Source: Candidatus Cloacimonetes bacterium HGW-Cloacimonetes-3 (GTDB taxonomy: Bacteria; Cloacimonadota; Cloacimonadia; Cloacimonadales; Cloacimonadaceae). Taken from it: DNA of 64,000 nt. The stretch covers positions 124,001 to 188,000 of the forward strand of contig PHBO01000002.1 of the NCBI GenBank assembly GCA_002840645.1. The letters are read 5' to 3'. Made by a program: the position numbers and the translations under genes. Below are positions 1 to 64,000 of this stretch, in pieces. The notes under the pieces are model-generated. The model ran no database searches. It saw only the letters and a program-made list of their open reading frames with translations, and had not been told where the DNA came from. Every line of letters begins with the position of its first letter. Position 1 is the first letter of the stretch.

Positions 1-2862
1 TTCGAAATTACCTGTACCTGCATGCATCTGTGATGGGAATTCAAATCTGAACATACCTCCCAGCATGGCATTAGAGTCACTTCTGACAGGTTGCAAGGCT
101 ACAGGCTCGGGTAGGGGAGCATAAGCAACAAGGAATTGACCGGTTTGTGAGATAGAAGCGAAGCAGATAGTGTTGTCCCCCGAGTTTGCCCATGTTGCGG
201 TTCGCAGCAAATACCATTCACCATCAGAGTTCACCGGCCGGTGGAACAGCTTGAAGCATTGCTCTTCTGGCGTGACCGGTTCATCAAAGTTATCATTTAC
301 AGTAAAAATCATATTACCGGTGAACCCGCTATCACCATCACGTTGTAAAACCCAATACTTTGTTCCAAGCACCTCACCTGAAAAGGCTGTAACCTCAGGG
401 TATTGGTTTGGAGGGAAATCCAGCATCGAGACAGTAACATGCGCAGCAGATTGCTGTGTGTAATCAAGCTGAAGGTTGCAATTACCAAAGCTCACGATGC
501 CATCCTGTTCGACTGTGGAATATACAAAACCCGATGAGAAGGGAATTGTAGAGGCAAGCCAGTCATCATCTGTCATATTTACCAAGCTTGCCGTATGACG
601 TCCGGTAAGATCACGAACTGTAGAACCAGCTCCCTCATTGAACTGCCAGCGTGCCTCGAGATCTTCCAGGTACACCCTATAACTCCGATGCACGATCTCG
701 CGTATCTCAGTCTCATTCAGAGCTCTACCCCAGAACTGCAGCTCATCGATTTCACCTTGATAGAGTTGAACGCCATTTGTTCCAGAAGCAACTCTTATTG
801 GATCACTGTTGGTAACAACGTTATAGTCATTCTCAGTAGTGAGTGCGACTTCAACGCCGTTAACATATAGCTTTGTTTCACCAGCGGAACTTCCTGAGCG
901 TGAACAGGCAACATGGTTCCATTCTCCAGGCTGAATCACATTGTCTTCGGACACCGCGACCCAAGTATTTTTACCCGCAACTGCGACCTTGTTCACACCT
1001 CCGTTCCCATATCCAACTTCGAGTTGGATGCCTCCGGGTTGATTGGTGGTACGGGTAGAAAAAACGCCCTGCCTGTTGCTTAAGTTATCCGGACGGATCC
1101 AGGCCGCAATGGTGAATTCATTGTCTATTATCAAGGAGGGCGAATCGATTTCGAGCATATCGTCCACACCGTCAAACTCCAGAGCATATCCCGGCACTTG
1201 GTCGAATTCACAGATCAGATTGTTGCCGGGGGGGTTGTAAAAGTTATCGGGCGTTTCAACCTGATTATTTATATTATCACATATAGTAACGGTGAAGAAC
1301 CCGGCATCAATAACGTTTCCAGGGGGCGCGTCGCTGGACACGTCTGCGCTAAGCCAGAAGTGATTAACACCCGGCTCCAGATATATAGAACCGTAAGCAA
1401 TGAAATCCATATTTTCAGGCGTCGTGAAGTCTTGCCCAAACTGGATATCTGTTGAAAACTCGTCAGAAAGACCAGTATACCACATTCTATAGCAATCGAC
1501 ATCCTCGCCGATATAGTTATATACTGATGCCCAGATCTCTCGAACTGAGATCACTGGAATGCTGTTGACGGTTGTGATATCAAGCCGTATGATAGGCTGG
1601 TTTGTATTACCTGGAAGGACGGGTGAATTCACAAGTGCTGTCTCAATGGATAACAGTTCCATTTCCTGGGCATCTATATGAAAGCTTTGTGTTTCGCCAA
1701 AGCTTGTGCCATACTGATCTATGGCATATGAGCGCACATAGTAGCTTTCATAGGTTGTAAATCCAGATACGTCCAGTTCGAAATGCCCTGATCCCGCACC
1801 AATAACGACAAGGTTATCGTCCATTCCGGGATCAGGCGAAGTGCTCCAGCATACCCCCACTTCGCTGAAGGTAAGGGCATCATTATCAACTACATCCACC
1901 TGAAACGTCACAGTGCCTTCCAGCGCAGTATTCAAGACTTCCCCCGTTGACACTTCTGGAGTTACTTCCCAGCGTTGCACAGGTCCGTAAGTTCCTGTTA
2001 CCAACATATCCATATAACCATCATTATCAAGATCAGCGAAAGCTATATCCCAAGCATACTCGGCATTACAAAAAGATTCGTTTACCAGATCAAACTGGAA
2101 CGATCCCGGCGCGGATTGTTCGTAACGTGTGATCGCTCCATGTGAGATAAACAGGTCCATTAAACCGTCATTATCCCAATCGAAACAGTAAGGCACGGAG
2201 GAAATTGGCAGTTGCATAGACCACACATTGCTAATATCACCATTATGATCATATGCGCGAAAAAAATTACCGAATCCAGTGGGGCTATCGAATTGTTCAA
2301 GGTGAAATGCATTTTCGAAGGAATCAATGATGATTAACTCCATATTGCCATCGTTGTCCAGATCGCAGCTTGTAGGATACCACAAATTATCCGTGTCATA
2401 TTGAAATCCTATGCAGAAATCCTCGTGTTCGGGAAGGCCACTAAAGGCAGACCCTCCTTCAATATCTGCAGACCAATGTTTGGGTAAGGGTTCCAAACCA
2501 TCGTAATCACATATGATAAGATCGGCTATTCCATCATTACCTAAATCCATAAGAGCTAGAGCAGTGTGCCAAACCAAATCCATAGTTTGATAGGAGAATA
2601 ATCCATCTCTTACAGAAAAACTCATACTGCTTACGGCATCTTGTTCCCAGCAAAGAACCTTAGGATTGAAACCAATTGAAGTACTAAGAATGTACTCATA
2701 CTTCCCGTTATTATCCAAATCGCACAATTCGGTGTTGTCACAGTGAGAGGATATTGGAATCCCGATATCTGGCGAAAGCATCTGCATTTCTACAGCCATC
2801 AACAACATTGGACACAAAAGCACTAATAAAATAATAAAAGAAAAAACTGAAGCCGGTTTCAT
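1..2862 (-). CDS. Partial secreted FG-GAP/VCBS and LamG-domain protein
   Basis: The minus strand is open from an ATG at 2862 to the window edge (954 codons, C-terminus missing), so the ORF track does not list it. The start follows a strong GGGAGG site seven bases upstream. A hydrophobic signal peptide covers about residues 5-27. Five calcium-binding FG-GAP/VCBS type loops (DLDNNGKYE, DLGNDGIAD, DLDNDGNME, DWDNDGLMD, DLDNDGYMD) lie in residues 45-300 and suggest a beta-propeller. Fibronectin-like stretches follow. A LamG/concanavalin-like domain starts near residue 563 (LEFDGVDDMLEID, FTIAAWIRPDN, WNHVACSRSG, LYVNGVEV, IDELQFWGRAL). This is a typical large surface or secreted adhesin or carbohydrate-binding protein of FCB-group bacteria; a C-terminal sorting domain is expected beyond the edge. 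The ligand is unknown. Confidence 0.85.
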   Translation of the reverse strand, partial: MKPASVFSFIILLVLLCPMLLMAVEMQMLSPDIGIPISSHCDNTELCDLDNNGKYEYILSTSIGFNPKVLCWEQDAVSSMSFSVRDGLFSYQTMDLVWHTALALMDLGNDGIADLIICDYDGLEPLPKHWSADIEGGSAFSGLPEHEDFCIGFQYDTDNLWYPTSCDLDNDGNMELIIIDSFENAFHLEQFDSPTGFGNFFRAYDHNGDISNVWSMQLPISSVPYCFDWDNDGLMDLFISHGAITRYEQSAPGSFQFDLVNESFCNAEYAWDIAFADLDNDGYMDMLVTGTYGPVQRWEVTPEVSTGEVLNTALEGTVTFQVDVVDNDALTFSEVGVCWSTSPDPGMDDNLVVIGAGSGHFELDVSGFTTYESYYVRSYAIDQYGTSFGETQSFHIDAQEMELLSIETALVNSPVLPGNTNQPIIRLDITTVNSIPVISVREIWASVYNYIGEDVDCYRMWYTGLSDEFSTDIQFGQDFTTPENMDFIAYGSIYLEPGVNHFWLSADVSSDAPPGNVIDAGFFTVTICDNINNQVETPDNFYNPPGNNLICEFDQVPGYALEFDGVDDMLEIDSPSLIIDNEFTIAAWIRPDNLSNRQGVFSTRTTNQPGGIQLEVGYGNGGVNKVAVAGKNTWVAVSEDNVIQPGEWNHVACSRSGSSAGETKLYVNGVEVALTTENDYNVVTNSDPIRVASGTNGVQLYQGEIDELQFWGRALNETEIREIVHRSYRVYLEDLEARWQFNEGAGSTVRDLTGRHTASLVNMTDDDWLASTIPFSSGFVYSTVEQDGIVSFGNCNLQLDYTQQSAAHVTVSMLDFPPNQYPEVTAFSGEVLGTKYWVLQRDGDSGFTGNMIFTVNDNFDEPVTPEEQCFKLFHRPVNSDGEWYLLRTATWANSGDNTICFASISQTGQFLVAYAPLPEPVALQPVRSDSNAMLGGMFRFEFPSQMHAGTGNFE

Positions 2863-3885
2863 AAATCCTCCCTGATAATAATAGATACCTTATTCATGTT
2901 TAACCACCTATTTAATCAATTGTTCAATATTTACAACAATCTGCGCCAAGCGTAAGCGATGTAATCAGCGAGCCGGCGGTGCTGTTTCGAGTTTCCAACT
3001 ATGTAAATAATGTAGCATTTTTACATCGCAATATATTCATGGCATTTTAGAACTGCGTTTTGAAAATCAATTTCATTCGATGTGAAAATAAGTGTCAATT
3101 AACAGGTACAATCCATAGATTTGGTCAACATCTCAAATAGTGAACGAGGGAGAGCCACTTCGCTCCAATATCAGCTTCAAAGCTGATTGTATAAGCACTT
3201 CTTGACCTTAGTCACGACGCAATAATATTAATCCACGTGCATTCTGTCAAGAACTTTCTGCGTTTGAGTCCGATTTTTCAAGGGCTTTTAGTATAGAATC
3301 TGTCGCTTTTCTAATTGCCGGTCTGACTATCATTTGTTTATTAAAAACCTCACCGGGAAACGATCCATCAGTCTATGACTTAGGACTCTAAGCACATGAT
3401 CCTTAAGGACGAAATCTAACTTGGGGTTTCAGATGGACAATCAAGAAAATTAAGCATACTAAAGATGATATTGGCAATAAGATATCACAAATCAATACTT
3501 TGATATCGGATTCAGAGAGCAATTGATGTCAGTGTGCTAAATAATGTGACGAAAGTGAAGCGAGTATGTAGCTTCTGCTGAAAGTTAACTATGAAACTAC
3601 TGTAACAGAAATTGTATCTGCCAAATCCCACAATCTGACTCTAATAATACTCGATTTGCCCTTTGTTGCTCCCTTCTCATTTATCTAACAAAGCTCTAAT
3701 AATTCCCTAACAATTCCCTAACGCCATTAGGGAATTGTTAGGGAATCACTATAGAAGCACTAAGGATATTAGCAAGGGCAAAGGGAGGGGGTATTATGGT
3801 TTGGCTTAAAGTGCAGGCACAGGGGAAGTTCGCTTTGATAGGGGTATAGAGAGGGATAAGGCTATTTATCGGGCTTATTTTCTTG
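2863..3885. other. 1-kb non-coding region with small inverted repeats
   Basis: No convincing gene is seen. The region holds short hairpins: ATCAGCTT/AAGCTGAT at 3170-3187, GATATCA/TGATATC at 3481-3507, and the long palindrome at 3702-3746 (separate entry). The left end must carry the promoter of the minus-strand LamG gene. A purine-rich stretch near 3780-3800 resembles the flank of the related palindrome at 25224. The stretch may hold decayed DNA, but no recognisable remnant was found. Confidence 0.5.
3702..3746. repeat. Palindrome with tandem 11-mers in each arm (family A, copy 1)
   Basis: Two perfect 20-bp arms (ATTCCCTAACAATTCCCTAA at 3702-3721 and its complement at 3727-3746) flank a 5-bp centre, CGCCA. 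Each arm is two tandem copies of an 11-mer of the form AATTCCCTAAC. The flanks add a weaker outer stem (CCCTTTG...GCAAAGGG type). A relative with the centre in the opposite orientation (TGGCG) lies at 25224-25306. It sits between two minus-strand genes and has no T-tract, so a simple terminator is unlikely. Confidence 0.75.
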
Positions 3886-5739
3886 CTAAATCTTGGCTTC
3901 GATGCTCATGCTGAAGTCTCTTCCGGCTTCAGGAAAGCCGTATTCACCCTGATAATCTGCATCAAATATATTATCCACCCCAAATCTGAAACTAAAAGAT
4001 TGCCAGGGAATCAGAAGGTGGATATCATGCAACCAGTACTCTTTTAGACGGTGATAAACACCCATATCGTCCAGTGAATAGCGCATGCCTCTGAAGGAGG
4101 ATATAGTTGTTAAAACACAATCTGCTGGCAGCTTGAGCTGATGAGAAAGCTCAAGGGAGTGCTTAGGGCTTTCAGTAAGGCGGTAATCGCTGCTCTTCTT
4201 GATTTCTAAAAAGGAATAATCTGCCTTAAACTCGTAGCATGGGATGGGGGAGAGGATGATGCCAAGCTCTGCTCCTTCGGAAATGAACTTATAGATGTTT
4301 TGATACTTGTTGCCCTGTAAATCTATCAAGTTCCGACAGATATTGTAGAATCCGCTACAGGAAATGGTTACAGCATCCAACACCAAGGGTTGCAAGTGGC
4401 TAAGCTCCAGCTTAAGGGAACTTTGGTGCTTCAAATCCGGATTACCCTTATCATAAGAAAACAACTGACGCATAGTGGGTGGAGCTGTGTTTATCCCCAT
4501 GGCAAAGGAGCTTTTGCCTCCCGAGTGCGAAGTATAAATGACACCCAAAGCAGGTTCTGCAAGCAAACCGCTACTAATCCCCAAGCCGCTTGTGAGGCGG
4601 ATATTGTCTTTCACAATTCGTTCATATTGGCAGAATACGCTGTGGCTCTGTAACTTATTGGTTTTCCAAACAGGATATGCACCGGTATCTTTGCGACGGT
4701 TGCTTCGCAATTCATAACGATAACCAAAGTCCCAGATACTGTTGCTATTGCTTTGATAACGAAGGCGGGGAGCAAAGCCCCAGCTTTGGTTATCCATGCG
4801 GGAATCCACGTTTATATACTGAGACTGGGCATCGTTATATTCCAAGTATCTATCCCCACCGCCATCATAGCTTAACAATGAAGTGAGAACTGTGTTGCCG
4901 GAAAGCCTGAATTCACCTGTGAATCCCGCATTATAGCGCATCCAGTCCTTGTACTGCCGATACTTACGTTCATAGATAGAGGAGGGGATATCCTTATGAT
5001 TCATGCCGCTATAGCTGACATCCAAGCCAAGCTTATGAAAGGTAAATACATCTGCGTTAATACTGCTGCTGAAGGTGTATTGCTCTTTGGCACTGAAGTT
5101 ACGAACCCCTCCGTTTTCGGTGAAGGTGGGGCGGAACTTCTTAGATAGCATAAAGCCGTCACTACGCAAACCGGCTATCCCAATCCGGTAATTCCAGGCT
5201 GGGAAGCCGTGAGAAGAACTGATTTGTAATTCCTGCGTGTTGTTGCGCTTGATGGTGCTATTAAGGCTTAGCCAATATTGGGTGGACGGTTCACTTGTGA
5301 TCAGGTTTATCACCCCACCCATGCTTCCTGAACCATATAAAGGGGAAGCAGGCCCCTTAACTACCTGAATTTCTTGTATATCCAGCGTGGAGAGCTTACT
5401 GATATCCACATTGCCAAAGTAGCCGTTGTTGATCGGGCGTCCGTTAATCATGATCTTCAGTTCATGCTTGCGAAAGCCCCTTAGCTTTAAATTGCTTTCG
5501 TCTTTGGTTCCTACACTGGCACTAATACCAACAATATTGCTTAATGCTTCCCTTAAAGAAAGCACATCTTTGCTATCTTGCATGCTTATCTGCTGAAGAG
5601 AGCCAATCGCTTCGGAAGGCTTCCCCACTACAACCCTAATTGTGGGCAGATGGAAGGTTTTCAGGCTGTCCGGATCCGGTTTAGCAAATATGCTCGTGCA
5701 GATTATGCAAGTTATCAGAAAACTGATTAGTTTATGCAT
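3886..5739 (-). CDS. TonB-dependent outer-membrane receptor
   Basis: A 617-residue protein with a signal peptide (residues 1-19), a plug domain (about 50-150, with the typical VVKGPASPLYGSGSMGGVIN) and a beta-barrel that ends in the classic receptor C-terminus (VDNIFDADY...GRDFSMSIEAKI). It would carry a scarce ligand across the outer membrane using TonB/ExbBD energy from elsewhere in the genome. It starts 8 bases after the stop of the upstream lipoprotein gene and has no clear ribosome-binding site of its own, so the two are probably translationally coupled and under the same leader RNA. The ligand is not evident from sequence. The neighbours with a molybdopterin-type fold and the riboswitch-like leader point to a cofactor or metal complex rather than a sugar. 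It is at the short end for the family and no frameshift is seen. Confidence 0.9.
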   Translation of the reverse strand: MHKLISFLITCIICTSIFAKPDPDSLKTFHLPTIRVVVGKPSEAIGSLQQISMQDSKDVLSLREALSNIVGISASVGTKDESNLKLRGFRKHELKIMINGRPINNGYFGNVDISKLSTLDIQEIQVVKGPASPLYGSGSMGGVINLITSEPSTQYWLSLNSTIKRNNTQELQISSSHGFPAWNYRIGIAGLRSDGFMLSKKFRPTFTENGGVRNFSAKEQYTFSSSINADVFTFHKLGLDVSYSGMNHKDIPSSIYERKYRQYKDWMRYNAGFTGEFRLSGNTVLTSLLSYDGGGDRYLEYNDAQSQYINVDSRMDNQSWGFAPRLRYQSNSNSIWDFGYRYELRSNRRKDTGAYPVWKTNKLQSHSVFCQYERIVKDNIRLTSGLGISSGLLAEPALGVIYTSHSGGKSSFAMGINTAPPTMRQLFSYDKGNPDLKHQSSLKLELSHLQPLVLDAVTISCSGFYNICRNLIDLQGNKYQNIYKFISEGAELGIILSPIPCYEFKADYSFLEIKKSSDYRLTESPKHSLELSHQLKLPADCVLTTISSFRGMRYSLDDMGVYHRLKEYWLHDIHLLIPWQSFSFRFGVDNIFDADYQGEYGFPEAGRDFSMSIEAKI

Positions 5740-5747
5740 ATTGCAGT

Positions 5748-6569
5748 CTAATAGTCGGTCATCACAGTCCGTGTGTAGCTGCTCAAATCGGTGGGCACCG
5801 GGAATGTGATGTTTACTGTAGCGTGGTCGGCAACTGTGAAATTGTGACTCTGCACCTCAAGAGTAGTAATTTCCAGCCTTGCAAGTCGTTTAAACTTCTT
5901 TTGGCTTCCGGTCATACTACCGTTAAAACTTGGGAAAGTGGTGGTTTCGGTATTAAGAAAGTAATAAGCATCTTGGATTTGCTCCGGAGTATAATCCACG
6001 GCGTAGCCATCACCTGCGACCAGTTTAACGGAAGTGTAGTTTGTAATCCCTTGCAGCAAATCAGAAAGCTTTATTGCATCTTCAGCATAGGAAGCCCAAT
6101 TAGTCATGTTGTGTTTTGGTAAGCTATGCAGCTCAGCCAGTTTTGTGCTACCTCCTGCCACTATATCCACTTTGCGGTATAAACGAAATGTACCGGTGTT
6201 CCGCACCTTGAAGGCACCCGGTAGGGAAGCATCGGCAAACCAAGTCTTTTTGTTGTCGCTGGGGATAAAGAAGCCATCTTTGAAGCTTTCCCATGATAGG
6301 TCATAACCGGCATTCACGCTTTGGCGGGGGCTCCAAGCATCTTCATCTGCACTTACAATCTCATAGGCAAACAGGCTACGGTAATCTGTTACATCCTCTG
6401 CATCGCTGGTGATAAGATCGTGCACGGCAGCTTGGGATATGAACTGATCCAGTTTGTAGCCATAGATGTTTAGATCAGTGGGGTTGTTGTTTGTGTTGTT
6501 GTCCTTTTCGCTGCAAGAGCTAAGTACAACAGCCACAAGTATAAACAAGACATAAAGAAGCTTTTTCAT
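5748..6569 (-). CDS. Lipoprotein with sulfite-oxidase (molybdopterin) fold-like domain
   Basis: The ORF-track start at 6812 is too early. The ATG at 6569 follows GGAGGT and opens a lipoprotein signal peptide with lipobox LSSC (Cys19), giving 273 residues. After an Asn-rich linker the protein has stretches resembling the oxidoreductase molybdopterin-binding fold (PF00174 type): LSDLLQGI followed by VKLVAGDGYAVDYT and a closing FKRLARLEI. An earlier block (YRSLFAYEIV...LPGAFKVRNTGTFRLYRKVDIV) may be a first half-repeat. No cysteine remains besides the lipid-modified one, so the usual Cys ligand of the molybdenum is absent and catalysis by the standard mechanism is unlikely. Its gene is first in the operon with the TonB receptor. 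I infer a periplasm-facing ligand-binding lipoprotein; the fold assignment is from motif reading only. Confidence 0.7.
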   Translation of the reverse strand: MKKLLYVLFILVAVVLSSCSEKDNNTNNNPTDLNIYGYKLDQFISQAAVHDLITSDAEDVTDYRSLFAYEIVSADEDAWSPRQSVNAGYDLSWESFKDGFFIPSDNKKTWFADASLPGAFKVRNTGTFRLYRKVDIVAGGSTKLAELHSLPKHNMTNWASYAEDAIKLSDLLQGITNYTSVKLVAGDGYAVDYTPEQIQDAYYFLNTETTTFPSFNGSMTGSQKKFKRLARLEITTLEVQSHNFTVADHATVNITFPVPTDLSSYTRTVMTDY

Positions 6570-6576
6570 TTTTTTA

Positions 6577-6711
6577 CCTCCATGAAAAGCAGGAGGCTTA
6601 CAGGGCTGATATTTCCACTGTAGCCTTTCCAAAGGGAGGCATGACCGTTTCCCGTCATACCCTATCGGTGGCAGTCCATGCAACAAATGTTTAGGATCAG
6701 CCACTCGGCTG
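6577..6711 (-). promoter_or_regulatory. Candidate riboswitch in the lipoprotein/TonB leader
   Basis: Read on the minus strand, the leader folds into a closed domain. The outer stem GGCTGAT/ATCAGCC (6702-6696 with 6610-6604) encloses CCAC/GTGG, TGAC/GTCA around a GAAA-type loop, and GCCT/AGGC. A competing hairpin, CAGCC-gagt-GGCTG at 6711-6698, uses the same strand as the outer stem, so the two cannot coexist. Downstream, CCTCC (6596-6592) can pair with the GGAGG ribosome-binding site (6581-6577). An aptamer, an anti-stem and a hidden ribosome site are the expected parts of a translational riboswitch. The class is not assigned: it lacks clear cobalamin, TPP or SAM boxes. A molybdenum-cofactor type is a guess prompted by the genes. 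Confidence 0.55.
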
Positions 6712-6741
6712 AGTACGAAATGCAAATATGCCCTGTTTCTG

Positions 6742-6787
6742 TCAAGTGAAGTTGCCGGTTGACAAAATGTATTACCTACAGGATTAA
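6742..6787. promoter_or_regulatory. Divergent promoter region
   Basis: Two TTGACA -35 boxes point away from each other. On the plus strand TTGACA (6759-6764) is followed 17 bases later by GATTAA and leads to the gene at 6818. On the minus strand TTGACA (6747-6742) leads into the structured leader of the lipoprotein gene; its -10 box is poor. The two transcription units therefore share a 30-bp control region. Confidence 0.5.
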
Positions 6788-6817
6788 GAAACAAAACCAA
6801 CAGGAGTAACAAAATAT

Positions 6818-7705
6818 ATGCGGAATATCATAATTATCTTATGCATTGCACTGATATGTGTGAGTGGAACTGCAATACAGATAACAGACAGCAAACAAAA
6901 ACAGATAGAGTTTAGCTATGATAAGCTCTGCAAAGAGGAATTAACAGAGTTTAGCACCAGCCGCAATAAAAATGCCAAGGATATATCAGAAACATGGCGT
7001 GGAATAGCTTTACTACCTTGGTTGGATAAGCTGGGATACAGCAATTGGCATACCTTGAGATGCGTAAGCTCCGATGCATACGAAGTGAAACTACACCGCA
7101 CAGAATTGGATGCAATGCCCGCTTATATTGCCCTGGTTCACGAGACTGAATTTCTGGCAGAAAGCGATTTACGGGTAGTTTTTCCGCAAACAAGAGATAA
7201 CTTGTGGCTGAGGGGCATATCCAAGCTGTATCTTGAACCCTTTGAGGGCGTAGCCCATCCACGACAATTGTTTATTTGGGAGGATAACCAGTCCGGTTTG
7301 GCTTGGGAAAACAGCTTACTTACGCTGGAAAAACTAATGCACCAAGCATTTCGCCAGAACAGTGGAACAGTTACTTTTTTAGATTCCAAGATGCACACTA
7401 TATCTTTGGAATACCCCGCTCAATTAGGCAAGGCAAGTATATCCACCGAATTAAACGGAACACTTAGCTTATATGGTATAACCTTGATTGGCTATATGCA
7501 GATTGAGGATATAATCTATTTACAGTGCGGTCCCTACGCATACGTGAAAAGAGCGTATCTCCCTTCCTTGCAGAGTATAGGAACTGCTTTGCTATGGGAC
7601 TGGGCTACCATAAACCGCTACGAAATAACAGGGATAGAGCGCACAAGCTTCTCCACCAGCCCCAAACAGGATTATCGTGATACAAAGTGGATTGAATTGG
7701 AATAA
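6818..7705 (+). CDS. Secreted protein with sulfite-oxidase (molybdopterin) fold-like domain
   Basis: A 295-residue exported protein with a signal peptide at about residues 1-19 and an AGGAG site 11 bases before the ATG. Residues 59-142 read like the core of a molybdopterin-binding oxidoreductase domain: TWRGIALLPWLDKLG (compare WxGVPLxxLL), then VSSDAYEVKL (compare S-DGY), then a block like LRVVFPQ and LWLRGISKLYLEP (compare PLRLVVP and the closing strand). The second half (about 170-290) may be a diverged repeat of the same fold. It is transcribed away from the lipoprotein/TonB operon, from the same short control region. Enzymatic activity is doubtful because no clear molybdenum-ligand Cys motif is seen. 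It may bind the TonB ligand in the periplasm; this is inference. Confidence 0.65.
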   Translation: MRNIIIILCIALICVSGTAIQITDSKQKQIEFSYDKLCKEELTEFSTSRNKNAKDISETWRGIALLPWLDKLGYSNWHTLRCVSSDAYEVKLHRTELDAMPAYIALVHETEFLAESDLRVVFPQTRDNLWLRGISKLYLEPFEGVAHPRQLFIWEDNQSGLAWENSLLTLEKLMHQAFRQNSGTVTFLDSKMHTISLEYPAQLGKASISTELNGTLSLYGITLIGYMQIEDIIYLQCGPYAYVKRAYLPSLQSIGTALLWDWATINRYEITGIERTSFSTSPKQDYRDTKWIELE

Positions 7706-7720
7706 TTAGGCTATGTTTAT

Positions 7721-8188
7721 TTAATACCAGTAATCCCAATAGTCATCAAAGTCAGTGTATTCGATAATCAGGGTTTCACTTTCATCACCAGTAGGATAAA
7801 CATATATGGCTTTCTCGTTTTCAAGTTCCCACACATCTTCTTCGTAGTAATCGTCATAGTATGATTCCACTTTGTGTAGGGCGGTTAAATCTGCCATATA
7901 CTTGTCGATAATGGTTTGGTCTCCATTAACTGTAAATCTGATTGTCCAGCCGCTAACCGTGCCATTCTTGTCTAAATCACGAACAGAAAGAGACGCTAAT
8001 CGGGGGATTTTAGTGCTTTTATACAGGGTGGAAGTATCCGTCTTTTCGCTTACGGTAAAGCCCTTTGCGAGCAAAGCCTTGTTTACATCACTGATATCCT
8101 GACCAAAGCTGATATCAAACATACCTTTCTGGGCAAACAAGCCCAGTACTAACGCAATAAACAAACAAATAAGTAGAGTTCTTTTCAT
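7721..8188 (-). CDS. Small exported protein, unknown function
   Basis: The likely start is the inner ATG at 8188, which opens a signal peptide (MKRTLLICLFIALVLGLFAQ) after an AGGT site; this gives 155 residues rather than 168. The mature part contains FGQDISDVNKALLAKGF, reminiscent of small exported proteins whose helix reads one residue of a repeated measure, and ends in a very acidic, Tyr-rich tail (DDYYEEDVWE, DFDDYWDYWY). No family recognised. It converges with the gene ending at 7705, only 15 bases away. Confidence 0.7.
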   Translation of the reverse strand: MKRTLLICLFIALVLGLFAQKGMFDISFGQDISDVNKALLAKGFTVSEKTDTSTLYKSTKIPRLASLSVRDLDKNGTVSGWTIRFTVNGDQTIIDKYMADLTALHKVESYYDDYYEEDVWELENEKAIYVYPTGDESETLIIEYTDFDDYWDYWY

Positions 8189-8367
8189 CTTTGTATACCT
8201 CTTAGACTCTAAAATAATGCATTGCATTGTATTGTCAAGCAGATTGTTTTGAAGATGTGTTAAAGGATATCAGATGTTGATTTAGCTTGACAAATATCTT
8301 CTTCAGGTTGTATTGAAGACAAATCTACACACAGTACAGAGCGAAGGCTAAAGATGAGGAAAACCAT

Positions 8368-9108
8368 ATGACACTCCAACAGGATTTTGAAATATCGGGA
8401 CAATGGCTGTTTAGATGGAGGAGTTATCTTCCCCTATTCCTGTTTATTATTTACGTATATTCTCTAAAGGATTTCCGCTATTTAGGCGGCTCAGAAAAAT
8501 TGGATCATCTCTGGGAAATATTCTGCTTGATGGTAAGCTTTTTCGGGATGCTAATCAGAGCATTAACCGTTGGACACACGCCCAAAAATACTTCCGGGCG
8601 GAACACCACAAAGCAGATTGCCGATAAGCTAAACACTACAGGGATATATTCTGTAATCAGGCATCCCTTGTATTTGGGTAATTTTTTCATGATGTTGGGT
8701 ATCACTCTGTTTGTTCATCAGGTGTGGCCTACGCTGGTATTTATCTTGTTGTTTTCTCTGTATTACGAAAGAATTATGTACACAGAGGAAGCTTTTTTGA
8801 AAGACAAATACAAAGACGAGTTTCAGGCTTGGGCGAATAAAACCCCTGCGATTATTCCCAGTTTCAAAAAATATATAGCACCGGAACTGCCATTTTCGCT
8901 AAAGAATGTGCTTCGCCGTGAATACAGCGGTTTCCTTGGAGTTATTCTATCTATGTTTGTGTTGGAAGAACTAAGCGACTGGGTTTTGAATGAGCAATTA
9001 GAAGTAGATTTACTGTGGATTGTTATTGTCCTAAGCGGGTTTGTGGTATGGTTTGTGCTCCGAAATTTAAAGAAAAAAACCCATGTACTTGACGTGCAAG
9101 GACGCTAA
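8368..9108 (+). CDS. Isoprenylcysteine carboxyl methyltransferase / PEMT-like membrane protein
   Basis: A 246-residue membrane protein with about six hydrophobic segments. The signature of the ICMT/phospholipid methyltransferase family is present in the middle: IYSVIRHPLYLGNFFMMLGI, followed by the cytosolic tail motif YYERIMYTEEAFLKDKYKDEFQAWA and a P-x-x-IPSF. These residues bind S-adenosylmethionine in the family. In bacteria such enzymes methylate lipids or small molecules, not isoprenylated proteins; the substrate here is unknown. The start follows GAGGA. It has no operon partner: the next gene has its own promoter-like TTGACA at 9178. Confidence 0.8.
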   Translation: MTLQQDFEISGQWLFRWRSYLPLFLFIIYVYSLKDFRYLGGSEKLDHLWEIFCLMVSFFGMLIRALTVGHTPKNTSGRNTTKQIADKLNTTGIYSVIRHPLYLGNFFMMLGITLFVHQVWPTLVFILLFSLYYERIMYTEEAFLKDKYKDEFQAWANKTPAIIPSFKKYIAPELPFSLKNVLRREYSGFLGVILSMFVLEELSDWVLNEQLEVDLLWIVIVLSGFVVWFVLRNLKKKTHVLDVQGR

Positions 9109-9241
9109 AGTACAGGCAAACAGTAAGTATTTCATAAGCAATTGGAAGGTTATTCTGCCTGATTCTTTATAATGCGCTTGACATATTCTCTTATCGCTCA
9201 TGCTTTGTACGTTAGGTTAATATCACTCTTTGGGAGATGCA

Positions 9242-10513
9242 ATGCGATATCGTTATCTGATGATTCTGCTGTTACTGTCAGCTATGCTTTTCAATGGCTG
9301 TTCGCAGAACGGCAGGTACTACCGTAAAGCAAAAAAGAACTATGAACGGGGCAATATAGAAGCAGCCGTCTCGGAAGCATGCAGATCGCTTAGAATCAAG
9401 CCGGATAACGCCAAGGCTCAGGCTTTGCTGGTTCTGGTGTGGAAGCAGGCAGTTAAGAGCCATGATTTAAGAGTGGCAGAGTTAGAGCGCAATAATGACA
9501 CAACATCCTGGGAACAAATCCTATTCGAACACACCAGCCTGAAAGAGCTTGCCAATCAGGTGCAGAGCTTGCCACGGCTTGTGAATCCTGATACAGGCTA
9601 TGGTGTTATTCTCACCATACCGGATTTATCCGATGCTATCAAAACCAGCCGCGAAAATGCCGCCGAAGCTCATTATCAGGCAGGCTTACGCTATAACAAA
9701 ATGTCGCGCTCGGTGGATGTTCAACGCAAAGCAGCCCAGGAGTTTAAGGCTGCCATGGTTTTTATTCCCGATTACAAAGACTCTATGTTTAAGTATGATC
9801 AATCCCGTAAGCTTGCCGTAAGGCGGATAGCTATTGCACCCTTCACCGACAAAGCAAACACCCGTAACCGTTATGGAGCAATATCAGAGCTGATGTCGGA
9901 CTATATCATCAGTCGTGTTATGGATGGCGGCTATATTGACGAGTTCACCGAGATTATTGCCCGCAGTCAGATGGATGCGGTGTTTGCCGAGCAACAGCTT
10001 AGCGCTTCCGGTTTGGTGGATGAAGCAAGTACTGTAAATCTTGGTCAGCTCTTAGGTGCTCACGAAGTTCTTTCCGGTAGCATCTTACAGATAGATTCCG
10101 GTTATCCGCGCACCTCTTCAGTGGAACAGACAGTAAAAGCCAATATCGTGGTAGGTAAGGAAGAGTACGTGGATGAGAATGGTAAAACAAAGGAACGTGA
10201 TATTCGCAAAGATGTTAGCTGTACCTTTAGAACATATACGAAAGTTATGTCTGTAACGGTGAATGGTTCGTTTAGTGTGGTAGAAGTGGAGACAGGCAAG
10301 ATTCTGATGCAAGAGAGCTTGGAAAGCAAAATCCCCTGGCAGGATAGCTGGAGCCGGTATATCCGTGGGGATGAACGTGCCCTGCCTCAATCAATTAGAA
10401 ATCAGATGAAGAAAGCCGAGTCCTTTCCTCCAGAAGAAGGCGAAATGGTTGTTACCGCGCTTCGCAGGATGGGGGATAATGTGGTTACGAAATTGAGGAG
10501 CTACCTGAAATAG
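9242..10513 (+). CDS. CsgG-family lipoprotein with N-terminal TPR-like region
   Basis: The track start is a TTG at 9230; the ATG at 9242 sits correctly after GGGAG and gives a 423-residue lipoprotein with lipobox LFNGC (Cys20). Residues 25-120 are helical and TPR-like (KAKKNYERGNIEAAVSEACRS). From about residue 195 the sequence matches the CsgG curli-assembly family (RRIAIAPFTDK, GAISELMSDYIISRVM, EIIARSQMDAVFAEQQLSASG, LGQLLGAHEVLSGSI). CsgG proteins form outer-membrane export channels, but many family members outside curli operons have unknown roles. It is followed after one base by an LPP20-like lipoprotein gene, a pairing also typical of the family. No CsgA-like subunit gene is visible here. 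Confidence 0.85.
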   Translation: MRYRYLMILLLLSAMLFNGCSQNGRYYRKAKKNYERGNIEAAVSEACRSLRIKPDNAKAQALLVLVWKQAVKSHDLRVAELERNNDTTSWEQILFEHTSLKELANQVQSLPRLVNPDTGYGVILTIPDLSDAIKTSRENAAEAHYQAGLRYNKMSRSVDVQRKAAQEFKAAMVFIPDYKDSMFKYDQSRKLAVRRIAIAPFTDKANTRNRYGAISELMSDYIISRVMDGGYIDEFTEIIARSQMDAVFAEQQLSASGLVDEASTVNLGQLLGAHEVLSGSILQIDSGYPRTSSVEQTVKANIVVGKEEYVDENGKTKERDIRKDVSCTFRTYTKVMSVTVNGSFSVVEVETGKILMQESLESKIPWQDSWSRYIRGDERALPQSIRNQMKKAESFPPEEGEMVVTALRRMGDNVVTKLRSYLK

Positions 10514-10514
10514 C

Positions 10515-11855
10515 ATGAAGAGTGCAAGCTATATTATTATATTACTGTTGCTTGGCGCATGTAGCATGGCAACCAAAGAACCTGTATGGATTACTCAGCG
10601 TCCTGCGAATACTGCATACTATTCAGCGGTGGTTCGCTTTTCCAAGAAAGCTCCTAACTATGTGGATTCGGCAAGAGATAATGCCCTGCGCGAGATTTCC
10701 ACGCAGATTAGTGTTCAGATCGATTCCGATATCTATCTGAAAGAAACCGAAGCCAATGGCGTTCCCACCGAGGAACTAATCAGCCAGATTCGCAGTTCCA
10801 GCCGTAACAAGCTTAATGATATTGAGTTAGCAGGGAGCTACGAAACCGATAAGGATTACTGGGCATACTATCGCCTTTCCAAAAGTGCTTATCGTGCCTG
10901 GCGGATTGGGCAGAGGGATATCGCTGTTAGTAGCGCAAAGAATCTCTTGGCAGAGTACGATTCCGTCACAAATGATGCCGTTTCCGGTATCACCTCGCTG
11001 TTAAAAGCCATGGAATTAATCGTGGATTTCACGGATTTGGATTTGGCGGTTATGTACCAGGGAAAGGAAGTGAATCTCTACAACGAGCTTTTTAACCGTT
11101 TACACCGCCTTCCCGAACGCCTCCAGCCCTATATGGAAGAGACCAATCTGGCTGTTGTGGCAAAGCTGCAAAGGGTTTATACTGTTCCCGCGGGGATTAC
11201 TTTCGAAAGTGAAACTGGCAAGTATCCATGCAGGGCTTTCCCGCTGGTGTTCAGTTTCAGCCGGGGAAAGGGTGATCTTGTAAGCAATGCCCAAACCGGT
11301 GGCGATGGTAAAACAGAGATGATCCTCAAAAGAGTGGAGCAATTCACTACTCCCCAACAGATTATCCTTAGTCCGGACAAAAACTACTGGCTTCAGAGCC
11401 TAGAAAATCCTGTTGTGAAGCGTTTGTTCAGCTCGCTAAAGTTCCCTGTTGCCACTCTCTATTTGCAGGTTAGCCGCCCCAAGGCATATATTGACTACTC
11501 CTTCAACGATAAGCCTGGCACAGCCTACAAGGAGATGTTAACAAACAAGTTACAGGATTTGGATATGGATGTGGTGCCAGATGCCTCAGCCAGCGATTTC
11601 ACTTTTAAGGTGATGATAAACAGCCATGAAGGGGATTATGTTCCCAGGCTGAAGCTTTACTCCGCCACGGCTGACGCCTATGTGGAGCTGATTGCTACTA
11701 AGCAGGCAAAGAGCATCTACAACACCAATGTTACAGGTATCAAGTGTACCGGCTCTACCCGCGAAAATGCCCTTAGAAACTGCGAGTTAAACGGAGTAGC
11801 GGAGATTTCGGACATGCTGCTGTTTATGCTTGTAGAACAGTATATCATGAATTAG
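10515..11855 (+). CDS. LPP20-like lipoprotein
   Basis: A 446-residue lipoprotein (lipobox LLGAC, Cys16). Its N-terminal domain (about 20-130: PVWITQRPANTAYYSAVVRF, ALREISTQISVQIDSD) matches the LPP20 family in layout: a PxWI start, then ALxEIAxQIxVxIxS. The rest is beta-rich and may hold a second domain. The ATG lies one base after the stop of the CsgG-like gene, so the two are co-translated and probably act together at the outer membrane. Function unknown. Confidence 0.8.
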   Translation: MKSASYIIILLLLGACSMATKEPVWITQRPANTAYYSAVVRFSKKAPNYVDSARDNALREISTQISVQIDSDIYLKETEANGVPTEELISQIRSSSRNKLNDIELAGSYETDKDYWAYYRLSKSAYRAWRIGQRDIAVSSAKNLLAEYDSVTNDAVSGITSLLKAMELIVDFTDLDLAVMYQGKEVNLYNELFNRLHRLPERLQPYMEETNLAVVAKLQRVYTVPAGITFESETGKYPCRAFPLVFSFSRGKGDLVSNAQTGGDGKTEMILKRVEQFTTPQQIILSPDKNYWLQSLENPVVKRLFSSLKFPVATLYLQVSRPKAYIDYSFNDKPGTAYKEMLTNKLQDLDMDVVPDASASDFTFKVMINSHEGDYVPRLKLYSATADAYVELIATKQAKSIYNTNVTGIKCTGSTRENALRNCELNGVAEISDMLLFMLVEQYIMN

Positions 11856-11914
11856 TTTAGTCTCACTTCAAATTTGGCTATCCAGCCTTTCATAGCCTGC
11901 CACCACGAAGCAAA

Positions 11915-12113
11915 GTTTGACTTTAAAAGTGTCGCTTACGCCTTCTTTCGCCTATCCGCCAACTTCACCGCGACAATTTTTGAGTTAAACTGCTGAACCT
12001 TACAACGAATCCACCTTATGCTACGTTCACAGCCTTAGTTTAACTCTCACCTGAAGCCGCTTAAGATACAGCTAAAGGCAAAGCTCTCTGATGGCTTCAG
12101 GTGAAAGTCAAAC
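11915..12113. repeat. Cloverleaf-like structured element, copy 1
   Basis: Four stems can form at once. P1: GTTTGACTTT (11915-11924) with AAAGTCAAAC (12104-12113). P2: TGTCGC with GCGACA (11930-11935/11970-11975). P3: GAGTTAAAC with GTTTAACTC (11982-11990/12038-12046). P4: TCACCTGAAGCC with GGCTTCAGGTGA (12047-12058/12093-12104). P3 and P4 abut directly. An alternative long hairpin joins the 3' arm of P3 plus P4 to the right end. Copies lie at 50437-50651 (complete) and 51884-51959 (right half). It ends 27 bases before the promoter of the next gene. It could be a small mobile (MITE-like) element or a structured RNA. Confidence 0.7.
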
Positions 12114-12140
12114 CAGAGGGACATGTGCACGAAAATATCA

Positions 12141-12168
12141 TTGACAGAATTTTGCCAATCAATAATCA
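12141..12168 (+). promoter_or_regulatory. Promoter of the SBBP-repeat gene
   Basis: TTGACA at 12141-12146 and TAATCA at 12163-12168, 16 bases apart, 100 bases before the start of the downstream gene, which has an AAGGAG site. Confidence 0.55.
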
Positions 12169-12273
12169 TAGATTTAGATGTGTAAACTGGTAATGACGGC
12201 ACTGATAAACCTCACCCTGTAATGAAACCGAGCATATATACAACATTAAATAAAGACATATAAGGAGTACGCC

Positions 12274-13932
12274 ATGAAAAAGGCAATGTTTCTATTAGTG
12301 TTTTGTCTTACAGCCTTGTGGCTGGCAGCACAAAGCCCCGAGTGGCTCTGGGCAAAGCAAGCTGGTGGACCAGGTGGCGAGTATGCCTATGATATTGCCA
12401 TGGACAGTCAGGGCAACCAATATGTGACCGGGTATTTTTATGGAACCGCCACTTTCGGGTCCTACACGCTCACTTCCAGCGGTGAGTTTGGTATCTTTAT
12501 CGCCAAAATGAATGGATATGGTCACTGGTTATGGGCTGTGAGCGCTGGAGGGTCATTTTATGAGTATGGGAAAGACATAGCTGTAGATGGATCTGGAAAC
12601 ACCTACCTCACAGGTTATTTTTGGGGAGCCGCCATTTTCGGTCCTTACACCCTCACATCCAGCGGACCAGGTGATATCTTTGCCGCAAAACTGGATTCCG
12701 AAGGCAACTTCCTTTGGGCAGTAAAAGCAGGAGGGACAGGCATTGACGAAGGTAGCGGCATTGCAGTGGATGGGAATGGCAATACCTTGCTGACAGGATG
12801 GTTTCAAAACACAGCAAGCTTCGGCACTTACACCCTCACCTCAGGCGGAAGTGATGATATCTTCGCCGCAAAACTGGACTCAACCGGAAACTGGCTTTGG
12901 GCGGTGAGAGCGGGTGGGACAAGCGGAGCCCGTGGGATTGGCATCGCCGTGGATGGGGATGGCAATGCCTTGATGTCCGGTGCATTTTGGGGCACAGCCA
13001 GCTTCGGCACGCAAACCCTCACCTCAAGCGGAGGTTCTGATATCTTTGCCGCCAAACTTGGTACCAGCGGAAACTGGCTCTGGGCAGTCAAAGCGGGAGG
13101 AGATGGAAGTGACTTTGGGCGGGGTATTGCCGTGGATGGGTATGGCAACGCCTTCCTCACCGGGCACTTCAGCTCCTTAGCCACCTTCGGTTATTCTACC
13201 CTCCACTCAAGCGTAAATCAGGAAATCTTCGTCGCCATGTTGGACGGATCCGGCTTTTGGGTTGGGGCTTTGAGCGCGGGAGGGACATTAGTTGATTATG
13301 GGTCAGGCATCGCCGTGGATGGATCTGGCAATGTCTACCTGACCGGCGAATTTGAAGGTACTGCCAGCTTCGGTGACAACACACTCACTTCAAGCGGAGG
13401 TTTTGATATCTTCGCCGCCAAGCTGGATCCCGGTTTCAGCTGGCTCTGGGCTGTTCAAGCTGGAGGGACACAGAATGACCGTGGGTACAGCATCGCGGTG
13501 AATGAGTCTGGCAATGCTTGTCTGACGGGGGATTTTGAAAGCACATCCAGCTTTGGTACTCTCACCCTCACCTCAAACGGGTATGTTGATATCTTCATTG
13601 CCAAGCTTAGTAACTCAACCTTGGTGTCAGATGAATACGGAGTGCCCCAAGCTCACTTTTCACTGGGGCAGAATCACCCGAATCCGTTCACTAATTCTAC
13701 CAGCATTGAACTTGAAGTGAGTGATGCCAAATCTATATATGAAGTATCCGTATATGACCTGCGGGGAAGGCACATCTGCACTCTGCACCGGGGTATATTG
13801 CCAGCGGGAAAGCATGCCTTTACCTGGAACGGAAAGGATGCCTCAGAAAAAGAGCTTTCCAGTGGAGTGTACTTTTACCGGGTATCAAATGGCATTTCCT
13901 CTCAAGTAAAAAAGATGATTTATGTAAGGTAA
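12274..13932 (+). CDS. Secreted SBBP-repeat beta-propeller with C-terminal sorting domain
   Basis: A 552-residue exported protein (signal peptide 1-20). Residues 24-445 consist of seven repeats of about 60 residues with the pattern WLWAVxAGG, GIAVDGSGN, xLTGxFxGTASFG, TLTSSG, DIFAAKLD, the SBBP/beta-propeller type, so a seven-bladed propeller is likely. Repeats are also similar at DNA level, which suggests recent internal duplication. The last 90 residues (HPNPFTNSTSIELEV, VSVYDLRGRHI, LPAGKHAFTWNGKD, SGVYFYRVS, KKMIYVR) form the sorting domain used by FCB-group secretion systems. A surface or extracellular role is expected; the ligand is unknown. It follows structured element copy 1 and appears monocistronic. 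Confidence 0.85.
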   Translation: MKKAMFLLVFCLTALWLAAQSPEWLWAKQAGGPGGEYAYDIAMDSQGNQYVTGYFYGTATFGSYTLTSSGEFGIFIAKMNGYGHWLWAVSAGGSFYEYGKDIAVDGSGNTYLTGYFWGAAIFGPYTLTSSGPGDIFAAKLDSEGNFLWAVKAGGTGIDEGSGIAVDGNGNTLLTGWFQNTASFGTYTLTSGGSDDIFAAKLDSTGNWLWAVRAGGTSGARGIGIAVDGDGNALMSGAFWGTASFGTQTLTSSGGSDIFAAKLGTSGNWLWAVKAGGDGSDFGRGIAVDGYGNAFLTGHFSSLATFGYSTLHSSVNQEIFVAMLDGSGFWVGALSAGGTLVDYGSGIAVDGSGNVYLTGEFEGTASFGDNTLTSSGGFDIFAAKLDPGFSWLWAVQAGGTQNDRGYSIAVNESGNACLTGDFESTSSFGTLTLTSNGYVDIFIAKLSNSTLVSDEYGVPQAHFSLGQNHPNPFTNSTSIELEVSDAKSIYEVSVYDLRGRHICTLHRGILPAGKHAFTWNGKDASEKELSSGVYFYRVSNGISSQVKKMIYVR

Positions 13933-14088
13933 TCCAATATCACCTTTTTAAAGAACCCAGCCTTCGCAGGAAAGACAATAGTCATCTTGCAGATGTAAGC
14001 CCTCGTGCTTACCTCTAAAAAATAGCTCACTTTAAAACTTGGTGGGCGGCTTTTACAATTTCAGTACCTGCTTGCAAATCATGTATTT

Positions 14089-14128
14089 CCGGTAACCCTC
14101 CCGTATCGCGATACGGGAGGGTTACCGG
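14089..14128. repeat. Perfect 40-bp palindrome (family B, copy 1)
   Basis: CCGGTAACCCTCCCGTATCG is followed at once by its exact reverse complement, with no spacer. A 39-bp sister with the same core (GTAACCCTCCCGTATC) lies at 35571-35609. It lies between convergent genes at 13932 and 14334. The lack of a loop and of a T-tract argues against a normal terminator. The rest of 13933-14333 shows a small hairpin GTAAGC/GCTTAC (13995-14012) and the terminator below. Confidence 0.8.
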
Positions 14129-14253
14129 AGGATCAACGGCTGCATATAGGCTAATTCTATGTAGCCCAATTGCTTTACCCTAATGTCCGGCTGGATGCAA
14201 TATCCCCAAGGGAGAGATAGATCATTGATCCACTCGATTTGAGAGTGAGCAAT

Positions 14254-14281
14254 AAAAAAGGGCAGACACAGGGATCTGCCC
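14254..14281 (-). terminator. Terminator of the Mbx/Mrp operon
   Basis: On the minus strand GGGCAGA-TCCCTGTG-TCTGCCC is followed by six T residues, 53 bases past the stop of the last operon gene. The GGGGCAGA...TCTGCCCCTAC form also resembles intergenic repeats common in environmental bacteria. Confidence 0.75.
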
Positions 14282-14333
14282 CTACAAAGATACAGGACAT
14301 ATTTCAGGGCGGACGCTATCCACCCCAAGGTAA

Positions 14334-16115
14334 TTATTGGTTTAGTAATTTATCTATGGCGCGTGCGCTGCGGTGTCCGTCGGCAATCGCGGTGATGGCA
14401 TCGGCAGTGCGGTTGAACATATCTCCGCCGATGAATATCTTCTGGTCGCTACTGCGTCCCCAGCGGTCAGCATCGATGTTCCACTTGCCAAATTTGATAT
14501 TGGCAAAGGCTTCGCCATCCATCCACGCGAAGTTCATGCCTTGCCCGATGGCGGCGATAATGGTATCTGCCACAAGGGTTTCGCGGCTTCCTTCGATAAG
14601 CACGGGCTGAGGGCGTTTTGCGCCTTCTTCAAAGTGCATTTCGGCTTTTCCCCAGATGAATTCCAGTCTGTTATCAGCCAGCTTGTTTATTTCCAAGGGG
14701 ATAGCCTGTGTGATGAAGGTTACATTTTCTTCGTATGCTTCATCAATTTCTTCGCGGTCGGCGGGCATGTCTTCATCGCGGCGACGGTAGAGGATAGTTA
14801 CCTCGCTACCCAGTCTGCGCGCGGTTCTTGCGGCGTCCATCGCTACATTTCCGCCTCCCACCACCACCACGTGCTTACCAAGGCTAACTTCTTTGCCTTC
14901 AGTTACATCGCTTAGCAGTTTCAGACCGCTGATCACGCCTTCGTTGTCTTCGCCTTTGATACCGATGAAGTATGGCTCGAACAAGCCGGTACTGATGAAC
15001 ACGGCATCATAGCGTTTGTAGATGTCGTCGAAGCTTATATCCTTGCCAACGCAGGTGTTATAGTGAATTTTAACGCCCAAAGAGGTGATGAAATCTATGT
15101 CTTTATCAATTTTATCGTAGGGAAGGCGGTATTCGGGGATGCCATAACGGAGCATCCCACCGGCAGCAGCGGTTTTTTCGAAGATATCCACCTCGTAGCC
15201 CATGTTGGCGAGGTAGTAAGCAGCGCTTAAGCCGCCGGGTCCGCTACCGATGATACCCACCTTTTTGCCCAGGGGCTTAATCTCGGTTTTCAGAATATCC
15301 TTGTAGTCCTCCGCTTCCACGCAGTCTGTTAAATAGCGTTTCAGCCAGCGGATAGAGATGGCATCGCCACGATGGGAGAGGGCACATACATCCTCACAAA
15401 GGCGTGTGCATATTCTGCCACACACGCCGGGCAGGGGATTGGTGTCGTATAAAATCTGCAAGCCTGCTGCGATGTTATCCTCGCGAATGGCTTTTATGTA
15501 GGCGGGAATGTTCATGTGCGCAGGGCAGGTAGCGGTGCAAATACCGCACTGAATACAGCGGTCTGCTTCGCGTATGGCAAGCTCGCGGGAATAGCCCTTA
15601 ACCAGCTCTACAAAAGAACTTAACCGCTCCTCAGGGCTTAAATGTGGCATAGGAATTCTATCCAAAAGAAGCAGTTCATAGCCATCGGGCTTTTTATAGC
15701 CGAGGGGTTCATTGTCCCATGGTTTGGAATCCACACCGGGCGTGTAACAAAAAGTATCGCGCACATCTTTATCCAACCCTTCTTCCACCCAAGTGTATGC
15801 ATTGGACATAGTTAGCGAACCGCTGGGGCATATATCCACACACAGGGCACACCAACAACAGCGTCCGTAATCTATCTTGGGGCGCAAACCGCTGTCGCCG
15901 TCTTTAGCTGTGGCAACGGGAACCATTTCGATAGATACATTCTGGCAAATCTCGGCGCAGGTGCCACAGCCGATGCATTTGCTTACATCGTTCTTGTGAA
16001 ACCCACGATAAGCAGGAGCACCGGGACGAGGAGCACTGAGCGTGTTTATGGAATATGGCTTTTCAAAAGCACGTTTCCACACGAAGAAGGGGGAAAGTAT
16101 ATCTCTTAAATTCAT
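14334..16115 (-). CDS. Ferredoxin-type (NuoI-like) domain fused to GltD-like NAD(P)H oxidoreductase
   Basis: A 593-residue flavo-iron-sulfur protein. Residues 44-100 carry two ferredoxin motifs (CIGCGTCAEIC and CCWCALCVDIC), as in NuoI-type subunits. Residues 187-245 carry the GltD-type cluster region (CIQCGICTATC, CGRICTRLCEDVC). An FAD fold begins at residue 287 (IIGSGPGGLSAAYYL) and an NAD(P) fold near 416 (VVVGGGNVAMDAARTARRLG). This is a fusion of the ferredoxin subunit with a glutamate-synthase beta-like diaphorase. As last gene of the operon it likely gives the membrane complex its NAD(P)H site, while the ferredoxin domain links it to NuoB. Similar pairings occur with Mbx-type complexes, for example in Thermotogae. 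The direction of electron flow cannot be read from sequence. Confidence 0.85.
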   Translation of the reverse strand: MNLRDILSPFFVWKRAFEKPYSINTLSAPRPGAPAYRGFHKNDVSKCIGCGTCAEICQNVSIEMVPVATAKDGDSGLRPKIDYGRCCWCALCVDICPSGSLTMSNAYTWVEEGLDKDVRDTFCYTPGVDSKPWDNEPLGYKKPDGYELLLLDRIPMPHLSPEERLSSFVELVKGYSRELAIREADRCIQCGICTATCPAHMNIPAYIKAIREDNIAAGLQILYDTNPLPGVCGRICTRLCEDVCALSHRGDAISIRWLKRYLTDCVEAEDYKDILKTEIKPLGKKVGIIGSGPGGLSAAYYLANMGYEVDIFEKTAAAGGMLRYGIPEYRLPYDKIDKDIDFITSLGVKIHYNTCVGKDISFDDIYKRYDAVFISTGLFEPYFIGIKGEDNEGVISGLKLLSDVTEGKEVSLGKHVVVVGGGNVAMDAARTARRLGSEVTILYRRRDEDMPADREEIDEAYEENVTFITQAIPLEINKLADNRLEFIWGKAEMHFEEGAKRPQPVLIEGSRETLVADTIIAAIGQGMNFAWMDGEAFANIKFGKWNIDADRWGRSSDQKIFIGGDMFNRTADAITAIADGHRSARAIDKLLNQ

Positions 16116-16117
16116 TG

Positions 16118-17275
16118 TTACCTCTCAATTTCCGGCGGATAAGTGTGAAGCGAAACCATCAGCCCGGGCAGGTCGGCAATGTTCACGCCCACCGCCAAAT
16201 CTTCGAGCAAAGCCATGGCATGAGTGTATGAAGGCCCGCGCACCGTAACTTTACGGGGGAAGGCACTGCCATCGGAAACCATGAAATAGCCATACTCGCC
16301 ACGGGTGGATTCGGCGCGAAGGTAGGTTTGCCCCTTGGGGATTTTCAGATGAAGCACATTGGGCAAGGTGGCATGAAGCGCACCGCTACGAGGCATCTTA
16401 GCCAGTATCTGGCGAATAAGCGCTATAGACTGATACATTTCCTTCCAGCGCACCACCGTTCGGGAATAGGCATCACCGGCGGTTTCGGTCTCGATGATAA
16501 AATCTAACTGGTCATATATCAGATAGGGCTGGTCTTTACGGATATCCCTCTGAAGCCCGCAACAACGGGCATTGGGACCCACCACGCCATAGGCATCCAC
16601 CATTTCGGGAGTGATTACCCCCAAACCGACGGCGCGCTGTTTAAAAATGGCGTTGTTAAGCATTACATAGTTAATTTCATCCAACAGCTTGTGCACCGCA
16701 GCGATGGTTTTCTCGGCGCGTTTGTCCCAGCCTTCGGGCAAATCACCGCGCACTCCGCCGGGAATGGTGTACATGTGGTAGATGCGTGCGCCTGTCCATT
16801 CTTCGAACAGGTCTAACACAAAATCACGATGCGCCATTGTCCACTGCGCCACCGTGCCCATGCCAAAAGCACCGCTCTGCCCGCCAATCCACATCAGGAA
16901 GCTTGCAAGACGCGACAGCTCCAGATTAAGGGTGCGCAACCACTTGGCGCGCTCAGGGATTTCTATGCCCATCAGGTCTTCCATGGCAGCGGCAAAGAGA
17001 TATTCGTTGGTATCAGGCTCGGGCACGCAGATACGGCAAACGATGGGGAAGCAATTTATGTAGCGACGGCGTTCCATCAGCTTTTCAAAGCCACGGTGGA
17101 GATAGCCTACATGGGTGTTGCATTTAATCACCTGATCACCGCAGATATCAAGCTCCAGGCTCATGTTTCCCGTAACACCGGGATGTTGAGGTCCGTGCCA
17201 CATTTTAAGGTATTTCTGGCTGTTCAGGTCGTAAACTGATTTTCCATCAACGATGGGCGGATATAAGTTTTCCAT
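16118..17275 (-). CDS. NuoD/Mbx large-subunit-like protein without NiFe site
   Basis: A 385-residue homologue of the 49-kDa subunit of complex I and of group-4 hydrogenase large subunits (GPQHPGVTGNMSLEL, GYLHRGFEKLMERR, IPGGVRGDLP, RGEYGYFMVSDG). It keeps an N-terminal CxxC (CRIC, residues 80-83) but has no C-terminal DPCxxC, so a NiFe centre cannot form. The HPxxHG quinone-site motif of NuoD is HPGVTG here, so the second His is lost. The combination fits Mbx/Mbs-type complexes, which use neither H2 nor quinone. It starts one base after the stop of the NuoC-like gene. Confidence 0.88.
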   Translation of the reverse strand: MENLYPPIVDGKSVYDLNSQKYLKMWHGPQHPGVTGNMSLELDICGDQVIKCNTHVGYLHRGFEKLMERRRYINCFPIVCRICVPEPDTNEYLFAAAMEDLMGIEIPERAKWLRTLNLELSRLASFLMWIGGQSGAFGMGTVAQWTMAHRDFVLDLFEEWTGARIYHMYTIPGGVRGDLPEGWDKRAEKTIAAVHKLLDEINYVMLNNAIFKQRAVGLGVITPEMVDAYGVVGPNARCCGLQRDIRKDQPYLIYDQLDFIIETETAGDAYSRTVVRWKEMYQSIALIRQILAKMPRSGALHATLPNVLHLKIPKGQTYLRAESTRGEYGYFMVSDGSAFPRKVTVRGPSYTHAMALLEDLAVGVNIADLPGLMVSLHTYPPEIER

Positions 17276-17276
17276 T

Positions 17277-17804
17277 TCAATCCTCGGAGTAAAGCTGTTC
17301 TTTCATGTGTTGTTCAGGTTCGTTTTGCACGCGTGGGCGGTGGCTGTAGGTCTCATCGCTGTATGCCTTGGTATCAAAATCACGGCGCATGGGGGGCGGT
17401 CCTTGCCAGCCTTCTAAAATCATTGGCTCTTCCACACCGGGGCTACCGGGGAAATCTATGCCAAACATCTCGTGCAATTCACGCTGGTAAACCCTGCCCT
17501 GTTTCCACAAATGATGGAGGGAATCCATCACGGGATGGTCGCGATCGATAAACACCAAAATGCCCAGATCGGTCTTTGTGGCGTAGTTATGAAGCAGGTA
17601 AGTAAGCTGGAATTGCTTATCTTCCAACCAATCCACACAAGTTAGCATCACCAAATGAGTGTAGCCGTGAATGTCGCGCAGATGGGTTAACAGGCTGATC
17701 GCCTGAGACGCTTTCACTTTGCAAAAAGCCAGATCAGAGCGCTTGCTTTCAAAATCTGCAAGCTCGAACTGAAGGCTTAAAATGTCGTATAATTTCTTCA
17801 TCAT
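17277..17804 (-). CDS. NuoC-like 30-kDa subunit
   Basis: The track start is a TTG inside the upstream gene. The ATG pair at 17804/17801, just past the upstream TAG (17809-17807), is the probable start, giving about 175 residues. The complex I 30-kDa signature is present (GRVYQRELHEMFGIDFPGSP, then LEGWQGPPPMRRDF). This hydrophilic subunit bridges the NuoD- and NuoB-like proteins. Gene order NuoB-C-D-I is as in complex I. Confidence 0.88.
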   Translation of the reverse strand: MMKKLYDILSLQFELADFESKRSDLAFCKVKASQAISLLTHLRDIHGYTHLVMLTCVDWLEDKQFQLTYLLHNYATKTDLGILVFIDRDHPVMDSLHHLWKQGRVYQRELHEMFGIDFPGSPGVEEPMILEGWQGPPPMRRDFDTKAYSDETYSHRPRVQNEPEQHMKEQLYSED

Positions 17805-17806
17805 TC

Positions 17807-18481
17807 CTACCAATTGTAATCCGGCATGTTCCAGTCTTTAATCACGCGTTTCTGGTTCTCTTTATACCAATCGAATTTCTCGGCGTAGAGGTTCTGTCCC
17901 TCGGCTTTGCCCCCCTTGATAAGCTCTTTCAGCTTGGAAAAACCAGCCAATACAGCTTCGGGACGGGGCATACAGCCTGTTACATACACATCCACAGGGA
18001 TGTATTCATCAATGCGCTTCACCGTGTTATACGAATCCCAATACATACCGCCATTGATGGCACAGGAACAAACCGCCACCACAAACTTCGGTCCTTGCAT
18101 TTGCTCGTAACTGCGCACGATGCGCTTTAGGGTTTTGATGGACACATATCCACCAATCATGAATACCGATGCCTGACGCGGAGTGGGGCGGGGCTGCATA
18201 CCCAGCCTGCTTATATCGTAACGGGCTGTTATCAGGGGGCGAAGCTCGATAGCGCCGCAACCTGTACCGAAGGCAAGTATCCACAAGCTGTTGGAGCGCG
18301 CCCAGTTAAGGAAGTTCTCCATCACCTGCCAGCTTTTCTTGGCGGGCTGGGGGCGGGCATCGCAGAACCAATCTTGCTCTTCTTCGGATAAACCTGCGTT
18401 GGTAAGCGTTTTTGCGTCCTTGCGCCAATCGGGGTATTCGGGAACAGGCTCGGGGATAATGGTATCGTTTATATCATTCAT
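17807..18481 (-). CDS. NuoB-like (PSST) iron-sulfur subunit
   Basis: A 224-residue subunit that carries the last iron-sulfur cluster of the chain. Ligands are seen in LAFGTGCGAIE, VVAVCSCAINGG and YVTGCMPRPEAV. In most complex I enzymes the first motif has two adjacent cysteines (CC); here the second is Gly (codons TGC GGC), so the coordination must differ. An N-terminal extension of about 60 residues precedes the fold. The stop lies just before the NuoC-like start. Confidence 0.88.
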   Translation of the reverse strand: MNDINDTIIPEPVPEYPDWRKDAKTLTNAGLSEEEQDWFCDARPQPAKKSWQVMENFLNWARSNSLWILAFGTGCGAIELRPLITARYDISRLGMQPRPTPRQASVFMIGGYVSIKTLKRIVRSYEQMQGPKFVVAVCSCAINGGMYWDSYNTVKRIDEYIPVDVYVTGCMPRPEAVLAGFSKLKELIKGGKAEGQNLYAEKFDWYKENQKRVIKDWNMPDYNW

Positions 18482-18488
18482 ATATTCC

Positions 18489-19397
18489 TCACAGGGTGAA
18501 AAGTAAAATAGAGATGATGCCTATCGCAGTGGGATATTTTAGGAAAAAGCGGATGGAATCCTCGGTGCGAAAACGAGGATAGGCAGCCCCCACAAATACG
18601 CTGAACATGTATATCCAGAAGGTCTTTAGCATCAGGCTGAACAGGTTTGTAGCTCCACCAAAAAACAGGTTCATAAACAGAATTAGCTTGGCACCGGCAA
18701 AGATACCACGGTTTGTGGCAAGCATGCCTAAAAATGAACTGTGATACTCTGTGGGCGGACCGATGGGTATTTCCTGCGGAGCAATAACCACCGAGAAGGG
18801 GTTGTACATATTCATGCCAAGCATAGAAATCATGGCAGCTATCACCGCCAGGGGATTGGTAAACAGCGTCCATTGTAAGAATCCACCTTGTTGGGCTGCG
18901 ATTATCTCGGTGATATTCAGTGTTCCATACTGAGCAACAAGGCTGATGACAGACAGCGCAAAGGGCACTTCAAAAGCGGTCATTTGAGCCAGTCCGCGGC
19001 TAACCGCCACCGCTGAATAGGGATGCCCGCCTTCACCTGCGCCCAGCGCCATGCCCAGCTGTCCGAAGAAGATGAAATACATCACTAACAACACATCTCC
19101 GCTCATGGAGAAGTTCGAGAAATATACCGAGCCGAAGATAACCGGAATGAACATGTAGGTGCCTATTCCACCTGCGATACGGAACACCGGACCAAGATAG
19201 AACATGATGCCATGGGTGATGGCAGTGCGCTTGGCATTGTTTTTGATGATATCTATAAACGGCTGCCAAACGGGAGGTCCCAATCTGCCTTGCACACGGG
19301 CAAATATCTTTTGGACGATTCCGTTAAGGGTAAGCCCCCAAACAGTCACCACGCCAAGGGAGATGAACGCCCAGATCAGTTTTAAGGTAATACTCAT
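18489..19397 (-). CDS. NuoH-like membrane subunit
   Basis: A 302-residue protein with about eight membrane helices and NuoH landmarks (KIFARVQGRLGPPVWQPF, EGGHPYSAVAVSRGLAQMT, ETxx-type loops, GMNMYNPFSVVIAPQEIPIGPPTEY, RFRTEDSIRFFLKYP). NuoH links the peripheral arm to the antiporter modules. The charged GAGEGG and FEVPF segments of the E-channel are present. It overlaps the upstream antiporter gene by one base. Confidence 0.9.
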   Translation of the reverse strand: MSITLKLIWAFISLGVVTVWGLTLNGIVQKIFARVQGRLGPPVWQPFIDIIKNNAKRTAITHGIMFYLGPVFRIAGGIGTYMFIPVIFGSVYFSNFSMSGDVLLVMYFIFFGQLGMALGAGEGGHPYSAVAVSRGLAQMTAFEVPFALSVISLVAQYGTLNITEIIAAQQGGFLQWTLFTNPLAVIAAMISMLGMNMYNPFSVVIAPQEIPIGPPTEYHSSFLGMLATNRGIFAGAKLILFMNLFFGGATNLFSLMLKTFWIYMFSVFVGAAYPRFRTEDSIRFFLKYPTAIGIISILLFTL

Positions 19398-22300
19398 TAT
19401 CTAACTCCCAACAACAAATACAGCGTTATCATATACAGAAAGATGTGTAATATATAGGTTTGCCCGTTACCGGTGTAGATTCTGGCAAGGGTGGCGGAGA
19501 TGGAATGCGTCCACTCTGATACGCCCTGATAGAAAGCAGTGGCACGAGGCTCTACCCAGAAACCCAGCGCTTTGAAGTAGTGCGCAAACATGTTGTAGGC
19601 ATAGTGGGTAGTCTCAGGTTTATAGGGACGCTCAGCAGCAAATACAATGTTGAATTGCTTCACTTTCTGGGTTTTGGCATTCACCAATAGCAACCAAAGC
19701 AGGGGGATAATAAACACACCCATGGTTACATACATCACCAGATTGCCGTTCCAGTTGCCATGTAAGGCAGGTGAATTTAGCACGATGTTATAGCCATCCC
19801 AGCTAAGCCAATCCGGCTTGGCGATATAGTTGCCAACTGCCTGGGAAAGTGGCTTGGTGATGAGATTTGGGAACATGGAGATAGCCATAATCGCCATGAT
19901 AAATATCCCCTGAGGGATGATAAGCCAGATAGGTGCTTCCTTCACATGGCTTTGATTTGGCTTTGCCTGACCAAGGAACACTGTGTGGATAAGCTTATAC
20001 AGATATAGGAAAGCTATGGCACTGGAAAAGAACACTAAGCCTGCTTGCAGATAGCGTCCTTGCTCCAACAGCGAAGTATAGATGAACCATTTTGAGCCGA
20101 AACCGCTTAAGGGGGGGACGCCGGAAACGGCAATAATGCCCATTAACACACTGATAAAGGCAATCGGCATCTTTTTTATCAAGCCACCCATTTCGTACAT
20201 ATTACGGGTTCCGGTACGCAGGAACACACTTGCCATCGCCATGAAGATAAGGGCTTTGAAGAACAGATGATTAACTGCCATATACAAGGCAGAAACCCAG
20301 CCCAGATGCGACATCAGCGATAAGCCGACCACTATGTAGCCAAGCTGACTCATACTGGAATAAGCCAACAGCAGTTTGGCATCTTCCTGTCTGGCAGCCA
20401 TAAGCGCACCGATGAAGGCAGTAAACACTCCCAGCCAGCCTAAGGCAATCATGCTTAAGCTATTAGATTTCACATATGATGAGATCATCATCAGGATTAG
20501 CAGCAAGCCAAACACACCTGCTTTGGAAAGCACGGAAGAAAGAATACTGGTGGTTTCGTCATCTGCTTCGGCGTAGGCAGAAGGAAGCCAGTAATGAACT
20601 CCCAGCGCACCCATTTTGATTAGGAATCCACCGGTCGCAAAGAGGGCGGCTACCCAGCCAATGGAGAGGAATCCTGCTTGCAGTATCAACGGATAACCGG
20701 GATAGGTGCTTGGCATCAGGCTAAGCCCAAAGAGCAACAGATAAGCTCCAAAGGTGGAAAAGACGATGTATAACAGGGCGGCATCTTTAGCCTTTTTCCC
20801 TCTTAGGATTAGCATGTATGAGGCAAGGGTCATCAGTTCCCAGGCGATGAACAGCTCCATCGTGGTAGAAGCTGTGATAAGGCTGCCAAAGGAAAATACA
20901 AGCATGGTTAGAAAAGGGAAAAAGCCTTCGGCTGCGCCATTGTAACGCATAAAGGCGAATAGCTGGGCAATGCTACCTCCCACCAGAATTACAGCAAAAA
21001 CTTGTCCCATCAGGGGAAGCGAGGGTAGCAGCATAAACCAAGCCCAATAGCTAAGCACTCCGATGGCTATAGCTCCCTTAAGCTTGGCGGGTGCATAATC
21101 TACCAGCCCAAACAACAGCAACGCCATAAGAGGATACACATTGAAAGCCCCCAAACCGGGATAGAGCTTGATTAGGAAGAAAGACGCAGTGGTTAAAAAT
21201 ATGGCAGAAATCATCGGAGCTAACATCTTACTGAAGGATTTGCTTAGTTCGCCGGGGTGCTCTTGCTTTACCGCAAAGCCAAGCCATCGCATCAGATACC
21301 CTACTTCCAACAGCGAACCGAGGAGCAAGCCTGCCAGCCATATCCATGCTTTGGTGGCGGTGAATATATGCACCAAATGCCACTTGGCAAAGAAGGCAGG
21401 GAAGGGGGGGAAGCCCATCAGGCCGATTACGAATACGCCGAATATAATAAGCAGTCCGCTATCCTTTTTCAATACACCCCAGGCACTTAAGTTGTCCTGT
21501 TTCACAATACCGGCAAGCCAAAACAAACCTGCTTTGGCGAAGAAATTGGTGAAGAACAGCCCCAGGGCGATTACCAGAATAATAGTATCTGGGAGTTTCA
21601 GCAGATACAAAGCCGCTATCACGAACACGAGCAAGCCGGATTGAGCTGTGGAAGAATAAGCTAACAGCCGTTTGGCATCTTTCTGCCTCAGGGCGATGAG
21701 ATTTGCAAACACAAAGCTCACCAAGCCTGCTCCGGCAAAGATGTTTAACATTTCAGGGATAAACAGTGGCAACAGCTTGTAGAACAAAAAAAGCATGGCA
21801 CCGGTTTGCACAGACGCAATAATAGCAGCCAGACCGCTATCCGCAGATTGGTAAAGATCGAGTGCCCATCCATTGGCAGGGAAGGGCTTAAGCTCTATAA
21901 ATACCCCTATAGCAACCATAAACAGTGCAACAAGGTATGCCGCTGAGGGAATATTCCCCATGGCTATCCATGTGTCTATATTCAGAGTGCCTGTGAAGCG
22001 GTAAACAAAGATTACACCAATTAAAAACAGTGCGCTTGCCAGTCCACCGGCGAGCATATACTTTATCCCCGCAATAAGCGAGTTCTTGGTTTGCTTCAAG
22101 CCGATTAGCGCATATGATGAGATAGATAGTATCTCCATAAATACGAAGGAATTAAAGATATCTCTTGTTAGTACCAGTCCGTTGGCACCGAGCAACATGG
22201 CAAGGTAAAGCGCAATGGCACCGGCTCCATGCTCCTTGAAGCGTTTAAACAGATAAACCCCGCCTAAAAGCCCAAACAGGTTCATCAAAGTGATGAGGAA

Positions 22301-22543
22301 GGCTTCCACGACTCCAAATCTTAATGCTATGGACAGTGGGGCAGGAAATCCTGCGCTATACACCATGGTTTGAGCATCAGGCATACTTTGGAGAAAATAA
22401 AGCTGCCAAGCTCCCAGTCCTGCGGCAAGGGCAAACACCACATACATGGTTCCAATGGCGAGCATACGGCTTAGCTTATCTATCAAAGCTGTAGCAAAGG
22501 CTGCCAACAGGAACATTGCCAAAATAATCATGGGATTTACCAT
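19397..22543 (-). CDS. Double antiporter subunit: two Mrp/Nuo-type modules fused
   Basis: A 1048-residue membrane protein made of two complete proton-antiporter modules. The first (about 1-490) has FMEILSISSYALIGLKQ, GIKYMLAGGLASALFLIG, KPFPANGWALDLYQSADSG and RLLAYSSTAQSG. The second (about 520-1048) has AWELMTLASYMLILRGKK, GALGVHYWLPSAYAEADDE and LLLAYSSMSQLGYIV. Each keeps the TM5 Glu and the Lys/His residues of the proton path. MrpA and MrpD, or NuoL/M/N, are normally separate genes; a direct head-to-tail fusion in one chain is unusual. The C-terminal 150 residues resemble the NuoL/MrpA tail. The gene overlaps both neighbours by a few bases. Confidence 0.85.
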   Translation of the reverse strand: MVNPMIILAMFLLAAFATALIDKLSRMLAIGTMYVVFALAAGLGAWQLYFLQSMPDAQTMVYSAGFPAPLSIALRFGVVEAFLITLMNLFGLLGGVYLFKRFKEHGAGAIALYLAMLLGANGLVLTRDIFNSFVFMEILSISSYALIGLKQTKNSLIAGIKYMLAGGLASALFLIGVIFVYRFTGTLNIDTWIAMGNIPSAAYLVALFMVAIGVFIELKPFPANGWALDLYQSADSGLAAIIASVQTGAMLFLFYKLLPLFIPEMLNIFAGAGLVSFVFANLIALRQKDAKRLLAYSSTAQSGLLVFVIAALYLLKLPDTIILVIALGLFFTNFFAKAGLFWLAGIVKQDNLSAWGVLKKDSGLLIIFGVFVIGLMGFPPFPAFFAKWHLVHIFTATKAWIWLAGLLLGSLLEVGYLMRWLGFAVKQEHPGELSKSFSKMLAPMISAIFLTTASFFLIKLYPGLGAFNVYPLMALLLFGLVDYAPAKLKGAIAIGVLSYWAWFMLLPSLPLMGQVFAVILVGGSIAQLFAFMRYNGAAEGFFPFLTMLVFSFGSLITASTTMELFIAWELMTLASYMLILRGKKAKDAALLYIVFSTFGAYLLLFGLSLMPSTYPGYPLILQAGFLSIGWVAALFATGGFLIKMGALGVHYWLPSAYAEADDETTSILSSVLSKAGVFGLLLILMMISSYVKSNSLSMIALGWLGVFTAFIGALMAARQEDAKLLLAYSSMSQLGYIVVGLSLMSHLGWVSALYMAVNHLFFKALIFMAMASVFLRTGTRNMYEMGGLIKKMPIAFISVLMGIIAVSGVPPLSGFGSKWFIYTSLLEQGRYLQAGLVFFSSAIAFLYLYKLIHTVFLGQAKPNQSHVKEAPIWLIIPQGIFIMAIMAISMFPNLITKPLSQAVGNYIAKPDWLSWDGYNIVLNSPALHGNWNGNLVMYVTMGVFIIPLLWLLLVNAKTQKVKQFNIVFAAERPYKPETTHYAYNMFAHYFKALGFWVEPRATAFYQGVSEWTHSISATLARIYTGNGQTYILHIFLYMITLYLLLGVR

Positions 22544-22908
22544 TTAAGCTCCTCATAATCATCTATATTCAGGCTGCCACTTACCTTGTAGAGCCTGATC
22601 GCAAAGCTTAAAAGCAACGCTGTTACAGCCAGCCCGATAACTATGGCGGTAAGCACCAAAGCAGAAGGTACGGGATCAACGATAAGGGAGTTTACATGCA
22701 CGGCACCGCTGATGTCCGAGCTTGTATTTACTGCGCTGTCTATGATAGGCGCAGTGGCATTTTTTATATATCCAATGGCAACGATTATCATGTGTACTCC
22801 GGTATCCACAATAGAAAAGCCGATAATAATCCTGATTATGTTTTTGCGGGTTAGCATTGCCCAAATACCAATAATAATCAGCAGAACACCACTTATTAAC
22901 ACCAACAT
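22537..22908 (-). CDS. MrpC/NuoK-like subunit
   Basis: A 123-residue protein with three helices (GVLLIIIGIWAMLTRKNIIRIIIGFSIVDTGVHMIIVAIGYI, then ALVLTAIVIGLAVTALLLSFAIRLY), the MnhC/MrpC pattern. The family's DP-ALVLTAIVIG signature is intact. It overlaps the next gene by 7 bases and the previous by one, as usual in mrp operons. Confidence 0.88.
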   Translation of the reverse strand: MLVLISGVLLIIIGIWAMLTRKNIIRIIIGFSIVDTGVHMIIVAIGYIKNATAPIIDSAVNTSSDISGAVHVNSLIVDPVPSALVLTAIVIGLAVTALLLSFAIRLYKVSGSLNIDDYEELKW

Positions 22909-23603
22909 TATTTCTCTCCTCCTGTCTGCATAGAATCTATAACGCTTGAAAGCTCAGAGCCAACTTTCAAACCAATAAGGCTGTAGATAATGGGCACTGC
23001 TCCCGATGAGAACAAGCTAAGCCACTCTCCCTTAGGTAAAAACCGCGGGTCTAAGAATGAATCGAAGCCAATTAGCAACAAGCCTGTCAAAGCCATTAAC
23101 ACATAACCGACACCGGACAATGACTCCACGAAATGGATCAGGTTGTGCGAGAAACTGAACTCCTTGCATGCCAATACCATTAACAATATTCCGGATGCCA
23201 TCACCACACCTCCCTGAAAACCTCCGCCGGGGCTAAGGTGTCCATGAGTGAAGATATACACGCCAAACACAATTATCAGGGGCGCAAGAAATGAAGCACC
23301 AATACGCAGAATTTCAGAGCCTTGCCGCCTGAAGATAGCTTCATGATTTCTCTTTCTTAACAGGAATCCTACTCCGGCAGTAGCCAGAAACAGCACGGTA
23401 ACTTCGCCCAGAGTATCCAGCCCACGATAGGAAACCACAATTGCAGTAACCACATTCGGCATATTCAAGTCGTTTACAGAGCTTGAAACATAGGCTTCCG
23501 CAAGGGGGTTAAGCCGGGTGGGAGTACTGAATTCCATAACTAAAGGAAAAAACATGTAGCCTATCCCAAGAAGTGCCAAGAACGTAAGCAGGTATTTAAT
23601 CAT
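22908..23603 (-). CDS. MbhE-MrpB fusion subunit
   Basis: A 231-residue membrane protein. The first 85 residues look like MbhE (PNVVTAIVVSYRGLDTLGEVTVLFLATAGV); the rest is MrpB (SFLAPLIIVFGVYIFTHGHLSPGGGFQGGVVMASG). Such MbhE-B fusions occur in Mbh/Mbx-type Mrp modules. It belongs to the ion-translocating arm. Confidence 0.87.
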   Translation of the reverse strand: MIKYLLTFLALLGIGYMFFPLVMEFSTPTRLNPLAEAYVSSSVNDLNMPNVVTAIVVSYRGLDTLGEVTVLFLATAGVGFLLRKRNHEAIFRRQGSEILRIGASFLAPLIIVFGVYIFTHGHLSPGGGFQGGVVMASGILLMVLACKEFSFSHNLIHFVESLSGVGYVLMALTGLLLIGFDSFLDPRFLPKGEWLSLFSSGAVPIIYSLIGLKVGSELSSVIDSMQTGGEK

Positions 23604-23844
23604 CTTCGCCTCCCTTCACATGCTTCAAAGCATATAAGAACACCACAGTGGTAAGACCTGCTCCAATGGTTGCTTCGGTCATAGCCACATCCGGAGCTGC
23701 TAAGATGAGATAGATGATGGAGGCGGAAAGGCTAATAATCCCCGATGCGATAACGGCGTTCAGGGTTTTCTTTGTTAGCACCGCATATATCGCAGCCAAA
23801 ATGCTAAGCACAGCTAACAGGATTAATGCAAATAAATTAGGCAT
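23596..23844 (-). CDS. MbhD-like (DUF4040) subunit
   Basis: Start chosen at the second of two adjacent ATGs (23844), seven bases after GAGGAG; the track start is too early. The 82-residue protein has two to three helices with the DUF4040 core (LILAAPDVAMTEATIGAGLTTVVFLYAL), equivalent to a piece of MrpA and to NuoJ. Overlaps both neighbours slightly. Confidence 0.85.
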   Translation of the reverse strand: MPNLFALILLAVLSILAAIYAVLTKKTLNAVIASGIISLSASIIYLILAAPDVAMTEATIGAGLTTVVFLYALKHVKGGEDD

Positions 23845-24175
23845 CATGCTTCTCCTCTGTTTCATCGTCCTTCAAATTGTCTCGTAAGGAGATATCTGTC
23901 AGCTTAATCCCTGCGAAATGCGCAGCCCTGGCAAGAGCATGGGAACTGATAGGATTGGTAAACAAGATAAACAGAATCAATATGATAAGTTTGGGTAACC
24001 ATTCCGGTGTGGCAATCCCAACACCGATTAAGGATAGCATAGAGCCCATGGTGGTGGCTTTAGTACCTGCCTGCATACGGTTGTAAACATCAGGCATCCT
24101 AAGCACACCCATTGAACCCAGGAACAGAAACAGAGCACCAAGCAAGGTTATAAGGGAGGCAATAAGCATAATCAT
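23837..24175 (-). CDS. MrpG subunit
   Basis: A 112-residue protein with the MnhG/MrpG pattern (GALFLFLGSMGVLRMPDVYNRMQAGTKATTMGSMLSLIG, FTNPISSHALARAAHFAG). Three helices and a charged C-terminal tail. It overlaps mrpF by four bases (ATGA type). Confidence 0.9.
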   Translation of the reverse strand: MIMLIASLITLLGALFLFLGSMGVLRMPDVYNRMQAGTKATTMGSMLSLIGVGIATPEWLPKLIILILFILFTNPISSHALARAAHFAGIKLTDISLRDNLKDDETEEKHDA

Positions 24176-24441
24176 AGCCCACCCTCCAAGTATCTGGCGA
24201 TGGCAAGTACGCCCAGAAAGCTTAATAAACCATATACCATAGCAACATCCAAATAGATAATTCTGCCCATCTTCAGAGCAATAAAGATGATTAGCACAAT
24301 CCCGCAGATTGTCATGGCATCCAATGCCACTACTCTGTCTGCCGGGCTGGGTCCCATCAAAAAGCGGATGAAGCTCAAAATTATAGATATCAGGGTGATA
24401 TAGAATGCGGCGTTAAAAAAGATGAGGCTCAGGTTATCCAA
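24172..24441 (-). CDS. MrpF subunit
   Basis: An 89-residue, three-helix protein with the MnhF/MrpF motif (FLMGPSPADRVVALDAMTICGI, YLDVAMVYGLLSFLGVLAIARYL). Overlaps mrpE by 8 bases. Confidence 0.9.
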   Translation of the reverse strand: MDNLSLIFFNAAFYITLISIILSFIRFLMGPSPADRVVALDAMTICGIVLIIFIALKMGRIIYLDVAMVYGLLSFLGVLAIARYLEGGL

Positions 24442-24928
24442 AAATCACCTCCAAGTGCCTTTCAAACTTGCTTACGATTGCCTCGGTGGCAGTATCAATG
24501 TCGTCAGTTTTAATATCTATCCAGTGGATATAGAGGAATTCATCTCTGATTTCCACCGTCATCGTTCCGGGTGTAAGGGTGATAGAATTAGCCAAAATAG
24601 TTCTGCCTATACCGCTTTTTAGCTTGGTGCGAACCTTCACGATACCGGGGTTTATGGGCAAGGTAGGTGACAGCACTCTGCCGGCAACATCTATCGAACT
24701 TTTTATCAGTTCTATCAAGAAAACGAAAATGTAGCGCACACTGCAATAAAGACTCTTGGGATTTATTCTAAAATCTCCAAGTATCACTAACTTGTTAGAG
24801 AAAACCAGGCTAACCAGAATTGCAGTGACAGAGCCAACAATCAATTCGTCATAATAAAACCCGGTTAAAATCAGCCATAATCCCATTAAGATCAAGTAGC
24901 TAATTATAAACGCTTTAACTCTGCGCAT
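24434..24928 (-). CDS. MrpE subunit, first gene of the operon
   Basis: The ATG at 24928 has a GGAGGT site; the track start at 25123 adds 65 unsupported residues. The 164-residue protein matches MrpE: two helices, then IELIKSSIDVAGRVL, LANSITLTPGTMTVEI and FLYIHWID. It opens a 12-gene operon that ends at 14334. Order E-F-G-D'-E'B-C-(D+A)-H-B-C-D-I/GltD puts the sodium/proton antiporter module before the redox module. Confidence 0.88.
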   Translation of the reverse strand: MRRVKAFIISYLILMGLWLILTGFYYDELIVGSVTAILVSLVFSNKLVILGDFRINPKSLYCSVRYIFVFLIELIKSSIDVAGRVLSPTLPINPGIVKVRTKLKSGIGRTILANSITLTPGTMTVEIRDEFLYIHWIDIKTDDIDTATEAIVSKFERHLEVIFG

Positions 24929-25223
24929 TAAACCTCCAGGCAATGTGTTATAATATAATAGTAACTCATCTGAAGGAGGAAGCAAAATAAATAATACAGT
25001 TAACGTTAATATCCATCCACGGTAAACCATTTTGGGTATCAAAGGATGCTTCTTAACGTAATTGTATATGTGATTCCTCCTTCCTTGCTTTTCAATGAGA
25101 GTATAAAACCGGCACACTTTCAAGTTATAAGGACAGAAAATTCAACACCTATCTTAGGATAAAGCATCCCGCCTGTAACCATGGGTATTGTGTGCTTACT
25201 ACTTTCACTGCCCTTGCTTGTAT

Positions 25224-25306
25224 CTCTTATACTTCCATAACAATCCTCTAATACATCCCTAATGGCGTTAGGGAATCGTTAGGGAATTGTTATGGAAGTA
25301 TAAGAG
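25224..25306. repeat. Long palindrome (family A, copy 2, reversed)
   Basis: Perfect 21-bp outer arms (25224-25244 with 25286-25306; core TCTTATACTTCCATAACAAT) enclose inner arms TCCCTAA/TTAGGGA around TGGCG. Outer flanks CCTTGCT/AGCAAGG extend it to about 105 bp. The centre and TTAGGGAAT repeats match the copy at 3702-3746, in the other orientation. It lies between the divergent Mrp operon and the tRNA genes, so it is not a terminator for either. The rest of 25124-25381 shows nothing else. Confidence 0.78.
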
Positions 25307-25381
25307 AAAATAGCAAGGACAAGGTAGGGAAAGCGAAAGTTATTGACAGAAATCCCCCTCGCAAGTTTTTGGGTGCATCTG

Positions 25382-25459
<78 letters not shown>

Positions 25460-25478
25460 GTATAATGTTTTACAGTGT

Positions 25479-25554
25479 GGGCGCTTAGCTCAGCTGGGAG
25501 AGCGCTTGCTTTACACGCAAGTGGTCGGGGGTTCGAGTCCCTTAGCGCCCACCA
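25479..25554 (+). tRNA. tRNA-Val (UAC)
   Basis: Acceptor GGGCGCT/AGCGCCC with encoded CCA, anticodon stem CTTGC/GCAAG around TTTACAC (anticodon TAC), and T-loop GTTCGAGTC. Nineteen bases after tRNA-Pro, so probably one transcript. Confidence 0.95.
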
Positions 25555-25617
25555 CACTTTAGAAAACAAGTAATCGGGTTAGAATATGCTCCCTGCAAAA
25601 GCAACAAATGGGGATGG

Positions 25618-26589
25618 ATGAAGATAGCAATCACCGGTGCCAATGGCTTTGTAGGCAGCAACCTTGTAAGTGCTCTCCAAGCAGAAGGTCATGAAGTTCT
25701 TGCCTTGGTTCGCTCCGTGGCATCATCTCAATTATTAGATAATCTTGTAAAAACTGTTGTGGTCAATTATGAAGATATGGCAAATCTTTATTCTGCCTTA
25801 CTTGATTGCGATGTAGTAATTCATAATGCAGGGAAAACCAAAGCCCTTTATCCAGAAGAAATGATGGCTACTAACGTGGGAATCACGGAGAATATAATAA
25901 TTGCCATTAATTCTATTGATAAGCCTGTTCAGCTTATTTACATCAGTTCCCAGGCGGCTTCCCGTCCCAGCTATGGAAATGTTCCCGTGAAGGAAAGTGA
26001 TAAACCCTCTCCCCTCACCAGTTATGGGAGGAGTAAGCTTGCCGCAGAAGTGCTGATTCGCAGAACTTGCAACAAGCCTTTCACCATTATCCGCCCTTGC
26101 GCAGTATATGGTTTTGGTGATAAGGACTTTCTTTCCTTGTTCAAGATGGTTCGTTTGGGTTTCAGTATCAGCATTGGTAGGGAAGACAGGATGATGAATA
26201 TGATCTATGTAAATGAATTGGCATCCTTTATCATCCTATGCTTGCAAAACCCTGCTGCTTTTGGCGAAACTTTTTTTGCCACGGACGGGCAGACTTACCG
26301 TCAGAGCGATGTTCTTGCCTATATTGCTTTGGCATTACACAAAAAACCTGTTAAACTGGTGATTCCCAATCTTATTGCAAAGCTCCTCTTCTACAGCGTG
26401 GGTGCTTTTGGTAAGATTTTTAGCGTGCCGATGCTGATGAATAAAGACAAGATGAAAGAAGTTTTAGCTGAAGGCTGGCTGGCAGATTCAAGCAAAGCCA
26501 AAGAGATACTGGGATGGAATCCCCAACCAGACCTGAAACTACACATATTGGAGACGGCAAAATGCTACAAAAAACTTGGCTGGCTATAG
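25618..26589 (+). CDS. NAD-dependent epimerase/dehydratase family protein
   Basis: A 323-residue extended short-chain dehydrogenase: NAD-binding ITGANGFVGSNL at residue 4, and the catalytic YxxxK as SYGRSKLAAEVL near residue 140. The C-terminal part resembles UDP-sugar epimerases or 3-beta-HSD-like enzymes. The substrate is not clear; sugar nucleotide or sterol-like lipid are both possible. The next gene starts inside its 3' end, which implies coupled translation. Confidence 0.85.
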   Translation: MKIAITGANGFVGSNLVSALQAEGHEVLALVRSVASSQLLDNLVKTVVVNYEDMANLYSALLDCDVVIHNAGKTKALYPEEMMATNVGITENIIIAINSIDKPVQLIYISSQAASRPSYGNVPVKESDKPSPLTSYGRSKLAAEVLIRRTCNKPFTIIRPCAVYGFGDKDFLSLFKMVRLGFSISIGREDRMMNMIYVNELASFIILCLQNPAAFGETFFATDGQTYRQSDVLAYIALALHKKPVKLVIPNLIAKLLFYSVGAFGKIFSVPMLMNKDKMKEVLAEGWLADSSKAKEILGWNPQPDLKLHILETAKCYKKLGWL

Positions 26590-28247
26590 CTTTACTAATT
26601 ATCAGCAGTGCCTTGTTTGCGCAGGTGGATAGCCTTAGTGTGGAAGCCGTAGCAGATACGCTTGCGTTCAGAGCAGCCCGAGCCGGCAAAGGCGAAATAG
26701 AAGCATGGTTAGATTTGTATCGTGGCAATCCAACTGCGGCGGTATTCAGTTCGGCTGCTATGGAATCAGATTTTGGAGATATCCATCATTCCGGGTACTT
26801 ATTTATCGGCAGACCGGGCTTGCCTATGCCCTTTCGGCATGGTATCGAGCAGCTTGGCAGTGCTTTTTCAGCATCCATGTATTATGGCATGTACAGCAGT
26901 TTTTACACTCCCATGGATGTGTTTGGCAGCATAGATTATGGGGTGAGGGACTATCCTTATGCTCCAGCTCTTTCAGTTATTCATGGTGGGATTGGGGATT
27001 ATGAGCACAGATTTGCGAAAGCGAGCTTAAAAAAGGGTGAACTATTAGGCTTTCCCGGGGCAAGTTATCAGGGTGATCTGCTGGTTCAGAATGGCACCTG
27101 GACAGATATCCTGGCTGCTGAAACCTCTATGAAGCAATATCTGAAGGCAGATGCCGGCTTGTTCACTCTGGAAGCGGAGATTGCATCTTGGGAAAAGGAT
27201 ATTGCTATGAACGAGCTGCTGCCGGTTTATTGGCAAACTACGAATTTTAAGATTATTCAGGATGTTAGCCAGCTCTATGCAGCAGTAAAACACCCGCTTG
27301 GGGAACTGAAAGTGCTGAAGAGCAAAGAAAAAGCAGACTATACAGGCTTTGCCAAGAGCCTGGAGAATAATACAACTCAGCTTAGCTTAGCCCATCAGCG
27401 AAATGCCGGGATATACAAGTATCAGCTTGCATACGAGCGCACTTGGCAGGAAAGAAACTATGAGGCTACCGGCAGTTTCGACCAGGAGAATTACCGGGAA
27501 AAGCTGTCTATAGCCTGGGACAGCTATGTGAAAGCCGGCGTTAGCCTGAAAGCAGACTGGCTGGATTGGAAGCGGGGAAGAGTGTTTTCTGACCTCTGCT
27601 TACCCGCATGGGATTCTTATCTTGGTGTGTATGCCAAAGCCCTACTGGGACACGACGAACCAACTGCTAAAGCGCAGGATATCTACAATCTGAATGCAGA
27701 ATTAGACTATCTGGATATGTCCACCCGCCATGAAGCCGCAGCATATCTGCGCTACGAATGGCTGGGAGTTTCCACCCTACTGGCAGTGGGGACGAAGAAC
27801 ATCCAGCAGAAGGCTTCTACAGCACTGCTAACCAATGCGGATGAACAGCTTTTTATCAGATTGGCATTGGATGTTAAACAGAACTGGCGCAATTGGGAAT
27901 TGCTTGCCCAGCCCTATTGGGTGTGGACAAATGCGGATGACAATATGTGCGAAAGCCCGGAATTCCGCTTTCAAAGCATGCAAAACCTGCTTTACCATTT
28001 GCCCTATAATAACTCTCTGGTGGCAGGCTTCGGTGTAAGCGGACACTCCGGCTATTATGCCGCAAATGCCGTAAACCCCATTCTTCTTGAAGCTTCCACA
28101 GCTCTGGACTTCTGGGGAGGCTTTAATATAGACAGGTATTTCGAGTTCAGAGTTGGGCTGCAAAATGCCCTATCAAGCACTATCTATGGTGCTTTCCCTG
28201 CACCCCTGTCTCTGCACGTTAATATGCGATGGCTATATCTAAATTAA
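26562..28247 (+). CDS. Exported beta-barrel-like outer-membrane protein
   Basis: The start is the ATG at 26562, after GGAG, 28 bases inside the epimerase gene; the track start at 26514 lacks a signal peptide. It yields 561 residues with signal peptide MLQKTWLAIALLIISSALFAQ. The mature chain is rich in alternating aromatic strands and ends in LHVNMRWLYLN, as outer-membrane barrels do. A plug-like region near residues 60-110 (GYLFIGRPGLPMPFRHGI) recalls small TonB-receptor-like proteins, but no TonB box is seen. Function unknown. Confidence 0.7.
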   Translation: MLQKTWLAIALLIISSALFAQVDSLSVEAVADTLAFRAARAGKGEIEAWLDLYRGNPTAAVFSSAAMESDFGDIHHSGYLFIGRPGLPMPFRHGIEQLGSAFSASMYYGMYSSFYTPMDVFGSIDYGVRDYPYAPALSVIHGGIGDYEHRFAKASLKKGELLGFPGASYQGDLLVQNGTWTDILAAETSMKQYLKADAGLFTLEAEIASWEKDIAMNELLPVYWQTTNFKIIQDVSQLYAAVKHPLGELKVLKSKEKADYTGFAKSLENNTTQLSLAHQRNAGIYKYQLAYERTWQERNYEATGSFDQENYREKLSIAWDSYVKAGVSLKADWLDWKRGRVFSDLCLPAWDSYLGVYAKALLGHDEPTAKAQDIYNLNAELDYLDMSTRHEAAAYLRYEWLGVSTLLAVGTKNIQQKASTALLTNADEQLFIRLALDVKQNWRNWELLAQPYWVWTNADDNMCESPEFRFQSMQNLLYHLPYNNSLVAGFGVSGHSGYYAANAVNPILLEASTALDFWGGFNIDRYFEFRVGLQNALSSTIYGAFPAPLSLHVNMRWLYLN

Positions 28248-28272
28248 CTTAACTGTTTAGCAGGCTAAGGGC

Positions 28273-30030
28273 TTAGCTTTGCTTCAGGTGCTCGTGCAGG
28301 AAATCATGATATTCGGGATTGCCAAACACCAGCTCTTCATGCGTACCTTTGTGGCTCTTGCCATGCGAATCTAAGAACAGAACGCTATTCACATAACGCA
28401 GTGTTGATAACCTGTGAGATATTACAATAGCAGATATCCCGGGGTAGTTAGCATCAATACTCAGCCATAGCTTTTCTTCGTTCTCGGCATCCAAGCTGGC
28501 AGTAATATCATCCAGAATAAGCAGTTCAGGTCTTTTTATCAAGGCACGGGCTATGGTTAAGCGTTGCTTCTGCCCACCTGAAACACCCAGCCCACGGTTG
28601 CCTACCAGAGTTTGGTGCTTATCCGGGAAATTGGCAATCTCGCTTTCCAGCTGGGAAGTTTTAACCGCAATGTTATACTCAATTTCACTTGCTTCACCCA
28701 CTGCAAATAGTATGTTGTCCTTCACTGTACCACCAAAGAGCAATGGCTCTTGCGGTACATAGGCTACTACATCTCGCAGGGATTTGATATCCAGATTGGC
28801 TATGTTCACCCCATTCACTTTAATCTCGCCTTTTGTGGGTAACAACAGCCCTAAAACCAGGTTGGCAATAGTGCTTTTTCCGCTTCCTGTGCCACCCAGA
28901 ATAAGCATCCGCTCGCCCTGGGCAAGCTCAAAACTGCAATCTGTGATAACCGGATCCGGCTTATCGAGATAATGGCAACAGACATCTTCGAAGCAAAGCG
29001 AAGAAAAGCTGCTAATATGCTCACCCTTACCAAAGCTATCGTTAAAGGTGGGATAGTTCTTGATATCTTCCAGACGGTCTATATTCACAAAGGCTTGCTT
29101 GCCGGATACGAAAAGCTGTGGCAGGTCTATAAGGGGGTAGATCATCATGGAAAGATAGGTGTAGAACAGGAAGAAGGTTCCCACCGTTATCTGTCCCTTC
29201 ACCGCCATGTAACCGCCAAACAGGATAACGCCAATCTGGGCAAAGTAATCAATGTATTGCCAGATGAGGGAGAGGACGGCATTCAGCTTCACCATGCTCA
29301 TTTCGGTCTTAAAACGCTGCGCCAAAGCGGTATCGAAGAAGCGGTTATACTTCTCTTCGCTCACAAAGCTCTTAACAATACGTATCCCAGAGAAGCTCAT
29401 TTCCAACTGGTTGTTAATCGCAGAAATGGCTTGCTGGTTACGGTTAAAGTTCGCATACAGCTTGTCCGAAGTAAAGTAAAACACCACCATCATCAGCGGT
29501 AACGGCGCTATGGAAAGAAAGGTTAGCTTCACATTGATGCTGAACATCACAATAAGGGAAAAGACGATCATAGAGAATGAGTTAAAGGCACGGAATATAC
29601 CTGAACAAAGGAACCAGCTTATCTTCGGGAAATCGGACAGATCGTCCGTAAGCCTGGTTACTATGTCACCGGTTCTATACTTCTGGAAAAAGCTGAAGTC
29701 CTTGCGGGCAATAAACTTGAAGTAGAACACCCGTAAGCTATGCTCAAAGCGGATATTAACCCAACCCCGGAGGGCAGGATAGAAGCCTGTAAACAGCTGT
29801 GCTATACCGATAGCCAGGAAAAGTATAATAATGCGATTCACTTCCTTTAGGGGGGTGGGATACTTTTCCGGGCTTAGCAGGATGTCTTTCAGCAAGTCTA
29901 TCAGCAGCTTGAACGCCCAGGGATAGGCAATGGACACTGCCGAAGAAGCAAGCGTAAACACCACCATGATAATCACAAACAGCTTTTGCTTTTTCCACTG
30001 AGTGATAATCCAGCTTACATTACGGTTCAT
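28273..30030 (-). CDS. ABC exporter half-transporter, degenerate-site subunit
   Basis: A 585-residue half-transporter: six membrane helices, then an ATPase with Walker A ILGGTGSGKST, canonical signature VSGGQKQRL and Walker B LLILDDITASLD. The catalytic Glu after Walker B is Asp. Together with the partner gene (NISQGE signature but intact DE) this matches asymmetric heterodimeric exporters such as TM287/288, which have one working and one degenerate ATP site. It overlaps the partner by four bases. Substrates are likely lipids or small drugs; not predictable. Confidence 0.9.
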   Translation of the reverse strand: MNRNVSWIITQWKKQKLFVIIMVVFTLASSAVSIAYPWAFKLLIDLLKDILLSPEKYPTPLKEVNRIIILFLAIGIAQLFTGFYPALRGWVNIRFEHSLRVFYFKFIARKDFSFFQKYRTGDIVTRLTDDLSDFPKISWFLCSGIFRAFNSFSMIVFSLIVMFSINVKLTFLSIAPLPLMMVVFYFTSDKLYANFNRNQQAISAINNQLEMSFSGIRIVKSFVSEEKYNRFFDTALAQRFKTEMSMVKLNAVLSLIWQYIDYFAQIGVILFGGYMAVKGQITVGTFFLFYTYLSMMIYPLIDLPQLFVSGKQAFVNIDRLEDIKNYPTFNDSFGKGEHISSFSSLCFEDVCCHYLDKPDPVITDCSFELAQGERMLILGGTGSGKSTIANLVLGLLLPTKGEIKVNGVNIANLDIKSLRDVVAYVPQEPLLFGGTVKDNILFAVGEASEIEYNIAVKTSQLESEIANFPDKHQTLVGNRGLGVSGGQKQRLTIARALIKRPELLILDDITASLDAENEEKLWLSIDANYPGISAIVISHRLSTLRYVNSVLFLDSHGKSHKGTHEELVFGNPEYHDFLHEHLKQS

Positions 30031-31784
30031 GCTTTCTCCTGCTTTAGCAGTTGCAATTCCACCAGCTTGCGGTAGTCATCAGAGCTTTTCATCAGTTCGC
30101 TGTGGCTTCCGCGTGCTACAATTTCTCCCGCACTGAAGAACAGTATCTCATCCGCATCCAGCACGGAGGTAAGCCTGTGCGCCACCACCACGGCGGTCTT
30201 ATGGGCAAACACTTTTTGCATGGTGCGTTGAATCTTAGCTTCAGTCTGCGGGTCTATGGAGGCGGTTGCTTCGTCCATCACGATTATCTCGGAGTTAAAG
30301 GCTAAGGCACGGGCAAAGCTGATAAGCTGCTTCTCGCCCTGAGAGATGTTCTGCCCGCGTTCGGCAAGTTCGGAATCCAAGCCCATAGGCAATGCTTCGA
30401 TAAAATCGTCCAATTGCACGATAGACACGGCTTCCTTCACCTGCTCTATGCTTACGTTATCGTTGTAAACACGTACGTTTTCCAATATACTACCGGGGAA
30501 AAGGAATATATCCTGCAGTATCAGACCTATCTTGGTTCGCCAGGCACGGAACTCCAGCTCAGTTAGCGGAATGCCATCCACGGTTATCTTACCCTTCTGC
30601 ACTGGATAGAAGCCGCATAAGAGGCTAACGGAGGTTGTCTTCCCGCTGCCTGATGCACCCACCAAAGCAATGGTCTTGCCTTTGGGAATACTAAAACTAA
30701 CGTCCTTCAGCACCCATTCTTCGTCCTTGTAGGCAAACCACACGTTCTCGAAGCGTATCTCATGCTGGAACACAGGCATGGTCGTTCCCCTGAACTCGTC
30801 CTCTTCGGTAGGCAATCCGGTAAGCTCCAGAATGCGTTTCAGCGACACAAAGGAACGCTGTATCTGCATCACATTCTCGGATATATGCATCAAAGGCCAA
30901 ATCATCTGGTAAATATACTGGATAAACACGATCAAAGTACCAATCGTTACCGCTCCGGCAATTACTTTCGGAGCCGATATCTTGATGATAACGATTACAA
31001 ACAACACGTTCGTGATAAACATAAAGATGCTTTGCGAGCCATACTCTATAAAGGAAGTGCGGGTTTCCAATATCCGTTTGGAGAGTGATGCTGCTTCCAC
31101 CTCGGCAATAACTTTCTCTTGCTTATTTAGCGCTTGTATCACCTGCATGCCCTGCACAAAATCTGTAATCTTTGCCGTTACATTGGCATAGCGTTCGCGT
31201 ATCTGCCGGTAAAACTTGGATAGATAGCGGATCAGGAAGCTGTAACCCACTATGGACACCACTACCAGCGGCATAATATAGATGGTTATCTGCCAATTGC
31301 GCACAAACAGCACGGCAAAAACCCCAAAGAAGAACAGCACATTGCCAATAATGGTGATGGATAGATCAGAAAACAGTGCTTTCACCCGCTCGCTATCGCT
31401 TTCCACACGGGCAATCAGCTCGCCTACGGGTTGCTTGTTAAACCAGGGGATGGGCAGCTTCAACAAGTGACGGAATACTTCACCCTTAAACTTGGTGATA
31501 ATCTTTATCCCCAAACGGGAGAGAAGCACAATCTGCAAATAGGAAAGCAGACCCGAAAGCAGCACAACTGCCACAAAGAACAGGCCGTACTTGTACATCT
31601 CAGGCATGTTTTTGTCCGGAATACTGCGGTCAATAATGCGTGCCAGAATAAGGGGATGGAGCAGCCTGAGCCCAGAGGTGATCAGCATGGCAAACAAACC
31701 AAAAAACAGCAATCCCAAGTCCTTTTTAACGAATGGATAAAGGAGCTTCAGGTAATACGTAAACTTCTGTTTTGGTTCTGCCAT
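30027..31784 (-). CDS. ABC exporter half-transporter, catalytic-Glu subunit
   Basis: A 585-residue partner of the previous gene and first of the pair. Six helices (about 25-310), Walker A LVGASGSGKTT, Walker B IIVMDEATASID with the catalytic Glu, and a divergent signature NISQGEKQL. Its Walker motifs pair with the good signature of the other subunit to make the active ATP site. Equal length of both halves suggests ancient duplication. Confidence 0.9.
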   Translation of the reverse strand: MAEPKQKFTYYLKLLYPFVKKDLGLLFFGLFAMLITSGLRLLHPLILARIIDRSIPDKNMPEMYKYGLFFVAVVLLSGLLSYLQIVLLSRLGIKIITKFKGEVFRHLLKLPIPWFNKQPVGELIARVESDSERVKALFSDLSITIIGNVLFFFGVFAVLFVRNWQITIYIMPLVVVSIVGYSFLIRYLSKFYRQIRERYANVTAKITDFVQGMQVIQALNKQEKVIAEVEAASLSKRILETRTSFIEYGSQSIFMFITNVLFVIVIIKISAPKVIAGAVTIGTLIVFIQYIYQMIWPLMHISENVMQIQRSFVSLKRILELTGLPTEEDEFRGTTMPVFQHEIRFENVWFAYKDEEWVLKDVSFSIPKGKTIALVGASGSGKTTSVSLLCGFYPVQKGKITVDGIPLTELEFRAWRTKIGLILQDIFLFPGSILENVRVYNDNVSIEQVKEAVSIVQLDDFIEALPMGLDSELAERGQNISQGEKQLISFARALAFNSEIIVMDEATASIDPQTEAKIQRTMQKVFAHKTAVVVAHRLTSVLDADEILFFSAGEIVARGSHSELMKSSDDYRKLVELQLLKQEKA

Positions 31785-31830
31785 GATATACTACACCTAT
31801 CTGGTTAAGGGATTGAGGTTAATAAAGAAC

Positions 31831-31907
31831 TGGTCGGGATGAGAGGATTTGAACCTCCGGCCTCTCGGTCCCGAACCGAGCGCGCTACCGGACTGCGCTA
31901 CATCCCG
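31831..31907 (-). tRNA. tRNA-Pro (CGG)
   Basis: On the minus strand: acceptor CGGGATG/CATCCCG with encoded CCA, anticodon stem CTCGG/CCGAG around TTCGGGA (anticodon CGG), T-arm GGTTCAAATCC. The accessory block 32114-34836 starts beyond its 5' end. Confidence 0.95.
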
Positions 31908-32113
31908 ACCGCTTAGATGGTCAAAGTCCGATAGGCAGGATTTCTGTCAAGTATCTTTTTTGGCTCTATAGTGCGTATCATAAGCATCAACATCAGGCTA
32001 ACGACATGTTTATTGTAGGAGTAGTCAAATCAAGTATTCTTGTTTAATTACAGCTTTAAACAATGTAAAACGTGAAGATCACAATAAAAGTAGGGAAGAT
32101 GTTTAGAGGCGAT

Positions 32114-32455
32114 CTACAGAGCAAGCAACAAGGCTTTCAGCCCCTGAGATACGGCAATTTCCACAAGCTTCTTTGCTATTTTGCCTAAGAGCTTCTTTGT
32201 GTTTTCTTTAGATATATGCTTCTCAGCGGAAGCCATTGCCTCGAAGGCATTCCTATTTAGGTGAAACACTTTTTCTGCTTGCTCATCATTCATTTTACCG
32301 CTAATTATACTATCATCAATCCACTGCATTCTCTCCATGAAGAAAACTGTGTTATCGTGCACTAACTTCTTGCTTTCTTCGTTGGAGCTTGTTATAAATT
32401 CACTTAGGCTTTTAGAGATTTCCCTCTTTGCCGCTTCAAATGCTTTCTTATCCAT
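32114..32455 (-). CDS. Small helical protein of unknown function
   Basis: A 113-residue, charged, mostly helical protein (MDKKAFEAAKREISKSLSEF) with a hydrophobic end (VEIAVSQGLKALLLAL). The start follows AGGAAG and lies 10 bases after the stop of the lipoprotein gene, so they are one operon. No family recognised. AT-rich codon use matches the two genes upstream and differs from the surrounding genes. Confidence 0.65.
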   Translation of the reverse strand: MDKKAFEAAKREISKSLSEFITSSNEESKKLVHDNTVFFMERMQWIDDSIISGKMNDEQAEKVFHLNRNAFEAMASAEKHISKENTKKLLGKIAKKLVEIAVSQGLKALLLAL

Positions 32456-32465
32456 TATGCTCTTC

Positions 32466-32897
32466 CTATTTATTATCCAAGAATACTTTTAGATTCACAT
32501 TGGTTTGCTTAAGGTAACTGGAAAAGAATAGGTAGTGCTTCTCTGGAATAGAGCTCACACCATTTTTATACTCACCAAACATCATATCAATATCGGCTAT
32601 CTCATTGTTAATTATTTTAAGCATATCCTTATCATAGCCTTTCTGCTTTTGCATCTCATCGCGGATGGAAATTAGCTTCTGCTGTTGAGAAAATAATTCA
32701 TCCACTTCACCTGTTACCATCTCATGCTCTACTGAATTCTGCTTTTCGCAATAGGCGATCATGTTGTTATAAACAGATATTGTCGTTGAAACAAAATTAT
32801 TGTTGTATGCATGAACCGTTTTTTGAGCGCATGCTGATAGCGATATTATTACGATTGCCAATATGCTAATCACAATATAGAGATTACGCTCTTTCAT
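32466..32897 (-). CDS. Small lipoprotein of unknown function
   Basis: The ATG at 32897 is preferred over 32918 because it opens a lipoprotein signal (MKERNLYIVISILAIVIISLSAC, Cys23), giving 143 residues. The mature part is helical (NNMIAYCEKQNSVEHEM, FSQQQKLISIRDEMQKQKG), possibly a coiled coil. It belongs to the accessory block with the neighbouring small protein. Function unknown. Confidence 0.65.
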   Translation of the reverse strand: MKERNLYIVISILAIVIISLSACAQKTVHAYNNNFVSTTISVYNNMIAYCEKQNSVEHEMVTGEVDELFSQQQKLISIRDEMQKQKGYDKDMLKIINNEIADIDMMFGEYKNGVSSIPEKHYLFFSSYLKQTNVNLKVFLDNK

Positions 32898-33165
32898 TGT
32901 TAACTCCTTTTGAACCATGTGAACTTAAGCTTTGGGCACAATCATGTGTACAATAAAGAAAGTACTATTATTGTTATCGCTCATTTAGTCACTCCTATCT
33001 GTACTGTTTGGCTAAGGCATCTTCTCAAAGACACAGTTATGGTTTCGTTTATATATTGTAATTTGCTGTATTGCCACGGGTGTCACAAGCTTTTCAAAGA
33101 ATGCAAGTTATGCTATCTATCTAATTCTTGCGATCAGAAACAAACAATAGGGTAGAGGACTCTAA

Positions 33166-34836
33166 TCATAATACCTTTCTAAAGCATATTTGCAAGTCCA
33201 CATTTAAAAAACCGTTGATATGCTTGTATGCATTGACCAATTCATACTTCGCCATGAATGGCAGATTCTCTTTGTTCAGTTGATTGCCTTCATATAGAAC
33301 ACATAGCATAACACAATAATCCTTACGAACAATCTCACTAACTTCTTTAGGAATCAGATCTAAAAAGTAGTTTGCATTAGGTGTGGTAAGGATAAACTCT
33401 CTTATGCTATTTCTGCATGGACGGTCACTAATAAATGCACTAGTATAAAAACGACATTGTACAAATAAATGGCTTATTGATGCTGAGCCTTGGGCGTATC
33501 TTTTTACATGAATGAATATCTTATCATGATGGAACATGTCACAGATTTCATAATATTTTTGCCCTGCAATGACCATTTTTTGCTTATCAAAGAGAAGTAA
33601 ATCTGAGCACCTTTCTACAGCCTTCTCATTATAGATGGCTTCTGTTTTTTTACCACTTGCTACATCATCGATAGCAATGCTTTCTGGCAAGAAAGTGGGG
33701 GTAACTGTTTGAATATCGTCAAGATTGTTGTTTATCTCTTCGACAAATTCGTGAGACACACACTTCCAATCACCACCGCTAAGTACATACAAATCACCTT
33801 CATACTCTATTTCGGCAACAATGCAATCATATGCATTATATGGCTTTTCAAAAATACTCGTGTCACTATTATAAGGATGAATTCTCCACTTCTTTATAGT
33901 GTCTATAGATGATCTTGCGTTAAATCTTGAGTTACTGTTGACTAACTCAATGAATGATATGTTATTAGTTAAGTCTTCTGTGCGTCTGCAGTAGGAAAAA
34001 TCGTATACTTCATAATTGATTAAATCAGGCGGAGCGAGATGGATTTTATCAAATCTGTTATTTTTTATATCTTCAAACATAGCTGTATTTAGGTTCTCAA
34101 TAATTACTTTATCAGAAACGAGTTTGTATTTATCATACCATGGAAAGAGAGATTGATAAGTGTTATCATTGTATTTCCCTCCAAGCTCAATTATGATATT
34201 AATGAGCCACAATAAATCAACTTCTTCGGTATGTTTGATTTTGATCGTAATGCTTTCTTTACCACTGAAAGAATTTATATAATCAAAGGAAGGCATTGCT
34301 GATCCTGATAACGCTCTCAAGAAGTCTTTATCTCCATCTAGGAAAAATCCAGTCATATCTGTATCTGAACTTGCTTGTTGTTCAGCTTGCATAGTGACAG
34401 TATCATGTGTTTTTTTTCGGATGCTTCTTAATTTAACTGGGTCGCAAATATTCATAGCAACCTTTAATCCAAAATCTGTAACAATGCGGCCTTCCTGGAG
34501 AAAGCTTTCGCTTGCAATCCCAAACGTTATCGCATAATACTCGTATGAGCCAAGTATTGATATCTTAAAGACCATTATTGCGGAAGGATATTTGTTGGTT
34601 GTATTGAACTTATAATCTGCTTCATCAAACTCGCGATTTACGAATCTTAACCATGGGATATCATCTTGTTTCTTTTTAATGTTACCCCTAATCTTATAAT
34701 TAACCTTGATCTCAACATCAGTACCTTCATTACAATCAGTAATTGATTTATTTACATAGGTTCCTGCAACAAGTATCTGGTCGAAATCGTTATATTCGCT
34801 TTTAATCTTGTATAATTTGATTTTCTCTAAGTCCAT
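33166..34836 (-). CDS. TIGR04141/DUF6119-like sporadically distributed protein
   Basis: A 556-residue cytoplasmic protein; the start follows GGAG. Layout and motifs resemble the TIGR04141 (DUF6119) family: an early WLRFVNREF block, an FGIASESFL...IVTDFGLKVAMNICDP stretch, SLFPWYDKY, a central LSGGDWKCVS, and near the end EAIYNEKAVE, YEICDMFHHDKIFIHVKRY and ISHLFVQCRFYTSAF. The family appears patchily in bacteria and is often seen in variable or defence-rich islands; its mechanism is not settled to my knowledge. The gene is AT-rich relative to its surroundings, and a poorly coding 250-bp gap separates it from the lipoprotein gene, so the three may have arrived together. Confidence 0.7.
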   Translation of the reverse strand: MDLEKIKLYKIKSEYNDFDQILVAGTYVNKSITDCNEGTDVEIKVNYKIRGNIKKKQDDIPWLRFVNREFDEADYKFNTTNKYPSAIMVFKISILGSYEYYAITFGIASESFLQEGRIVTDFGLKVAMNICDPVKLRSIRKKTHDTVTMQAEQQASSDTDMTGFFLDGDKDFLRALSGSAMPSFDYINSFSGKESITIKIKHTEEVDLLWLINIIIELGGKYNDNTYQSLFPWYDKYKLVSDKVIIENLNTAMFEDIKNNRFDKIHLAPPDLINYEVYDFSYCRRTEDLTNNISFIELVNSNSRFNARSSIDTIKKWRIHPYNSDTSIFEKPYNAYDCIVAEIEYEGDLYVLSGGDWKCVSHEFVEEINNNLDDIQTVTPTFLPESIAIDDVASGKKTEAIYNEKAVERCSDLLLFDKQKMVIAGQKYYEICDMFHHDKIFIHVKRYAQGSASISHLFVQCRFYTSAFISDRPCRNSIREFILTTPNANYFLDLIPKEVSEIVRKDYCVMLCVLYEGNQLNKENLPFMAKYELVNAYKHINGFLNVDLQICFRKVL

Positions 34837-35290
34837 CGTATAATCTCCACATTATTGTTTATATACATTTTGACGGTTTTCATTCCACGAGAAATGAGTT
34901 AACCCCTCTATTAGGTTATGAACACTCTTTGAAAGCATGTAACAGTAACCCACTCACGTTGATCTTTCTACCCTTCGTCAGCACAAGTGTTAGCTCGGAA
35001 TTCCTTTCCAAAGTCCATTAGCGGGATATGATAACCTGTACCGATAAAGCCTTTAGCAGGGCTACATTGATATTCCATTTCCGATAATCTACGATCAATA
35101 ATGCAAGAATCTTGATAGGATTATTTATGTCAAGTTTAAATTAAGGGTAATTCCTGCAAGATTAACCACCGCTTTCTACGCCTGCATTTAGGGTTATTAC
35201 CTAATTCACACATAATTTGGCAGCATACCACTCCAGAATGTAGTTTGTAACATTTGGCAAATAAAGGACAACCGTACATGCCCGTGTAGG
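34837..35290. other. Non-coding region upstream of the TIGR04141-like gene
   Basis: Holds the presumed promoter of the minus-strand gene at its left end. No gene is supported; the small ORFs in the track here have no ribosome site or recognisable product. Confidence 0.5.
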
Positions 35291-35483
35291 GCATAAAATG
35301 TAAAGTCCACAGTGTAGGCGTAGCCGTAACTGTGGGTTAATGTGATTAACCCAAACAAGCCCCTCGGGGGCGTTACAATTGCATTTTGTACTACACACAT
35401 GAATTACCCACGAGGGGTTTGCATTATGGCGTTGTTACCCACAGTTCCGGCTGCGCCTTCACTGTGGGCTTTGCATCTTATGC
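35291..35483. repeat. Large nested imperfect palindrome
   Basis: Arms 35291-35340 and 35434-35483 are complementary at about 43 of 50 positions (shared cores: AAAG-CCACAGTG and GTAGCCG-AACTGTGGGT-like). Inside are a perfect hairpin GGGTTAA-tgtga-TTAACCC (35334-35352) and a second imperfect pair (CAAGCCCCTCGGGGG with CCCACGAGGGGTTTG, 35356-35370/35407-35421). Several shadow ORFs of the track run across it. It could be a decayed mobile element or a structured RNA. Confidence 0.65.
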
Positions 35484-35570
35484 TCCCAAGGGGCTTTCGT
35501 TTATCGTTTTATTGTATTGCATTTTGCGTTAATCATACCTGTACTGTACCTGCAATCCATCCATATCGTT

Positions 35571-35609
35571 CCCGTAACCCTCCCGTATCCGATACGGGAG
35601 GGTTACGGG
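35571..35609. repeat. Palindrome (family B, copy 2)
   Basis: CCCGTAACCCTCCCGTATC, one base, then its exact reverse complement. The core is the same as in 14089-14128, with different outermost bases. It lies some 90 bases past the nested palindrome, upstream of the plus-strand gene at 35896. Confidence 0.8.
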
Positions 35610-35848
35610 TGGCTTATCGCCGGAATACCCCTTGCGGGCAGGTGCAAAGCCCTCTTTATACCCCTACCGATAAACCAAATCTTAGCTCATGCCAAACTGA
35701 AGAGAAACCAAATTACCCATAGCACAAAAATAAATACGGTAAAACCGTTTGACGATGATCATTGCGTATCATATACAAATGCTCCTATAGTAAATGTTTA
35801 GTGCAGATTATAGTAGAAACATGGGGAGAAGTGTGTTTAAGATATTTC

Positions 35849-35877
35849 TTGACAAAGCAGCAGAGTGATACAAATAT
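35849..35877 (+). promoter_or_regulatory. Promoter of the small barrel gene
   Basis: TTGACA at 35849-35854 and an AT-rich AAATAT box 17 bases later, 20 bases before the AAGGAG site of the gene at 35896. Confidence 0.5.
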
Positions 35878-35895
35878 ATCTCAAGGAGTATAGCG

Positions 35896-36561
35896 ATGAA
35901 ATGTTTCTATCTAACTATATGTTTTATAATTGCGATCGTAGGTCTTTGTGAAGCCCAAGAAGAGCCTGTAACCATTGGCTACACATGGGATAAGCATAGC
36001 ATAGACTATGAGCTTAGCTCAGGACTTGGGATTTACAGGGATTGCAGCTCGAAGGATTTCTGGAAGGCTGGTTCTTGTGCAGGAGTTGGTGCGAATTACA
36101 CATACACCCCCGCTAAACACATCCGCATGCGAGCTGGGATAAGTGAACAGTTTTATTCTTCCAGCAGGATGGTGGAGCATCCCTATCCTTATGTGATGGA
36201 TATGAAGCTAAAGCTAAGCACAATCTCCACACGCTTAATCGCCGGCAGTGAATGGGTGTTTCCCAAAACGCAAGAGTATCAAACCACCTTTGTGGGGCTT
36301 GGGTTGTATGGCGACGTTATCCACTATGCCAAAGCAAGCGCATGGCCTAACTACATATCACATACCGGGTTAGAAACAATGAACTTGAAAGATTCATTTA
36401 GCTTCATCACACCTGGAATTATGTTCAATGTGGGGATTCAAGGCTCTTTAGGCAGGCTCGATTTGCGCTATATGGTAGATATCACCAGATTCGATATACC
36501 GGGTGTCCCGATTGGCAAGCAGAGACGTGCATTTATTGGGCTGAACTTTGCCTTTCAATAG
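35896..36561 (+). CDS. Small outer-membrane beta-barrel protein
   Basis: A 221-residue exported protein (signal peptide MKCFYLTICFIIAIVGLCEA) with alternating strands and a C-terminus RAFIGLNFAFQ that ends in a Phe-rich strand, as in eight-stranded barrels. AAGGAG precedes the ATG by 8 bases. No close family recognised. Transcribed alone; the next gene converges. Confidence 0.7.
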   Translation: MKCFYLTICFIIAIVGLCEAQEEPVTIGYTWDKHSIDYELSSGLGIYRDCSSKDFWKAGSCAGVGANYTYTPAKHIRMRAGISEQFYSSSRMVEHPYPYVMDMKLKLSTISTRLIAGSEWVFPKTQEYQTTFVGLGLYGDVIHYAKASAWPNYISHTGLETMNLKDSFSFITPGIMFNVGIQGSLGRLDLRYMVDITRFDIPGVPIGKQRRAFIGLNFAFQ

Positions 36562-36674
36562 GATAAGCCTCGCAGTATGCCCACATAACATAGCTAAGAG
36601 CAGGTGTTTGCATCGAATCCGGTAAACAGCCTGAACTTCCTTAGCGGCAAGCTGCATATTGCATGCTACTTGCT

Positions 36675-37790
36675 CTACCTTGGGGCAGTGAATGACTTGT
36701 TGTTTTCTATCTTTAGCCTGGATCTTTCCCAGGCATTGAGGTGGATCATCTGACCGTCGTCACGGGGGATTATCTCTGTTACAGCATAGGAATAGAAATC
36801 CTTTATATAATATCCATCCCAAATCATGGTAGAAGTCCGGGTAGCCAAATCCATCTGCATCAGGTCTGCCATACCATATTTCAAGTGTGAATACAAGAGG
36901 ATATCTCCATCCGGCACAAAGGCATAACAGAAGCTATCCGGGATCTCGATGTACTGTCCGGTAATTCTGTCGTAAATCTTCAGCCTGGAAACAGAACGTG
37001 TCCATTCTGGACCGAACATAAATCCCACATCCCGAGGTTCAATCACAAACTGCATGGCAAAGTATCTGCCGCTTTCACTTACCTGTGCCTTTAAGGTTTC
37101 ATCGAATCCGGATGAGTCCATATCGTATTCCGACAAAAACACGGTAGAAACCTGCGTGTTGGGATCAAATCTTGATAGCCCCACCCGATTATCTGCATAG
37201 AGCTGCGGAAAGTGTCTGAAATAGTAGTAATAGGCATCTTCATCACTGGCATAAACGGCGTAAAGTGCTATATCCGGCTCCGGCAGATCAATCCAAGCCA
37301 TAGTATTGATGTCCATGCGTGAGATATGCCTGTCACGGATGGCTGTGAGGTATTGTCCGCAGGTAGAGAGTGCCGGAGCACAATAGTTCCCATTGCCATC
37401 AGGGCTTAGCTTGGTGAGACCCTGACCGTTGAAACCGATACGATAGATGGCATAATCAGCGGAGAAATACAGCAACTGATTTTGCCTGTCGATAGCCAGA
37501 TAGCTTTTATCTGTAATTACAAATGCCATGGGCAAGAGCTGGGTAATCTCCAAGGTATTCAAGTTATGCTTCACTAACCGATCTCCAAGATGAAATACCA
37601 GGTCGTCCGAAATATAGAATGCTTTGCCCAAAGCTGAAACATTTAAGCTATTGTCTGGCTTAGCTAACTGACTCCCGTCCGCAGGTAAACTGCAAAATAG
37701 CTGAAAAGGTGGTGGATATTCATCTCCACATCCAAACAACATCAGCAGCATCACAACTGCCGACAGCATAATTGTTAGCTTTCTACGCAT
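36675..37790 (-). CDS. Propeller-type lipoprotein (TolB/WD40-like)
   Basis: A 371-residue lipoprotein (lipobox LMLFGC, Cys21). The mature chain repeats a pattern of short strands with YxIDxNTM, RIGFNGQGLTKLSPDG and LSRFDPNTQVSTVFLSEYD, like proteins with TolB-type propellers that summarise values. Its role is unknown. A GTG/ATG choice is not in doubt. It is read toward the barrel gene. Confidence 0.7.
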   Translation of the reverse strand: MRRKLTIMLSAVVMLLMLFGCGDEYPPPFQLFCSLPADGSQLAKPDNSLNVSALGKAFYISDDLVFHLGDRLVKHNLNTLEITQLLPMAFVITDKSYLAIDRQNQLLYFSADYAIYRIGFNGQGLTKLSPDGNGNYCAPALSTCGQYLTAIRDRHISRMDINTMAWIDLPEPDIALYAVYASDEDAYYYYFRHFPQLYADNRVGLSRFDPNTQVSTVFLSEYDMDSSGFDETLKAQVSESGRYFAMQFVIEPRDVGFMFGPEWTRSVSRLKIYDRITGQYIEIPDSFCYAFVPDGDILLYSHLKYGMADLMQMDLATRTSTMIWDGYYIKDFYSYAVTEIIPRDDGQMIHLNAWERSRLKIENNKSFTAPR

Positions 37791-37926
37791 AATTTACCCC
37801 TTTGGATCACGTGATGTAATAGTAAAAACACTCTTTGTACTGTCAAGATTATTTCTATCGGTGCTTACCATACCTAAACGCACCCGTCTCGTGTGGGTCT
37901 GCACCATATCGGTTCTTAGTCTGCCG

Positions 37927-39555
37927 CTACGTAAGCTTTTTGTCTTTAAGGGAGTAGGTAAGGTTAACATAGCGTCTGTGCCATTTCAGCATATGGAGAG
38001 CAGATTGGAAATCGGACATATCAATCTGGAGGAAGGAGTAGTCCTGCTCATCGTCGCTATCCATGGATACATCCTTTGCTTCCAGGGCTTTTCTTAAGCG
38101 CACCATTGCAGCTTCTTTCACCAGAAAGGTGATTTCCGCAGCAGAATACCCCGAAACACTTTCTGCAAAGGCAAAGAGATCTACATCTTCCGCAATAGGC
38201 ATACCGCGGGTGGCAATTTCCAACACTCTTTTACAGCCTGGCAAGCTTGGTTTCCTTATCTCCAGTTTATAATCGAAGCGTCCCGGTCTCAGCAGTGCTG
38301 CATCAAGCAAATCAGGTCTGTTTGTGGAAGCCAGCACGGTTACATTACCAAAGTCGCTGATTCCATCCATAAGGGCGAGAAGCTGGTTCACCAGTGTAGA
38401 ATACCATTTGCCGGATTCCCCGGAGTAACGGGTCTGGGCGATGGAATCTATCTCATCGATAAAGATCACGGAGGGCTGATACTTTCGGGCTTCTTCAAAG
38501 ATATCGCGCAGATTATGCTCGGATTGTCCAAATTGTTTATCCAGAATATCCGGTCCCGATACGGGGATAAAATGCGCATTCACTTCATGGGCTATAGCTT
38601 TGGCGATAAGGGTTTTTCCATTACCGGGATCACCCCATAACAGTATGCCGCGGAAGGCTTTCACTCCCAATTGTTCGAACAGCTTAGGCTTTTTCAAGGG
38701 AAGCTCAATCATGATCCTGATGTTTTTGATTATCTCATCCACTCCGCCAATATCCGCAAAGGTGGTAACAGGCACTTTTCTCAGGTACTTGGCATCGGAG
38801 GAGGTCTCATCCTTTACTCTCGAGGCGGCTAAACCGTCCCTTGTCCATTCTGCTTCGTCACCCTGTTCGGACGAAGCTGTCACATGCTTTATATGTAGGG
38901 ATTCCCAACCCTTGGAATTAACCTGAGTATCGGTTCGGTACACTATTTCCCAGTTACGCGGGTCTGGTAAATGTACCATAAGCGGCAGTGCCGAGATGTA
39001 TCTGCGGAAGAAAGTATATTCAAAAATGGGGCAGAACTCTATACTCTTGGTTCTAACCACGCCTTCAACCGCTCTGCTAAGCTCTTCACGATTGATATGC
39101 CAGGTTTTGTTATCGGTAAATGCGCCGAATTGATACCAATACTTGGCATTTTGGGAAAAGGGAGCTTTGTCGTGGTGCAAAACAATGCCTTTCAGCATGC
39201 GGCAACCCCAACACGAGGGACTTTTGTCGTCGCAATAACTTTCTTTTGCCTCGGATTCCAAATACCTGTGATAACAGCCTGCAATCTCCTGCTTTTCAGG
39301 GAGGAGGAAATCTTCCGGCATCATCTCTACCCCGTCATGAATAAAACGCATGGAACTCCAGTGGCGGATTATTTCTATCAGCTTTGTGAAGACTGCATAC
39401 TTAGCCAACACCTCACGATTATCGGTTTCGATCACATGAAAAGCTGCTCCTTCCTTAGCGGGAAGATACATCCTGAACTTTGAGGCATAAACCAATACTG
39501 TGTGATACTCCGGGCATGCTTGCTTACCAAAGCGGATTGAAAACTTATAATCCAT
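37927..39555 (-). CDS. AAA ATPase (CDC48/FtsH type) with novel Cys-rich N-terminal region
   Basis: A 542-residue protein with one AAA module at residues 265-515: DIGGVDEIIKNI, Walker A GDPGNGKT (308-315), Walker B VIFIDEID (363-370), sensor STNRPD and RPGRFD with the arginine finger. It is closest in style to CDC48/SpoVK-like AAA proteins. There is no protease domain. The first 260 residues match nothing I know; they contain a cysteine group (Cys94, Cys108, Cys115, Cys118, pattern C...C...CWGC) that could bind zinc. The N-domain probably selects substrates for unfolding. The upstream region carries an 11-bp repeat array shared with the divergent DUF2089 operon. Confidence 0.85.
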   Translation of the reverse strand: MDYKFSIRFGKQACPEYHTVLVYASKFRMYLPAKEGAAFHVIETDNREVLAKYAVFTKLIEIIRHWSSMRFIHDGVEMMPEDFLLPEKQEIAGCYHRYLESEAKESYCDDKSPSCWGCRMLKGIVLHHDKAPFSQNAKYWYQFGAFTDNKTWHINREELSRAVEGVVRTKSIEFCPIFEYTFFRRYISALPLMVHLPDPRNWEIVYRTDTQVNSKGWESLHIKHVTASSEQGDEAEWTRDGLAASRVKDETSSDAKYLRKVPVTTFADIGGVDEIIKNIRIMIELPLKKPKLFEQLGVKAFRGILLWGDPGNGKTLIAKAIAHEVNAHFIPVSGPDILDKQFGQSEHNLRDIFEEARKYQPSVIFIDEIDSIAQTRYSGESGKWYSTLVNQLLALMDGISDFGNVTVLASTNRPDLLDAALLRPGRFDYKLEIRKPSLPGCKRVLEIATRGMPIAEDVDLFAFAESVSGYSAAEITFLVKEAAMVRLRKALEAKDVSMDSDDEQDYSFLQIDMSDFQSALHMLKWHRRYVNLTYSLKDKKLT

Positions 39556-39676
39556 TATTTTCCGTCCCTGTGCTTAATAAATTCACTGAAGATACTAAGG
39601 AAATTATGTCAAGAAATTTATGCTGTGCGAAGTTCACATATCTCCATTTATTAACACAAGGAATCATGAGTAATAC

Positions 39677-39754
39677 CTAAGATCCCCTTGTGATATCTTA
39701 GTGTATTCCAGTGTGACGGCTGTGTGATTCCCGTGTGACTCCTGTGTCGCCACA
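39677..39754. promoter_or_regulatory. 11-bp phased repeat array in a divergent control region
   Basis: A hairpin CTAAGAT/ATCTTAG (39677-39701) is followed by GTGT at 39701, then GTGTGA at 39711, 39722 and 39733 and GTGT again at 39744, so spacing is 10 and then exactly 11 bases. The end pairs with itself (CCTGTG/CACAGG). It lies between the divergent AAA gene and the DUF2089-like gene. Sites one helical turn apart suggest an operator for a protein that binds several times on one face of the DNA. Confidence 0.6.
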
Positions 39755-39883
39755 CAGGATGTATATGCAAATTATACACTTTACACGCATTATCATCTAA
39801 AGGGATGAGAGAGGGAAGGGTAAGAGGAGTTGAGAGTGTGTTAAGTTTTCTACAGATATATCTAAATAATGTGAAGAAAACGC

Positions 39884-39889
39884 TTGACA
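39884..39889 (+). promoter_or_regulatory. -35 box of the DUF2089/DUF4097 operon
   Basis: TTGACA lies 56 bases before the TTG start at 39940. The track ATG at 39901 would fall inside this promoter, which supports the later start. The -10 box is weak (near TTTAGG). Confidence 0.45.
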
Positions 39890-39939
39890 CAAACTAAAGA
39901 ATGTTTAGGTTGACATCAACATTGTTAAGGAGGTTTAAG

Positions 39940-40299
39940 TTGAATTTATCATCCTGTCCCATTTGTAAGCACGAACTGAAGATCAGGGAAGTAAGCTGCG
40001 AGCGGTGCAAGATCACTTACAAAGGTGATTTTGACACCAGTTGGCTTGCAGCATTCAGTGACAGTCAGCTCGAGTTCATTAAACTATTTCTGTTAGTGCA
40101 GGGCAATCTGAAAGAACTACAGAATCAGCTTGGAATCTCGTATCCTACTATCAAAAGTCGGTTGGCGGACATAATCCGCTTAATCACCGAGAAGGAACCC
40201 ACCAAAGACAAAGTTGCAGATGTGCTCGCAGATCTGGAAGAAGGGTTCATCAACGTGGAAGAAGCAATAAATATGATAAACACAAGGAGACAAAAATGA
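39940..40299 (+). CDS. DUF2089-family zinc-ribbon/HTH protein
   Basis: The start is TTG at 39940, six bases after AAGGAGG; the track ATG at 39901 lies in the core promoter. The 119-residue protein has an N-terminal zinc ribbon (CPIC at 6-9, CERC at 20-23) and a helix-turn-helix (LKELQNQLGISYPTIKSRL) near residues 57-77, which is the DUF2089 pattern. It is probably a DNA-binding regulator. The next gene overlaps it by 4 bases. In Firmicutes and others DUF2089 genes sit beside DUF4097 genes of the YvlB/LiaX type. Confidence 0.85.
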   Translation: MNLSSCPICKHELKIREVSCERCKITYKGDFDTSWLAAFSDSQLEFIKLFLLVQGNLKELQNQLGISYPTIKSRLADIIRLITEKEPTKDKVADVLADLEEGFINVEEAINMINTRRQK

Positions 40300-41702
40300 G
40301 TAAAATGAAACTACAACAGATTCTTGCTTACGATGTGATAACCAAGATAAGCATTGAAAACAACCTTGCCCCGTTAAGCATCGAGGCATCACCCCACGGC
40401 AAAGTAGAGCTGATATGCGAGCTTGATTTGACAGAGCCATATGAAGAGTTTAACCTTGAAGATTGCATTAACACTTCATGTAAAGACGGTAATATGGAAA
40501 TTGTACTGGACGAAGTGGATGGCTTGGACAAACACTTTTTCTCTCCCAACCGCTCTTTTGTGAAAATTCTGGTTCCGGTAGATGCGACCCTGGAAGTGGG
40601 GGTGGAAAACCTTCCCGCATCCTTTTCCGGCATCCACAATACCTTGCTGGTGAGCAGCGAGAATGCTCCTATTCGCATTCAGGATTGTAACGGAAATAAG
40701 ACCCTTACAAACGAGAACGGTCCCATCAGCATTAGTAATTGCGAAGGGGATTTAAGCGTGGAACTGGAAAATGGACCTATGGCAGCAGAGATGATCAGCG
40801 GTGCTACCCTAAGCATTAAAACGGAGAATGGTCCGCTGAAGATACGCGAAGCTTGCTTCCCTAAGGTGGATATCGAAAGCGAAAACGGCGTTATTATGTA
40901 CGAAACGCTGTTTGTGGAAGATGCCGTCATTAACCTGAAGACCGAGAATGGCGTGGTGCATTTTGTGCTGCCGGATGAGATGGATTTCGAGCTGCGGGCA
41001 CGTACGGAGCAGGGAAAGATTAAGAGTCGTTTATCGCACCCCGTTACTCAGGAAGAAGATGACTACGTGGTTAAAAACGGCGAAGGCAAAACTAAAATAA
41101 ATATCTTCACCGAGAATGGCATGATTAAGCTGGGCGAAAAGGATAAAATAAACTTGGAATTCCTGAAGGCTAAGATAGAATTGCTGAAAGAAAGCCTGAA
41201 AAACGTGAACGACGGCGAAGATATGGAAAAAGTACACAAGCTGTATGCCAACGTTAGTGAATATGTAACCGCACGGGTTGCCAACGCCAAAGAAGCTATA
41301 GTAAAAGATAATATAAAAGAGCAGCTTGATAAACTGCATAAGCTGATAGAGGATTTTGACTATCAGGGTGCCAAGGAAAAGACCATCGCCGGCGTGGATG
41401 AGCTTACCGGAAAGATTCACGATGAGCTGAGCAAACATATGGGCAAGCTGGGGACTAAGATTACTGAAACCATCCATGTTCACACCGGAAAGCATGCTTT
41501 TAATATGAACAACTTGAACGAATATATCAGTAAAGTAGTTAATTCCTCACTGATTAAACCATATCTGGGCGGAGAAATGAAAGCCAAAGAAAAAGACGAA
41601 GTGGCTGACCGCAGCAGATTGAAAATACTGGATATGCTGGAAGCAGGCAAAATTACCGCAGAAGAGGCAGAAAAACTACTGAAGGCTATCGGCAAAGAAT
41701 AA
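40296..41702 (+). CDS. DUF4097-like beta-helix protein with C-terminal YvlB/LiaX-type helical motif
   Basis: A 468-residue cytoplasmic protein. Residues 90-275 contain repeats of the form xENGxI (SENAPIRI, NENGPISI, TENGPLKI, SENGVIMYE, TENGVVHF, TENGMIKLG), typical of the DUF4097 beta-helix. A helical middle follows. The last 35 residues (RSRLKILDMLEAGKITAEEAEKLLKAI) are the short helical module that opens YvlB/LiaX family proteins. LiaX-like proteins sense or buffer envelope stress in Gram-positive bacteria; a matching role in a Gram-negative cell is inference. It is co-transcribed with the zinc-ribbon regulator. Confidence 0.8.
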   Translation: MSKMKLQQILAYDVITKISIENNLAPLSIEASPHGKVELICELDLTEPYEEFNLEDCINTSCKDGNMEIVLDEVDGLDKHFFSPNRSFVKILVPVDATLEVGVENLPASFSGIHNTLLVSSENAPIRIQDCNGNKTLTNENGPISISNCEGDLSVELENGPMAAEMISGATLSIKTENGPLKIREACFPKVDIESENGVIMYETLFVEDAVINLKTENGVVHFVLPDEMDFELRARTEQGKIKSRLSHPVTQEEDDYVVKNGEGKTKINIFTENGMIKLGEKDKINLEFLKAKIELLKESLKNVNDGEDMEKVHKLYANVSEYVTARVANAKEAIVKDNIKEQLDKLHKLIEDFDYQGAKEKTIAGVDELTGKIHDELSKHMGKLGTKITETIHVHTGKHAFNMNNLNEYISKVVNSSLIKPYLGGEMKAKEKDEVADRSRLKILDMLEAGKITAEEAEKLLKAIGKE

Positions 41703-41727
41703 TACCGAATTCCTGATCAATTACATG

Positions 41728-41770
41728 AAGTGGAAGTGCGGATGCTAACTCTGCACTCTCCACTTTTTCT
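41728..41770 (+). terminator. Terminator of the DUF2089/DUF4097 operon
   Basis: AAGTGGA-AGTGC pairs with GCACT-C-TCCACTT, with one bulge and an unpaired loop, followed by TTTCTTTTT. Confidence 0.7.
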
Positions 41771-42039
41771 TTTTGGAGTTAGCAATGGCTATTGCCTGTG
41801 CGACAGATATTTGCTTCATAGGAAACCGGCGTACCTGCTCATCGTCATGATAGCCGTAAAGCGATAGGTGGCAACTATTTGAGCAGTGAATTGCAGTGGC
41901 TGGATACGGGGGAGCATGATGTTATCGCTATTGCATAGTTTTTGGGGGGTAATATTTGGGGATGTGAAAGAAATCATTTGACAGCAGACTGCGGATATTG
42001 ACAATTGACATCAGTGTAATAATTACAAAGGAGAATACC

Positions 42040-43896
42040 ATGAACAAACTTACATACTTACTCTTACTTGCGGTTGTTTGCCTGTGTGCCAACCTTGGTG
42101 CAGTGGACAGAAGCATCTGGGTGAATGAAGATTTTTCCGGGACATTCCCACCCCAAGGCTGGACGATTAGCGCTAATGCAGCAAACTGGAGCGCATTCAC
42201 AGGTGCATCAGCGGGTGGAACTGCTCCCGAAGCACGCTTTAGCTGGGAACCACAGTTCAACGGCAGCTCATATTTAATCTCTCCCACCTATGATACTACA
42301 GGAGAGACCACAGTTTATTTAGATTTTGACCACTTTGTGGATTGGTATGCAAACCCCTTTACTATTGGTGTTGCAACTCGTTCTGCCGGTGGCGCATGGA
42401 CTGTGGCATTTAGCCAAAATCCCACAGCTAATGTTGGTCCAATGCGTAAATCCGTAGCAATTACAAATGCAGATGTTGGTTCCGATACCTTTCAGTTTGC
42501 ACTGTATTTCAGCGGTAATTCTTATAACATAGATTACTGGTATATAGACAATGTGAAGCTCTACACTCCTTTCCCAAACGATCTTGCGATCTTGAGTGTT
42601 GCCGGAGCTGAACATGTGGAAGCCGGAGTTCCTATTGTACCGAGCTGCGGAATTAAAAATGTGGGGACAGAGTCTCTTACCGCTGTGGTTTCCTTAGATA
42701 TTTACCAGCATGAAACCATGGTGCAGTCCTATCCTGATTATTTCACCCAGTTGTTGGCGATGAATGCCACTGCAACTGTAAGCTTCCCTTCCTTCAATCC
42801 CGAAGTATTAAACGATTTATACCGTTTTGTATTCACCATTCACTCTCTGGAAGATGTGGTTGATGAAGACCTTAGCAATAACAGCATGACTAAGAATATG
42901 AATACATGGACCGGGGCAAAACAAAACGTACTCTTAGAGATCGGAACAGGTGGCTGGTGTCCCTATTGCCCGGGTGCTGCTATGGCTGCGGATCATTTTG
43001 TAGAAGAAGGGTATAATGTTGCTGTAATCGAGAATCATAACGGCGATCCCTATGCCACTGATACCTCCAATGGCAGAAACTCTTATTATGGTATCAGCGG
43101 ATTTCCTACCGGTGTGTTCGATGGTTTACTGGACTATGTTGGCGGCAGCAATACCGTAAGTCTGTTCCCTGCTTATCAGCCATTATACAACCAGAGAGTG
43201 GATGTAAAGACTCCCGTTTCTATAGAGCTCTTTGGAACCAATAGCGGGCTGGTATATACAGTGGAAGCCAAGATTAACAAGCTTGCAAATTTAGCTTATG
43301 AGAATCTTGTGTTCCATCTTGCTATCACTCAGAGCCATATTGCCTATAGCTGGCAGGGTCAGACAGAGTTTAACTTTGTGAATATGATGATGGTTCCCGA
43401 TAGATTTGGCACCACTGTGGATTTGATGAACGCACCTATAGGCTTGTTATCTGTTCCGCTTACGTTTACTGTTGGTTCGGGATGGAACCTTGCTAATTGC
43501 GAATTTGTAGCATTTGTGCAGAACCTGGATACCAAAGAAGTGTTGCAGGCGTACAAAGTGATGGTGAATGATCTGCCTATAGGACCGGTGGCGAATGAGG
43601 ATGCCCTTAGCCCCTTGCTGAGTAACTCTTTGCACAGCAACTATCCTAACCCCTTTAATCCTGAAACAACCATCAGATATAGCGTGAAAGGCGATGCGCC
43701 TGTAGCTATCGAGATATACAATATTAAGGGTCAGCTTGTGAAGACCCTGGTGAACGGTGTTCAGGCTGCCGGCGACCACAGTGTGGTTTGGAATGGCACC
43801 GATATGAATAACAAATCCGTTGGTAACGGTGTTTATTATTTCAAAATGAACTCCGGGAAATATAGCCGTACCAGAAAGATGATCTTAATGAAGTAA
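42040..43896 (+). CDS. Secreted Omp28-like thioredoxin-fold protein with sorting domain
   Basis: Start at 42040 after AAGGAG; the track start at 41998 is upstream of the signal peptide. The 618-residue protein has a signal peptide (1-20), an N-terminal MAM/jelly-roll-like domain (VNEDFSGTFPPQGWTIS...IDYWYIDNVKLY), a CARDB-like strand region, and a thioredoxin-like domain with the CPYC active site in GGWCPYCPGAAMAADHF (about residue 305), followed by GISGFPTGVFDG; this resembles Omp28-related proteins. The last 85 residues are the sorting domain (NYPNPFNPETTIRYS, IYNIKGQLVKTL, NGVYYFKMNSG, KMILMK). An extracellular redox or adhesion role is likely. Terminator at 43918. Confidence 0.85.
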   Translation: MNKLTYLLLLAVVCLCANLGAVDRSIWVNEDFSGTFPPQGWTISANAANWSAFTGASAGGTAPEARFSWEPQFNGSSYLISPTYDTTGETTVYLDFDHFVDWYANPFTIGVATRSAGGAWTVAFSQNPTANVGPMRKSVAITNADVGSDTFQFALYFSGNSYNIDYWYIDNVKLYTPFPNDLAILSVAGAEHVEAGVPIVPSCGIKNVGTESLTAVVSLDIYQHETMVQSYPDYFTQLLAMNATATVSFPSFNPEVLNDLYRFVFTIHSLEDVVDEDLSNNSMTKNMNTWTGAKQNVLLEIGTGGWCPYCPGAAMAADHFVEEGYNVAVIENHNGDPYATDTSNGRNSYYGISGFPTGVFDGLLDYVGGSNTVSLFPAYQPLYNQRVDVKTPVSIELFGTNSGLVYTVEAKINKLANLAYENLVFHLAITQSHIAYSWQGQTEFNFVNMMMVPDRFGTTVDLMNAPIGLLSVPLTFTVGSGWNLANCEFVAFVQNLDTKEVLQAYKVMVNDLPIGPVANEDALSPLLSNSLHSNYPNPFNPETTIRYSVKGDAPVAIEIYNIKGQLVKTLVNGVQAAGDHSVVWNGTDMNNKSVGNGVYYFKMNSGKYSRTRKMILMK

Positions 43897-43917
43897 TCAT
43901 CTGTTATGCAGTGTATT

Positions 43918-43950
43918 CAGGTGCAGAAGCAATTCTGCACCTGTTTTCTT
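43918..43950 (+). terminator. Terminator after the Omp28-like gene
   Basis: Perfect 11-bp stem CAGGTGCAGAA/TTCTGCACCTG with GCAA loop followed by TTTTCTT. Confidence 0.85.
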
Positions 43951-44190
43951 ATGTGGGGAGATGGGAAAAAACTGCTTGACAGGAAAATGGATAAGCGCAT
44001 CTATGCAGGCATAGGTGTTTAGGGTGATTTCTGTAAAAGATATACCCGATGTTGGATAAGTTTGGATTGGGGATGTTTAAGCGGTTAGAATCATCTCTGA
44101 TGCCGTTAAGTGTATAGAGCAAGTGTAAAGAATGCTTGTACTTAGTTAGTACGAGTCTGTATTTGTGGGTTTACTTTTTAAGGAGCTGTC

Positions 44191-45048
44191 ATGTATAAAA
44201 GAGTTATTCTGCTGTCTTTGAGCTTGGTTGCAATCGTAGGATTGTTTTCGGTTGAATACAATTGGGGTGTGAAATATGGTGTGGGTTTATCATCAATTTA
44301 TGGCAGCGATGCAGCATATAACTTGCACTATGATATCCGCAGCATAGGTGCCACAGAAACCAGCGTTGGATACCTGAATCTGGAATCTGATGATGCAGAT
44401 AATGGGATATCACATAGCTTCGGAGCATATTTTACCAGCATGCTTTCCAAGAAGCAAGATTCCATTTGGCTACAATCCGAGCTAATCTGGCAAAGATACA
44501 ATTACACCTACAAATTCCAAGGCAGAATGCTGCAAACCGATAACTTGATGCTTGCCAACACCTTTGCAGATACCTTGAACGGAAAGATAAAGCAAACCAT
44601 GGATTACATCACAATTCCCCTGCTGTTAAAGCTGAAACAGGATTCTCATGCTAATGTTTTAGATGGGCATTTTGATGGTGCTTACATCTATTTCGGTCCA
44701 TCTTTATCCGTGCTTGTAAACAACAAGAGCGAAAAACACAGAGGCGTGAAAGCCCTGGAAGATGATATTGCAGATTTTGTGGCAGACAGCTATAATGACG
44801 CTGATGCAACGCAAGCTTATGCCAGCAGCAGACAAGAAAGTGCAGGCGATAAAGTTTTGTTCCACAAGACGGATTTGGTGTTTGGCATGGGCTTTAACAT
44901 CAAAAACATCTTCAATATGGGCATTGGCAAAGATGAGTTTAATATTGATTTCAGGTTCAATACCGGCATGTATCCTGTGGGAGATGCAAGCACAAACACA
45001 GAGTTTAAGCTGTATTCTGCAATGCTGTCTATAGGTGTTAAACTGTAA
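44191..45048 (+). CDS. Outer-membrane beta-barrel protein (PorT-like layout)
   Basis: A 285-residue exported protein (signal peptide 1-20) with strands alternating in hydrophobicity, a periplasmic-facing long loop (EDDIADFVADSYND) and a final strand MLSIGVKL. The layout recalls PorT-type (outer-membrane beta-barrel 2) proteins found near secretion systems, but no specific motif proves it. AAGGAG precedes the ATG. Confidence 0.65.
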   Translation: MYKRVILLSLSLVAIVGLFSVEYNWGVKYGVGLSSIYGSDAAYNLHYDIRSIGATETSVGYLNLESDDADNGISHSFGAYFTSMLSKKQDSIWLQSELIWQRYNYTYKFQGRMLQTDNLMLANTFADTLNGKIKQTMDYITIPLLLKLKQDSHANVLDGHFDGAYIYFGPSLSVLVNNKSEKHRGVKALEDDIADFVADSYNDADATQAYASSRQESAGDKVLFHKTDLVFGMGFNIKNIFNMGIGKDEFNIDFRFNTGMYPVGDASTNTEFKLYSAMLSIGVKL

Positions 45049-45107
45049 TGGTTGTGGCTTTTAGCTACTATAGTCTGCTATTGTGCAGATAAATCCGGGA
45101 GGATGAA

Positions 45108-46682
45108 GTGAAGATTATCGTAAAAGCTATTATGTTATGTTTGTTGGGGCTGATCTTGATGTCCTGCGGAACGAAATCCACCAGTGCCGAAGATGAACAA
45201 GTGGCAACACCTGCCTTTTCCACCGGGGGCGGTACATTCGATAATGCGGTGGATGTGTTGATTTCCTGCACCACTGCCTATGCCACAATTCGCTATACTC
45301 TGGACAATACAGAACCAAATGCTTCTTCAACAGAATATACGGAGGTTTTGCATATTGCCACTAATACTACTTTGAAGGCAAAAGCGTTCAAATCCGGGTG
45401 GGTATCCAGTTCTACCAGATCAGCAACATATGCGTTTACTGCCGTAGCAGCACCGCTTATCTTGCCTCCCGGAGGAACGTATAATGCTGCCCAGCTTGTA
45501 AGCATAAGCTGTGCAACCCCCGAGGCAGTAATTTATTACACTACGGACGGCACCGTGCCGACTGAGGCATCAAGCCTGTATACCAGCCCGATAAATATAT
45601 CTTCTGCAATTATCCTGAAAGCCAGAGCTTTTGTGGAAGGCAAAACACCAAGCCCGGTTATTACCCAAGTATATAATCTGCAAATAACTGCGTTGGATTT
45701 TAACCCCGTGGGTGGGGTATATTCCGTGGCGCAGATAGTGAATATCACATGCAATATAGCCAATGTCCAGATAAGATATACTCTGGATGGAACAGACCCC
45801 AGCGAATCCTCCACCTTATATACTCACCCGCTTAGTATTGCTTTTAACACCATAGTTAAAGCAAGAGCATACAAAAGTGGCTGGAATTCAAGCGATGTAA
45901 CTGCAGCTGCATATCAGATAAATGTCCCTGATCAAATGGTTTATGTGCCGGGAGCTACTTTTAATAATGGCTTCTCCAACGTATCATTATCGCCATTTTA
46001 TATGTCCAAATACGAGGTGAACCAATTTGACTGGTTTATGATTATGTTGACAGATCCTTCCCTATATCCTTTAACTCCTCCGGGCATTTATGCCGATTTA
46101 CCGGTGGAAAGCATCACCTGGTACGATGCCATAGAGTATTGCAATAAGCGCAGTATCAGTGAGGGCTACGCGGCTTGCTACAGCTATACCGGATTTGGCA
46201 CTGATCCCTCATACTGGCCTGCAGGCTGGAATACAGATAACAATAATCATGCTAATATAGTGTGTGATTGGGCTGCAAACGGCTATCGCTTGCCTACAGA
46301 AATGGAATGGATGTTTGCTGCAAAAGGTGGTAATTACTCTCAAGGCTACCTCTACAGTGGATCTGATGATTTGGATGCTGTTGCCTGGTATAGCGGCAAT
46401 TCTGAAGAGATGACCAGCTTAGTTGGCACAAAAGCAGCTAATGAACTGGGTTTGTATGACATGAGCGGTAATGTTTGGGAGTACTGTTGGGATATTTTCG
46501 GTAATCTCCCCGTTACTGATGTAGCAAATCCTCATGGCGCAGCATCAGGAATAGCAAGAGCAATAAGGGGAGGCAGTTGCCTCCAGGATGCAAGCAACTG
46601 CACGGTTGCGAGACGCTTTAACATACTACCGCTTATATCCACAAATGTTGTTGGGCTAAGAGTGGTTCGGAAAGCTCAATAA
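45108..46682 (+). CDS. Lipoprotein with chitobiase-type repeats and SUMF1 (FGE-like) domain
   Basis: GTG start after GGGAGG. A 524-residue lipoprotein (lipobox LMSC, Cys20) with three tandem CHB_HEX_C type domains (residues 32-270: IRYTLDNTEP, IYYTTDGTVP, IRYTLDGTDPSESSTLYT), then a formylglycine-generating-enzyme-like domain (275-524: MVYVPGATF, YMSKYEVNQFDW, PVESITWYDAIEYCNKRS, RLPTEMEWMFAAKGG, GLYDMSGNVWEYCWD, RAIRGGSCLQDASNC, GLRVVRK). One cysteine (in DASNC) aligns with a copper-site cysteine of FGE; the other appears shifted, so catalysis is doubtful. Most such secreted SUMF1 proteins are binding modules. It starts 60 bases after the barrel gene. Confidence 0.88.
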   Translation: MKIIVKAIMLCLLGLILMSCGTKSTSAEDEQVATPAFSTGGGTFDNAVDVLISCTTAYATIRYTLDNTEPNASSTEYTEVLHIATNTTLKAKAFKSGWVSSSTRSATYAFTAVAAPLILPPGGTYNAAQLVSISCATPEAVIYYTTDGTVPTEASSLYTSPINISSAIILKARAFVEGKTPSPVITQVYNLQITALDFNPVGGVYSVAQIVNITCNIANVQIRYTLDGTDPSESSTLYTHPLSIAFNTIVKARAYKSGWNSSDVTAAAYQINVPDQMVYVPGATFNNGFSNVSLSPFYMSKYEVNQFDWFMIMLTDPSLYPLTPPGIYADLPVESITWYDAIEYCNKRSISEGYAACYSYTGFGTDPSYWPAGWNTDNNNHANIVCDWAANGYRLPTEMEWMFAAKGGNYSQGYLYSGSDDLDAVAWYSGNSEEMTSLVGTKAANELGLYDMSGNVWEYCWDIFGNLPVTDVANPHGAASGIARAIRGGSCLQDASNCTVARRFNILPLISTNVVGLRVVRKAQ

Positions 46683-46863
46683 CAACATTACATGGTTAGC
46701 CTGGCTTCAGGCATAGCAATCAATAATGCTCCGTTTAAAGCAAGCAGAGTAGGAAATACAATTATTGTAGTCAGCATTGTGGCTGAACTACGTAAGAAAT
46801 CACTTGACTCTATGTAGGGCGATAATAAATAAGCAACAATTGCATACTAATAATGGAGGTAGG

Positions 46864-49800
46864 ATGGAACAAGTAAGCTTTGTAGATTATCATATTCAAT
46901 ACGCTAAAGCATTGGCAGAGATGTGGAATCGCAGCGCCAGTGGTTGGATGGGCAGAGCTTTTAACAGCAGTGAAGAAAAGGTGCTGGATGAAGAAGGCAG
47001 GGGGAGTTATCTGAATCTCTACCTGGCAGTAAAGGGTAACAAAGTTTTAGGATATGCTAAACTGACCAAGTATTCTGAGGAGAAGGATGTAGCATACATA
47101 GAGCTTATTTCTGTCGATCCCGAACATCATGGGACAGGTATTGGCAAGATACTGATGCAGAAATGCGTGCTTAGGGCGGCGGAACTTGGCTACCAGCGCA
47201 TCGATCTTTTCACTTGGGCAGGCAATACCAAGGCAGTGCCACTCTACAAGAAATGCGGGTTCTTTTGGGAGAAGATGGAATCCCAAGCAACACACTTGAT
47301 GAACTTCATTCCCGGCTTGCTTAATAACGAACTGCTGAAACCATACTTCGAGTTCTTCCATTGGTACGACGACAACAAGAGACCCCTGCTAACAGAACCT
47401 GACGGCAGAAAGGTAAACGGCTTCGATTTATACGATTACATCTGGGAGAAAGATGGTAAAAGGCTGCATATATGCTTTGAACGATGCGGCAGAGGCATTG
47501 TTGCAATAAACACTTCGGATTTTGATATCCAGATTGAGATTGCAGATGCCAAACCTGTGTTTGGTGATAGCTACTCTGCCAATTACCAACTAACCAATCA
47601 CACTTGCGAACCGGTTGAGATTATGCTTAAAGGTGCGGATGATGATGTAGTTAGGAATGAATTTCATATCTCTGAGACGGTAACGGGCAGTATCGAAAGG
47701 GAATCAGAGTTCTTTATTGCTCCTGTCAACCGCACTTTAACGGAGTGGGAAAGCTGTCCGGGGCTAAAAACAATAGTATCCTGGGCGGGCAAAGAGATAG
47801 TGATGAAGACAGGGCTGCATATTCAGTATCCGCTGTCAGTGAATCTGCGGATGCAAAGTAGCTTGGTGATTCCGGGTAGGCAGGATATCATGTATCTGAA
47901 TGTGCATAATCACTTCCCAACGGCTTGTTCTTACCACATAGAGCTCCCCGGGGAGGCACCTCTCACATTACTGCAAAACAACTTTGAGATCAGTTTACAG
48001 GCAGACGAGAAAGCCTTTATTCCGGTTGATTACATTTCCCAAGGTTCCCTGGTCTACAATCCCCAGATTAAAGTTATGGCATTTCCGGATAGCGGTAATA
48101 AACTTGAGTTTGAAGTGGAGTGCTTTACTACCATGTCAGCTCTAAATTCGATGTCTGCTAAGAATATGCAGGAAAGGATATCCCTGCTTAACGGGCAATA
48201 CTCGGTGTATATCTTAAAAACATCCAACAAAAACTGGGGTGGCTTTCACTCCATTTTTGGTTCACGTTTCGATTTCTGTGCCCCACAGATAGGCTTGCCC
48301 TATAGTGAAGAATTCGATACCGAGCTTCCCTACGATATACAAATCGAAGAACACGGCTCTATGCTGCAACTCACCTTGAAGTATCTCTCCAAAGACAATG
48401 CAGGTGTGGATTTCGGATACATATACAGCTTATATCCCACCGGTCTGATGGAGCTTCGTTTGAAGATTTACGCCATCCCTGAACCCCAAAACAAATACTT
48501 TGCCTATCTTAAGCTTGGCATAAATGAGAAAAATATAAGCTTCGAACAGAATGGGAGTTTAGTGCAGGTGGAAGAGGACTTTCCCGAGACTTATTTGAAC
48601 AGTTTTGCAAAAGACAGCTTAAGCGGAAACTGGATGTATTCCCAGATAGATGATGCCACCAGTGCGGTTATCTGGAATCCCGAATTCATGCCTAAACTTG
48701 GGAATTATTGGCTGTGTTGGGAATTGGATCTGAATAAAATCCAAAGCATGGAACATCAGGAATTGCTGGTTGCAAGTATGTATCTGGATATATTCCGCAA
48801 TTGCTATCAAACCCGAAATGCAGCGTTAGGTTACCGTAAGCCTGTAGAGATTATTCAGCCTACTCTGGAACTCGTCGTGAACGAAGGGAATCCCATTTTA
48901 ACTAAGCCATATCAGGTGAAGCTTATCCAGCATCTGGATAGGGGACTTCGTGGGAAATTCAAGCTGGATACTGAGGATGGGCTTTCTCTTGCACCACAGG
49001 TTACTGCAAGCGAAGCTGATAACATCAGGGAAGTCCGGTGGGATGTGGAAAATCTACCGGAGCAAGCACTTGAATTGGTTACATGTGATGCTGCTCTATC
49101 CAGTGTAAGCGTAAAGCGGTCTCAACTTTGCTTAATGGGTAGGGGAGAGGTAAATGTGTTTAACCGGGACAAGCTCCTTATTGCCGAAAACGGCTGTTTA
49201 AGCATAACCTCCGCCAAGGATGCAAGGCTTCCGGGGCTAATCTCACTGAAATACAATGGAGCTGAATACCTGGATGCCGGTTATCCGGACTATGCGCCGA
49301 AAAGCTACCACAACCCCTATCAGGGAGGATTGAGTATAATCCCTAATCAGCTTAGAGCATCCGTGCTTATCCACGAAACACACGATACAAGCAGCATAAA
49401 AGTACAAGACCAGTTTGGGAACTTGTGGACCGGCTTGGCTATAACCACTACCATAAGCAATTTCGAGCCGATGAAAGGGCTGATATTCCGTCAGTGTTTT
49501 GTGATGCACCCGTCTGTTCCGGTCCTGGTGCTGCTTACAGAATTAGTTCGCAACAACGGTTGGGCGCAGTTTGTTGGCTTTAACTGCTCTACATCCTATA
49601 AGCACGAAGAGAACATCCGGGATTTACAGCTCATGTTCCCCAAAACAGATAAACAGTGGCTTACTCTATTCCCCGGGAAAGAGCAGATGGGATTGCAGGA
49701 TTACTACTACAACATGGCTGCAAAAGGTATGGACACAGACGCTTATATGCAAGTGTTTCACCTCAGTAGGTGTTCTCATTATGTCCACATGGATAGTGCG

Positions 49801-49947
49801 ATGGTGCGGGAAACCTTTACGTTTTATAACCAAATATCGGATTTGGGCAGGAGCTGGCTGCAACCTCATTTCATTCTTTTCTCGGAGTATCTGTATGAAC
49901 ACGAAAGTCTCTCTGCCTTGCTAAGCTTAAAGTTTACCGAGGTTTAA
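46864..49947 (+). CDS. GNAT acetyltransferase fused to a large unknown beta-rich region
   Basis: Start at 46864 after GGAGG; the track start at 46777 is too early. The 1027-residue protein has no signal peptide. Residues 5-150 are a GNAT acetyltransferase (KVLGYAKLT, AYIELISVDPEHHGTGIGK, and NTKAVPLYKKCGF; HGTGIGK is the acetyl-CoA loop). About 870 residues follow that are beta-rich with no family I recognise; the middle and the end (WNPEFMPKLGNYWLCWELD, GKEQMGLQDYYYNM, YVHMDSAMVRETF) look like carbohydrate-active or glycosidase-type beta-sandwich folds. It could modify and bind a sugar in the cytoplasm. Monocistronic. Confidence 0.75.
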   Translation: MEQVSFVDYHIQYAKALAEMWNRSASGWMGRAFNSSEEKVLDEEGRGSYLNLYLAVKGNKVLGYAKLTKYSEEKDVAYIELISVDPEHHGTGIGKILMQKCVLRAAELGYQRIDLFTWAGNTKAVPLYKKCGFFWEKMESQATHLMNFIPGLLNNELLKPYFEFFHWYDDNKRPLLTEPDGRKVNGFDLYDYIWEKDGKRLHICFERCGRGIVAINTSDFDIQIEIADAKPVFGDSYSANYQLTNHTCEPVEIMLKGADDDVVRNEFHISETVTGSIERESEFFIAPVNRTLTEWESCPGLKTIVSWAGKEIVMKTGLHIQYPLSVNLRMQSSLVIPGRQDIMYLNVHNHFPTACSYHIELPGEAPLTLLQNNFEISLQADEKAFIPVDYISQGSLVYNPQIKVMAFPDSGNKLEFEVECFTTMSALNSMSAKNMQERISLLNGQYSVYILKTSNKNWGGFHSIFGSRFDFCAPQIGLPYSEEFDTELPYDIQIEEHGSMLQLTLKYLSKDNAGVDFGYIYSLYPTGLMELRLKIYAIPEPQNKYFAYLKLGINEKNISFEQNGSLVQVEEDFPETYLNSFAKDSLSGNWMYSQIDDATSAVIWNPEFMPKLGNYWLCWELDLNKIQSMEHQELLVASMYLDIFRNCYQTRNAALGYRKPVEIIQPTLELVVNEGNPILTKPYQVKLIQHLDRGLRGKFKLDTEDGLSLAPQVTASEADNIREVRWDVENLPEQALELVTCDAALSSVSVKRSQLCLMGRGEVNVFNRDKLLIAENGCLSITSAKDARLPGLISLKYNGAEYLDAGYPDYAPKSYHNPYQGGLSIIPNQLRASVLIHETHDTSSIKVQDQFGNLWTGLAITTTISNFEPMKGLIFRQCFVMHPSVPVLVLLTELVRNNGWAQFVGFNCSTSYKHEENIRDLQLMFPKTDKQWLTLFPGKEQMGLQDYYYNMAAKGMDTDAYMQVFHLSRCSHYVHMDSAMVRETFTFYNQISDLGRSWLQPHFILFSEYLYEHESLSALLSLKFTEV

Positions 49948-50052
49948 GATGGAGTTCAAACGGCTGCACCGTCCTAGCAACAAGATGGAGTTCAAATGGC
50001 TTTTCCCAACTTATACCATAGCAATAGGTTCAGCAGCCGTTTGGACTTCATC
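49948..50052. repeat. Inverted repeat with internal direct repeat after the GNAT fusion
   Basis: Arm GATGGAGTTCAAACGGCTGC (49948-49967) pairs with 50033-50052 at 18 of 20 positions. The left arm is partly repeated directly at 49984-50001. It begins one base past the stop of the GNAT fusion and may help end transcription, though no T-tract follows. Confidence 0.65.
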
Positions 50053-50135
50053 GGGCGTTGCCCATAAGCAAGCTAAACTATCTAAGTAGAACTTGGCTGA
50101 ACCTTGTTAATCTCCCAAACCTGAAATCCCGGCTT

Positions 50136-50196
50136 GAAGTCCATGAGGCTAATTAATGGGTAACACGCATATAGCAACGTAAGCCTCATGAACTCC
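50136..50196. repeat. Second inverted repeat of the GGAGTTCA type
   Basis: GAAGTCCATGAGGCT (50136-50150) pairs with AGCCTCATGAACTCC (50182-50196) at 13 of 15 positions. GGAGTTCA is shared with the repeat at 49948. Confidence 0.55.
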
Positions 50197-50281
50197 AACC
50201 CGGTTTTTCATGTTAACACCGATACCTGCTTTTCATGTACCCAGCTTTCCTCCACCTTGCTCTCCGCACCCGCACAGAACC

Positions 50282-50335
50282 GGGGTTCATCGGGGGTTAA
50301 ACGGGCAAAAGCCCGATGAACCCCCGATGAACCCC
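50282..50335. repeat. Palindrome with tandem arms (family C)
   Basis: Perfect 17-bp arms GGGGTTCATCGGGGGTT/AACCCCCGATGAACCCC enclose an inner hairpin GGGC-AAAA-GCCC (50303-50314). The right arm contains GATGAACCCC twice, 11 bases apart, as in the other tandem-arm palindromes of the window. Confidence 0.75.
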
Positions 50336-50436
50336 ACTTCGATTCGCTTTCAGCCAGCAAGGAAGGTAGCGCAGCATTTTAATGCTGCGAAAACCGAGAA
50401 CAAAGAGCTGTAACCATAGTTCACGGCAGGCAAGTT

Positions 50437-50651
50437 GTTTGGCTTAAATAGTGTCGCAAAGATAATTACGCCTATGACTTATCTACACTGCGACACTTTT
50501 TGAGTTAAACAACTGGGTTACTCAACAAACAGCAGACTCGCCCCACCGAAACCACCCACTCCTTCCAGATGCTTAGTTTAACTCTCACTTGAAGCCGCTT
50601 GAGATATTGGTGTTTGTATAGCTGGCGGATGGCTTCAAGTGAAAGTCAAAC
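50437..50651. repeat. Cloverleaf-like structured element, copy 2
   Basis: P1 GTTTGGCTT/AAGTCAAAC (50437-50445/50643-50651, one G-T pair); P2 AGTGTCGC/GCGACACT (50450-50457/50490-50497); P3 GAGTTAAAC/GTTTAACTC (50502-50510/50576-50584); P4 TCACTTGAAGCC/GGCTTCAAGTGA (50585-50596/50631-50642). Compared with copy 1, one P4 pair has changed from C-G to T-A on both sides. The loops differ in sequence. It ends 22 bases before the next -35 box. Confidence 0.72.
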
Positions 50652-50673
50652 CAGCCGTATGTAAACTAAAAGC

Positions 50674-50703
50674 TTGACCTTAAACAAGGGTCTTATTTAT
50701 TAT
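50674..50703 (+). promoter_or_regulatory. Promoter of the 246-residue exported protein
   Basis: TTGACC (50674-50679) and TATTAT (50698-50703), 18 bases apart. The track ORF start at 50674 would lie in the promoter, so the later ATG is used. Confidence 0.65.
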
Positions 50704-50748
50704 GTACATGTGGGATATGTCAGTATTGGTGGTTACCTGGGAGGTAAA

Positions 50749-51489
50749 ATGAAAAAAAGCACTGTATCGATCATGATGCTTATTGGCTTAACAATAAACC
50801 TTGCTGCAGTTACGACATTACGAGTCCATGATACTGCACCAAAATACCGTATCACTTATGAAGTGATAAATCCAAAATTTGTTCCGGACAATTTTTCGTG
50901 TAATACATATGAGGAATTACAGAATCATCATTTTCAAATTCCGGATACACTATTGAAGGAGCTTACAAACGAAGAACTGGTAAAATACATTCTTAGCACA
51001 ACCGAGTATTCTTTAAGCCCTGATTTTTCAGTATGGAACAATGATTTTTCTGGTTTTAACGGGTATAATGAGTTAATTCGCAGGTCAGTCTGGGCAGATG
51101 ACATCATTAACCTCTCAGGAAAGTACCTGGATGAAAGAAACGGTGTTATGTTCTTTCAATCTGTTCGTTTTTCCACGATGCACGATGTTTATACAAAAAT
51201 GACGTTTCAACAACAGCAACAAATCCTAATGAATCTAAAAGGATTCTTATCCTTTCAAGAATCATCTCCTGAATATGTATTTGTAAGTCTGATTGGGGAT
51301 GACCTCTGTTATTGGGCTGGTGCGATTATTGAAAGCTATTATGCATCCGATATAGGCAGTTTAATAACAATAATGCGTCCATACTTTGAAAATTGGGTGA
51401 AAGATCCAGTTAGCTTAGTCCGCTCAGAGTTACAAAAGGCAATAGATTCAGGTATGCATATCGAGGTCGGCTATGAAAACAAGAATTAA
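50749..51489 (+). CDS. Exported protein of unknown function
   Basis: ATG at 50749, four bases after GGGAGGT, 246 residues with signal peptide MKKSTVSIMMLIGLTINLAA. The mature protein is mostly alpha-helical and rich in aromatic residues (EELVKYILSTTEYSLSPDFSVWNNDFSGFNGYNELIRRS is a typical stretch); no cysteine-rich or catalytic motif is seen. No family recognised. Codons are more AT-rich than in the neighbours, which hints at recent gain. It is flanked on both sides by structured non-coding DNA. Confidence 0.7.
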   Translation: MKKSTVSIMMLIGLTINLAAVTTLRVHDTAPKYRITYEVINPKFVPDNFSCNTYEELQNHHFQIPDTLLKELTNEELVKYILSTTEYSLSPDFSVWNNDFSGFNGYNELIRRSVWADDIINLSGKYLDERNGVMFFQSVRFSTMHDVYTKMTFQQQQQILMNLKGFLSFQESSPEYVFVSLIGDDLCYWAGAIIESYYASDIGSLITIMRPYFENWVKDPVSLVRSELQKAIDSGMHIEVGYENKN

Positions 51490-51518
51490 AGTTCAGTTAC
51501 TAATTCTGTTTGATTGAA

Positions 51519-51718
51519 GTCTGGAGTCGATCAGGCTTAAATAACTATGGCATGATAAGAAGCAATTTAGCCTGATAGACTACAGCGATGCCGGGGTATT
51601 GTATAGCCGGAGGTCGCTGTAGTCCATATCGCTGCATAGCTGGTTATTATCCTCAAAGTTTATTTAAGCGATATCGACTCCAGACTTGTATGGGTGGATA
51701 ACTTCTTAATAACCAGCT
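51519..51718. repeat. Interlocked inverted repeats upstream of tyrS
   Basis: Three perfect inverted repeats cross: A, GTCTGGAGTCGAT (51519-51531) with 51673-51685; B, GACTACAGCGA (51578-51588) with 51614-51624, inside A; C, AGCTGGTTATTA (51638-51649) with 51707-51718, which crosses A. A and C cannot both form in a plain hairpin; together they make a pseudoknot or two alternative folds. A pyrimidine-rich stretch follows (51720-51800). No gene is supported in 51490-52056. Confidence 0.65.
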
Positions 51719-51883
51719 TATTACCTTTTTCTCTCTTTGCCTCTTTTTTAATCCCCCCTCTGCTTTTCTCAGCTTTTCTCTGCTTTCCCTCTGTGTTAAA
51801 AAAGAAACCCAAACTAGTTCTCCTTGTTTTACAAAAACCACGACATCTGTCCCTATAACTACCCACAACCCCACAGATGCTTA

Positions 51884-51959
51884 GTTTAACTCTCACATGA
51901 AGCCGCTTGAGAGATCGGTAAATGCAAGGTTCTTGGATGACTCCAAGTGAAAGTCAAAC
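51884..51959. repeat. Cloverleaf-like element, degraded copy 3
   Basis: Only the right half remains: GTTTAACTC (51884-51892), TCACATGAAGCC, a loop, GACTCCAAGTGA and AAGTCAAAC (51951-51959). P4 is weakened by three mismatches. The stretch CAGATGCTTAG before it matches copy 2. It ends 32 bases before TTGACA (51992-51997), the likely -35 box of tyrS. Confidence 0.65.
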
Positions 51960-51991
51960 CAGCATCGTGCTAACGATAAATCCGTTATCGC

Positions 51992-51997
51992 TTGACA
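51992..51997 (+). promoter_or_regulatory. -35 box of the tyrS operon
   Basis: TTGACA, 60 bases before the ATG at 52057. The -10 box is not clear. Confidence 0.45.
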
Positions 51998-52056
51998 AAT
52001 ATCGGCTTGCTATGTGTTGTGCCTGCACACAAAAAAAGCAGAACAGGAAGAACAAA

Positions 52057-53259
52057 ATGGCTTTTGAACATGAACTGAAGATCATCAGCCGGGGCGTGGA
52101 AGAGATCATCCCCCTGGCGGAGCTGAAAGATAAATTTGCATCCTCTGCCAAGCTTGGCAGACCACTCAGGATAAAATACGGGATAGATCCCACCGGTTAC
52201 GACGTACACATCGGGCATTTGGTGCCGATTCGCAAGATGCGTGAGTTTCAGGATTTGGGGCACACCGGGGTTATCATCATTGGTGATTTCACGGCGCAGA
52301 TAGGTGATCCCACCGGAAGAGATGAATCCCGCCCACCCTTGACTTTCGACCAGATAAAGTATAACAGCGAAAAATACATGGAACAGCTATACACGGTGCT
52401 GAAGCCCGAACAAACCGAAGTGCGCTATCAGAGCGAGTGGTTCGGCAAGATGAGCATGAGCGATGTATTGAAGATGATGGGTAAGTTTACCCTGGCGCAG
52501 TTTATGGCGCATGACACCTTCCGTAACCGCTACGAGCAAGGCTTGTCGCTTGGTATGCACGAGATAATGTATCCCATTCTGCAAGGTTATGATTCCGTTG
52601 CCATTGCCAGCGATGTGGAGCTTGGTGCTACGGAGCAGAAGTTCAACATCCTTTGTGGACGCGATATGCAGCGGTACTTTGGCATGGAGCAGCAGATTGC
52701 CGTGCTGTCACCCATCCTGCTTGGCACGGATGGCGTGAATAAGATGGGGAAATCGCTGAATAACTATATTGCTGTGTTTGATCCGCCTAACGAGAAGTTT
52801 GGCAAGGTGATGAGCATCCCCGATAGCCTGATCATGAACTATTTTTGCTATGCCACTACCACTGCTGCGGAGGATTTGGAAACAATCAAAGCAGAGCTGG
52901 CAAGCGGGACGAATCCCATGATACTAAAGAAGCGTTTGGCAAGAGACATAGTTAGCTTGTATCACGGAAATCAGGCAGCGGTGGAAGCGCAGGAAGCGTT
53001 TGAGAAGCTGTTTTCTAATAAAGAAATACCGGAAGATATCCCTGAGTTTAGCACTTCAGAAAGCAGCTACAAGCTGGTGAAGCTGCTAACCGATAGCGGG
53101 CTTTGTGCCGGCAGCGGAGAAGCCAAACGCCTGATTCAGGGCGGCGGAGTATCTATTGATGGCGAGAAAGTTACCTCCATTGATGCTATGCTGGAATTGG
53201 CAGACGGCTCTGTGCTGCGTGCCGGAAAGCGGAAGTTTATTAAAATCAGGAAGATATGA
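52057..53259 (+). CDS. tyrS: Tyrosyl-tRNA synthetase
   Basis: Start at 52057 after AGGAAG; the track start at 51922 would add 45 unrelated residues. A 400-residue class I enzyme that charges tRNA-Tyr with tyrosine. HIGH-type motif as DVHIGH (residues 49-54), KMSKS as KMGKS (about 231), and a C-terminal S4 RNA-binding domain (SGEAKRLIQGGGVSIDGEKV). DPTG and YGIDPTGYDVHIGH mark the long TyrRS form. The M50 protease gene overlaps its stop by four bases (ATGA), so they are co-translated. Confidence 0.97.
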   Translation: MAFEHELKIISRGVEEIIPLAELKDKFASSAKLGRPLRIKYGIDPTGYDVHIGHLVPIRKMREFQDLGHTGVIIIGDFTAQIGDPTGRDESRPPLTFDQIKYNSEKYMEQLYTVLKPEQTEVRYQSEWFGKMSMSDVLKMMGKFTLAQFMAHDTFRNRYEQGLSLGMHEIMYPILQGYDSVAIASDVELGATEQKFNILCGRDMQRYFGMEQQIAVLSPILLGTDGVNKMGKSLNNYIAVFDPPNEKFGKVMSIPDSLIMNYFCYATTTAAEDLETIKAELASGTNPMILKKRLARDIVSLYHGNQAAVEAQEAFEKLFSNKEIPEDIPEFSTSESSYKLVKLLTDSGLCAGSGEAKRLIQGGGVSIDGEKVTSIDAMLELADGSVLRAGKRKFIKIRKI

Positions 53260-53900
53260 TTACTGCATCACTATTCAAATTGCTTACCAATACAGCTATT
53301 ATTGTGCTGGTGTTCTATAGCATAATAATTCATGAATTTTGTCATGCCCTGGCGGCATACTGGTTGGGAGATGACTCTGCCAAGCGGGCGGGAAGGCTTA
53401 GCCTGAACCCCTTGAAGCATATAGATTGGTTTGGCACTGTGTTACTGCCCCTGTTTCTGTTCTTTACGGCAGGATTTATTTATGGCTATGCCAAGCCGGT
53501 GCCCTTTAACCCCTATAACTTTAAGAACCTGAAACGTGATTCCGGGCTTACTGCTTTGGCGGGACCTGTATCGAACATCCTGATTGCCATTGCCTTCGCC
53601 ATTGTATATCATTTGGCTGGTTTTATACCTATTGTGCAGCATATTGCCTTCTATGTGATATTCCTGAACTTGCTGTTGGCGTTTTTTAACCTGATTCCCG
53701 TACCGCCCCTTGATGGCTCTAAGGTTATTGGCATGGCTTTGACGGATAACGCATATTACAAATGGACGATGCAGGAACGCAAAGGGATGATATATTTGTT
53801 TGCCATAATTATCGGCTCAAGGCTGCTGGGTTTGAATCTGATCGGCACGATAGTAATGCCTCCCGTGCAGTTTGTGATGCATTTGCTGGGTGTAGGCTAA
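53256..53900 (+). CDS. M50 (site-2) family membrane protease
   Basis: A 214-residue membrane protein with the zinc motif HEFCH (His26, Glu27, His30) in the first helix and NLIPVPPLDGSKV for the third ligand near residue 146. This is the short M50B type common as an uncharacterised single-domain protease. It probably cuts membrane-bound substrates. Its gene overlaps tyrS by four bases. Confidence 0.9.
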   Translation: MITASLFKLLTNTAIIVLVFYSIIIHEFCHALAAYWLGDDSAKRAGRLSLNPLKHIDWFGTVLLPLFLFFTAGFIYGYAKPVPFNPYNFKNLKRDSGLTALAGPVSNILIAIAFAIVYHLAGFIPIVQHIAFYVIFLNLLLAFFNLIPVPPLDGSKVIGMALTDNAYYKWTMQERKGMIYLFAIIIGSRLLGLNLIGTIVMPPVQFVMHLLGVG

Positions 53901-53947
53901 CACACCTTTTACTTTAACTATAAAAGAAAGATATACAGGAGAACAAC

Positions 53948-55369
53948 ATGGATCAGCACTCTTTACTACAGATGATCACCGATAACGAAGTGAAAGCTAT
54001 AGACCTAAAATATTGCGGTCTGGATGGCAAATGGTATCACATAACCTTTCCGGCGCGGAGAATACTGAATGTGCTGGAGCGGGGGATACCTTTTGACGGC
54101 TCTTCCATCCCCGGTATGAGGGCGGTGGAAAGCGGTGACATGGTGCTAATGCCCGATATTGAAACTGCACATATAGACCAGTTTTTCGAGACACCAACCC
54201 TTAGGATGATTTGCTCCATCTGCGATGCAGATACCCGCATCGGGGTGAAGAAAGACCCACGCAGCGTAGCCTTAAGGGCTCAGGAATACTTGCTGTCTAC
54301 AGGGATTGCAGACTCTTCGGTATGGATACCGGAGCTTGAGTTTCATCTGTTTGATACCACACAGTTTAATTCTGATTCATTCAGTTCCGGCTATACGATT
54401 ACGTCCTGCCAAACAAAGGATTCACTACCTGAAGATTGGGAAGATGTGGATGCCTTAAGCCTGGATGGTGTGAAGGGTTATCACATGGATACTCCTTTTG
54501 ACCAGTTCTATGAAGTGCGGCAAGAGATTGTGGATTTGATTGAAGATCAGGATATAAAAGTTCGCTATCATCATCACGAAGTGGGGCTTTCCGCTCAGCA
54601 GGAAATTGAGACTGAATTGCTGGCATTCCCACGGATATGTGATGATGTGATGATTATGAAGGACATTATCCGCCGTGCAGCCCTGGGACATGGACTTACC
54701 GCCACCTTTATGCCGAAGCCAATATACAATCATGCCGGCAATGGAATGCACTTCCATATCATGCTGCACAAGAAAGGTAAGAATGTGTTTTACAAGAAAG
54801 GCGGATATGCCGATTTATCCAAGGAAGCAATCTGGTTCATAGGTGGAATCCTGAAACACGGGCGTGCATTGGTAGCCTTCACCAATCCATCAACTAATAG
54901 TTTTAAGAGGCTGTTACCCGGATTTGAAGCACCGGTTAAGCTGTTCTACGGCCTTGCTAACCGCAGTGCTGCCATCCGCATTCCCCGCTATGCCAATACT
55001 CCAGAAAGCAAGCGTTTTGAATTCCGTACCGGTGACGGGACATGTAACCCCTATTTCGCCATGAGCGCAATTTTGATGGCAGGGCTGGATGGAATTAAAA
55101 ACAAGATAGACCCTGCTAAATACAACTTGGGACCTTTTGATGATAACGTGTATAGCTGGAGCGAGGAAAAGAAGGCGACCTTGCTTTCTATTCCTGCTGA
55201 TCTGGCAGAGGCAATGCAGGCTTTGAAAGATGATCACGAATTCCTGCTGCAAGGCGGTGTTTTTAACGAAGAACTGATTGAAAGCCATATTGCTATGAAA
55301 ATGAAAGAGCATGAGGCGGTTAACAGCCGACCACACCCCCATGAAATGATGCTATATTATAATCTTTGA
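53948..55369 (+). CDS. glnA: Glutamine synthetase type I
   Basis: A 473-residue enzyme that makes glutamine from glutamate, ammonia and ATP. Type I landmarks: IPFDGSSIPGM, WIPELEFHLFD, HHEVGLSAQQEIE, MPKPIYNHAGNGMHFH, NPSTNSFKRLLPGFEAP and RIPRYANTPESKRFEFRTGDG. Residues near 400 (GPFDDNVYSWSEEK) occupy the adenylylation-loop position and have a Tyr, though the standard NLYDLP is not kept. AGGAGAAC precedes the ATG. Probably the central nitrogen-assimilation enzyme. Confidence 0.96.
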   Translation: MDQHSLLQMITDNEVKAIDLKYCGLDGKWYHITFPARRILNVLERGIPFDGSSIPGMRAVESGDMVLMPDIETAHIDQFFETPTLRMICSICDADTRIGVKKDPRSVALRAQEYLLSTGIADSSVWIPELEFHLFDTTQFNSDSFSSGYTITSCQTKDSLPEDWEDVDALSLDGVKGYHMDTPFDQFYEVRQEIVDLIEDQDIKVRYHHHEVGLSAQQEIETELLAFPRICDDVMIMKDIIRRAALGHGLTATFMPKPIYNHAGNGMHFHIMLHKKGKNVFYKKGGYADLSKEAIWFIGGILKHGRALVAFTNPSTNSFKRLLPGFEAPVKLFYGLANRSAAIRIPRYANTPESKRFEFRTGDGTCNPYFAMSAILMAGLDGIKNKIDPAKYNLGPFDDNVYSWSEEKKATLLSIPADLAEAMQALKDDHEFLLQGGVFNEELIESHIAMKMKEHEAVNSRPHPHEMMLYYNL

Positions 55370-55432
55370 TAGACTTGGAATGAGTCTTGCTGTATTATTC
55401 AGCCAGAAGTATAATAACTTGAGGAAGTATCC

Positions 55433-58400
55433 ATGAAAATTATCACGCTTGTACTGCTCGTATGCCTTACTGCGGGGCTTGCCTTCGGATTAAATGCCGA
55501 ACAAGCAATGAAATCATACAACTCAGCATTTAGTATCGGAGCTAAAAGCTCTTCCTGGATGCAGCTGAGTTTTACGTTACCTGAATATTCTGTTACTGAT
55601 GAGAATGCGGGAAGCACTAATTACAAAAAGATAGTGATTCCGGATGCAGGAACTTTGCTTGAAAGCGGTATGCCTGAGTTTCCTACTATCTCCACTTCTA
55701 TTGCTATCCCCATTCATGGGAATGTAAGTATAGATGTGATTTCTTCACAGCAGCATACTATAGCTGCTTTCTTGCCCTATCCGGTTCAGCAGGGTGCTGC
55801 CATGGACAGCCCTAAGAGTTTCCTTGTTAACAGTGATTATTACCGTACTGGCGGGAACTATCCGGAAGCAGCCATACAATATAGCGATCCGATGATACTA
55901 AGAGACTTCCGAATCGTAACCGTTCAGGTGAATCCTTTCGCTTACAATGCCCAGACCGGAGAACTGACAGTGCATGAGAATATCCAGTTCAGGCTAAATT
56001 TCAGTAATGGGTCTGGTCTGAATGAGTTGCTGGCAGAACCTGAGGCAATCTCATCCAGTTTTGCCAATATCTATGAATCGATTATCCTTAATTTCAATGA
56101 TTACCGCAATCGTCTGGTACCTAATTCCCCTCCAAAAATCCTAATGATTTATGGTAACAATACCAGTGCGGACTATTTGAACGCTATCAATGGCTTTGCT
56201 CATTGGAAAAGACAAAAAGGGGCAGATGTTATGATGGCAAGCACTGCTGCAACAGAAGCTGGCAGTTCTACAGATTCTATCCGAAACTACATTCTTTCCA
56301 AATATAACAATCTTGCCACACGTCCCGATTTTGTTGTCCTTATTGGAGACGTTTCAGGAACATATTCCATACCAGCCTATACTGTTAGTGGTGGTGGGGG
56401 AGATTACCCCTATACACATCTGGCAGGTAATGATCTTTTGGGAGATTGCATAATTGGGCGCATCTCGGCAGAAAACTTGTCTGAACTCACCACAATCTTC
56501 ACTAAGATATACCTTTATGAAAAAGACATCAACCTTGCTACTGCCGGTTGGCTAAACAAGATGTTATTAGTTGGGGACTGGGATCCTTCTGGAATCTCCA
56601 CAGTATACATCAGCAAGTATATAAAAGAGCTTAGCTTGCTCACAAACCCGAATTATACATATACGGAAATTTATGGGTCTGCGCCTGCTGCTGCGAATTT
56701 AAACACTGCTCTATCACAGGGAGTTGGGTTCTTTAGCTTTCGTGGGTATTTAGGTATGAGCGGGTGGTCACCTTCTGCTTCATCATTGAGCAATAGTTAC
56801 CGGCTTCCTCATGCGGTAATTATTACATGTGGAACTGGCAATTATGCCACAGGAACGGGTACGACTGAAGCATTTATAAGGCTTGGTACTAGCGGAGATC
56901 CCAAAGGTGCGGTTACTGCAATCGGCATGAGTACTTCCAGCACGCATACTACATTCAACAACGTGTTACATGGTGGCATATTCGACGGTGTATTTGTGCA
57001 CAATATGCGCACCATGGGTGAAGCCAACCTGCACGGTAGGCTGTACATGCACCAGATATTTGGTGTATCGTCCCCGAGTAATGTCCAGTCTTTCACACAT
57101 TGGTGCAACCTGATGGGTGATCCTACCATGGAAGTGTTTACCGGTAACCCTAACTTCTTTAATGTTACAACAGAAACCTCAATATCATTAGGTTTAAGCC
57201 TATTTGATGTAGTTGTCCGTGATAGTGCTAATATTCCTGTGGCAGGTGTAGCCGTAACCCTTAGCAACGGAACTACTATATTTTCCCGTGGTTTTACTGG
57301 GGAAGATGGAAGCGTAATATTAATCCTGCCAGGTGACATGGTAGCCGGAGATGCCGTGCTAACTGTGAGCAATCATAACTTCAAACCCAAGCAGATTACC
57401 ATTCCCATAATTGATGTCCCCACTCTTGTTCCCGCCACCATTGTTATCGATGATGACAACAGTGGCGCATCGGTAGGTAATGGAAACGGTTTAGCCGGAA
57501 ACGGTGAGACGATAGAGATACTCTTTGGTTTACGCAACACCGGTACAAGCACTTTTAACGGAATCTCCGGGACAATCAGTTCCGAAAGCCCATATGTTAC
57601 TATCTTAAATTCTGCTATCAGTTATCCTGCGATAGTAAGTGGAGAATTTGCTTTTAACACCGATCCTACGGTCATTCAAATAGCTCCCAATACTCCTCAT
57701 GAAACCATGCTTCGCATCCACCTTAGTCTTACGGATGCTAATTCTAACTCGTATGAAGTATCTGAATTTATCCCTGTTGAAGCGCCCAAGATGAAATACA
57801 TATCGAACATAGTTATAGACAATAACAACCAAGTTCTTGATCCGGGAGAAGTAGCGGAATTCAGCGTTACTGTGAAGAACAACGGCGCAGGTTCAATATC
57901 GGATGTAAATGCTACCCTATACACATTAAATGATATGCTGTCTATCAGCGATAATGAGGCTTTTTTTGGTGAGATACCTGCCGGTACTGAGGTAACCTGC
58001 GGAATTGATAGGTTCATGCTAAATGCCCGCCCTGAGGCTTTACCTGGGATGATAATGCCCTTGCAAATGAAACTGTACAATGCTTCCGGTTTTGAGCAGT
58101 ATATAGATTTCTCGATAACCTTGGGAGAAGTGACTATTCACGATCCCCTGGGTCCTGATTCCTATGGCTATGTTATCTACGATTGGCTTGATATTGGTTA
58201 TGCTGACGTTCCTGTTTACGATTGGCACGAGATTGCTCCGGCATTAGGTGGTTTGGGAACTGCATTAACGATTAATGATGGATATGCCAGTAATGATGAA
58301 GGTGATCAAGTTGGGGCAGTATCGCTTGCAGTAGTTAGCTTGCCCTTCCCCTTCCAGTTCTATGGCAGGCTATACGAACAGATCACAGTATGTTCCAATG

Positions 58401-60895
58401 GCTTCATAGCCATGGGCGAAACTGCCAATGCAGAGTTTCGTAACTTCCGTCTTCCGGGAGCTATGGGACCCAGCCCCATGATTGCAGCTTTCTGGGATGA
58501 TCTCGCCACTGTAAGTGGCAGTGGCATCTACACCTATTATAACATTAATAACCAAACCTTCACCATAGAATGGTACAATATGCGTAATGGTGGAGGAAAT
58601 GGAACCTCACCTGAGACTTTCCAAATTATCCTACACAACCAAACCGCCTACCCCACCAGTTTTGGGGACGGGCCTATAAAGATTCAATATCACACATTTA
58701 ACAATATCGATTCACAATCCGGTAATGAGCACGGCAACTATTGCACCATTGGTATTGAGGATCACACCGGCAGAGTAGGTTTGGAGTATTCATTCAATAA
58801 TGTTTATCCCACTGCTGCTGCCCCGCTTAGCAACCGCAAAGCAATCTACATTACTAATGCTCCCACATATCATCTTGCCTCACATTTGATAATAGACGGT
58901 ACTTTCCTGGATGATGATAACAATAATGGCGTGTGCGAACCGGGTGAACAAGTTGACTTGGGTGTAAGCATTCATAATTCGGGTAACTTGATAACTGATG
59001 AAGTGATTGCGCAGCTTTCCACCTTAAGTCCTTATGTTACCCTCAGCAACTCTACTTCCTTGTATTATCCTGTATTACCGGCAGAAAGTGCAGTGAACCG
59101 CAGTCCCTTCAGCTTCCTTGTTTCTCCCACATGCCCAGATGGCGAAGTGCTGAACTTTACCTTAAATTTAAGTGCTGGAGAAAACCATTGGACAAGGTTC
59201 TTTAGTTTCCAGGTAGAAGCATCTCATCTTAGGTATCATTCTTACATGGTGGATGATCAAGCTACCAATTTCAATGGTGTTATAGAGACTGGAGAAATTG
59301 CTAACCTCATTGTAAACTTGCAGAACCAATCTGAAGTAGCTGCTTCTGATATCTCCGTATCGCTTAGCTCTACAAACACTCAGGTTCAGATACTTAATCC
59401 CCTGCTTACCTTGGAGAGTATTTCTCCTAACAATATCCTCCAGCTTGGTTTCGGGATTGATGTTACCAATGTATCGGCTTCAGTAACCGTGCTTCCTTTC
59501 CATATCACTGCAAGCGGAGCTAATGGAACCCTTCTTACTGCCGATTTTCAGGTACCTTTCAACAATCCTGATATAAACCTGGATTTTGATCTTAATAACG
59601 GGAGTTTCGTGCCAGAGACAGGTTGGTCTTGGGGAACGCCTACCCAGTACACACCTCATTCCGGGCAAAAGCTTTGGGCAACCAATCTTAGTGGTAATTA
59701 TCCCAATCTGGTACAATACAACCTTTATACGCCACAGTATTTGCTAAGTACCGGCAGCGTTTTGAGCTTCTATCATCGTTATGCTTTCGAGAGTAACTTT
59801 GATGGAGCTAATGTGTCTATCTCCACCGATGGCGGCGAATCCTGGACAATCATCGCTCCTCTTGGCGGATACAATGGCACTAACCTCAATGGCTTGAATG
59901 GAGAAGTGGGCTGGACTGGAACCGTTTCAGGCTGGCTTAATCCCAGCTTCAATCTTAGCCAATATGAGGGGCAGGCAGTGATGTTCCGTTTCCGTTTTGG
60001 CTCTGATGCTGGCACGTCAAACACCGGCTGGTTTGTGGATGATTTTATGCTTAGCGGCGTGAACAATAAGCAAGGCTACCTGCATGGTATCGTGTTTCCC
60101 ACCTCCGGAATCAGCCCCACAAAATCCCGAGTTAGCTCCAACCAACGCTACACAGCCATACCGGATGCCGAAGGAAACTTCAAGCTATTCCTGCCTAATG
60201 GAACCCACAGCGTGGTAGCCAGCATAGCTCACCACCAATCTTCCATGCTAAATAACCTGATAATCAATCCTGCTAATCCGGTGCATTACACCGAGTTTAC
60301 TCTTATTGATCTGCCCAAACCGCTGAACCCCAGCTACAATGTTAACAACGAAAGCGGATTACTGAACATATCGTGGGCAGTGCCGCTCGAACCCGTATTA
60401 CCTGTGATTGGTTATAATGTATATCGCAGGTTTGATTCCGGTCCTTATGTTAAATTAAGCACCGTGGAAGGCACTACATACACTGAAACCCTGGAGCAGA
60501 TTGGCGCATACAAATTCTACATTTGTGTGCAATATCAGAATGTGGAAGGAAGCCCAAGTGATGTACTTGCATTCAACTTCCCCAATAGTTCCAACCCACA
60601 GGATAACAGCCCCGTAGTGGTAACAAAACTTGATGGAAACTATCCCAATCCATTTAACCCTACCACCACCTTATCCTTCTCCCTCGCGAAAGCAGGTAGA
60701 GCTACCATTGCCATCTATAACCTCAAAGGACAGCTTGTTAAGCGCCTTGTGGATGGTGAGTTTAACAGTGGAGACCATAGAGTGGTATGGAACGGTTTGG
60801 ATGAAAACAACCGCAGTGTTTCTTCTGGAATGTACTTCTACCGCATGGAAAGCGGTAGTTACAAAGCAGTTAAGAAGATGCTGTTGATGAAATAA
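55433..60895 (+). CDS. Giant secreted C25 (gingipain)-like protein with sorting domain
   Basis: A 1820-residue exported protein (signal peptide 1-19). A propeptide-like region leads to a C25 domain at about residues 232-600 (PPKILMIYGNNTSADY, PDFVVLIGDVSG, LLGDCIIGRI, IITCGTGNYATG, LMGDPTMEVFTG). The catalytic Cys is kept in IITCGTG (about 463), but the catalytic His motif (GHGS in gingipains) reads SFRGYLGMSGW, so His is replaced. CARDB-like strands, a nidogen-like domain (around 940-1140), a MAM-like domain (about 1400-1540: GWSWGTPTQ...GWFVDDFML), a fibronectin-like domain and the sorting domain (NYPNPFNPTTTLSF to KKMLLMK, from about 1736) follow. Possibly an inactive or altered peptidase used as scaffold or adhesin. 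Confidence 0.85.
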   Translation: MKIITLVLLVCLTAGLAFGLNAEQAMKSYNSAFSIGAKSSSWMQLSFTLPEYSVTDENAGSTNYKKIVIPDAGTLLESGMPEFPTISTSIAIPIHGNVSIDVISSQQHTIAAFLPYPVQQGAAMDSPKSFLVNSDYYRTGGNYPEAAIQYSDPMILRDFRIVTVQVNPFAYNAQTGELTVHENIQFRLNFSNGSGLNELLAEPEAISSSFANIYESIILNFNDYRNRLVPNSPPKILMIYGNNTSADYLNAINGFAHWKRQKGADVMMASTAATEAGSSTDSIRNYILSKYNNLATRPDFVVLIGDVSGTYSIPAYTVSGGGGDYPYTHLAGNDLLGDCIIGRISAENLSELTTIFTKIYLYEKDINLATAGWLNKMLLVGDWDPSGISTVYISKYIKELSLLTNPNYTYTEIYGSAPAAANLNTALSQGVGFFSFRGYLGMSGWSPSASSLSNSYRLPHAVIITCGTGNYATGTGTTEAFIRLGTSGDPKGAVTAIGMSTSSTHTTFNNVLHGGIFDGVFVHNMRTMGEANLHGRLYMHQIFGVSSPSNVQSFTHWCNLMGDPTMEVFTGNPNFFNVTTETSISLGLSLFDVVVRDSANIPVAGVAVTLSNGTTIFSRGFTGEDGSVILILPGDMVAGDAVLTVSNHNFKPKQITIPIIDVPTLVPATIVIDDDNSGASVGNGNGLAGNGETIEILFGLRNTGTSTFNGISGTISSESPYVTILNSAISYPAIVSGEFAFNTDPTVIQIAPNTPHETMLRIHLSLTDANSNSYEVSEFIPVEAPKMKYISNIVIDNNNQVLDPGEVAEFSVTVKNNGAGSISDVNATLYTLNDMLSISDNEAFFGEIPAGTEVTCGIDRFMLNARPEALPGMIMPLQMKLYNASGFEQYIDFSITLGEVTIHDPLGPDSYGYVIYDWLDIGYADVPVYDWHEIAPALGGLGTALTINDGYASNDEGDQVGAVSLAVVSLPFPFQFYGRLYEQITVCSNGFIAMGETANAEFRNFRLPGAMGPSPMIAAFWDDLATVSGSGIYTYYNINNQTFTIEWYNMRNGGGNGTSPETFQIILHNQTAYPTSFGDGPIKIQYHTFNNIDSQSGNEHGNYCTIGIEDHTGRVGLEYSFNNVYPTAAAPLSNRKAIYITNAPTYHLASHLIIDGTFLDDDNNNGVCEPGEQVDLGVSIHNSGNLITDEVIAQLSTLSPYVTLSNSTSLYYPVLPAESAVNRSPFSFLVSPTCPDGEVLNFTLNLSAGENHWTRFFSFQVEASHLRYHSYMVDDQATNFNGVIETGEIANLIVNLQNQSEVAASDISVSLSSTNTQVQILNPLLTLESISPNNILQLGFGIDVTNVSASVTVLPFHITASGANGTLLTADFQVPFNNPDINLDFDLNNGSFVPETGWSWGTPTQYTPHSGQKLWATNLSGNYPNLVQYNLYTPQYLLSTGSVLSFYHRYAFESNFDGANVSISTDGGESWTIIAPLGGYNGTNLNGLNGEVGWTGTVSGWLNPSFNLSQYEGQAVMFRFRFGSDAGTSNTGWFVDDFMLSGVNNKQGYLHGIVFPTSGISPTKSRVSSNQRYTAIPDAEGNFKLFLPNGTHSVVASIAHHQSSMLNNLIINPANPVHYTEFTLIDLPKPLNPSYNVNNESGLLNISWAVPLEPVLPVIGYNVYRRFDSGPYVKLSTVEGTTYTETLEQIGAYKFYICVQYQNVEGSPSDVLAFNFPNSSNPQDNSPVVVTKLDGNYPNPFNPTTTLSFSLAKAGRATIAIYNLKGQLVKRLVDGEFNSGDHRVVWNGLDENNRSVSSGMYFYRMESGSYKAVKKMLLMK

Positions 60896-60915
60896 CAACA
60901 ATAAACTAACATAAT

Positions 60916-60940
60916 AAGGGCGGGGATTTTCCCCGCCCTT
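60916..60940 (+). terminator. Terminator of the C25-like gene
   Basis: Perfect 10-bp GC-rich stem AAGGGCGGGG/CCCCGCCCTT with ATTTT loop, 20 bases after the stop. The T-tract is short; it may act in both directions. Confidence 0.85.
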
Positions 60941-60952
60941 AATTGTATTGCT

Positions 60953-60983
60953 AAAAAAAGGTGAAGCTCTAAGCTCCACCTTT
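60953..60983 (-). terminator. Terminator of argF
   Basis: Stem AAAGGTGGAGCT/AGCTTCACCTTT read on the minus strand (one G-T pair), followed on that strand by a run of T. It lies 29 bases beyond the stop of argF and faces the terminator of the convergent gene. Confidence 0.8.
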
Positions 60984-61011
60984 GTATTATCTTACTTATC
61001 TTACTATTTGT

Positions 61012-62013
61012 CTATGCGCCTAAAGTAGCCACCATAACTGCTTTGATGGTGTGCATACGGTTCTCCGCTTCGTCAAAGACCACACTATTTGGTCCTTCGA
61101 AAACATCATCACTCACTTCCATGGATTTTAAGCCGAATTTCTCATTTATCTGTTTTCCAACCACTGTTTTAAGATCGTGGAAAGCAGGCAGGCAATGCAT
61201 AAACAGCGTAGTTGATTTTCCTGTTTTCTTCATCATCTCCGCATTCACCTGATACGGTTTCAGCAGTTTAATGCGGCTTTCCCACACGGAATCAGGCTCG
61301 CCCATGCTTACCCAAACGTCCGTATAGATCACGTCTGCGCCTTTCACGCCTTTGGCGATATCGTCGGTAATGGTAATCTTGGCACCGGTTTCTTTGGCAA
61401 CAGCCTGACATTTCGCCAACAGTTTCTTTTCCGGGAACAGGCTTTTCGGGGCAACGATCCTGAAATCCATCCCTGTCTTGCAAGCGCCTATCATCAGGGC
61501 GTTGGCAACGTTATTACGTCCATCACCGGCATACACGAAGGTCATTTCTTCCGTGGGCTTGTTCAGGTGCTCCATAGCAGTCATGAAATCCGCCAAAACC
61601 TGCGTGGGGTGGTCTTCTGTGGTAAGTCCGTTCCACACGGGCACGCCTGCGTATTTCGCCAGTTCTTCCACGATTTCCTGTCCGTAACCGCGGTATTCGA
61701 TGCCATCATACATTCTGCCTAAAACTCTTGCAGTGTCTGCAATGGATTCCTTTTTCCCCATCTGGCTGCCGGTTGGTCCCAGATAGGTTACGTGTGCGCC
61801 CTGATCCAGCGCGGCAACTTCGAAGGCACAGCGCGTACGGGTGCTGTCCTTTTCGAAGATGAGGGCAATATTCTTTCCTTTCAGCTTCTGCTGTTCGGTA
61901 CCGGCGTACTTTGCCTTTTTAAGATCAAGGGACAGATCAAGCAAAAACTTAATCTCCTTGGGACTAAAATCCATCAGGGTAAGAAAGTGTCTGTTTCTAA
62001 GGTTAAAAGCCAT
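61012..62013 (-). CDS. argF: Ornithine carbamoyltransferase
   Basis: Start at 62013 after AGGAG; the track start at 62139 is too early. A 334-residue enzyme that joins carbamoyl phosphate and ornithine to citrulline. STRTR (carbamoyl-phosphate loop, residues 57-61), HPTQ near 135, [10 protein letters not shown] near 270 and a C-terminal [15 protein letters not shown] are all intact. Whether it works in synthesis (ArgF) or in the arginine deiminase route (ArcB) is not settled by sequence; no other arg or arc gene is in the window. Confidence 0.95.
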
Positions 62014-62647
62014 GGTTATCTCCTTTGTTATTATGTGTTTATTAAGTAAAGCCAGTTTAATTAATCCTTGTTTTTGGGCAAGAAGTATTTTCCTTTTTCT
62101 CTGCTGCCACATCCCTATCATTACCCACCCACACCTCACAAAGAAAGGTTAAAGTAAGGTTTGCCAAGGCTTTTTATCCTTGGAATAATGCAATTACAGG
62201 ATAATTCACTACTCTTCCATTACACATATCTTTAAGACACCCTAAAGAACCACCACACTCTTGCCGGCAGATTCCCGGAGGATTCCCGGACTAAGTGCGG
62301 GAATCCTCCGGGAATCGCCACGCAGTTCACCGGTGGTTTTTAAGGATATAACAATGGTATAACAGGGCAATATATTGGTACACTATAGTTTAACAAGTAA
62401 TCATCAGGAAATATGCAAAATCCTGCATAGGAGCCTTCTATATTATTAACCAATGCACCCATCAGGTAAGAATCCTGAATATTTATCTTGCCCAAATATA
62501 GCACTTACAGATATTGGTATAAAATCACCTTGAGTTACGCTGTATTTATTTTGCAGGTTTCTCAGTTCTGGGGAGTATAATAAGCAGCCACCACAGTGGA
62601 GACTGGCGAAGTTTTACATATTTAGAAATTAGATGAATAGAGGGAAC
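62014..62647. other. Non-coding region between argF and the TolC operon
   Basis: Holds the argF leader on the left, the palindrome at 62270-62316 and the presumed TolC promoter on the right. No further gene or RNA is seen. Confidence 0.5.
62270..62316. repeat. Palindrome with tandem 11-mers in each arm (family D)
   Basis: Perfect 19-bp arms GATTCCCGGAGGATTCCCG and its complement flank a 9-bp spacer. GATTCCCGGA occurs twice in the left arm, 11 bases apart, which is the same build as at 3702-3746 with a different base sequence. Confidence 0.8.
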
Positions 62648-63892
62648 ATGAAACGCTTAGCAATCCTAATCTTGATGCTTCCGGTGTTATTAGCAGCCGG
62701 AGAGTACAGCCTGGATGACATGATCCAATACGGGCTGAAGAACAGCTATACCATTCAGAAGAATGAGCTTAGTGCCTATTCTTCTGCCAGCAGCTTGAGA
62801 TCGGCAAAGTGGAATCTGTTGCCGGAGGCTGCTGTAAGTGCGAATGTGGATAAAGATTTTGATCCTGTGGTGCCGGGTAATGACCTTAGCAGTTCCGCAG
62901 GCTTCTCGGTATCTAAAACTATCAGTCTGAACGATGCAGCCTACTTCAACTACCGCTTTGCCTCACTTGATAATCAAAGTGCGCTGTTAAGACTGAATGA
63001 GGGCTACAGAAGTTATGCCTTTGCGGTGTTCAATGCATATATGGAAGCACTTGCTTCCGGAAAACGCCTAAGCTCACTGGAAGAAAATCTGGCGATACAG
63101 ACCAGGGTGTGGGAGCAGAGCAAAGTGATGCTCCAGCTTGGCAAGACGACACCCTTTGAGGTGAAGCAAAGCGAGATTGCGGTGATGAACAGCCGTATCA
63201 GCATTATCCAACTGCAAAACTCCATTTCCACGGCACGCAGCAGACTGTTTGCTCTGGTGCAAATGCCGGATGAGGGTTTTCCTCTTGCGGATGTGGAGGT
63301 AAATATCGATAAGGAATTACCGGAATTCACCACCGCAGAGATAAGTGAACTACAACTGCTTCAGCAAGATATCAAACGTAACGACCTCAGTATGAAGCAG
63401 GGCTTTCTGGATAAATTCCCGCAGGTTTCTGTGGGTTACAACTACAATCGCAGAGTGGGCGGGGCAGATTTTGATTTTGACACCTACAGCGGTAGCCATG
63501 GGGTGAATCTTTCCTTATCATACTCGCTTTGGAATCACTTCCGCAATGGTGAATCGGCAACCCGCACCAAGATAAGCAGACAACTATCTCAAATTGCTTA
63601 CGACGATAAGTCCGATCAATTGAAACGGGATTATGACAATATGACCCAAGAACTGCAATACCTTGTGCGGCTGGATGAGCTGTACAACGAAAAGTTAACC
63701 CAATCCAGAGAACAGATTAAGCAAGCGGAAGAACGTTATCGCTTGGGCTTGATTCAGCTTCTGGAACTGGATAAAACACGTACGGACTATATTGATGCGG
63801 ATATAGCGTATTATGCCAACCGATATCAGATAATCCAAAAGCAAGAAGCTATGAATCAGCTTCTGTCTAAGCAAATACTTGGGAAATGGTAA
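62648..63892 (+). CDS. TolC-family outer-membrane efflux protein
   Basis: Start at 62648 after AGGGA, which gives a 414-residue exported protein (signal peptide MKRLAILILMLPVLLAAG). Two similar halves of coiled-coil helices (SLRSAKWNLLPEAAVSANV; DKFPQVSVGYNYNRRVGGADF) mark the outer-membrane-factor family. It forms the outer-membrane tunnel of an RND or ABC efflux pump. The next gene begins after 10 bases and is the likely periplasmic adaptor. Confidence 0.9.
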   Translation: MKRLAILILMLPVLLAAGEYSLDDMIQYGLKNSYTIQKNELSAYSSASSLRSAKWNLLPEAAVSANVDKDFDPVVPGNDLSSSAGFSVSKTISLNDAAYFNYRFASLDNQSALLRLNEGYRSYAFAVFNAYMEALASGKRLSSLEENLAIQTRVWEQSKVMLQLGKTTPFEVKQSEIAVMNSRISIIQLQNSISTARSRLFALVQMPDEGFPLADVEVNIDKELPEFTTAEISELQLLQQDIKRNDLSMKQGFLDKFPQVSVGYNYNRRVGGADFDFDTYSGSHGVNLSLSYSLWNHFRNGESATRTKISRQLSQIAYDDKSDQLKRDYDNMTQELQYLVRLDELYNEKLTQSREQIKQAEERYRLGLIQLLELDKTRTDYIDADIAYYANRYQIIQKQEAMNQLLSKQILGKW

Positions 63893-63902
63893 GTAAGACA
63901 AA

Positions 63903-64000
63903 ATGAAGAAATATATAAAATACATCGTAATCGTCCTCGTGATAGTGGCTGCAATTGTTATGTGGAGTCGCTTTAGCAAGCAAAAGAATCAGCCTGAATG
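63903..64000 (+). CDS. Partial membrane fusion (HlyD-type) protein
   Basis: An ATG at 63903 opens MKKYIKYIVIVLVIVAAIVMWSRF, a short cytoplasmic start and one membrane helix, open to the window edge (32 codons). The ORF track omits it. A gene after tolC with this start is usually the periplasmic adaptor of an efflux pump; the visible part cannot prove it. Confidence 0.6.
   Translation, partial: MKKYIKYIVIVLVIVAAIVMWSRFSKQKNQPE

Follow-up and report, generated by a model that had tools for sequence, protein, structure and literature searches.

A compact Moco/Tuco riboswitch before a lipoprotein-TonB operon of Cloacimonadota points to a candidate import system for the Mo/W cofactor

The leader of a lipoprotein-TonB receptor operon of Candidatus Cloacimonetes bacterium HGW-Cloacimonetes-3 is clearly a member of a known riboswitch family, the Moco/Tuco family (RF01055), in its compact form. 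It was studied in a stretch of 64,000 nucleotides (contig PHBO01000002.1, positions 124,001 to 188,000), referred to as the window. As a target of this riboswitch the lipoprotein-TonB operon is apparently new, and the controlled system looks like a candidate for an unreported import system for the Mo/W cofactor. Import of the cofactor by this operon under feedback control by Tuco/Moco is the best explanation of the data and a fairly probable one. The aptamer, its elements and the neighbouring genes are as follows.

6606 to 6722, minus strand: Moco/Tuco aptamer (RF01055), P3-less, cmscan 62.7 bits
6711 to 6707, minus strand: 5' strand of P1 (CAGCC), aptamer element
6704 to 6694 with 6677 to 6668, minus strand: P2, aptamer element
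6662 to 6635, minus strand: P4 with GAAA loop, aptamer element
From 6625, minus strand: 3' strand of P1, aptamer element
5748 to 6569, minus strand: lipoprotein (LIP), 273 aa, first gene of the operon, with conserved lipobox cysteine and homologues in 57 genomes
3886 to 5739, minus strand: TonB-dependent outer-membrane receptor, 617 aa, PF07715 Plug 3e-20
6818 to 7705, plus strand: SUOX2, exported, SUOX/PruR-like domain, 295 aa, divergent gene homologous to SUOX2 of ECF operons

The Rfam cmscan search assigned positions 6722-6606 of the minus strand to RF01055 with 62.7 bits, the gathering score being 36 (E = 1.1e-12 over the whole window, 1e-14 in a 601-base search), and the match is full-length, covering all model positions 1-135. 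The P3 columns of the model are deleted in the alignment, where a short CGATA linker (6667-6663) takes their place. A short linker replaces P3 in nearly all phylum aptamers compared, and a P3-like stem is present in the Syntrophomonadaceae relative L134. The window and its relatives share the conserved junction segments of RF01055 (CCGAG, CUAA, GGAAAGG) as well as the GNRA tetraloop of P4 (GGAAAC). For the arms of P1, P2 and P4, compared in 34-36 related leaders without correction for kinship, native pairing was better than permuted pairing, and for each stem none of 5000 permutations reached the native energy. Folding of the leader was better than that of its shuffles for the minus strand (z -2.83) and not clearly better for the plus strand (z -1.42). 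No second RF01055 copy was found in the source genome.

Moco RNAs were divided by P3 in Regulski et al. 2008, the P3-less ones going with tungsten-cofactor organisms, a tie that is a correlation and not a binding result; the response of the E. coli Moco RNA was established genetically, not by direct binding (PMC2408646). As to the tungsten-cofactor gene of the P3-less Tuco subtype, the source genome has a copy of AOR, nominally a tungstopterin enzyme, with both AFOR domains (AFOR_N and AFOR_C). Judging from the sequence, the ligand would be Moco/Tuco. The expression platform comprises the following segments.

6618 to 6625, minus strand: GGCUACAG, 3' strand of P1 with extension, partnered by the 5' strand of P1 (6711-6707) or by 6603-6595 (alternative-helix permutation test)
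6595 to 6603, minus strand: CUGUAAGCC, can replace the P1 5' strand in pairing with the P1 3' strand and shares its final two bases with the anti-Shine-Dalgarno (pairing comparison)
6592 to 6596, minus strand: CCUCC anti-Shine-Dalgarno, kept in most lipoprotein leaders and paired with the Shine-Dalgarno in the minimum-energy fold
6576 to 6581, minus strand: GGAGGU ribosome-binding site, with 6 nt between GGAGGU and the ATG at 6569 (from the sequence)

The pairing of the P1 3' strand with the anti-Shine-Dalgarno segment is a conserved, covarying alternative to P1 in 31 leaders. At this position the native helices had a mean of -11.9 kcal/mol compared to -8.3 kcal/mol after permutation (sd 0.40; 0 of 10000 permutations), a figure that is inflated by the kinship of the 31 leaders. 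Compensation is exemplified by L050, where GGCUGCAG/CUGCAUGCC replaces the GGCUACAG/CUGUAAGCC of the window. From the pairing logic, a translational OFF switch is predicted, including the direction of switching. If the cofactor is scarce, GGCUACAG would pair with CUGUAAGCC, so that part of the anti-Shine-Dalgarno would be occupied and GGAGGU open; with the cofactor bound, P1 would form, the anti-Shine-Dalgarno would be freed and the ribosome site closed. For E. coli moaA, OFF switching was shown genetically (PMC2408646). An intrinsic terminator as the switch was rejected, since the leader contains no terminator-like site.

An earlier sequence-only reading had proposed a cis-acting translational riboswitch before the TonB operon, which is supported by these data. 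Its three pairings are all present as sequence and are meaningful only in the sense orientation of the operon (minus strand), but only CCTCC/GGAGG survives the comparison with relatives. This sequestrator (CCTCC 6596-6592, GGAGG 6581-6577, the latter 7 nt upstream of the ATG at 6569) is found again in the majority of homologous leaders. The 7-bp stem (GGCTGAT 6702-6696, ATCAGCC 6610-6604) was rejected as a switch: one such repeat was observed compared to a mean of 0.54 per shuffle, at least one occurred in 35% of 1000 dinucleotide shuffles, and it is not kept in six related leaders. Its 5' arm GGCTGAT sits within the P1/P2 strands of the aptamer, and both arms of the proposed competing hairpin (CAGCC 6711-6707, GGCTG 6702-6698), which the relatives do not support, lie inside the same strands. 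In the homologous leaders, whose alignment had been suggested as a check, P1, P2 and P4 are kept, the CCTCC/GGAGG pairing is present in most, and the 7-bp stem is absent from the six compared.

The same reading had regarded the element as unassigned and perhaps as a divergent or new class, and would have taken an unambiguous match to an established riboswitch as evidence to the contrary; exactly such a match was obtained with the Rfam cmscan it had suggested, which refutes this part. A new class resting on the 7-bp stem together with the CAGCC/GGCTG hairpin could refer to repeats that do exist in the sequence. Against the full-length RF01055 match, which led to its rejection, and with a 7-bp repeat at chance level and missing in relatives, its probability is negligible.

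For the protein encoded first in the operon, the lipoprotein, no Pfam family was matched, and searches of Pfam, NCBIfam, PDB sequences and plasmids were uninformative. Its structure was predicted with a pLDDT of 91, and a structural comparison of the model gave PruR as the best PDB fold matches, with weak values (E 5e-3, TM 0.28/0.52). The profile match to SUOX2 is weak as well (hhalign probability 27), and both weak similarities weaken the reading as cofactor import. The following gene encodes a TonB receptor according to the Plug domain (3e-20) and a barrel similar to TonB receptor models over the length. The NCBIfam model nearest to it is that of the B12 receptor, at 93 bits compared to a cut-off of 600, a score that does not make it a BtuB equivalog.

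The divergent SUOX2 of the window matches SUOX2 of locus L035 (blastp 7e-54), and SUOX2 occupies the same divergent position in L047, L049, L050, L052, L053 and L055. Foldseek returned PruR (7kom, E 2e-7) as the top match of its predicted structure (pLDDT 79), with YedY at E 9e-4, and the SUOX2 alignment contains no invariant cysteine, i.e. no conserved metal-ligating cysteine. Accordingly modelled, the protein has a predicted SUOX-type fold without the metal-ligating cysteine. Elsewhere in the window, positions 12274-13932 of the plus strand encode an exported protein in which repeated AVDGSGN...FGT.TLTSSG units and a sorting-domain-like C-terminus were recognised by eye.

Across the phylum, RF01055 is present in 75 of 125 genomes and in 56 of the 57 lipoprotein-bearing ones; the latter count, the full-length match and the covarying platform together support cofactor import. 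Among the loci inspected, the first recognisable gene after RF01055 was the lipoprotein in 22, an ECF S component in 10, an aldehyde dehydrogenase in 10 and AOR in 6. The ECF operons comprise the S component, two ATPases and a T component together with SUOX-fold exported proteins and, in some operons, a phosphodiesterase. In L035, the lipoprotein-TonB pair and the ECF operon each have a riboswitch of their own, the two being divergent (G047:C3:48954-49078 minus, 49391-49509 plus). L089 and L090 combine the lipoprotein, S component, SUOX2, a phosphodiesterase-family fragment, SUOX1, two ATPases, the TonB receptor and EcfT in a single run, and L153 and L155, from outside Cloacimonadota to judge by their record titles, contain the same kinds of genes with a full phosphodiesterase behind RF01055. 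In L153 the transporter operon is followed by MobB; L155 has a protein with a similar beginning. The lipoprotein-TonB half and the ECF half thus belong together, several operons having both behind a single riboswitch, and their occurrence in one run, with MobB in L153 and apparently in L155, supports the import of a cofactor. The same holds true for the matches of SUOX1 and SUOX2 members to the molybdopterin-binding domain PF00174 (1.6e-12 and 2.7e-10) in combination with the PruR-like structure of the window SUOX2. The genes for the lipoprotein and the TonB receptor are missing from several Bacillota versions of the operon, which fits cells that have no outer membrane. The import reading is weakened by the source genome itself, in which the ECF operon is located on a different contig and lacks an RF01055 of its own.

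Some further observations concern these loci. The MobB at the end of the L153 transporter operon (L153:10560-11303) carries a C-terminal Fe-S domain, which suggests a post-import step. RF01055 precedes an NAD-type aldehyde dehydrogenase in ten loci (L038, L041, L043, L045, L048, L054, L058, L063, L065, L007); the one copy checked, that of L041, is an L-glutamate gamma-semialdehyde dehydrogenase (TIGR01236), an enzyme that needs no Mo/W. Such dehydrogenases may replace tungsten aldehyde oxidoreductases under cofactor shortage. By eye, a MoaD/ThiS-like gene was seen downstream of AOR in L042 and L067 and a MoeB/ThiF-like gene in L067, despite which the genome of L067 (G082) is without MoaA, MoaC and MoeA.

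The use of the cofactor is widespread in the phylum, with AOR (PF01314) in 83 of 125 genomes, whereas its synthesis appears to be rare. The MoaA C-terminal domain was found, weakly, in two of the 125 genomes, MoaC in three and MoeA in two, by six-frame profile searches in which 11 of 14 control genomes were positive. Eighty of the 83 AOR genomes, among them the single-contig genome G001, are without MoaC and MoeA. Since a cell that depends on a pterin-bound metal but does not synthesise the pterin has to acquire the cofactor, and since control by RF01055 ties the TonB/ECF system to that cofactor, these counts support cofactor import. Further support comes from G058 and G092, the only two genomes in which MoaA, MoaC and MoeA occur together, which have no lipoprotein and carry RF01055 before WtpA or TupA, and from outside the phylum, where seven S-component genomes lack MoaC and MoeA and four of these, of the Bacillota type, have AOR. 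An 'Armatimonadetes' genome (bin.262; L142, G133; JABMPU010000011.1) was not counted as an independent outside case; the coordinates and scores of its AOR are identical to those of the Cloacimonadota genome G070, and the title of the record looks wrong.

Other counts weaken the reading. MoaC and MoeA are also found in the genomes of L153 and L155, fourteen AOR genomes (three of them with MoaC) have neither lipoprotein nor S component, and seventeen genomes with lipoprotein or S component are without AOR. About a dozen AOR genomes lack MoaC as well as lipoprotein and S component, many of them being fragmentary. The Fisher P values for co-occurrence ignore phylogeny and are descriptive only. As a separate observation, molybdopterin oxidoreductase frames of about 900 aa that contain a single in-frame TGA, resembling selenocysteine formate dehydrogenases, occur in G079, G078, G081, G082, G086, G087, G089, G093, G096 and others.

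The pathway genes in L153 and L155 would also fit a system whose cargo, under the same riboswitch, is the metal, as free or chelated tungstate or molybdate, and not an organic cofactor. Molybdate transporters are known under Moco riboswitches (PMC2408646), the tungstate transporters WtpA and TupA stand under RF01055 in two phylum genomes, and the S component matches PF09819, a family named for cobalt transport. However, the metal alone would be useless to the 80 AOR genomes without MoaC and MoeA, dedicated tungstate ABC transporters occur in the genomes that keep the pathway, and the operons include pterin-fold proteins and MobB. Metal import is thus considered unlikely. Even less likely is another pterin-like or corrinoid cargo under the same riboswitch, with SUOX proteins that sense it as PruR does. 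PruR binds reduced pterins and not Moco (PMC13259868), and the TonB receptor comes nearest to B12 receptors, but the control by a Moco/Tuco riboswitch and the linkage to MobB argue against such a cargo, and no signalling gene of the DcpA type was seen in the operons inspected.

For the preferred explanation, cofactor import, the lipoprotein and the TonB receptor would form the outer-membrane part of an importer whose cargo, as suggested by the gene content, would be a pterin cofactor of tungsten or molybdenum or a late precursor of it. On the inner side, the system would consist of the ECF transporter (S component, two ATPases and T component) and the SUOX-fold exported proteins, which probably bind the pterin, and the phosphodiesterase of some operons may trim a dinucleotide form. 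For the stronger statement, that TonB receptor, lipoprotein, SUOX-fold carriers, phosphodiesterase, ECF transporter and, in some operons, MobB constitute a dedicated bacterial importer of the complete Mo/W-pterin cofactor under feedback by a Tuco-type riboswitch, serving much of an AOR-using, synthesis-lacking phylum, the chances appear evenly balanced.

Moco is generally viewed as made by each cell for itself. In the open-access papers searched, no bacterial Moco uptake system was found, and no category for Moco uptake appears in a survey of RNA regulons (PMC3766115). Caenorhabditis elegans obtains Moco from its bacterial diet, by a membrane-crossing route that is still obscure (PMC9793310). 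Among the genes reported under P3-less Moco RNAs in Syntrophomonas wolfei, some have no assigned function and others are putative sulphite oxidases (PMC2408646); an importer of this kind might explain them. If true, the Mo/W cofactor in Cloacimonadota would be a commodity that is traded like a vitamin, in the manner of B12, and the riboswitch-controlled importer would name genes to test.

A close parallel is the cobalamin riboswitch, which represses BtuB, the TonB receptor for that cofactor, alongside which an inner-membrane B12 transporter exists. There a cofactor riboswitch represses the TonB receptor for the same cofactor, as is proposed here, and the receptor of the window is nearest to the B12 receptor model, albeit far below its cut-off. 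The riboswitch family is a different one, and ECF and SUOX-fold proteins are found here instead of BtuCDF (the btuB riboswitch is a subject of PMC11162775). Compared to the Moco RNA motif RF01055 (Regulski et al. 2008, PMC2408646), the window shows the full consensus with P1, P2, P4 and the GAAA tetraloop and lacks P3, and a translational platform involving P1 was proposed for E. coli moaA as well (PMC2408646). The targets named there are molybdate transport, pterin synthesis and cofactor-using enzymes, and the text mentions neither TonB nor Bacteroid(etes), whereas the riboswitch of the window controls a lipoprotein-TonB receptor pair. The WtpABC/TupABC tungstate transporters share the riboswitch in two phylum genomes, but import only metal and occur in genomes that retain MoaA, MoaC and MoeA and have no lipoprotein. 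PruR is a periplasmic pterin-binding SUOX-fold protein without metal-ligating cysteine (PMC13259868), which the exported SUOX2 of the window resembles in its Foldseek-assigned fold and in having no conserved metal-ligating cysteine; PruR partners the signalling protein DcpA, whereas the relatives of SUOX2 sit in transporter operons. With ECF transporters that use PF09819 S components, the system shares an S component, two ATPases and a T component in one operon, and it differs from them in its SUOX-fold and phosphodiesterase partners, its control by RF01055 and its putative substrate.
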